A stretch of DNA of 37,713 nucleotides from Anaerolineae bacterium (GTDB lineage: Bacteria > Chloroflexota > Anaerolineae > Aggregatilineales > JAFGMM01). Shown piece by piece: positions 1 to 37,713 of the stretch. The notes below the pieces were generated by a model that saw only the letters and a program-made list of their open reading frames with translations, did not search any database and was not told the origin of the DNA. Position numbers and translations under genes: made by a program. The stretch is from positions 1 through 37,713 of the forward strand of contig JAFGMM010000231.1 of the NCBI GenBank assembly GCA_016927535.1, read 5' to 3'. Each line of letters begins with the position of its first letter. The first letter of the stretch is position 1.

Positions 1-154
1 CAAGGGGCGAGGGGAGTCAGACTCGTGCTAGCCCATATACCACAAAAAACAGCGAGTCTGTGCGCCGGTAAGCCCCGCGCCCCTCGTAGGAGAGGGGTTT
101 GGGGAGAGGGGGAACAGGTGCACAAACGGTCAAAATTCTTAAGTTGATGTGCAT

Positions 155-219
155 GGGCGTCCCACCGGGACGCCCCTACCGGTGGGAATGGCTCGTAGGG
201 GCGAGCCGCCGGCTCGCCC
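155..219. repeat. Cluster of compact palindromes in intergenic region
   Basis: GGGCGTCCC-ACC-GGGACGCCC (155-175), CCCACCGG...CCGGTGGG (161-185) and GGGCGAGCCG-C-CGGCTCGCCC (199-219). Confidence 0.7.
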
Positions 220-282
220 GGAAACCCCACGAATTCCTGGAGAACTAACCGACTTTTTTGATCTCTGACTAGACCAGGCTCG

Positions 283-1044
283 TCAGGGAATCACGATCTG
301 CTGCCCGACGCTCAGACGGTCCGGGTTGGCCTTTACTTCTGGGTTTACATCCATGATCGCCTGCATCGACACCCCGAAGCGATTCGCAATCGAAAAGAGC
401 GTATCGCCGGCCTTGACGACGTAAATCGTCCCGCTGCCGGGCACAGCGCCGCTGCTGGTCGGCGCCGGCGCTTGGCCGCCTGCCCCACAGTTCGGACGGC
501 GCAGCACCGTACCGGCTGCGACCGAGTCGGGATTGGTGATGCCGTTCAGCTTGGCGATGGCATCGACGGTCGTGTCCCATGCCAGCGACAGCCGGAACAG
601 GTTTTCTCCGCGCTGCAAGACGTGCGTACAATCGTCGTTGACGGGCAGGGCGGTCGGCGCCGGGCGGTCGGCGCCGCCGACGTTGGTCGGCGTGGGGGGG
701 AGCGTCGGCGCGTCGGGATCGACGGTCGGCGCGTTGGGATCGACGGTCGAAGCCGGGGACTGCGTAGGCACGGCGACGCCGGTTGCGGCCATCGTCGCCG
801 CGATGGCGGTCGTTGTCTGTGCGATGGGCGGCAGGGTTGCCTGCGCCGACCCCGGATCGGGCGCCTGCGACGTGGCCGTCGCCGGGAGCGGCACGGCGGT
901 GCTGCCTGGGTCAATTTCACCGCCGATTGTGGATTGCAGCGGCTCGGCGGCAGGCTGGAAGCACCCGGTCGCCAGCGTCATCACGAGTCCCAGCGAGCAC
1001 AGCAGTCCCCAGATATACTTTGTGTGTGTGTTACCGTTCATCAT
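283..1044 (-). CDS. Secreted lipoprotein with two LysM-like domains and a Pro/Thr-rich linker
   Basis: Start at ATGATG preceded by AGGAGG; signal peptide with lipobox (LATGC); C-terminal YVVKAGDTLFSIANRFGVSMQAIMDVNP...LSVGQQIVIP is a clear LysM; upstream CTHVLQRGENLFRLSLAWDTTVDAIAKLNGI is a second LysM-like unit. Confidence 0.85.
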   Translation of the reverse strand: MMNGNTHTKYIWGLLCSLGLVMTLATGCFQPAAEPLQSTIGGEIDPGSTAVPLPATATSQAPDPGSAQATLPPIAQTTTAIAATMAATGVAVPTQSPASTVDPNAPTVDPDAPTLPPTPTNVGGADRPAPTALPVNDDCTHVLQRGENLFRLSLAWDTTVDAIAKLNGITNPDSVAAGTVLRRPNCGAGGQAPAPTSSGAVPGSGTIYVVKAGDTLFSIANRFGVSMQAIMDVNPEVKANPDRLSVGQQIVIP

Positions 1045-1173
1045 TTTGCCTCCTGACCCACCCTCATCACGAATCCACACAAACCCTCAAGATGCGCGTG
1101 GTCACTCTTGGATATAACTTGCACGTATGGGGGGCCGGATACAAGAGGTACTTCAGCTATGAGGATACATGAC

Positions 1174-1200
1174 TCCCCGCAAGTTGGCAACTTGCGGGGA
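1174..1200. terminator. Hairpin (12-bp perfect stem, 3-nt loop) between two minus-strand genes
   Basis: TCCCCGCAAGTT-GGC-AACTTGCGGGGA; downstream of the 1224-1682 gene; no clear U-tract, so terminator role is inferred. Confidence 0.5.
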
Positions 1201-1223
1201 ATCGGGGAGTGAGGTTGACATCC

Positions 1224-1682
1224 CTAGTTTGCAGTGAAGTTGACATCCTGCGACGAGGGGATTTCGTGCGCCGACCGCTTCGGTTTGAGCACCAGGAACG
1301 CGCCGACGCCGATAAGCGCCAGGGGCCACAGTCTCAAGACGGTGCGGAAGACAGAGCCGATCCCCTGCGCGACGCGGTTGGCGAAGTCGCCCGCATCGCG
1401 GCCAAACTCGCCGGCGGTCCTGCCGAGGTCCCGGCCAAGCTCGCTCATGCGACCGCCCAGATCGCGCCCCATCTCGCCGGTCCGCCGGCCGATATCGTGC
1501 CCGAACTCGCCGACGCCGCGCCCGATTTCGCCGAAGGTGCGGCCCATATCGCGCCCCAGGTCCGGGAGCCGGTAGGCAACTGCGCCGCTGTTGACCAGCA
1601 GCCCGACCACGCCGGCGAAGATCAGCAGCAGGGCCAGGCCGATTTGTAATGACTTACGACTGCTGCGCTTTTTCGTAGCCAT
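1224..1682 (-). CDS. Small membrane protein with glycine-spaced amphipathic heptad region between two TM segments
   Basis: MATKKRSSRKSLQIGLALLLIFAGVVGLLV (TM1), DLGRDMGRTFGEIGRGVGEFGHDIGRRTGEMGRDLGG... repeat, LRLWPLALIGVGAFLVLKP (TM2). Confidence 0.7.
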   Translation of the reverse strand: MATKKRSSRKSLQIGLALLLIFAGVVGLLVNSGAVAYRLPDLGRDMGRTFGEIGRGVGEFGHDIGRRTGEMGRDLGGRMSELGRDLGRTAGEFGRDAGDFANRVAQGIGSVFRTVLRLWPLALIGVGAFLVLKPKRSAHEIPSSQDVNFTAN

Positions 1683-1775
1683 GCGATGCTCCTTAGACAA
1701 AAACCTTAGTTCAGATCGTCTAAACCTCATATACGCAGGCAGCCGCGTAAGGGTTGCGCCCACGCGCCGTTTTCG

Positions 1776-2588
1776 TCACACGCCGCTGTATGCGCTGAAG
1801 CCGCCGTCAATCGGCACCACGACGCCCGTGACGAACCGCGACGCATCGGAGATCAGCCAGATCACCGTACCTACCAGGTCCTCCGGCGCGCCGTAGCGCG
1901 CCATCGGCGTATGGTCGATGATCTGCTGGCCGCGCGGCGTCATCGCGCCGGTTTCGCGGTCGGTGAGCAGGTAGCGGTTCTGCTCGGTGAGGAAGAAGCC
2001 CGGCGCAATCGCGTTGACGCGAATGTTGGGGCTGTATTCCTGGGCAAAATGCACCGCGAGCCACTGCGTCAGGTTGTTGATCGCCATCTTCGCCGCGCCG
2101 TAAGCCACCACGCGCGTCAGCGGGCGGATGGCGGTCATCGACGAGGTGTTCAGAATCACACCCTCGCCCTGCTCGGCCATGATCTCGCCGAACACCTGCG
2201 AAGCCAGCACCGTGCCTAGAAAGTTCAGGTTAAACACCCAGTTCAGCGCTTCCGGCGGGATATCGAAAAAAGAACGCTCGCCCGGCGTGGTGGTCGCGTC
2301 GGCCCGGTTGCCGCCCGCGCCGTTAATCAGCACGTCCACCTTGCCGAACGCCTTAATCACCTCGTCGGCGGCGTCTTCAATCGACTCCCGGTCGAGCACG
2401 TTGCAGGCCACCCCGACCGCCTCGCCGCCGGCTTCTTTCAACTCCTCGGCGAGCGCGTTCGCGCCTTCCTCGTTCAGGTCCAGGATGGCGACTTTTGCGC
2501 CGGCTGCGACCAGGCCCTTCGAGATGGTGGTATACAGCACGCCCGCGCCGCCCGTAATGGCGACGACCTTGCCCGTCAAATCAAACAT
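1776..2588 (-). CDS. SDR family oxidoreductase, probable D-mannonate oxidoreductase (fructuronate reductase)
   Basis: Rossmann TGGAGVLY, NGAGGN, Y-AAK catalytic motif (VAYGAAKMAINN), C-terminal IDGGFSAYSGV; immediately downstream of uronate isomerase. Confidence 0.85.
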   Translation of the reverse strand: MFDLTGKVVAITGGAGVLYTTISKGLVAAGAKVAILDLNEEGANALAEELKEAGGEAVGVACNVLDRESIEDAADEVIKAFGKVDVLINGAGGNRADATTTPGERSFFDIPPEALNWVFNLNFLGTVLASQVFGEIMAEQGEGVILNTSSMTAIRPLTRVVAYGAAKMAINNLTQWLAVHFAQEYSPNIRVNAIAPGFFLTEQNRYLLTDRETGAMTPRGQQIIDHTPMARYGAPEDLVGTVIWLISDASRFVTGVVVPIDGGFSAYSGV

Positions 2589-2590
2589 GT

Positions 2591-4003
<1,413 letters not shown>

Positions 4004-4228
4004 AGGGTTTTCTCCTTTTCACAATCCATCACCACTTAACGATACCGGGAGAAGCCATCCAAATCAACCGGGCCGTGTTATAATAACGCCGCCTGGCGTG
4101 TTGCACCGGTTAACTAATTGTGACCGGGACACGAACTAAACCGGCCTGCCGTTATCGCCCCCCCTTTGAGGATATGTTTCATGGTTCCGAGATACCGGTA
4201 CTGTATTTGTAGAAATGGAGACAACATT

Positions 4229-5233
4229 ATGAACAAGAAACCCTTCACTTCAATCGTTATGGGAATAGCCGGCGGGCTGGCAGCCTGGATGCTCGGCGTG
4301 TGGCTGTGGGCGATGTGGTACCTGGGCCGGCGCGATGTACACCGGACGCTTGCCGAGCCGCAAAACCAAGCGCCCAAAGGTCGCGCCGTGCTGGAGGAGA
4401 AAGAGACCGAGATCTACACCGTCACTCACCTCATCGAGGACGGCATCGAGCGCGTCACCTACACGCCCAAGCGTCGCCGCTTTGAGACGCCGATTTTCTT
4501 CCAGCATGGCATGTGGCATGGCGCGTGGTGCTGGCAGCACTGGCAGGCGCTCTTCGCCGGGTGGGGCTGGGAGAGCCACGCCATCAGCCTGCCGGGGCAC
4601 ACCGGCTCGCCATCGCAGCGCCCGATGCAGCTTACCACGCTCGACTATTATCTCGCCTTCATCAAAACCGAGATCGAACGGCTGCCGCGCAAGCCGGTGC
4701 TGGTTGGGCACAGCATGGGCGGCGCGCTGACCCAGTGGTACCTTAGACACGTGGACGATGACCTGCCGGCCGTGGTGCTGGTGGCGCCGTGGGTTTCGCA
4801 CCGGACGCTAGAAGACGGCCTGCCGCGCTTTCTTAAACTGGACCCGCTCGGCGTCTTCCTGATGTTCTTCACCTTGAGTGCTACCCAGTTCATGCGCACG
4901 CCTTATCATGCTGCGAAGAAGCTCACCACCGGGGGCGCGCTCTACACGCCGGAGGAACTGCATGCCCGGCTTGGCCCGGAGTCGGGGTTGGTGATGTTGC
5001 AGCATAACCCGCCGTTCTGGGCGCCGGCGGAGGAAGTCCGGGCGCCGATGCTCTGGCTGGCGGCGGAGAAAGACACCCTGATCGGCGAACCGGCGGCGCG
5101 CCAGTCGGCGGCGCACTACAAAGCGGATTACGTCGTGGTGCCGGACGCCGGGCACAATCTGATGATGGAGCACAACTACCGTGCGACGGCGGAACAGGTG
5201 CGCGACTGGCTCGCCGCCCAGGGCGTAGAATGA
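4229..5233 (+). CDS. Alpha/beta hydrolase with N-terminal membrane anchor
   Basis: GHSMGG nucleophile elbow, FFQHGMWHGAWCWQHW oxyanion region, VVPDAGHNLMMEH catalytic His region; hydrophobic N-terminus. Confidence 0.88.
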   Translation: MNKKPFTSIVMGIAGGLAAWMLGVWLWAMWYLGRRDVHRTLAEPQNQAPKGRAVLEEKETEIYTVTHLIEDGIERVTYTPKRRRFETPIFFQHGMWHGAWCWQHWQALFAGWGWESHAISLPGHTGSPSQRPMQLTTLDYYLAFIKTEIERLPRKPVLVGHSMGGALTQWYLRHVDDDLPAVVLVAPWVSHRTLEDGLPRFLKLDPLGVFLMFFTLSATQFMRTPYHAAKKLTTGGALYTPEELHARLGPESGLVMLQHNPPFWAPAEEVRAPMLWLAAEKDTLIGEPAARQSAAHYKADYVVVPDAGHNLMMEHNYRATAEQVRDWLAAQGVE

Positions 5234-5268
5234 CCCGGCTTGCGTAGTCGTAACGTGGAGAAGGTTTT

Positions 5269-5934
5269 ATGCAATTCTTCTTGGATAGCGCCAGTGTGGA
5301 CGAGATCACACACGCGCTCGACATGTGGGCCATCGACGGCGTGACCACCGACCCGCGTCTTATCCAGGCCGGCGGCAAACCTTTCCTGGCGGTCGTGGAG
5401 GAAATCGGCGCGCTGTTGGCAGGTACGCAGAAGACCGTCTCGGTGGCGGTGAACCCGCACTTCGACCGTTGGGAGGAGATGGCGCAGGAAGGGCACAAGC
5501 TCTTTGCGCTTTGCCCGGACAACCTCGTGATAAAAGTCCCCGCCACCGAAGCCGGCTTCAAAGCGTGCGCGGTGCTTACCGAGCGCGGCGTCCGGGTCAA
5601 CGTGGCGGCGTGCTTCTCGGCAATGCAGGCGCTCCAGGCGATGCGGATGGGCGCATACTACGTCTCGCCTTGCATTGGTGAGAAGGAAGCCAACGCCGAG
5701 GAAACTGCTCACTTTGTCAAGGAAGTCGTCGCCATCCGCGATAATTACGACTTCGACACCGAGATCATCGTCACGGCGGTGCGCAGCGCACGCCAGATCG
5801 TCGAAGCGGCGCTGGTCGGCGCGGATATCGTGACCGCCGGGTTCGGTGTGTATCAAGATGGCTTCGATCACCCGTACACACACGCCGGCTTGGACAAGTT
5901 CCAGCAGTTCTGGGATCAGACGCAGCACGAGTAG
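5269..5934 (+). CDS. Transaldolase / fructose-6-phosphate aldolase-like (TalC/FSA family)
   Basis: MQFFLDSASVDEI...GVTTDPRLI...NLVIKVPATEAGFKA matches the TalC/FSA fold with Schiff-base Lys; several other active-site positions differ. Confidence 0.85.
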   Translation: MQFFLDSASVDEITHALDMWAIDGVTTDPRLIQAGGKPFLAVVEEIGALLAGTQKTVSVAVNPHFDRWEEMAQEGHKLFALCPDNLVIKVPATEAGFKACAVLTERGVRVNVAACFSAMQALQAMRMGAYYVSPCIGEKEANAEETAHFVKEVVAIRDNYDFDTEIIVTAVRSARQIVEAALVGADIVTAGFGVYQDGFDHPYTHAGLDKFQQFWDQTQHE

Positions 5935-5953
5935 CCGGACTCGCTTGGAACCA

Positions 5954-6775
5954 ATGGAAGACACCAACATCGAAAATATCAAAAATATCGAAGCAAACGT
6001 CGCGCGCTTCAGCGCGAACGCACACGCTTATAATCGCCGTCGCCCGCAGCCGCCTGCCGTCCTGGTCGATATCTTGACTCAACTTGCGGGGGTCGAGACG
6101 CCCGCGCTGGTCGTGGACCTGGGCGCGGGCACCGGCCTGGCGACGCGCATTTGGGCAGGGCGCGCGCAGCAGGTGATCGGCATCGAGCCAAACGACGCCA
6201 TGCGCCGCGAAGCCGAAAGCCTCACCGGCGCGCCCAACATCGAATACCGGCGCGGCTTCGGGCACGATACCGGCCTGCCCGACGCCGGCGCCGATATCGT
6301 CACCGTCTCGCAAGCGCTGCACTGGATGCCCCCGGAGGCGACCTTCGCCGAGGTCGGGCGCATTCTCCGGCCCGGCGGCGTCTTCGCAGCGATTGACAAC
6401 GACTGGCCGCCGACGATTCACTGGGAGGTCGAGCGCGCCTATTGCGCCTGTACCCGGCGGATGCGGCAAATCATGAAAGTGCATGGCCTGGAGTTCAAGA
6501 CCAGGGGTGAAGACAAAGCCGGGCATTTGAGCCGGATCGAGGCGAGCGGCCAGTTTCGCTACGTCAAAGAGATTCTGGTACATAAGGTTGAGACCGGCGG
6601 CGTCGAACGGTTGGTAGGGCTGGTGATGCAAAGCCAGGCGGCGGGATTGATCGAGCGCCGGGTCACCGAAGACGAGATGGGTCTTACGGAACTGCGGGCG
6701 GTGGCGGCGCGCGTCATGGGCGATGGGGTGGTGCCCTGGCACTTCAGCTACCGGGTCCGGCTTGGCGTGAAGTAA
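5954..6775 (+). CDS. Class I SAM-dependent methyltransferase
   Basis: VVDLGAGTGLATRIWAGRAQQVIGIEPNDAMRREA (motif I/II), ADIVTVSQALHWM, ILRPGGVFAAIDND. Confidence 0.9.
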   Translation: MEDTNIENIKNIEANVARFSANAHAYNRRRPQPPAVLVDILTQLAGVETPALVVDLGAGTGLATRIWAGRAQQVIGIEPNDAMRREAESLTGAPNIEYRRGFGHDTGLPDAGADIVTVSQALHWMPPEATFAEVGRILRPGGVFAAIDNDWPPTIHWEVERAYCACTRRMRQIMKVHGLEFKTRGEDKAGHLSRIEASGQFRYVKEILVHKVETGGVERLVGLVMQSQAAGLIERRVTEDEMGLTELRAVAARVMGDGVVPWHFSYRVRLGVK

Positions 6776-6776
6776 A

Positions 6777-6806
6777 GCTCCCCACCGCGCCGGCGCGGTG
6801 GGGAGC
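6777..6806. terminator. Perfect 30-bp palindrome between convergent genes, probable bidirectional terminator
   Basis: GCTCCCCACCGCGCC/GGCGCGGTGGGGAGC located between the stop at 6775 and the convergent stop at 6823. Confidence 0.65.
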
Positions 6807-6822
6807 CGTGCTCGCGCCTTTG

Positions 6823-9369
6823 TTACGGAACAATCGCCCACGCCGAACCGTCGCCGCTTTCCACGTAGCGGATGGTGCGCCCGTCCGGCGTCGTAAAGTA
6901 CAGTACGTACTGCTCCGGCGTGTTGTTGGCGACTACGCCGCGCTGCATCTGTATGGTATAGCCCTGCTCTGGCGCGGTCGCCCAGCCGGCGGCGTCACGC
7001 ACGCCGGCGTTCTGTGTCCACAGCCAGCCGAACCCGCGCGCCGGGAGCATCAGGCCGTCGGGCGGCGTCTCGTCCCAGGTGATCGCGCTCGTGCCGTCCC
7101 AGGTATCGACGAAGCGCGCGCCGGTCCCGCCGTTCAGCAGCATATAGATGCTGTTCGTCGCGCCGTACCACACCATAGCGCCGTACTCGAAGGTCTGGTA
7201 AGCGGCTTCGGCGCTCGCCGCCGGTTCGACCACGCAGTCCGCGCCCTGGCCGAAGAAGAACTGGTTATCGCAGCTCAGCGTAATCTCCAGGGAATCGGTG
7301 ATCTGGTGCGGCCAGTCGGGCGACGCGAAGACCTGGAGGTAGAAGGTGCCGGTCGCGCCGCCGCCGATGTACGCCGGCATGGTCATGGTGAAGGAGCCGG
7401 ACGGCGGCAGGTCGTTCTCCATGATGTCGGAGGCGTGGTTGTGGGTCAGGGCGGCGCGCAGCATGACATGATGCGCGTTGCGGGTCTCCCACGTAAAGGT
7501 AATCGTCTCGCCCGCGCCCACCGTGTCTTTATCGGCAGAAAAAGACACGACTTCGACCTCGCCGGATGTCTCGTCCGGCAGGCGCAGGTGGTAATAGGTT
7601 TCGGTCTGGGTAAAAGTATACTCGCGCACCCAGCCCGTTATCGTGCGCTGCGTGCCCCGGACTTTCCACATGCGTACATGCACCAGGGAATGGGTCGGCG
7701 TCGGGTAGTAGAAACAGCGCGGCCCCTCGATGATCTCGACCTCCTCGCCCAAAAAGCCATCGTGAGGTGTGGCGCCATATGGGTCTTCGTGCGCGGCCAG
7801 GCCGGTATCGGCGCGGGCGAGCGCGCCCACGGCAAGACCCTGATCCGCCGCGAAAGGCGCTTCGTAGCAGGCAGCGCCGGATACTTCGACCACATCCGCC
7901 GGGTCAGCGTCGCCGGGCGTGCCCGAATCATCGACGACCGGGAGGGTGATCTCGGCCAGGGTGATCGTCGTGTGCGTGGTGATGTCCACCAGGCGCAGTT
8001 GGAACGTGACCGATTGTACGTCCGGGCCGGGATAGACCGGGTTCATCACGCCCACGCCCTCCGACGCCACCCAGGGGTTGCTGCGCGGCAGTTCCACGTT
8101 GACGACCTGACCACCCGGCAGGCGCTGCTCAAAAACCAGGTTGCTGCCGTCGGGCCGGTTCAGCACCGACCAGGACACCGGCACCCGCCCGGCGGCGGTG
8201 CCGAAGTTGCCGGTATGCAGCCCCATGACGCCGGCCGTAAAGCGGGCGATGCGCGGCGGGTCGCCGGTGTTACTGATGGGCAAACTCAGGGACGCCCGGC
8301 TGTACTCGTGCCCGGTCGTCAGGTCGATGAGGCGCACTTGCAGGCGAATCTGATCGGCGCTGCCGCCGGGCAGCCGGGGCGCGGCGATGCCCGCGCCCAC
8401 CGACGACACGAGGACAAAATTGCGCGGCAGTTCGACATTGACGACCGTACCATTGCTTAAGACCTGCTCAAAGACCAGGTTGCTGCCGTCGGGCCGGTTC
8501 ACCGCCTCCCACGTCAGCGGGATGCGCGCGCTGCCGTCGGCAAGCTCGCTCAGGCGCACACTGGTAGCGCCGGTGCGGAAGGAAGCGATAGCGGCGGACG
8601 GTTCGTCTCCGACGATGTTCAGGTAGGTATAGCGCGTGTCGTAGACGACGCCGGTCACCAGATCGACCATCCTGATTTGCAGCTTGACCTGGGGCGCGTC
8701 CGAGGCGTTGGGCAGGACCGGTCGCACCGCGCCATCGCCCGACGGGTTTACCCAGGGATTGGCGCGCGGGAACTCGATGTTTACCGCCGTGCCGTCGGGG
8801 TGCACCTGCTCGAAGACCAGCGTCGCGGTGTTGGGCCGGTTGAGCGATTCCCAGGTAACCGGGATGCGCGCCGTCTGAGCTTGCAGCGCGACGCGGCTCA
8901 CCTGCGCGACGCCGGCGGTGAAGCGGGTGATGCGCGGCGCGCTGCCGGTTCCCGGCCCGATGGGGATAACGAGCGACCGCTCGTCGTAGACTTCATTGGT
9001 CGTGAGGTCGAACAGGCGCACCCGGAGCACAATCTCGGCGGCGTCGGCGCCCGGCAGCACCGGCGCAGCGATGCCATCGCCGGACGAAGCGACCCACGGG
9101 TTGTCGCGCGGCAGTTCCACGTTGACGGCGCTGCCGTCGGGGAGCATTTGTTCAAAGACCAGGTTGGCGCCGGGCGTCCGGTTGGCCGTGCGCCAGGAGA
9201 CGGGCACGCGCGCCGTGCCGTTTTCCAGCGCGTCCCGGTCTACACGGTCTGTCGTGGTCGTAAACGAAATAAACGTTGGGGCGCCTTGTGCGGCGGATGC
9301 GGCCCCGGCTCCAAGCGCAAAAAGGCAGCTCGCCAACACTATCCCTAACCCTAACATCTTCCGTCTCAT
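6823..9369 (-). CDS. Large secreted protein: signal peptide, four ~113-aa tandem repeats, SH3-like segment, Ig-like domain, C-terminal Trp-rich domain
   Basis: SD GGAGGA before ATG at 9369; signal peptide MRRKMLGLGIVLASCLFALGAGAASA; repeats sharing RPDGSNLVFEQ-LPDG-VNVELPRxNPWV-S-G-G--xPxLPG motif. Confidence 0.85.
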   Translation of the reverse strand: MRRKMLGLGIVLASCLFALGAGAASAAQGAPTFISFTTTTDRVDRDALENGTARVPVSWRTANRTPGANLVFEQMLPDGSAVNVELPRDNPWVASSGDGIAAPVLPGADAAEIVLRVRLFDLTTNEVYDERSLVIPIGPGTGSAPRITRFTAGVAQVSRVALQAQTARIPVTWESLNRPNTATLVFEQVHPDGTAVNIEFPRANPWVNPSGDGAVRPVLPNASDAPQVKLQIRMVDLVTGVVYDTRYTYLNIVGDEPSAAIASFRTGATSVRLSELADGSARIPLTWEAVNRPDGSNLVFEQVLSNGTVVNVELPRNFVLVSSVGAGIAAPRLPGGSADQIRLQVRLIDLTTGHEYSRASLSLPISNTGDPPRIARFTAGVMGLHTGNFGTAAGRVPVSWSVLNRPDGSNLVFEQRLPGGQVVNVELPRSNPWVASEGVGVMNPVYPGPDVQSVTFQLRLVDITTHTTITLAEITLPVVDDSGTPGDADPADVVEVSGAACYEAPFAADQGLAVGALARADTGLAAHEDPYGATPHDGFLGEEVEIIEGPRCFYYPTPTHSLVHVRMWKVRGTQRTITGWVREYTFTQTETYYHLRLPDETSGEVEVVSFSADKDTVGAGETITFTWETRNAHHVMLRAALTHNHASDIMENDLPPSGSFTMTMPAYIGGGATGTFYLQVFASPDWPHQITDSLEITLSCDNQFFFGQGADCVVEPAASAEAAYQTFEYGAMVWYGATNSIYMLLNGGTGARFVDTWDGTSAITWDETPPDGLMLPARGFGWLWTQNAGVRDAAGWATAPEQGYTIQMQRGVVANNTPEQYVLYFTTPDGRTIRYVESGDGSAWAIVP
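7930..9280 (-). repeat. Four tandem intragenic protein repeats (period ~340 bp)
   Basis: Units beginning near 9280 (PTFISF), 8941 (APRITRF), 8598 (AAIASF) and 8260 (PPRIARF). Confidence 0.85.
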
Positions 9370-9555
9370 CGTGTCCTCCGTTAGCTTTGATAGTTGACGA
9401 TTGGGCACATTTATTGTATTAAGAAATAGCTGCGCTGCCTTGACGGTCATCGGGGCGCGCAGGGATATCGTAAAGTGATCGTTGGATATGAGTACAGTGC
9501 TGCGACGCCGAACATCGGAATTTCGTTAAAAAAACCCGGGCAGCGCGCGGCGGGC

Positions 9556-9584
9556 TTGATACGACCGGACAAGTATGGTAGTAT
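9556..9584 (+). promoter_or_regulatory. sigma70-like promoter for the heat-shock operon
   Basis: TTGATA (9556-9561) - 17 bp - TAGTAT (9579-9584), just upstream of CIRCE. Confidence 0.7.
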
Positions 9585-9599
9585 CGAGAAAGAGAAGGG

Positions 9600-9626
9600 T
9601 TAGCACTCTAAAGGGTAGAGTGCTAA
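9600..9626 (+). promoter_or_regulatory. CIRCE element (HrcA operator)
   Basis: TTAGCACTC-N9-GAGTGCTAA, exact match to the CIRCE consensus, 13 bp upstream of the hrcA ORF. Confidence 0.97.
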
Positions 9627-9638
9627 ATTTTTTAGCGA

Positions 9639-10727
9639 ATGGGATGGCCGACTGCTATGTTACACGCAGGGACATACAATTTTCCCGAACTGACCAAGCG
9701 GCAAGAACAAATCTTGGGCTTAATTGTGCGCGAATACATCAATTCGGCCATACCGGTAAGTTCCAAGCAGTTGGTGGAAAACTACAACCTGGGCGTTAGC
9801 TCTGCCACGGTGCGTAACGAGATGGCCTGCCTGGAAGAACTGGAGTATATCCGCGCGCCGCACACTTCGGCGGGGCGCGCGCCGACCGAAAACGGCTACC
9901 GCTACTTCGTGCAGCGGCTCCTGGGCAACACCGAGCTTTCGTCGAGCGAGCGGCGCATGATCCGCCACCAATTCCACCAGGCCCGTCTGGATATCGACCA
10001 GTGGATGCGCCTCTCGGCGGCGATCCTGGCGCGCACCACGCAGAGCGCCTCGCTGGTGACGCCGCCGCACGCGCGCAGCAACCACTTCAAACACCTGGAA
10101 TTGATCTCGACCAAAGGGCGGTTGGTGCTGATGGTGCTGGTGCTGCACAGCGGCGAGGTGCGCCAGGAGATGCTGGCGCTGGCCGAGCCGGTCTCGCAGG
10201 AGACGCTGAGCCAGTGCGCCGCGCGCATCAACGACGCCTGCGCGAACCTTACCGTCGCGCAGATCGAGCAGCAGCGCCGGCGCATGCCCTTGCTGGAGCA
10301 GGAAGTTACCCAACTGGTGATCGATATCATGGCGCGCTCCGATACGCACCCCGCCCACCAGGTTTACTCCCACGGGCTGAGCGAAGTCCTGGACGACTTC
10401 GAGGAAAGCGCCGGTGCGCAGCAAGCCCTGCGTGTGATCGAGGAACGCCCCTTCCTGGACCTGATCCTCCGTGAGGTGCTGGGGCCGGGCGTGGGTGCCG
10501 TGCAGGTCATCATCGGCGGCGAGGGGCGCTGGGAGGACTTGAGCCATTGCAGCATGGTGCTCTCGCGCTACGGCATCACCGGCGAAGCGACCGGCGTGAT
10601 GGGCGTGCTTGGCCCTATCCATATGCACTACGGGCGCGCGATCTCGGCGGTGCGCTATGTTGCGAGCCTGATGAATGATCTGCTCGTCGATGTGTACGGC
10701 GAGCCATCCGACGACGAACCGGCATAG
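9639..10727 (+). CDS. hrcA: Heat-inducible transcription repressor HrcA (alternative start 9657)
   Basis: LTKRQEQILGLIVREYINSAIPVSSKQLVENYNLGVSSATVRNEMACLEELEYIRAPHTSAGRAPTENGYRYFV is diagnostic for HrcA; CIRCE upstream. Confidence 0.97.
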   Translation: MGWPTAMLHAGTYNFPELTKRQEQILGLIVREYINSAIPVSSKQLVENYNLGVSSATVRNEMACLEELEYIRAPHTSAGRAPTENGYRYFVQRLLGNTELSSSERRMIRHQFHQARLDIDQWMRLSAAILARTTQSASLVTPPHARSNHFKHLELISTKGRLVLMVLVLHSGEVRQEMLALAEPVSQETLSQCAARINDACANLTVAQIEQQRRRMPLLEQEVTQLVIDIMARSDTHPAHQVYSHGLSEVLDDFEESAGAQQALRVIEERPFLDLILREVLGPGVGAVQVIIGGEGRWEDLSHCSMVLSRYGITGEATGVMGVLGPIHMHYGRAISAVRYVASLMNDLLVDVYGEPSDDEPA

Positions 10728-10745
10728 CATAGAGAAAGCGGCGTA

Positions 10746-11324
10746 ATGGACATGGACATGAACATGAATATGGACGAAGAAAAAATAACCAACCTCGAAG
10801 AACCCGAAGCGGGTCACGTCGAGGCCGGCGAAGCCGCGCCAGAGACGGCAGCCGAGACCGAACCGGTCACGCTCCGCAAGCAGCTTGAAGAACTCCAGGC
10901 GAAGGCCGAGGAATATCTGCAAGGCTTGCAGCGCGAGCGCGCCGAGTTCATCAACTACAAGCGCCGCGTGGAGCGCGAGCGCGCCGAGCAGCGTTTGCAA
11001 GCCAAGCGCGAGGTCGTCACGGACCTGCTGCCGGTGCTCGATGACTTCGCGCGGGCAATGGACAGCGTGCCCGATGAGGCGCCGGCGAGCGATTGGGTCA
11101 AGGGCGTCGAGATGATCCAACGCAAGCTGTACAGCATCCTTGACGGGCTGGGCATCGTTGAGATTGAAGCGCTGGGACGGCCCTTCGACCCGAACCTTCA
11201 TGAGGCCATCGGCCAGGAGGCGAGCGACGAGTACGAGCCGGACCACGTGATGGAAGTGTTACAAAAAGGTTACCGGTACGGCGATAAGGTCATCCGGCCG
11301 GCGCTGGTCCGGGTAGCGCGCTAG
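10746..11324 (+). CDS. grpE: Nucleotide exchange factor GrpE
   Basis: [18 protein letters not shown]...[14 protein letters not shown]...[38 protein letters not shown]...[17 protein letters not shown]; between hrcA and dnaK. Confidence 0.96.
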
Positions 11325-11388
11325 GCCGGCAACTTATACCGGCGCCTATACGTATGAAATAATTGGTAAAGAAGCAGGAGACAATCAC

Positions 11389-13302
11389 ATGGGAAAAATT
11401 ATCGGCATCGATCTGGGTACGACTAACTCAGTATGCGCCGTCATCGAGGGCGGCGAACCGGTCGTCATCCCTTCGGCAGAAGGAAGCAACCTGTTCCCTT
11501 CGGTGGTCGCGCTCAACCCGAAGAGCGGGGAGCGGCTGGTGGGTCAGGTCGCGCGGCGGCAGGCCATCGTCAACCCCGAAAACACCGTCTTCTCGATCAA
11601 GCGCTTTATGGGGCGCAAGTTCAAAGACGCCGAAGTGCAGCGCGCCTTGAAGCTCGTCCCCTACAAGGTGACGGCGGCCCCTAACGGCGATGTGCGCGTT
11701 CACATGGGCGACAAAGAATACTCCCCGCCCGAAATCTCGGCGATGATCCTCCAGAAGATCAAAACCGACGCCGAAGCCTACCTGGGCGAAACGGTCACGC
11801 AGGCCGTCATCACCGTGCCGGCCTACTTCAACGACAGCCAGCGCCAGGCCACCAAAGACGCCGGCAAAATCGCCGGCCTGGAGGTGCTGCGCATCATCAA
11901 TGAGCCGACCGCTTCGTCGCTGGCTTACGGCCTGGGCGAGAGCAAAGACGAGACCATCGCCGTGTACGACCTGGGCGGCGGCACCTTCGATATCTCGATC
12001 CTGGACGTGGGCGAGGGCGTGTTCGAGGTGCGCTCGACCAACGGCGATACGTTCTTGGGCGGCGACGACTTCGACCAGAAGATCATCGACTGGATCGCCG
12101 ACGAATTCAAGAAAGACCAGGGCATCGACCTGCGCAACGACCGCCAGGCCCTCCAACGCCTGAAGGAGGCGGCGGAGCGCGCCAAGATCGAGCTATCGAC
12201 CACCATGCAGACCGAGATCAACCTACCTTTCGTCACTGCCGACGCCTCCGGTCCCAAGCACCTGAACATGACGCTCACCCGCGCCAAGCTGGAGCAGCTC
12301 ACCGAAGACCTGGTTGCGCGCTCCATCGGCCCGTGCGAGCAGGCGCTCAAGGACGCCGGCCTGACCGTCAAAGACATCGACGAGGTGGTGTTGGTGGGCG
12401 GCATGACCCGCATGCCGGCCGTCCAGGCGGCGGTTAAGAAGCTCTTCGAAAAGGAGCCGCACAAGGGCGTCAACCCTGACGAAGTAGTCGGCGTCGGCGC
12501 GGCGGTCCAGGGCGGCGTGTTGGGCGGCGAAGTAAAGGACATCCTCCTGCTCGACGTGACGCCGCTTACCCTCAGCGTCGAGACGCTGGGCGGCGTGGCC
12601 TCGCCTTTGATCGAACGCAATACCACGATCCCGGTAAACAAGAGCCAGATTTTCTCCACCGCCGCCGACGGCCAGACCCAGGTCGAGATTCACGTGGTCC
12701 AGGGCGAGCGCCCGATGGCCGCGCAAAACAAATCGCTGGGCCGCTTCATCCTGGACGGCATCCCGCCGGCGCAGCGCGGCGTCCCGCAGATCGAGGTTAC
12801 TTTCGATATCGACGCCGACGGCATCCTGAACGTCAGCGCGAAGGACAAGGCCACCGGGCGCGTGCAGCGCATCACCATCACCGCGTCCAGCGGCCTGAGC
12901 GATAAAGAAGTTGATCGCATGGTGAAGGAAGCCGAGCAGCACGCCGCCGAGGACTCGAAAAAGCGTCAGGAGGTGGAGGTCCGCAACGCCGCCGACTCTG
13001 CCGTCTACAGCACCGAGAAGTTCATCCGCGAATACGGCGACCGGCTGCCCGAAGCGGCGAAGAACCGGGCCGAAGCCAAAGCCGAAGCGGTGCGCAAAGC
13101 GCTTGAAGGCGGCGATATCGAGGCCGCGCGCCGCGCCACCGAAGAACTCCAGCGCGAACTGCAAGAGCTGGGTGGGCAGATGTACGAAGCGCCGGCCGGC
13201 GCGGGTCCTGGCCCAGGCGCGGCCTATGGCGCCGGTCCCACCGACGGCGACACTGCCCCCGGCGGCGAGGACGTGGTGGACGGCGAGTTCACCGAAGCGT
13301 AA
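11389..13302 (+). CDS. dnaK: Molecular chaperone DnaK (Hsp70)
   Basis: [75 protein letters not shown]. Confidence 0.99.
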
Positions 13303-13327
13303 AAATTTTAGGTATCGGCGCGGCAGA

Positions 13328-13359
13328 TTCGTCGGGGTGGGCAAGCCTGCCCCGACGAA
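13328..13359. repeat. Hairpin repeat downstream of dnaK
   Basis: TTCGTCGGGG ... CCCCGACGAA, 10-bp perfect arms, 12-nt spacer; shares its flank with a hairpin at 26574. Confidence 0.6.
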
Positions 13360-13436
13360 AACGTGTAAAATGATACCGGAGCACGCAGATGAAACGTAGT
13401 GCAAAACCGGTGTAGATGCTTTGAATAAGGGATACG

Positions 13437-13575
13437 GTTGGCGAACTTGCTCCCCCTCACCCCTGGCCCCTCTCCCACGCTGGGGAGAGGGGAAAAACGC
13501 GCGTGGTTCGGCATGATTCTGGCTCCCTTTCTCCCCTTGTGGGAGAAAGGGTTGGGGATAGAGGGGTTCGCCAAC
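13437..13575. repeat. Dispersed double-hairpin palindromic element with 10-bp terminal inverted repeats (dnaK-dnaJ intergenic)
   Basis: GTTGGCGAAC (13437-13446) and GTTCGCCAAC (13566-13575) flank CCCTCACCCCTGGCCCCTCTCCCACGCTGGGGAGAGGGG and CTTTCTCCCCTTGTGGGAGAAAGGGTTGGGGATAGAGGGG. Confidence 0.75.
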
Positions 13576-13604
13576 AACATCAATAAGGTTCAGGTGGGCA
13601 GGGT

Positions 13605-14753
13605 ATGGCAGCACAAAAGCGCGATTACTACGAAATCTTGGGCGTCGGGCGCGGCGCGACGAAAGAAGAGCTAAAAAAAGCGTTCCACCGGCTGGCGCGC
13701 CAGTACCACCCCGACGTGAGCCAGGAGCCGGACGCCGAGGCGCGGTTTAAAGAGATCAACGAAGCGTACAGCGTGCTCAACGACCCCGACAAGCGCGCCC
13801 GCTATGACCGCTTTGGGCATCGCGGCATCGGCGTAGACCCCGGCGGCTTCGGCGGTATGTCGGGCTTCCCGGACTTCGAGGAAATCTTCGCCGATTTCTT
13901 CGGCGGCTTCACCAACGTGCGCGACACGAGCCGCCGTCGGCGTGGCCGGGACCTGCACCTTGACCTGACCATCGACTTCGAGGAAAGCGTCTTCGGCGCC
14001 GAAAAAGAAGTCGAGATCAACCGGTTGGAGCACTGCCCGGTTTGCAGCGGCAGTGGCGCCGAGCCGGGCACTTCGGCGCGCCGGTGCGCCGAGTGCAACG
14101 GCACCGGCCAGGTGCGCCAGGTGCGCCAATCGCTTTTCGGCTCGATGCTCTATACTACGCAGTGCCCGCGCTGCCAGGGGCGCGGCGAAGTCGTCGATAC
14201 GCCGTGCAAACATTGCAACGGGTCGGGCAAGGCGCAGGTGCGGCGCACGATCAAAGTCAAGGTGCCGCCGGGCATCGACGATGGGATGCAGATCCGGCTC
14301 AGCAACCAGGGCGAACCGGGCGACTCCGGCATGGCAAACGGTGACCTGAACGTAAACGTGCACGTGCGGCCCCACCAGTTTTTCCGCCGCCGCCACGACG
14401 ATATCATCGTCGAGATTTCGATCAATATCGCGCAGGCCGCCCTGGGCGATAAGATCATGGTGCCGACGGTCGATGGCGATATGGAGCTGAGCATCCCCAA
14501 CGGTACCCAAGCCGGCAAAGTTTTTCGGCTGCGCGGCAAAGGCGTCCCGCACCTGCGCCGTGACGGGAGCACCTCCGGTCGCGGCGACCAATTGGTCGTC
14601 GTGCAGGTGGCCGTCCCCACCCGGCTCACCGCCGAACAACGCGAACTGTTCGAACGGCTGGCTGCGACGATGGGCAGCGAGGTCATCACCCAGAAGAACG
14701 AGAACAAAGGGTTCTTCGAGCGGGTTTGGGATTGGCTGAGCGGCGAGCAGTGA
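13605..14753 (+). CDS. dnaJ: Molecular chaperone DnaJ (type I, four zinc-finger repeats)
   Basis: J domain DYYEILGVGRGATKEELKKAFHRLARQYHPD; zinc repeats CPVCSGSG, CAECNGTG, CPRCQGRG, CKHCNGSG. Confidence 0.98.
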   Translation: MAAQKRDYYEILGVGRGATKEELKKAFHRLARQYHPDVSQEPDAEARFKEINEAYSVLNDPDKRARYDRFGHRGIGVDPGGFGGMSGFPDFEEIFADFFGGFTNVRDTSRRRRGRDLHLDLTIDFEESVFGAEKEVEINRLEHCPVCSGSGAEPGTSARRCAECNGTGQVRQVRQSLFGSMLYTTQCPRCQGRGEVVDTPCKHCNGSGKAQVRRTIKVKVPPGIDDGMQIRLSNQGEPGDSGMANGDLNVNVHVRPHQFFRRRHDDIIVEISINIAQAALGDKIMVPTVDGDMELSIPNGTQAGKVFRLRGKGVPHLRRDGSTSGRGDQLVVVQVAVPTRLTAEQRELFERLAATMGSEVITQKNENKGFFERVWDWLSGEQ

Positions 14754-14766
14754 GCCGGGCCGCCCG

Positions 14767-15303
14767 TCAGCGGCTCAGCGTCAGCCACTTCTCCATAATC
14801 CAGCACGCCTCTTCCACGTAATGTATCTTCCCGGTGTGGTCTTCAAACTGCCAACGCCCCGGATCGTCGTCGATGATATCATAGCCCAGGCGCTTGTACA
14901 GGCGCATTGCGCCGGTGTTCGTCTTGCCCACCGCAATTGTCGCCCGTGCAAAGCCCTGCTCCACCAAGTTGTGCTCCGCCGCCTCCACCAGCGCCGTACC
15001 CAACCCCCGGCGGCGGAATGGCTCCATCACCCGCAGCGCATACAGGTAGCCGTGCGGCGCTCTGTGCCGGATGCCCAGCCCGCTCGCCAGGTTGACGAAG
15101 ATTTGCCCGACCGGGAAGTCGCCCACATCGGCGACCCACATGATCTGTCGCCCCATCATGAAGTCGCGGTAGGTTTCCTGAAACAACTTGCGATAGCACG
15201 TATACGCGCCGAACCACTCCAGCTTGAGCAGGTCATCCTCGGTCGCCGGCCGGATCGTCACGGGCACCTGCAACCAGATCACCTGTTTGTCGATGACGAC
15301 CAC
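14767..15303 (-). CDS. GNAT family N-acetyltransferase (start uncertain, possibly GTG near 15303)
   Basis: VTIRPATEDDLLKLEWFGAY...LYALRVMEPFRRRGLGTALVEAAEHNLVEQGFARATIAVGKTNTGAMRLYKRLGYDII; classic GNAT R-R-G-L-G-T acetyl-CoA motif. Confidence 0.88.
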   Translation of the reverse strand: MVVIDKQVIWLQVPVTIRPATEDDLLKLEWFGAYTCYRKLFQETYRDFMMGRQIMWVADVGDFPVGQIFVNLASGLGIRHRAPHGYLYALRVMEPFRRRGLGTALVEAAEHNLVEQGFARATIAVGKTNTGAMRLYKRLGYDIIDDDPGRWQFEDHTGKIHYVEEACWIMEKWLTLSR

Positions 15304-17966
15304 ACCCCCTCCTCGGCTTGTTCCTCTGTTGTTGTCTTCTCTTCTCCGCACTCCCACGCGCGCCCGTCGATCAGCTTTCCCAGCAGCGCGCGCTCCCCGG
15401 CAGCGTCGCTCACCTCGCCGTCGAGCCACGCATCGCGCAGCCGGCCCAGCAGCCACCTGAAGCATGGCCCCGGCTCCAGGCCCAGCGCTTTGAGGTCCTC
15501 GCCGGTCGTCACCGGGCGCACCTCCCGCAGCCGCGCCGCATACGCCGCGATTGGTTCGCGCGCCGCCTCGCCCGCCGCCGCCCACAGCGCGGCCAATCCC
15601 TCATCGCCCAGCGGCGCCAGCCAGCGGGCCAGTTCGCTGGGGCGTTGGTGGGTCTCGAGCGCGGGCATGTACTGCACATAGACGCGCCGCGCCTCCACCA
15701 CGCCCTCCACCGTGCGCCGCTTGACGCGCAGCCGCCGGCACACGGCGCGCTGGTCGGCCTCGGCGAGCCGCAAAGTCATCAGCATAAAGTACGGCAACTC
15801 CCACCAATTCGCGCCGCGCGCCGGGTCGGCGAGCGCCGGCCAGGCCGGCCGCATCCGCGCCGCGCGCAGCGCAGCCATCGCCGCGCACAGCCAGTCATCC
15901 ATGCCCAGCGCCGGGTGGATCTGCGCCAGCACGCCCAATTCGTCCAGCCGGGCCAACGCCATCTCCGGGCGCGCCTCGGCCAGGATCGCTTCGAGTTCGT
16001 GGCGGATGCGCGCGCCGCTCACCCGGTCCAGCATCGGCAGCGCCGAACCGATTAGTTCCAGCGTGCGCGGCTCAATCGTAAAGCCGAGCCGCTGTTCCAG
16101 GCGCGCCGCGCGCAGCATGCGCGTCGGGTCATCGACGAAGCTCAGGCTGTGCAGCGCCCGGATGACCTTGTTTTGCAGGTCGCGCTCGCCGCCCCAGAAA
16201 TCCAGCAGTTGGCCCAGCGGCGGCGGCGCCAGCCGCAGCGCCAGCGTATTGATCGTAAAGTCGCGGCGGTGCAGGTCCAGCTTGATCGAGCTGTGGTGCA
16301 CGGTCGGCAGGGCGGTCGGGTGCTCGTAGAACTCATCGCGCGCCGTCGCAAAGTCGATCACTTTGGGGACGCCCGGCCTGCCGCCGTACTCCCCCCCTGT
16401 CAACTGCCACTTCGCCGTCCCGAAACGCTCATGGCTCACGTAATGGCCGCCGAAGCGCGCGCACAAGCGCTGCACCAGCTTGATCGCGCCGCCTTCCACC
16501 ACGAAGTCGATATCGTTCTTGCCGGGCACGCCGAGCAGCAGGTCGCGCACGAACCCGCCTACTACGTAAAGCCCCATGTTCAGCCCCGCCGCCGCCGTGC
16601 TCACGGCGCGCACCATCGCCATCGCGTCGGGTGTCAGCGCCCCCTCCAGCAGCGCCGCCATCTCGGCCCGCCGGGCGGTCGAAACGCCGCTCCACTGGTT
16701 GATCAAATCGGTGCGCGTCACCACGCCCAGCAAGTCGCCGTCGCCGTTGATGACCGGCACCTGCCCCCAGCCCGACTCGATCATCACCCGGCGCAGCCGC
16801 CCGACCGTATCGCCCGGATGCACGGTGACCGCGCCGCTTTTCATCAACTCGCGCACCGGCGTATCGCCCAGGCCGTGGTCGATGGCGCGGTCTACCGCGT
16901 GCCGGGTCACCAGGCCCACCAACTGGCTGCCGCGCAGCACCGGGTAGCCCTCGTGACCGGTGCGCCGCATCCGCTGCTCCACCGCTTCGGCGGTCTCGTC
17001 CGCATCAACCGTCAGCACGCCGTAGGACATCAAATCGCCTACGGTGGCGCGCGGCTGCACCGCCGCCGCGAGCGCCCGGATCAACTGGGCGCGCGCCTCC
17101 GCCATCGTGCGGTCGCGCACCAACGCCGCCGCCGCGCGCCGGTGGCCGCCCCCGCCGAACTGCTCGGCGACCTGCGACACGTCCACCTCGTCGGTGGTGC
17201 TGCGCGCCACCAACTGCAAGCGGTCTGGGTTCTTCAACTCCACCAGCATAAACAGCCCCGCCGGCTCCAGCATGTCGCGCAGCCGGTGCGCGACCGTCGA
17301 AAGCTCCTCTACCATCTCCGGCGCGGCGGCGGTTGCGACGACGACCGGGTGCCCTTCCACGTCGAGAGTTTCGGCGTTTTCGAGCAGCCGGTCGAACAGC
17401 TTATGCTGGTCGTCGCTCATCGGCATCGCCATAAACCGGCGCACCACGTCCAAATCGGCGCCCTGTTCCATCAGCCACGCCGCGCAGTGCGCGTCGCGCG
17501 GCGTGGTGGTGCCGTAGGTCAGCGCGCCGGTATCCTCGTACAGCCCAAGCAGCATGAGCGTCGCCTCGACCGGCGAGAGCGCGACGCCGCGCGCCCGCAA
17601 CTGCTCGCCCAGCAGCGTCACGTTTGCGCCGACCGGGTCGCCGGTAAAGCGCCAGTAATCCGGCATATCGTCGCGCGCCGGCCCGTGATGGTCGATAAAC
17701 GTAATCGGCGTCGTGGGGCGCATGCCGCGCACCGTGCGGACGCTCTGGGTATCGACGATGGTCACGTGCTCGACGCGCCGGCGCCGGAGGTCGCCCGGCT
17801 CGACAAAAGGGAAGCGGTCACCGTACAGGGCCAGGAACTCACGCACGTTCCGGTTAAGGCGCAGCGAGAGCACCGGGATGGATTCCGGATCGAGAATGTG
17901 CGCCGCAAGCTGCGAGGCCACGGCGTCGCAGTCGGCGTTTTCGTGCGTGAGGATCAATTTAACCAA
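15279..17966 (-). CDS. DHH phosphoesterase-like - CBS pair - tRNA nucleotidyltransferase/poly(A) polymerase fusion
   Basis: N-term THENADCDAVASQLAA, FIDHH, GGGGHRRAAAA (DHH/DHHA1); two CBS units (VGDLMSYGVLTVDADETA..., VRELMKSGAVTVHPGDT...); YVVGGFVRDLLLGVPGKNDIDFVVEG and RRDFTINTLAL (class II NTase). Confidence 0.95.
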   Translation of the reverse strand: MVKLILTHENADCDAVASQLAAHILDPESIPVLSLRLNRNVREFLALYGDRFPFVEPGDLRRRRVEHVTIVDTQSVRTVRGMRPTTPITFIDHHGPARDDMPDYWRFTGDPVGANVTLLGEQLRARGVALSPVEATLMLLGLYEDTGALTYGTTTPRDAHCAAWLMEQGADLDVVRRFMAMPMSDDQHKLFDRLLENAETLDVEGHPVVVATAAAPEMVEELSTVAHRLRDMLEPAGLFMLVELKNPDRLQLVARSTTDEVDVSQVAEQFGGGGHRRAAAALVRDRTMAEARAQLIRALAAAVQPRATVGDLMSYGVLTVDADETAEAVEQRMRRTGHEGYPVLRGSQLVGLVTRHAVDRAIDHGLGDTPVRELMKSGAVTVHPGDTVGRLRRVMIESGWGQVPVINGDGDLLGVVTRTDLINQWSGVSTARRAEMAALLEGALTPDAMAMVRAVSTAAAGLNMGLYVVGGFVRDLLLGVPGKNDIDFVVEGGAIKLVQRLCARFGGHYVSHERFGTAKWQLTGGEYGGRPGVPKVIDFATARDEFYEHPTALPTVHHSSIKLDLHRRDFTINTLALRLAPPPLGQLLDFWGGERDLQNKVIRALHSLSFVDDPTRMLRAARLEQRLGFTIEPRTLELIGSALPMLDRVSGARIRHELEAILAEARPEMALARLDELGVLAQIHPALGMDDWLCAAMAALRAARMRPAWPALADPARGANWWELPYFMLMTLRLAEADQRAVCRRLRVKRRTVEGVVEARRVYVQYMPALETHQRPSELARWLAPLGDEGLAALWAAAGEAAREPIAAYAARLREVRPVTTGEDLKALGLEPGPCFRWLLGRLRDAWLDGEVSDAAGERALLGKLIDGRAWECGEEKTTTEEQAEEGVWSSSTNR

Positions 17967-17994
17967 AATGCCTTTGCCTCCAGTCTATATCCTA

Positions 17995-20900
17995 TTACGG
18001 CGCATCGCTTGCCCAAATCGTGAGCGTCTGGCCGCGCGCCGCCAGCGCCGGGTCGAGAATGGGCAGCGGGCGGCCGGTGAAGTGATCGTACACCAGCAGT
18101 TCGAGCCGGGCGCGCTGACCTTCGGCTGCCTGGTCCGGAGCGACCAGCGTGTGCCGGTCGGTGACTGTGCTGCCCCACGTCCACTTGAGCGTAGGGATCG
18201 CGCCGGTCGCCGGGACGTGATCGCTCTGCGCGCGCCATGCCCATTCGCTTTCTATTAAGTCTACTTTAACTACGTCATCTTCTGCCAGTGGGTACGCCGC
18301 GCGGAAGCGCAGCGCCGTCTCGATGCGCGCGCCCGGCGTTAAAGCCGGCGGCGCATCGACCTGTACGCCGGTCAGCACGACGCCGCTCCCCAGCGGTACG
18401 TAGCGGTCGCCGGGCTGCGGGCCGGGCAGATCAACGCTGTAGCCCACCGCCAGGCCGAACGGCCCCATCACACGTTGGAGGCAGAGGCAGTCGGCGGCCT
18501 GGAGCGCCAGCCGCACCCGGTCGATACCGGGCGGCAGGTCGTGCGCGGTGCTGAAGTAGTCGCCGGGGTGGGCGCGGAAGCGCTGCTCGTCCAGCGCCAC
18601 ATCGCCCCGGCTCAGCGTGATATCGTAATCGGCCCAGCCCGCCGCGCCCCGGTAAGACCAGTGCAGGTACAGGCGCGCGCGCCCCGGCAGCGACAAATCA
18701 TAATCGTAGCCGGTCAGCGTCAGGCCGTCCTCGAAACGGTCGTGGCGCGGGTGCTCCGTGACCACGGGCAGCGCCGCTCGCGGCGATGCGCCGCCGTCGT
18801 AGCGCGCAATGCGCACGCGCGCGCCGCCTTCGGCTGTGAGCAGCGGCGTGATGCCGTCGATCCCCTGCGTGTACAACCCGGCCCACAGCTCGACGCCGGC
18901 CGGCAGCCGGTCGAGCGTGTAGCGCGCCAGGAGGATATCGCCGGGCCGCGCCTGCGCCGCCGCGAGCCGTACATCGTCCTGGCGCACCACCTGCCCCGCG
19001 CCGTCGACGGCGTGAATGAAGCTCGTCACATCTTGCCCAGGCGTCACATCGACCCGCCACGCCAGCGTCACCGTAACCGGCGCGTAGCCGCCCGGCGCGT
19101 CGATGCGCGGCCCGCCGGCCAGTCTCACGCCGCCCGCAAAGTCAACGGCCAGCGGCGGCAGTTCCGGCGGGATATCGCGGCGCGGCGCGCGGCGCACCAC
19201 CCAGCCCGGCCCGCCGACCTGCGGCTCGAAGACGCAGCCGCTCGCCGCGTAGGCGTCGGGGTAGTAGCTCTGCACCACGACCGGACGGCCCGCCGCCAGG
19301 TACTCGCCGGCCCGGCGCGCCCACGTCGCCGCGAGCGGCTCCGCGCCGGCGGGGTAAACGTACACGACTGCTACATCCGGGCGGCGCGCCTCGATCTCTT
19401 GCAGATACCACAGCGCCGTGCTCCAGTGCCAGTTGGCGAGCAGCACAGCGTCCGGCGGCGCGGCGTCGAGCAGGCTCTCGGCGAAGCGGCGCGTGTGGGC
19501 GTCGCCGGCGCGGTAGACCATGCCGGGGAGGTTCGCGGCGGCGGTCAATGCGCCGCCCAGTAAAACCAGCGCGGTCAGAATATTCACCACGGAGACACAG
19601 AGGACACGGAGAGAAGAAGACGGAGAGGAATGTATAGAAAACTCTGCGCCCTCTGTGTCTCTGTGGTGAAAATCTTCTTTCCTCCCCCACGTCCCGACCA
19701 GCCACCCCACGCCCGCCGCCAGGCACACGTAGGCCGGGATCATGTACTCGACGGTCTGCGGCGCGCGGTAGGTGGCCGCGACGAAAGTATGCAGCGCAAA
19801 CGCGCCGCCCAGCGCGAACAGCAGCCCGCGCGCCCGCCACAGCATCAACAGCGCCGCCAACAGCGCCGCCGCCAAGACCAGCCCGTGCCACTGGAACGCC
19901 AGCACCTCGCCGAGCGTGCGCAGCCGGGCGAGCAGTTCGTCCGGCGCGCGCACGTAGAACAGGTCGCCGGCGAAGCCGCGCGCCAGCACGTGCTGCCAGA
20001 AGCCCGCCCAGGTGCGCAGGTCCGCGCCGATTCGGTCAACCGCCGGGCCGAGCGCCGCCGCGCGCAGCGGCAGGTAGAGCCACGGGAGAAATCCCAGCGC
20101 GAAGGCGATGCCCGGCTTGAGCCAGCGGCGCGGCGCGCGCAGCAGCGACCGGTCGGCGGCGAGCAGCGCCAGTACGAATATCCCGGCGACGAAGACAATC
20201 GAGGCGTGGTGCGTAATGCCAAGCCCCAGACAGAGCGCGAAGCGGGTGAGTTTCCCCTCTCCCCTAAATCCCCTCTCCCACAAGGGGAGAGGGGACTTTC
20301 GGAGCGCGCTCCGGCCCCCTTTCCCCCCTTGTGGGGGGAAGGGCTGGGGATAGGGGGGGGGATAGGGGGTGTTTAGAGAAGCGGCAGCCGCCCGCCGGTA
20401 GGCCAGCAGCGCATCCAACAGCAGCGCGACGAAAAGCGCGGTCATCGGGCGGACGCCGGCCTGTGCGGCGGTGGTCCAAAAGCTGGTCGCTGCGCCAAGC
20501 ACGAGCGCGGCGGCAAGCCCGGCCTGCGGCGAATGCGTCTCGCGGCGGACGGCGCGGCACACCACGGCGAGCGCCAGCGCGGCGCTCAGCGCCGAGAACA
20601 GATTCGCGCGGTGCGCCGGCGCGCCCGGCAAGAACTGCCCGAACAGCCAACCGAGAGCAGTATAGAGCGGGTAGCCGGGCGGGTGCGCGATGCCCAGCCC
20701 GGCCAGCGTGAGTTGAAATTCGCCCTCGTCGGCGGGCAGCAGGCCGGGCGCGCCGGTCGCGGTGTAGACGGCGAACGCGGCCAGCACGACCAACACCTCC
20801 CAGCCCATGCCGTCCGGGAGGCGCGCCGCCGCCAGCCACGCCGCCAGCGCCAGCACGCCCGTGACGCCGGCGGCTGCCGGGTCGGCGCCGGGATACAGGA

Positions 20901-21135
20901 TGTAGATCACCAGCGGCAGCGCCGGCCATACGGCACCGGTCAGGCACGCGAGCGCAAATCCGCCGGCCATGCCCGCCGCCAGCGCCAAGACGAAAAGCGG
21001 GACGATACCGGCGCCCGGCCCGGCAAACTCCGGCAGCACCCGGCTGAGATAAAGGCCGCATAGCAGTCCGGCGGCCAGGCGGCGTACATTGGGGTCGGCG
21101 GCGAGCCGCCGGACCGGTGTCATAGGCTTATCCAT
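17995..21135 (-). CDS. DUF2723 family polytopic membrane protein (probable lipid-linked-sugar glycosyltransferase-like), with two in-frame palindromic insertions
   Basis: GEFQLTLAGLGIAHPPGYPLYTALGWLFGQFLPGAPAHRANLFSALSAALA is the DUF2723 signature; multiple TM segments; C-terminal extracytoplasmic beta-rich regions. Confidence 0.85.
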   Translation of the reverse strand: MDKPMTPVRRLAADPNVRRLAAGLLCGLYLSRVLPEFAGPGAGIVPLFVLALAAGMAGGFALACLTGAVWPALPLVIYILYPGADPAAAGVTGVLALAAWLAAARLPDGMGWEVLVVLAAFAVYTATGAPGLLPADEGEFQLTLAGLGIAHPPGYPLYTALGWLFGQFLPGAPAHRANLFSALSAALALAVVCRAVRRETHSPQAGLAAALVLGAATSFWTTAAQAGVRPMTALFVALLLDALLAYRRAAAASLNTPYPPPYPQPFPPQGGKGGRSALRKSPLPLWERGFRGEGKLTRFALCLGLGITHHASIVFVAGIFVLALLAADRSLLRAPRRWLKPGIAFALGFLPWLYLPLRAAALGPAVDRIGADLRTWAGFWQHVLARGFAGDLFYVRAPDELLARLRTLGEVLAFQWHGLVLAAALLAALLMLWRARGLLFALGGAFALHTFVAATYRAPQTVEYMIPAYVCLAAGVGWLVGTWGRKEDFHHRDTEGAEFSIHSSPSSSLRVLCVSVVNILTALVLLGGALTAAANLPGMVYRAGDAHTRRFAESLLDAAPPDAVLLANWHWSTALWYLQEIEARRPDVAVVYVYPAGAEPLAATWARRAGEYLAAGRPVVVQSYYPDAYAASGCVFEPQVGGPGWVVRRAPRRDIPPELPPLAVDFAGGVRLAGGPRIDAPGGYAPVTVTLAWRVDVTPGQDVTSFIHAVDGAGQVVRQDDVRLAAAQARPGDILLARYTLDRLPAGVELWAGLYTQGIDGITPLLTAEGGARVRIARYDGGASPRAALPVVTEHPRHDRFEDGLTLTGYDYDLSLPGRARLYLHWSYRGAAGWADYDITLSRGDVALDEQRFRAHPGDYFSTAHDLPPGIDRVRLALQAADCLCLQRVMGPFGLAVGYSVDLPGPQPGDRYVPLGSGVVLTGVQVDAPPALTPGARIETALRFRAAYPLAEDDVVKVDLIESEWAWRAQSDHVPATGAIPTLKWTWGSTVTDRHTLVAPDQAAEGQRARLELLVYDHFTGRPLPILDPALAARGQTLTIWASDAP
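19583..19670. repeat. Dispersed palindromic repeat (TTCACCACGGAGACACAGAGG family) inside the DUF2723 ORF
   Basis: Arms 19583-19610 and 19643-19670, 24/28 identical after reverse complement; encodes FHHRDTEGAEFSIHSSPSSSLRVLCVSVVN in frame. Confidence 0.85.
20254..20374. repeat. Dispersed double-hairpin palindromic element (CCCCTCTCCC...GGGAGAGGGG family) inside the DUF2723 ORF
   Basis: Encodes NTPYPPPYPQPFPPQGGKGGRSALRKSPLPLWERGFRGEGKLT in frame; similar in layout to the intergenic element at 13437-13575. Confidence 0.8.
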
Positions 21136-21272
21136 GCGCCCTATTGAACCGTAAAGTCGGCCAGTAAGCCAGAACTCATATCGAGACGAGCGCACGAGCG
21201 CCGAGTTTCTGGATTGGCGTATAGACGTATAATGGAGGTTGTGCTAAGCGACAATTTTGGGATGTAGGAGTT

Positions 21273-21812
21273 ATGGTGATGTTGAAATCTACAGCGAGGT
21301 TGTTGGGGTTGCGGGTGTTGATCGTGCTGCCGGCGCTGCTTGCCGCTTGCGGGACGCCGGCCGCAGGGCCTACGTCGTATCCGACCGTGACGCCGCGCGC
21401 GGTCCCATCCGGCCCGATGAAGCTGGTCGCGGGATGCGAACTCGCCGACCTGGACGACTGGAGCGAGCGCGCGGCTTACCTGGCGGAGGCGTTCGGCGGC
21501 GTGATGCTGCAAGCCATCGACACGCCGCGCACGGAACTAGAGCCGCTGTTGAGCCAGATGGATGCATACAAGCGCAGCATCAACGATTTGATCGTGCCGG
21601 CAGACTGTGCAAAAGAAACTCACGAACTGCTGAGCGCGCTGGCAGCGGAAGTAACCGGCGCGTTCGAGGCGGCGCGCGCCGATCCCGCCGCCGATGTGCA
21701 GTCTGTTGTCACGCGCGCCCAGGCTACCTTGCAGTTGATTCGGGCCCGCATCGCCGACCTGACCACGCAAATGCAGGCGACCTATGATGCCGCCGACGCC
21801 GGGTTGCAGTAG
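21273..21812 (+). CDS. Small putative lipoprotein, unknown function
   Basis: TAGGAG SD; lipobox VLPALLAACG; helical C-terminal region. Confidence 0.7.
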   Translation: MVMLKSTARLLGLRVLIVLPALLAACGTPAAGPTSYPTVTPRAVPSGPMKLVAGCELADLDDWSERAAYLAEAFGGVMLQAIDTPRTELEPLLSQMDAYKRSINDLIVPADCAKETHELLSALAAEVTGAFEAARADPAADVQSVVTRAQATLQLIRARIADLTTQMQATYDAADAGLQ

Positions 21813-21866
21813 CCGAAGAGCCGATGAAGACAAGGCTTGTCATATGTCCCGTAATTATAAACGAAT

Positions 21867-21895
21867 TTGACCCACCTCCACCCATGAGATATACT
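21867..21895 (+). promoter_or_regulatory. sigma70-like promoter for the rpmH operon
   Basis: TTGACC (21867-21872) - 17 bp - TATACT (21890-21895), 71 bp upstream of rpmH. Confidence 0.75.
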
Positions 21896-21927
21896 CACCG
21901 ATTGTAAAAAATATGGTCAGCAATTAC

Positions 21928-21945
21928 CCCGTCAATCTTGACGGG
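21928..21945 (+). promoter_or_regulatory. Leader hairpin in the rpmH 5' UTR
   Basis: CCCGTCAA-TC-TTGACGGG perfect inverted repeat, 20 bp before the rpmH ATG. Confidence 0.5.
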
Positions 21946-21965
21946 TTATTTTGAGGTTTGCAACT

Positions 21966-22139
21966 ATGCCTAAGCGCACTTATCAACCCAAAAAGCGCCG
22001 GCGCGCCCGTGTACACGGGTTCCGCCAGCGCATGTCAACCCGGAACGGTCGGACCGTGCTTCGCCGCCGCCGCGCTAAGGGCCGCTATGCCCTGACCGTG
22101 GCGCCCAAGCACGCCAAGAAAGTGAACTGGAAGTCCTAA
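21966..22139 (+). CDS. rpmH: 50S ribosomal protein bL34
   Basis: [45 protein letters not shown] is a diagnostic L34 sequence. Confidence 0.98.
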
Positions 22140-22149
22140 GCCCCAGGCT

Positions 22150-22536
22150 ATGCAGAGGCGCTTACGGTTGCGCCGCATGTCGGATTTCGCCCGGCTGCGC
22201 GAATGCGGACGGACGCAGCGGCATCCGCTTATCATTCTCAGCTATGCCGAGAACAACTTGGAGCACAACCGTTATGGGTTTATCGCAGGCCGCCGGCTGG
22301 GGAAGGCGGTAAAGCGCAATCGCGCCCGCCGCTTGATGCGTGAAGCCGTGCGCTGCTGCCATCCCAACCTCCATCCCGGCTATGACATCGTGCTCATTGC
22401 CCGGACGGCGATTGTCGGTCAGCCCTTTGAGGCTGTGGATGCGGCGGTGACCAACCTGCTGGCGCGTGCGCAACTGTTTACGACCGCGCCGGTCCCCGGC
22501 GGCGCCGCCGGGGACCGGGCTTCTGACTCTTACTAA
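22150..22536 (+). CDS. rnpA: Ribonuclease P protein component
   Basis: [27 protein letters not shown] is the RnpA signature; follows rpmH. Confidence 0.95.
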
Positions 22537-22550
22537 GGATGGGATATGCG

Positions 22551-22808
22551 ATGCGAACCATCGCGCTGGCCCTGATCCGGCTCTACAGAAAGTTTGTTTC
22601 GCCGGCCCTGCCGCCGGCCTGCCGGTTTACCCCGACCTGCTCGATGTATACTTACGAGGCCATCGAGCGCTACGGCTTTTTGCGTGGAAGCTGGATGGGG
22701 GCCAAGCGCATCGCGCGCTGCAATCCCTGGAACCCCGGCGGCTATGACCCGGTGCCCGACCTAGATCACCGGCGCCGCCATACACACGAAGTAAAGGAGC
22801 GACCTTGA
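22551..22808 (+). CDS. yidD: Membrane protein insertion efficiency factor YidD
   Basis: [62 protein letters not shown]. Confidence 0.95.
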
Positions 22809-24784
22809 CGACTTATCAATCGCCGCGCTCGATGGCAATCGGCGCCATCCTGGTTCTGGCGCTGCTGCTCACCGGCTGCGGAACCGGCACGGTCACCGCG
22901 GGCTGGGCCGGCATCACCGTCGAAGGCAGTAATTTCTATCTGGCCTACCGCGACCGCGTCCTTGCGTTCGCCGGGGGCGACACGCCCGTCACTTTTGGTG
23001 ATGCCGACGCCGCCGACCCGACCTGGTCGCAGGACGGCACAAAGCGCGCTTACACCCTCGAAGCAGACGGCTATTACCAGCTCTTTGTGCAGGCCGCCGA
23101 CGGCGACCCGGTCCAGGTCACCGATAACCCCGCCGACCACCGCACGCCGGCCTTCGCGCCCGGCGGCGATCAACTCGTCTACGAGGCCGGCGGCGACCTC
23201 TACATCTTTGACCTGAGCCGGCTGGACGACGAAACCTACGTCCCCTTCCAACTCACCGACACCGCCGCCGTCGAAACCGGCCCCGATTGGTCGCCGGATG
23301 GGACGCGGATCGTCTACGTCTCCGACGCCGAAGACAGCTTTGACCTGTACACCATCGCGCCCGACGGCTCCGCCGCGCAGCGCCTCACCCGCACTACCAC
23401 CGACGAGGCGCAGCCCGCCTGGTCGCCGGATGGCAACCTGATCGCTTACGTCTCCGATCTCGACGGCAACAACGATATTTACATCGTGGACGGCGAAGGC
23501 AAGAACCGCTTCCAGGTCACCGAGGACCCGGCTGATGATGTTTCGCCCTCGTGGTCGGCGAAGGACGGCGCGTACATCCTTTTTGCTTCGAACCGCGCCG
23601 GCGGCTACGATCTCTATACCGTCGTGCCGCGCCCCGGCGCCATCCCGGCCGCCTTCACCGAGTCCGAGATCGACGAACTGAATCCCCAGTGGCAGCCCGG
23701 CGACGAGGGCAAAGCGCAGGGATGGGTGCTCTACCAGGCCACCGACGAGACCGGCGTCTCCCAGATTTACCGCACCCGCGAGCGGCAGACCACCTCCTTT
23801 ACCCAACCTGCCTGGCAGTTCCCGGCTCAGACCCAGAACGCGCAGCAGCAGCAATACTACGCGCCGCCCACCATCGCCGGCGACCGGCTGTATATCGGCG
23901 GCTACGACCGGCTGGTGCACGCCGTCGATATCACCACCGGCGAGCCGATTTTGCTGGACGAGACCGACGACCAGGGCAACCGCAAGCCGTGGGTCACCGA
24001 GCAGTTGCCCGATATCGTGGCGGACAGCGTGACGGTCGGCGAGGGCCTAATCTATGTACCGGTGGCGAACCGTAACGTCATGGCTTTCCGGGCCGAAAAG
24101 CCCGAACTGGTGTGGACGTTCGAGACCGGGCACGGCGTTTGGGCCAAGCCGATGCTGCTGAACGGTGTGCTCTACGTCACCTCACTCGATCACCACGTCT
24201 ACGCCGTTGATGCCGAAACCGGCGCGGAAATCTGGCAGACGCAAGACCTCAGCGGCGCGGTGCCCGGACGCGCCACGCTCGACGCCGGGCGCGGTTTGAT
24301 CTACGTCGGTACGCTCAATTCGCAGGTCTACGCCGTCGATATGGCAGACGGCAGCGTCGCGCGGGTCTTTGACGCCGACGATTGGGTTTGGAGCAGCCCC
24401 ATCCTCTACGACAACACGCTCTACTTTGGCGATATGGCCGGCTGGCTGTACGCGCTATCCGCCGACGACTGGGGCAACGTGCTTTGGAAAGTGCGCGTCA
24501 CCGAACAGGGCGGCATCCGGTCTTCGCCGCTGGTGATGGAAGACGTAATCTACGTCGCGGCAAGCGACGGCTACCTGCGCGCCCGCAAGCGGGCCGACGG
24601 CAGCAACCTCTGGCGCGCGCCCTCCAGCGAGGTGCAGGGTCAACAGTTGCTCAGCCAGCCGGTTTATCTAAGCGGCGTGGTGCTGGTCAGCCCGATGAAC
24701 GCGCAGAATTCGCTCGTCGCCTACGACGCCGAAACCGGCAGCCCGGCGTGGAGCTATAACCCCAACCCGGAGCAACAGCAATAG
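22805..24784 (+). CDS. Lipoprotein with TolB/WD40-like propeller repeats and PQQ/BamB-like beta-propeller
   Basis: TTG start with AAGGAG SD, overlapping the yidD stop; lipobox [23 protein letters not shown] / [15 protein letters not shown] TolB repeats followed by [26 protein letters not shown] repeats. Confidence 0.9.
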
Positions 24785-24808
24785 TGAGCGTTACGAAGAG
24801 AGGAAATC

Positions 24809-25636
24809 GTGCCAAATCTCGGTGATTTTATCCTTAACCCATTCGTCACCGTCCTGGTGATTTTGTATAAAGTTTTGGGGTTTCTCCCTCAGATCATACC
24901 CGGCCAAACCGTGGTGCTTTCCATCGTCCTGTTCACCATACTCATTCGCCTGCTCACCCACCCGCTCACCTTGCAGCAGCAGCGCTCGACCAAAGCCATG
25001 CAGGAACTCGCGCCCGAAATCGAAAAGCTCAAGAAGAAATACGCCAACGACCGCGAAAAGTTCTCGCAAGCGCAGATGGAGCTTTACAAACAGGCCGGCA
25101 TCAACCCGTTAGGCGGCTGCCTGCCCCTGTTGATCCAGTTCCCCATCATCATCGGGCTGTACTCTGCCATCATTACCACGCTGGGCGGCACCCCCATCCA
25201 ACTGCTGCAACTGCATGACCGTATCCTGCTTCCCGGCCTGGCAAGCCAGATTCCGCTGGAAAACCAATTCCTGTGGCTCAACCTGGCCCAGCCCGATCCC
25301 ACCCCGATCTTGGCCGTGCTGGTCGTCGTCACTGCCTTCTTCCAGCAAAAACTGCTCATGCCGGCGGGCGCCGACGGTGCGGCGGCGGGCATGAGCCAGT
25401 CTATGCTTTACATCATGCCGTTGATGTACGGCTGGATCGCGTTCAGCCTGGCGGCAGGGTTGAGCATTTACTTCATCACCAGCAGCGTCATCGGTATCGC
25501 GCAGTATTCTGCAATGGGGAAAGCGAACTGGGGCAGCCTCCTTTCTTTTGGCAGAGCAAAATCATCCTCGGCAGATCAGCCCGGCGGTGACGAGCAGCCG
25601 GGCAAGCGGAACAAAAGACAACAAAAGAAAACTTAA
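24809..25636 (+). CDS. yidC: YidC/Oxa1 family membrane protein insertase
   Basis: TILIRLLTHPLTLQQQRSTKAMQELAPEIEKLKKKYANDREKFSQAQMELYKQAGINPLGGCLPLLIQFPIIIGLY; C-terminal basic tail. Confidence 0.96.
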   Translation: MPNLGDFILNPFVTVLVILYKVLGFLPQIIPGQTVVLSIVLFTILIRLLTHPLTLQQQRSTKAMQELAPEIEKLKKKYANDREKFSQAQMELYKQAGINPLGGCLPLLIQFPIIIGLYSAIITTLGGTPIQLLQLHDRILLPGLASQIPLENQFLWLNLAQPDPTPILAVLVVVTAFFQQKLLMPAGADGAAAGMSQSMLYIMPLMYGWIAFSLAAGLSIYFITSSVIGIAQYSAMGKANWGSLLSFGRAKSSSADQPGGDEQPGKRNKRQQKKT

Positions 25637-25660
25637 ACCCACACGCCCGGAGAGGATACC

Positions 25661-26557
25661 ATGAGCGAATTAAAGTCCATTGAAGTAACCGGTAATGACG
25701 TAAACGCCGCGATTGCGCGCGGCCTCAGCCAATTGAATCTCCCTCGTGAAGCCGTCATCGTCGATGTCATTGATTCGGGCAGCCGGGGCATCTTGGGCAT
25801 CGGCTCGCGCCCGGCCCGCGTCCGCATCCTGGTCCGCGAGGCAGAGGAACCGGAAGACGAACCCGAACCCGCCGTCGTCACCGCTGTCCCGCCCTCACCC
25901 CCGCCTCCGGCCCCGGCCAAAGAAGCGCCCGCGCCCGCCCCGGTCGAAGCAGTCAAAACAGAAAAGCCCGCGCCGCCGCCCCGGCCCGAACCGGCGTCGG
26001 TCGCTGTGCCTGTAGCTTTCGAAGCATACGACGAAGACGAGGACGAAGACGAGGAATACCGGCCCGCAGCCGTCCTCGACTACGACAACGAAGAAGATGC
26101 CAAAGCCGGCACAGCGGCGCTCGAAGAACTGCTGGAGAAAATGCAAATCGCGGCAAAGGTCCACGTCTACCGCGCCGATCCGGTCGCCGACGAGGATATC
26201 GCGCCCTGGGTGCTCGAAATTCGCGGGCGCGACCTGGGCATTCTCATCGGGCGCCGGGGCGAGACGCTCTCCGCCATCCAGTATATCACCCGCCTCATCG
26301 CCAGCCGTGATCTACAGCGCCGCGTAAACGTCATCATCGACGTAGAGGGCTACAAGGTGCGCCGCGCCGAACAACTCCGCAAGCTCGCCCTCCGCATGGC
26401 CGACCAGGCCGTGCGCACCGAACGCACCATGAAGCTCGAACCGATGCCGCCCTACGAACGCCGGATTGTTCATATTGCGCTGCGCGGGCGCGCCGACGTG
26501 ACCACCCAGTCGGTCGGCGAGGGCGACCGCCGCCGCGTGACCATTATCCCGGCATGA
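25661..26557 (+). CDS. khpB: Jag/KhpB RNA-binding protein (Jag-N, KH, R3H domains)
   Basis: Jag-N GSRGILGIGSRPARVRI; KH LGILIGRRGETLSAIQYITRL; R3H MPPYERRIVHIALRGRADVTTQSVGEGDRRRVTIIP; follows yidC. Confidence 0.95.
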   Translation: MSELKSIEVTGNDVNAAIARGLSQLNLPREAVIVDVIDSGSRGILGIGSRPARVRILVREAEEPEDEPEPAVVTAVPPSPPPPAPAKEAPAPAPVEAVKTEKPAPPPRPEPASVAVPVAFEAYDEDEDEDEEYRPAAVLDYDNEEDAKAGTAALEELLEKMQIAAKVHVYRADPVADEDIAPWVLEIRGRDLGILIGRRGETLSAIQYITRLIASRDLQRRVNVIIDVEGYKVRRAEQLRKLALRMADQAVRTERTMKLEPMPPYERRIVHIALRGRADVTTQSVGEGDRRRVTIIPA

Positions 26558-26573
26558 CCTTATCCATCCTGTC

Positions 26574-26605
26574 GGCAGGAGCAAGTCGGGGGGCTTGCTC
26601 CTGCC
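26574..26605. repeat. Hairpin repeat downstream of khpB
   Basis: GGCAGGAGCAAG-TCGGGGGG-CTTGCTCCTGCC, 12-bp perfect stem. Confidence 0.65.
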
Positions 26606-26632
26606 CCACGCAAAACATGTAACGTAACGCCC

Positions 26633-27529
26633 ATGAAACGACCAATTGATTATTTGCTCGCCGGTCACATCACCCAGGATCTCACGCCCGACGGTCCCAA
26701 GCTGGGCGGCACCGCTGCCTATTCCGCGCGCACGGCGCGGGCGTTCGGCCTGCGGGTAGGGCTGGTCACCAGCGCGCGCGCCGGCGAGCCGCTGCTGCAA
26801 AGCCCGGAATTGGCAGGCATCCAGGTCATCAACCGGCCCGCGCCGCAGACGACCACCTTCACCAACCTTTACGGCCCTGCGGGGCGGCGGCAAATTCTCG
26901 GCGCGCGCGCCGCCCGGCTCACCCTGGACGACATCCCCGCCGCGTGGCGCAGCACGTCCATCGTCCACCTGGGGCCGGTCGATGCCGAGACCGATCCCGC
27001 GCTGGCCGGGCAGTTTCCCGGCGCGTTTGTCGGGCTGACGCCGCAGGGCTGGCTGCGCGGCTGGGAGGCCGACGGCACGGTGTACCGCACGGCGTGGCCG
27101 GAAGCTGCGACTACGCTGCCGCTGGCGACTGCGGTCGTGCTCAGCCCGGAAGACCTGCAAAAAGACCCCCGACAAATCGCCGAGTATATCCGCATTACAC
27201 CGCTGCTCGTCATCACACACGAGCGCTACGGCGCTGACGTGTACGTGCAGGGCGAACCGTTGGCCCACATGTCCACTCGCTCGGTCGTGGAGGTTGACCC
27301 AACCGGCGCGGGCGATATCTTCGCGGCGACGTTCTTCGCGTGGCTCTGGCGTCATCCCGGCGAGATTCTCGACGCGGTGCGGCTGGCGAACTACATCGCC
27401 ACCACCTCGGTCACACGCGCCGGCCTGGCGAGCGCGCCCGCGCCGGATGAGATCGGGGAAGCGCTGGCGGCGCTGGACCTGCCGGCGCTTGTAGACTCAA
27501 CCGCTACTCCGCCGCCGCCGCGTCCTTGA
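26633..27529 (+). CDS. PfkB family carbohydrate kinase
   Basis: LLAGHITQDLTPDG...LGGTAAYSARTARAFGLRVGLVT; C-terminal VEVDPTGAGDIFAATFF anion-hole/catalytic motif. Confidence 0.9.
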   Translation: MKRPIDYLLAGHITQDLTPDGPKLGGTAAYSARTARAFGLRVGLVTSARAGEPLLQSPELAGIQVINRPAPQTTTFTNLYGPAGRRQILGARAARLTLDDIPAAWRSTSIVHLGPVDAETDPALAGQFPGAFVGLTPQGWLRGWEADGTVYRTAWPEAATTLPLATAVVLSPEDLQKDPRQIAEYIRITPLLVITHERYGADVYVQGEPLAHMSTRSVVEVDPTGAGDIFAATFFAWLWRHPGEILDAVRLANYIATTSVTRAGLASAPAPDEIGEALAALDLPALVDSTATPPPPRP

Positions 27530-29405
27530 CGATGCCGTACACGTCGGTGCGCAGCCACACCACGTACCGCTCCGCCGGCTGCGGCCTGGCGAGCGCTTCG
27601 CGCTGCAATACCCACAAAAGCAGGCCCTCCGGCCCCACCGTGGCGGGGTCCCAGGTGCGCCGGGTGACCATCGGCATCCCCACGTAATCGTCGCCGAGCA
27701 CAGGCGTCTCGTCCGCGTCGCCGCCGCTGGCGTCGGGCAGCATCACCACCGGCGCATTGACATGCGCCGACGGCGCGTCGATGAACACGAGCGATTTGAT
27801 CGCGCGCAGCGCCCATGCTTCCGCGCCGTCCGGCGGGATCTGCGCCATCACCGGCGCGGTGACCGGCGAGCCTTCGGCGCGCATCGACCCTTCGCCCACC
27901 ACCTCGGCGAGCAGGCGCAGCTGCGGCGTGGGGCGCTCGCGGTACCAAAGCTCGCGCGGCTCGTCCGCGTGGTAAAAGCCCAGCGCGGCGCCTCCACTGA
28001 GCGTATACAGACCCAAGACCAACACCAGCCCTTGCAGCATCCCGCGCGCCGCCGCCCGGCTGCCCCAGGACGCGCCGGCGATGAAGAAGAGAATCACCAG
28101 CATCAACACGACCATCCCGGCGAACAGGAAGCGCGAGATCAGCACGAGCGAATCTTCGCCGCCGGACAGCGCAATCGCGCGGCCCACCAACATCAGGTTG
28201 AGGTACGCCGCCGCGCTCAGCGCCATGATGCCCGCCACATAGCCCCATTTGGCCCAACCGGGCATCTGAGGGGATACCTCCCACGCGCCGTCCGTCTCAT
28301 CTTCTCCGCCTTCGCTTTCGTCTTCATCGTCGCCGGCGCTGTAGAAAATGCGCGGCGCGACCGCCCGCACCGCGAGGCACGCCATCGGCAGCACGGCGAG
28401 CAGCCCGTGGGCCGGGCGCGCGCCGGGGTAAAAGATGAGCAAAAACAGCCCGGTCAGCGCCCAGCCGGCCAGGAAGCGCGCGGTCGGGTCGCCGGCGCGG
28501 AGCGCGCTCACCAGGCCCCACGCGCCGAAAATCCAGACCAGCGGCTCGTAGAGCAGGAAGGTCAGGAACGGCAGCGCGAATCCCTGGCCGGCGGGGCGCG
28601 CAATGATCCCCTCGACGAAGCCGCCCAACACCGACCCGACCGCGCCCAACCCCGCCGGGTAGAGCAGAAAGACCGTCGCGACCACGACCACCGCCACCGC
28701 CGCCGCGACCAGGGTTTCTTTCCACGGGAAGGCGCGCAGCGTCTCACCGATTGCGGCGCTGTTGCCCGTCCATGCCAGGAGCAGCAGCCCGCCCGCCATC
28801 GCCAACCCCATCAGCGGGCCGCCCGGCTCGACCAACAGCAGCATCGCTGCGACGACCACGCCCAGCGCTACCCGCCACGCCGTCCCCGCGCCCGGCGCAA
28901 AGGCGCGCCCGAACAGCCACACCGCCAGCATCGCCAGGCACGCGGTGAGCGTCGCGCCGTCGGTGTTGCGCGCCGCCGCAATCGCCGCCGGCGAGAGCGT
29001 CAGCAGCAGGCTGAACCCCAGCGCGTTGAGCACGCCGATTTGCCGGCGCCACAAGATCGGCAGCAGCGCCAGCGCCACGCCGGCCAGCGCCACCGGCAGC
29101 CGCGCGGTCAGGTCGTCCGCACCCAGCAAGCCGAACGTGAGCGCCTGTCCGGCGAACAGCGCCGGACTCGCGGGGGGCAGCGCCGGCCCGGCCACGCCGG
29201 AATCGACGGCGCGCAGCGCGGCCAGCGCGTGGTAGCTCTCGGCGTCGCTGAGCGGCGTCGCGCCCAGGTCCAGCAGGCGCAGCAGCGCCGCGCCCACCGC
29301 GATAACGATGTACGCGACCGTCTCGCCAGTGATGGCGAAGCCCGGCGCGCGCGCGGCGGGTGGGGTTACTTCTTCAGCGGGTGTCGATTCAAGCACAGTG
29401 CTCAT
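27504..29405 (-). CDS. Polytopic membrane glycosyltransferase-like protein (GT39/ArnT-like)
   Basis: 633 aa; N-terminal AALLRLLDLGATPLSDAESYHALAALRA...PLPVALAGVALALLPILWRRQIG-type topology; linked to DUF2298 genes. Confidence 0.65.
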   Translation of the reverse strand: MSTVLESTPAEEVTPPAARAPGFAITGETVAYIVIAVGAALLRLLDLGATPLSDAESYHALAALRAVDSGVAGPALPPASPALFAGQALTFGLLGADDLTARLPVALAGVALALLPILWRRQIGVLNALGFSLLLTLSPAAIAAARNTDGATLTACLAMLAVWLFGRAFAPGAGTAWRVALGVVVAAMLLLVEPGGPLMGLAMAGGLLLLAWTGNSAAIGETLRAFPWKETLVAAAVAVVVVATVFLLYPAGLGAVGSVLGGFVEGIIARPAGQGFALPFLTFLLYEPLVWIFGAWGLVSALRAGDPTARFLAGWALTGLFLLIFYPGARPAHGLLAVLPMACLAVRAVAPRIFYSAGDDEDESEGGEDETDGAWEVSPQMPGWAKWGYVAGIMALSAAAYLNLMLVGRAIALSGGEDSLVLISRFLFAGMVVLMLVILFFIAGASWGSRAAARGMLQGLVLVLGLYTLSGGAALGFYHADEPRELWYRERPTPQLRLLAEVVGEGSMRAEGSPVTAPVMAQIPPDGAEAWALRAIKSLVFIDAPSAHVNAPVVMLPDASGGDADETPVLGDDYVGMPMVTRRTWDPATVGPEGLLLWVLQREALARPQPAERYVVWLRTDVYGIVKDAAAAE

Positions 29406-29406
29406 C

Positions 29407-32400
29407 CTACTTCTCCCGGTGGGTCAAATAGACGACCGAGTCGCCGTGCCGGCAGATGGCGTCGAGGGTTTCGAACTTTGCCAGGCCGCCGCTGTCGCCG
29501 AAGTCCTGGCGCTCCAACGTGCCGACGAAGATATAGTCGATTTCGTAGCGGTCGATGATGTCCTGGATGTCTTCGAGGCGAGGGGCCTTGTAAAACCGGT
29601 CCATATCCGACTCGCGCGAGCCGGCCACCTCACCGAAGGTCGCGCCGCGCCACTGGCCCTCGTGGTTGCGCCAGCCCATTACGGTCGGGATGCCGCTGAG
29701 CGTGGCGACGCGCGTGTATTGGCTGTACGCCTTGTAGCTGACCGCCTCGGCGACTACGGCGTCGTCGCCCTTCTCGTATGCGCTCAGGCACGCGATGGCT
29801 GCCTCGTCGTCGGGCAGGCGGAACATCGTCTCGGTGCCGTCGAGCCGGGGCCGGTCAATGTGCAGCACGATCTCGCCGGTCGTGGGGTCGAGTTCCTCGT
29901 GGTAGATCGACCGGAAGTAATCGGTGTCGGCCAGGACGCCGGCGATAGGCGCGATCAACCCGGCGGCGAGGCCGATCATCAAATATAGGCTGAACACGTT
30001 TTGGATGACGACCGGCCCCCACGCGACCCGCCCCCGGCGCTCGGTGTAGGCCAGCGCCGCCGCCATCGCCGCCTCGACGGCGGCGTAGAAGATGACCACG
30101 CCGAGCGCAGCCAGCAGCGCGCGGGCCAGCTCGCCCGACGCCAGGATCGCCAGCCCGAGGCACGCCATCGCCAGGCGCAGCGCCCACCGCCCCACTGTGA
30201 GCCAGCGCGGCAGCGTCGTCCCGGTCTCGGCGACCCACTCGCCCAGGATGCTGTAAGCCGCATACGCGCCCGCGATGGCCCACATCGCCCACGCCTGGTA
30301 ATAAAACTTAAAGATCGTGTTCATGCGCGTGCCGAAATTGTCCGTCACGTAGATATAGTCGGGCAGCAGCGTCAGCGCCGCGCCCGCGCCGATCAGCAGC
30401 AGCGCAAAGCCCGACTCGGCGCTGAACGTGGCCGAGGGCAGCGCACGCCCCGGCGCCGTGCTCGCCTGCCAGATCCCCTGCACCAGCACATACACCAGCG
30501 CGCCCGCGCATAAGCCCGACAGCAGACCGGTCGCCAGCGCCGGCATACCGGCCTGGGCCGCGCCGAACAGCAGAGTCAGGGTCAGCGAGCCGGCCAGACC
30601 GAGCGCCAGCAGAACGCCGGCCCAGCCCGGCGCGGCGGGCGGCTTCGCCATCTGCGCGTCGTCGCTTGCTTCTGCGGAGTCGATTGGGGTGCGCCGCCCG
30701 AACAGCCGCGCGATGACTACCACGATGAACGCGCCCAGCACAATCGACGTGAGCGCGTACATGGGGTCGAGGCGGCGGCCCAGCACGGCCAGGAGCGCCG
30801 ACCCTGCATCGCCCACCTGCGCCGCCATGCCCCCGGCGAAGCGCTGCACCTCCGGGTCGACCAGCGCCACGAGGCCCAGCATCACCATCGCCACCACCAG
30901 CCCGGCCAGCACCGCCGCCGTCAGCGTGACGGCAAGCCGCCAGTTCAGATGGCCGTACCCGCGCCGCCGCTCGACGATCAAGAAGAATACAATGATGAGC
31001 AGGAACGGGCCGAACATCACGAAGAACTGCTGGAAGCGCGTCGGGAACATGGGGTTCGGCAGCAGGCCGCTCGCCTGCGAGCGGAACCCGACCAGGAACG
31101 GCAGGTAGAACAGCAGCGCCAACCCGCCGGTCACCGCGCCGAACAGCGCAGCGTACACCCAGTCGAACCACTTGAGCCGCCCCTGATACATGATCAGGCG
31201 GCGCAGCACCTCCGCGCCCACCATGAAGACCATGTACAGCGGCCCGTCGAGCAGGTTGAGGAAGATCAACCCGCCCAGGAACAGCGCGTAGAAAATGATC
31301 TGGTAGCGGTCCAGCCCGGCGCGGCTGCGCACCAGGTTAAGCGCCAGGCCGATTGCCATCAAGCTGAAGGGCAGCGACAGCACGTGTGGGTGCAGGTCGC
31401 TGAGGAGGAAGCTGAACAGCGGGTACTCGTCGATGACCTCGTTGGCGGTCACGCCGAGAAAGTCCACATCGTGCACTACCCGCGACGACTGCCACCACCA
31501 CACCCAGCCGGCCTGCGCATTCCACTGCACATGCGGCACCACCTGCGCGGGCAGGCCGGTATTGTAGCGGCGGACATCCAACCAGGTAAAGAAATCGTCC
31601 GGCGGGATGCGCTGCGTCCAGACCAGATGCGTCAGGCCGCCCAGGTTGCCGACGACCAGCACGAACAGCGGTCCCAGCAAGGCGAGGAGGAGCGCAGCGG
31701 TTTGAAGAGCAGCGGGACGCCCGCGCTCGGCCTCCGCGCTGCGCCGCCCGTGCACCAGGTTGAACACCAGCCCGTAGGACACGACGCCGGTCAGGCCGAA
31801 GAACAGCGCACTGGACAGGTTGAACGCGACGCCGCTCACCACGCCGGAGAGACCGGCCAGCGCTGCGATCATCACGTAGCCGAAGTAATAGTAGCTGATG
31901 GCATAGCCGGACATCCACGGGTCGTTAGGCGGGAAGGTTGCGCTGCGGCGGATGGCATTGATGAACGCCATCTCCATCGGCTTCTCGGTGCCGGCGATGT
32001 TTGGGTCGTAGGCGCGCACCACCGCCCACACGAAGAACATCACCGCGAAGACCAGCTCGCCCGCCAGCACGACGCGCCAATTGGCGCGCAGCCACGCGCC
32101 GATGCTCGCGTCCGGGTCGTCGCGGCTGCGCATCCCAAAGTACGCGATTATGCTGACTATCAACACCAGCGCCCAGGCGAAAGCCGCGCCGCTCGCGTCG
32201 TTGCGCAGCAGGCCCAGGCTCCCCAGGAACCACAGCGCGAACGCACTGAGGAAAATCCCGGCGGGCCGCGCCAATGTGACGCCCCGGTCGGGCAGGCGGC
32301 GCAATAAGCGGAACAGCAGCGGCCACGCCGCAAGCCCGACGAGCGTCACGAGCAGCCACCAGCTTGCAATCTGGTGACCGGAGCGATACAGCCAGAGGCG

Positions 32401-32421
32401 GAAGATTTCGAGTTCGGTCAC
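29407..32421 (-). CDS. DUF2298 ('Chlor_Arch_YYY') polytopic membrane protein
   Basis: 1004 aa with GTEKPMEMAFINAIRRSATFPPNDPWMSGYAISYYYFGYVM (YYYFG motif) and C-terminal GIPTVMGWRNHEGQWR / YIFVGTLERQ. Confidence 0.88.
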   Translation of the reverse strand: MTELEIFRLWLYRSGHQIASWWLLVTLVGLAAWPLLFRLLRRLPDRGVTLARPAGIFLSAFALWFLGSLGLLRNDASGAAFAWALVLIVSIIAYFGMRSRDDPDASIGAWLRANWRVVLAGELVFAVMFFVWAVVRAYDPNIAGTEKPMEMAFINAIRRSATFPPNDPWMSGYAISYYYFGYVMIAALAGLSGVVSGVAFNLSSALFFGLTGVVSYGLVFNLVHGRRSAEAERGRPAALQTAALLLALLGPLFVLVVGNLGGLTHLVWTQRIPPDDFFTWLDVRRYNTGLPAQVVPHVQWNAQAGWVWWWQSSRVVHDVDFLGVTANEVIDEYPLFSFLLSDLHPHVLSLPFSLMAIGLALNLVRSRAGLDRYQIIFYALFLGGLIFLNLLDGPLYMVFMVGAEVLRRLIMYQGRLKWFDWVYAALFGAVTGGLALLFYLPFLVGFRSQASGLLPNPMFPTRFQQFFVMFGPFLLIIVFFLIVERRRGYGHLNWRLAVTLTAAVLAGLVVAMVMLGLVALVDPEVQRFAGGMAAQVGDAGSALLAVLGRRLDPMYALTSIVLGAFIVVVIARLFGRRTPIDSAEASDDAQMAKPPAAPGWAGVLLALGLAGSLTLTLLFGAAQAGMPALATGLLSGLCAGALVYVLVQGIWQASTAPGRALPSATFSAESGFALLLIGAGAALTLLPDYIYVTDNFGTRMNTIFKFYYQAWAMWAIAGAYAAYSILGEWVAETGTTLPRWLTVGRWALRLAMACLGLAILASGELARALLAALGVVIFYAAVEAAMAAALAYTERRGRVAWGPVVIQNVFSLYLMIGLAAGLIAPIAGVLADTDYFRSIYHEELDPTTGEIVLHIDRPRLDGTETMFRLPDDEAAIACLSAYEKGDDAVVAEAVSYKAYSQYTRVATLSGIPTVMGWRNHEGQWRGATFGEVAGSRESDMDRFYKAPRLEDIQDIIDRYEIDYIFVGTLERQDFGDSGGLAKFETLDAICRHGDSVVYLTHREK

Positions 32422-32424
32422 GCG

Positions 32425-35400
32425 CTACCCCCCCACCGCATAAATCACCGTATTGCCCGATTCGCTCGCGTACACCCGCGCCAACAGATTCGCCTCCGCC
32501 ATCGCCTGGAACTTCGCCAGGCCCGCCGGGTCATACGTGGCGCGCTCGGTCTCGCCGATCACGATGTACGAGACATCGTAGCGGTGCAGCATCAGCCAGA
32601 CCTGATTGATATCGGTCGAATTGTACATGGTGCCCACATCGGTCGCGCGGTCCCATATCCAGCTTTGCGGCACAATCGAGCGCTGCTGGCGCTGGTGGTG
32701 GTTCCAGCCGAGCACGGTGGGCATGCCGGTATAGATCGAAACGCGCGCGCCCCAGTGGTACTCGCCCAGGTGCGCTTCTAAAATCACCGGCGTGCCCTGG
32801 ATGTTGTCCTGCATCCAGCGGATCGCGTCGTAATCCTCGCGCAGCGAGAAGTACTGGCCGTTCTCGCCGTGCACCGTGTACTGCATATACGCCATGCCGT
32901 CGAGCGTCTTGGGCGCGTCGTGCGAGAAGCGGTCGGTGAACTTGCCGCGCGTCGCGGTGATCGGGAACAGCGCGCCCACGGTCACCAGGAGCGCGAGGAG
33001 CAGCGTCCACACGAAGCGCGGCGCAGCGTGCCAGCGGTCGCTGGCGCGGAGCAGCCACGTCACCGCCGTGCCGCCCGCCACGCTGAACAGCAGCCACACC
33101 TGGATGTAGAACTTAAAGATCGTGTTCTGCCGCCCGATATCGCCCACCAACACCAGGAACTCGACGCCGATAGTAATTGCCAGCGCCAGCGCCATCGCTG
33201 CCAGCACCATCTGCTTCTCGCGGCCCTGGCCCGAACGGAAGAACAGCAGCACCGCCCACAGCAGCAGCGGCACCGACGCCAGCAGGGATTGGTAGTGGTG
33301 GCGGTAGTAAGCGCCGGTGTCCGGGTCGATGCCGCGATCCGGCGTCTCGATGCCGGCGAACGCCAGGAAAATCGCCACCAACAGCGCCCCGGCGACCAAC
33401 CCGATAACCGCCATGACGAGCCAGAACTTGCCGCGCAGCGCGCCGACCTTCGTCCGCGCCAACCACACGCCCGTCTCCCAGACCAGCAGACTGGCGACCA
33501 GGAACAAGAAAATACCGTGCATGTCCAGGTAGGCCCACAGCGGGGTCACGTCGCCGCTCTGGTAGAACTGCACCGAACTGTAGGCCGTATCAAACCACTC
33601 GTCGAACGGCAGCGCCGCCAGCATCATCATCCCGAAGAAGGCCAACACCTCGCCGGTCCACCGCACCGCGAAGCGCTTGACCGGCGCTTCCAGCCGCGCG
33701 AAGCTCAGCGCCGCCAGCAGCACCGCGCCGGCCAGGGCATACGTGATCCACGTAACCGGGTTGTTCGACACCAGCGTGAGCGCCGCCATACCCAGCACGT
33801 ACAGCCCCGGCAGCCCGATCAGCCCCGCATGCCACCAGCGCGCGCCCAGCCACGCCCACAGCGAGCACCGGATATCGCGCAGGAAGCGCAGCAGGTTAGC
33901 GAACGATAGGACCAGCACCGCCGCCAGGATGTAAGTGATCCAGTCCCAATGGTTGGTTGGGTTGAGCAGGCCCACCATCAGCGCGCCGAGCGCCAGCGCC
34001 AAGCCGTTGAAGAACCAGCCGCGCTTCTGTTCGGCGCCCTGGATTTGATCCACCGCCCAGGCCATCACCAGCAGCGTCATCGGCATGGCGATCATGTGCG
34101 CGTGCAGGTCGGCATACAGAAACGTGAAGTATGGGAATTCGTTAATCGCGTTGCCGTGGAAGGACTCCAGCACGCGGCTCGGCTGCCAATACCAATGATG
34201 CGGCGCGACCATCAGCGGCGCGCCGCTGAGCACCCGGTTTATGCCCTCCGTGATCTGCGCGAACGCGGGCGACGGTTGGGTGTAGACATCCCAGCCGCCG
34301 GTCTTCGCCAGGCCGCCCGCGAGCACGCGCGGCGTATCGAGATTGCCCAACACCACCGCCAGGATCAGCGCCGCCGCGCCGGCCGCCCACGGGCTGGTGT
34401 GCCGGCTCACCCAGCGATTCATGCCATCTTTCGGGACGCGCGCCCGCAGCCCTGCCGCCAGGTTGAACGCCACCGAAAACGCGCCGATGCCGGTCAGAGC
34501 ATAGAGCATGGGGATAATCAGGTTGTAAGCGACGGCAGGCGTCACGCCCAGCAGCAGCACCGGCGCGCCCACGATCACGTAGCCGAAGTAGTAGTAGTTG
34601 ATGTACCCGCCGGCAAACCACGGGTCGAGCGGCGGGAAGGTGGTGCTGCGCAGCACCGCATTGAAATACGCAAAGTCCATCGGCTTCTCGCCGCCGGTGA
34701 TGTTATGCCACAGGTCGGGGTTGTTCATGCGGATGTATACCCAGAACAGGTACAGGCCGAAGGTAATCAACTCGAAGACCAGCAGCCACCGCCAGCGCGT
34801 GCGCACATACGCGGTGATCGCTTGGTGGCGGTAGACCAGCAGCGCCATGCTGAACAGCGCCAGCGCCACAAACGCCAGCGTCACGCCGGCCTGGTTCCAC
34901 AGCGGCAGGCCCAGACCGGTCAGCGCCCACGGCAGCCACCCGATGACGACCAATCCCAGCACTTTCGCCAGCGGGTAGGCTTTATCGGCCAGGGCGGGCA
35001 GCGCCGCGAACAACACCGGCCACGCCGCCCATCCCAGCACCAGCACCAGCGCCCACCAGGCGAGCACCGCGAAAAGATCGCTCGTGCTTAAGGGACCCTC
35101 CGCGTCGAAGCGCTCGGACCAGGTGCCGCCGGCGGTCTGCTGCTGCCACATCTGCTCCGGCAGTTGCAGCAGCGTCGGCGACTTAGAAGCGGCGTCGGCG
35201 CGCGGGCGCCCGTTGGCAGCGACCTCGTCCAGGTTAATCGATTCGAGGATGGCGCGCGCCCGCGCCGGGTCGTAGTTCTCGGCCCGGCGGAAGACCAGCA
35301 CAATCGGATGGTCGTAGACGTGGAAAGCTTCCTCGGCGAAGCGGTCGTAAAGCTCGATGGGGCCGACGCCGGGGAAGGAGTAGAACGCCCGCACCAGCTC

Positions 35401-37590
35401 GTAGCCCAGTTCGCCGGAGAAAAGCGCCTGGTAATAGCGGATGCTCATCGGCCAGCGCAGCGGGTTGCGCGCGAGCGAATCGTAGAAGCGGTTGCTGCTG
35501 ATGGTGATGTAATCGGCGCGGTCGAGGTTGTAGAGCATCAGTTCGCGCTTGAATTCCACGTCTTCGTAGGCCATATGCATGCGCAGACTTTGGTAGTAGC
35601 CCATGCCGAAGCCGTCCCAGCTATCGACCTTGTGCGGCACCGGGTCGTCCCACGGCCCCTCGTCGGCGATGACCGCGCCCGCCGTGGTGATGGGCTGCCC
35701 CCCCAGGGCTTGCACAACCAGGTAGTAATATCCGCCCGCCTCAAGCTGCACCGGCTCCTCTAGCGCGATCTCGACCGCATCGCCCAGCGGATACGCCGGC
35801 GCGCCGAAATCCGCCGTAATCTGGCCCGCGCCGAGTACCTCCGTGCCCGCCGGGTCGTTGGCGATGCTCACGCGGAAGGTCTCCGCGCCGGGGTCGCGCA
35901 GCGGGTCGCCCAGGTGCGGGACGATCACGCTCGTCACCACGCCGCCGGTGGGCGCAGTGAAGCCCACCGGGTAAGGCTGCGTGTTGTCGAAGCGGCTGGC
36001 GCTGGCGACAAACTCCGCGTCGGTGTCGATCACCTCGTCGTCGCCGGTCTGCCATGGGCTGTTCGGGAAGGCCAGGCTCACCAGCTTGCGCGCGCCGTCC
36101 GCGCCTTCGATGTAGAAGCCCACGTCGCCCGGCACGTTGTCACGGAACCACTCGGAGGCCGCCACGCGCGTAAAGGTGCGCCGGTAGATGCCGGTGAAGC
36201 CATAAGCATAAAGCGCAGTGTAGCCAAGCGTGAGCGCCAGCAGCGCCGCCGCGCCCGCTACCGCAACCCTCCGCGTCGAGGACCTCTGTAGGAGCAAGGC
36301 GACGCCTTGCCCTTGCCCAAGCCGGCGCGCCGCCTTCAGCATCTCCAGCAGAATCCACGCGGCAAGGACGCACAACAGCGGGTAGAGGATGACGTAGTAG
36401 CGCATGCTCATCACCCACTGCCGGCCCTGCCAGCCGAAGTAGATGAGAATCCACGCCGCCGGGAGCAGCGGGCGCGTCCAGCCGGGCCGGCCCCGGATCA
36501 CCCGCCACACGCCCCACGCCCAGCCGAGCCATGCCATCACGCCCAACGGGACGCCCAGCCCCCACACGACGATGTTCTCCAGCGCAAAGAGGTACGGCGT
36601 GCGGCTGGCCCACTGGTGGTTAGGCGGGAAGTCTGCCTGCCCCGATACCTGCGCCGCCACGGTCTGCATCTGGTTCATCCAGCTTGGGTTGATCGAGACA
36701 TTGTAGAGGTTCGGGCCGGCGAAGGCGTAGGGCATCGCCACGCGGAACACCACGACCGATATCACGCCTGCCAACACCAGCAGCCCGAAGCCGCGCACCA
36801 GGATGCGCTGGCGCTCGCCCGGCGCAATCCCCACCTCCAGGACCGGCAGCACGCGCACCAGCGCCGCCAATACCAGCACCCCCGCAAGCGGCACGACGTT
36901 CACCCGCGACGCCACCGCCGCGCCGAACAGCACACCGAAGCCGGCGTAGTCGTACCACCGGTCGCCGTCCAGGACGCGGACGGCAAACCACATCGTCGCC
37001 GTCACGGTCAGCGTGGTGAAGGCGTCTACGGTGAAGAAGTGCGAAAGCTGAATCGGGAGCACCGCGCCGGCGTAGAACATCGCCGCCAGCAGCCCGGCCC
37101 ACTTATTGAACAACTGCCGTCCGATCAAGAAGGTGAACAGAATCGTTATCAGGTCCGCCGCCGCCGAGACGCTGCGCCCGATCAGGTGCACGCCGCTGTA
37201 ACCGATGTGCACCGGGTCGCCGGTAAGCGCCGCGACGATAGACGCCGCGCCCTTGACGATGAACAGCGGCAAGGTGCCGTAGACGTAGAAGCCAAAGCCG
37301 ACGTTGTTTGGGTTGAGCTGCGAGCGGTCGGTATCGAAGTAGCCGGGGGTTTCCGGGTCGGTCGAGAACAGGGTCGCTGTGCCGAGCGCCGACGCGACCT
37401 GCGTCAGAAAGCGCTCGTCCGGGTGCAGGTGCGTGTACTCGTCCCAGTTCTGCCCGACGAAGCGGAGATAGGCCGCCGCGAGCAGGGTCAGCGCCAGCAG
37501 CGCCGCGATGAGCAGATTCTCGCGGGTCAGGTGTGCGGCGCGCCGCGCCGCTCCAATCGGTCCGGTGGGTGTGTTTTGAGCGTCAGTCAT
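32425..37590 (-). CDS. 1721-aa fusion: N-terminal GT39-like glycosyltransferase module and C-terminal DUF2298 module
   Basis: N-term [29 protein letters not shown] with multiple TMs; C-term [43 protein letters not shown] (YYYFG) paralogous to the 29407-32421 product. Confidence 0.88.
   Translation of the reverse strand: [1721 protein letters not shown]
36285..36318. repeat. Dispersed GTAGGAGCAAGGCGACGCCTTGCCC-type palindrome inside the 1721-aa ORF
   Basis: Perfect core GCAAGGCG-A-CGCCTTGC (36294-36310); encodes [12 protein letters not shown] in frame. Confidence 0.65.
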
Positions 37591-37667
37591 AGGCGATCCA
37601 GGTTTTTAACCGCGAATAATGCAAATAAGTGTGTTGGTCAAGACGATGATTGACAATGCCAATTCTT

Positions 37668-37713
37668 CCCCTCACCCCCTGGCCCCCTCGCCCACGCCGG
37701 GGCGAGGGGGAAA
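37668..37713. repeat. Partial CCCCTCACCCCCTGGCCCCCTCGCCC...GGGGCGAGGGGG palindromic element at window edge
   Basis: Same family appearance as 13448-13492; truncated by the window end. Confidence 0.6.

Follow-up and report, generated by a model that had tools for sequence, protein, structure and literature searches.

The window analyzed here, i.e. the whole stretch of 37,713 nucleotides from an Anaerolineae bacterium, carries on its minus strand a gene for a DUF2723 protein whose reading frame is crossed by two unrelated palindromic repeats, called A and type-B below. Other copies of A are found in an intergenic region and at both ends of the contig. The features are the following.

17995–21195, minus strand: TMEM260-like / DUF2723 protein (PF11028, E 1.6e-17), GT-C-type membrane protein, 1066 aa
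20254–20374, minus strand: in-frame coding stretch TPYPPPYPQPFPPQGGKGGRSALRKSPLPLWERGFRGEG within the 1066-codon ORF
20254–20358, unstranded: A core, 105 bp, double hairpin with outer arms CCCCTCTCCCC / GGGGATAGGGGGG
20270–20294, unstranded: hairpin 1, CCCCTCTCCC-ACAAG-GGGAGAGGGG
20300–20313, unstranded: small central hairpin CGGAGCGCGCTCCG
20315–20344, unstranded: hairpin 2, CCCCCTTTCCCCCC-TTGT-GGGGGGAAGGG region
20346–20369, unstranded: 12-bp tandem duplication of the A end, GGGGATAGGGGG x2, by direct reading
19580–19673, unstranded: type-B palindromic repeat (CACCACGGAGACACAGAGG...), in frame in the same DUF2723 gene, unrelated to A
13449–13567, unstranded: intergenic A copy, subfamily A2
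13437–13448, unstranded: outer arm of the intergenic copy, containing TTGGCGAACT
13565–13576, unstranded: matching outer arm of the intergenic copy, GGTTCGCCAA...
73–111, unstranded: A copy close to the left contig end
37665–37713, unstranded: A copy at the right contig end, where the contig breaks

Direct reading of the sequence confirmed that a palindromic element lies in frame in the minus-strand ORF of the DUF2723 gene, as an earlier note on this DNA had claimed, and that a second, unrelated repeat (type-B) is also in frame in the same gene. The peptides given in that note for the window copy and for the minus-strand translation of the intergenic copy were both correct on re-reading. Direct reading and BLAST delimit the DNA repeat itself to a 105-bp double hairpin at 20254–20358, the remainder to about 20374 being made of a 12-bp tandem duplication of the A terminus and of local sequence. 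The duplicated terminus (GGGGATAGGGGG twice) provides four extra codons, PPYP/PPYP. A thus adds about 40 amino acids to a loop of the DUF2723 protein and leaves the reading frame intact.

The fold of A comprises an outer stem, hairpin 1, the small central hairpin and hairpin 2. Compared with dinucleotide shuffles, the fold of the window copy is only modestly stable (z -1.97, RNA parameters) and that of the intergenic copy more clearly so (z -4.38, DNA parameters); it is the recurrence of A in the genome, and not the fold score, that places the window copy beyond chance. No Rfam family matched window positions 13300–21500 at E <= 0.1, so that A has no match among known structured RNAs. Two-sided covariation is nearly absent among the A copies of the genome (1 of 28 pairs, in an imperfect alignment of the two subfamilies), and structural conservation by selection is therefore not demonstrated.

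The genome of origin is a draft assembly of 5.1 Mb in 425 contigs, 89% complete. The exact pattern CCCCTCTCCC-N(2-8)-GGGAGAGGGG occurs 78 times in it, versus 0 for the reversed control. By BLAST, near-complete A copies are 92-98% identical, and a second subfamily, A2, includes the intergenic copy. At least 118 A-type copies, present as single-hairpin units and as double-hairpin units (inverted dimers), were counted in 294 kb of DNA fetched around copies. Many contigs end in an A copy, including the window contig at both ends, and because the assembly breaks at A these copy numbers are probably underestimates. Beyond this genome, a sample of 400 genomes of the phylum includes 129 with the CCCCTCTCCC/GGGAGAGGGG stem, in as many as 739 copies, and the stem is also present in named genomes from at least about a dozen phyla; among the matches listed are Chloroflexota, Proteobacteria, Planctomycetota, Cyanobacteria, Acidobacteriota, Armatimonadota, Gemmatimonadota, Nitrospinota, Verrucomicrobiota, Myxococcota (Polyangium), Bipolaricaulota and others. 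A short stem common to these phyla need not mean common descent, since G/C-rich hairpins can converge. A non-exhaustive search of the open-access literature returned no description of the A stem.

We then turn to the orthologs of the window gene. Among 60 relatives searched, 14 genomes besides its own contain the DUF2723 gene at E <= 1e-20. The protein matches break off at residue ~271-273 and restart at ~315, and 12 of the 14 orthologs show only a short loop there, devoid of the insert. These insert-free orthologs show that A was inserted into the window gene, and they are too diverged to define the exact A junctions or target duplications. Two orthologs differ. The one from a sister genus of the same family (genome G001) has an unrelated, longer loop at the A site. 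The one from another family of the same order (genome G044) displays in the same loop, in frame, CCTCACCCCCGGCCCCTCTCCGTACCGGAGAGGGG, which is a single-hairpin A unit. As the other examined members of its family have no insert, this unit is best read as an insertion independent of that in the window. The A palindrome, as defined by the pattern used, is absent from 7 of the 14 ortholog genomes, none of which has A in DUF2723; G044 contains 16 copies and G001 contains 29.

To place the inserts in the protein, we rely on an AlphaFold model built from a 15-sequence alignment (mean pLDDT 82.8, pTM 0.85). In the A insert (model residues 257-260 and 263-283), which is flanked by helices 228-253 and 293-309, the pLDDT falls below 50, as it does in the type-B insert at residues 488-503, in the stretch between helices 461-483 and 507-543. 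Both inserts are thus predicted to be unstructured loops outside a confident fold, and the location of A between transmembrane segments that had been proposed from the sequence agrees with the model, where the flanking elements are two membrane helices.

Seven of the eight near-full double-hairpin copies in frame lie in proteins with at least 4 membrane segments, as predicted by simple hydropathy; proteins of this kind make up 22.5% of background coding DNA in the fetched regions. The hosts of these near-full copies match families PMT/PMT_2 (some below the curated cut-off), PTPS-related, YfhO, TMEM260-like or glycosyltransferase group 1/4. In the soluble glycosyltransferase-4, the A insert covers residues 195-228, between the N-domain (ending at 185) and the C-domain (starting at 233). 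In three PMT-like proteins (contigs C168, C290 and C388), the PMT_2 match runs as far as profile position 93-95, with the A insert shortly after it, a sequence pattern suggesting that the site could be the helix-loop-helix that also holds A in the window protein. Apart from the insert, the resemblance among these proteins is only weak, so that a recent duplication is unlikely. In-frame type-B copies are also found in membrane proteins (3 of 3). A type-B repeat is in frame in an O-antigen ligase (Wzy_C; L048:1066-1095, ORF 291-3608). A YfhO-like membrane protein (L146, contig C162, ORF 786-3359) has both A and type-B in frame, like the window gene.

Over about 220 codons, an HdrA-like gene (L125, contig C143, ~20197-20849) includes three A units of the single-hairpin type, all of them in frame and all absent from eight orthologs. 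On the same contig, a further HdrA-like gene carries one more A unit. In the sister genus, HdrA site 1 is occupied by another insert, which has A-like tracts, and site 2 by TCCCAGGGAGCTCAAGCGCCCTGGGAGCTAC, while the type-B site of its DUF2723 gene holds a GTAG-type REP of clear GTAG...CTAC form (GTAGCTCCCAGGGAGCTTGAAGCGCCCTGGGAGCTAC). The repeats at HdrA site 2 and at the type-B site (loci L081 and L399) are nearly identical. As assembled, both genes of this genome have frameshifts and the in-frame status of its repeats is only local. Unrelated palindromes occupy the same loops in different lineages, which supports the idea of permissive loops. Altogether, the suggestion of the earlier note that such loops are permissive landing sites is supported: in-frame copies concentrate in loops and linkers, mostly of multi-spanning membrane proteins, and homologous loops have been filled independently in G044 and G001.

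How A moves remains to be considered. A first possibility is that A is the inner part of MITEs belonging to one or several DDE insertion sequences, which would be defined by the outer arms TTGGCGAA, CCAATACTTTTCGGTTAAG and GGTGCACGAAC. These three inverted arms do recur around the same A core, and one complete armed unit is translated in frame (C168). However, CCAATACTTTTCGGTTAAG, searched in the whole assembly, was found only beside A copies and with no autonomous element, and several A copies, including that of the window, have none of the three arms (TTGGCGAA and GGTGCACGAAC were searched in the fetched DNA). We thus regard this origin as doubtful. The three arm pairs around one A core can be seen for example at loci L005, L028 and L018, and such interchangeable arms suggest that A is a modular or composite element.

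A less probable origin would be a classical REP mobilized by a RAYT, or by a TIRYT, that is by an IS200/IS605-like Y1 transposase. The layout of A, with its hairpin, its asymmetric GGGGTGAGGG tail and its dimers, is REP-like, and the GGGGWSAS of TIRYT flanks (PMC3733652) fits GGGGTGAG and GGGGAGAG. The genome also has one clear Y1_Tnp gene, of which the flanks and interior carry a different, GTAG-tagged repeat. On the other hand, we inspected 90 Y1_Tnp loci, in three sets of 30 drawn from the order, from A-rich genomes of the phylum and from named genomes that bear A. At no locus does A flank both sides, and 2 loci have a single A-type motif somewhere. At the Y1_Tnp loci that were read out, paired GGGGWSAS motifs are GGGGTCAG or GGGGACAG, and not GGGGTGAG/GGGGAGAG, so that the resemblance dissolved on reading the motifs. 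Moreover, among 25 A-rich genomes, 9 gave no Y1_Tnp match, and one of these has 739 copies of A; as these genomes are drafts, this absence is evidence against such a transposase and not a proof. We therefore rejected a RAYT or TIRYT as the mobilizer of A and consider this origin unlikely. No GTAG or CGTC terminal tag was found in an alignment of 32 A copies. As a separate observation, the RAYT-like Y1_Tnp gene (L048:3605-4279, contig C16) contains an in-frame GTAG-tagged palindrome, GTAGGGGCGGGTTTCAAACCCGCCCCTAC, inside as well as alongside, which is presumably the own repeat of that transposase.

Another hypothesis is that A would be a protein-coding module selected to stay readable and supplying a useful peptide, an idea close to the proposal of the earlier note that the elements are selected to keep a frame open. 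The count of coding and intergenic copies and of their frames, which that note had recommended, bears on this point. The statistics cover the 294 kb around A copies, and the in-frame classes rest on a home-made codon score, with orthologs as a check for the window gene and HdrA only. This score, trained on the window genes, found the right frame in 500 of 500 test windows of 240 nt taken from the same genes (a training-set test). Among 61 scorable copies, 14, spread over 12 genes, are in frame; 1 has coding flanks on the same strand but in different frames, 0 bring a stop into an otherwise shared frame, 13 have one coding flank, a class that may hide gene ends or disruptions, and 33 are noncoding on both sides. 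Roughly, unfiltered intragenic insertion would be expected to leave the frame open in one case out of five or six (a third for phase and about half for stops). The 14:1 excess of in-frame copies thus indicates that disruptive insertions were lost.

The 14 in-frame copies could also be expected from a readable module, and copies not scored in frame (noncoding, edge or one-sided) do have slightly more open frames than dinucleotide shuffles, 3.22 of 6 versus 2.95 +/- 0.14. However, this excess is marginal, the value of 3.22 being reached by 4.5% of the shuffles, and more than half of the copies (the 33 of 61 above) have no coding flank. All eight near-full copies scored in frame run antisense to their gene, a fact that would also suit a readable module. 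This orientation is explained in part by the antisense frames of subfamily A1, which are open about twice as often as its sense frames; we did not retain the orientation bias as a separate effect, as it is partly due to the A1 stops and as n=8 is too small for more. Furthermore, the frame varies between genes, so that the peptides differ and no common peptide is conserved, and the peptide is disordered in the AlphaFold model. A useful, selected module is thus decidedly improbable. Low stop density and purging suffice to account for the frame pattern, and selection for an open frame is unsupported.

Finally, a repeat-driven misjoin that would have put A into the gene, conceivable in a draft judged from its assembled sequence alone and with many contigs ending in A copies, is extremely improbable because coding is conserved on both sides of the insert, with frame and conserved residues kept and with both sides aligning to the same single ortholog, and because in-frame copies recur in 12 genes and the same loop received an A unit independently in G044.

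The reading that we favor, and that we consider likely, is that A is a non-autonomous, REP/MITE-like repeat that has been inserted many times and that the window insert is an in-frame survivor in a permissive loop of a GT-C protein. The many near-identical copies at unrelated places and the orthologs devoid of the insert show that A has inserted repeatedly in this genome; that the movement is non-autonomous is inferred from the copy number and from these orthologs. Insertions that break genes would presumably be lost and hence rarely seen, and a minority of intragenic insertions would keep the frame, given the length of A (about 105 bp), its richness in G/C and its scarcity of stops. According to the AlphaFold model and the domain boundaries, survivors would reside mostly in exposed loops or domain linkers, where a peptide rich in Pro, Gly and Arg could stay unstructured. 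The window insert would be such a survivor, lodged in a GT-C-type glycosyltransferase where a loop joins two membrane helices, and this loop would accept repeats of the kind in several proteins as well as in a second lineage. By analogy with REPs, one could guess that a hairpin-recognizing single-strand transposase mobilizes A. A broader hypothesis, which we put forward only tentatively, is that certain loops in GT-C glycosyltransferases, like linkers in further enzymes, serve time and again as entry points at which unrelated palindromes independently deposit disordered peptides, so that dispersed repeats would drive loop evolution in these proteins across related bacteria. A may be seen as a natural experiment of insertional mutagenesis, in which the occupied sites map loops that tolerate about 40 extra residues, and its occupancy makes it countable whether mobile repeats shape protein evolution.

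A parallel can be made with several known families. The GTAG/CGTC REPs are small palindromes, often dimeric and mostly intergenic, of which some are translated in frame (Di Nocera et al. 2013, PMC3733652). Their intragenic copies are like A in being short palindromes found as singles and dimers, with in-frame copies and shared use of sites; different REPs at about the same recB site in two Xanthomonas species (PMC3733652) are a precedent for the reused sites seen here. By contrast, A has neither the tag nor an associated Y1 transposase, and its hosts are mainly membrane glycosyltransferases, whereas those of the GTAG/CGTC REPs are DNA repair genes. REPINs and BIMEs share with A the arrangement of two inverted REP-like units with a spacer, but for A no RAYT partner was found and the outer arms are interchangeable. 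In Rickettsia, the palindromic elements (RPE) are palindromic DNA in frame in many genes, where they add extra peptides (PMC3733652). A is RPE-like by function, being in frame in genes (14 copies) and absent from the orthologs of the window gene and HdrA. It differs by its host lineage, its G/C-richness and its peptides in several frames, the likeness being one of description. The enterobacterial RU-1, RU-2 and RU-3 elements are non-autonomous, 103-168 bp long, with open frames, and lie inside genes including those of membrane proteins (Delihas 2007, PMC2759123); they occur in different taxa, and A for its part shows recurring homologous insertion sites. In-frame palindromic repeats are thus already known from the RPE, the intragenic REPs and the RU elements, and what is new here is the A family itself and the repeated use of homologous loops.
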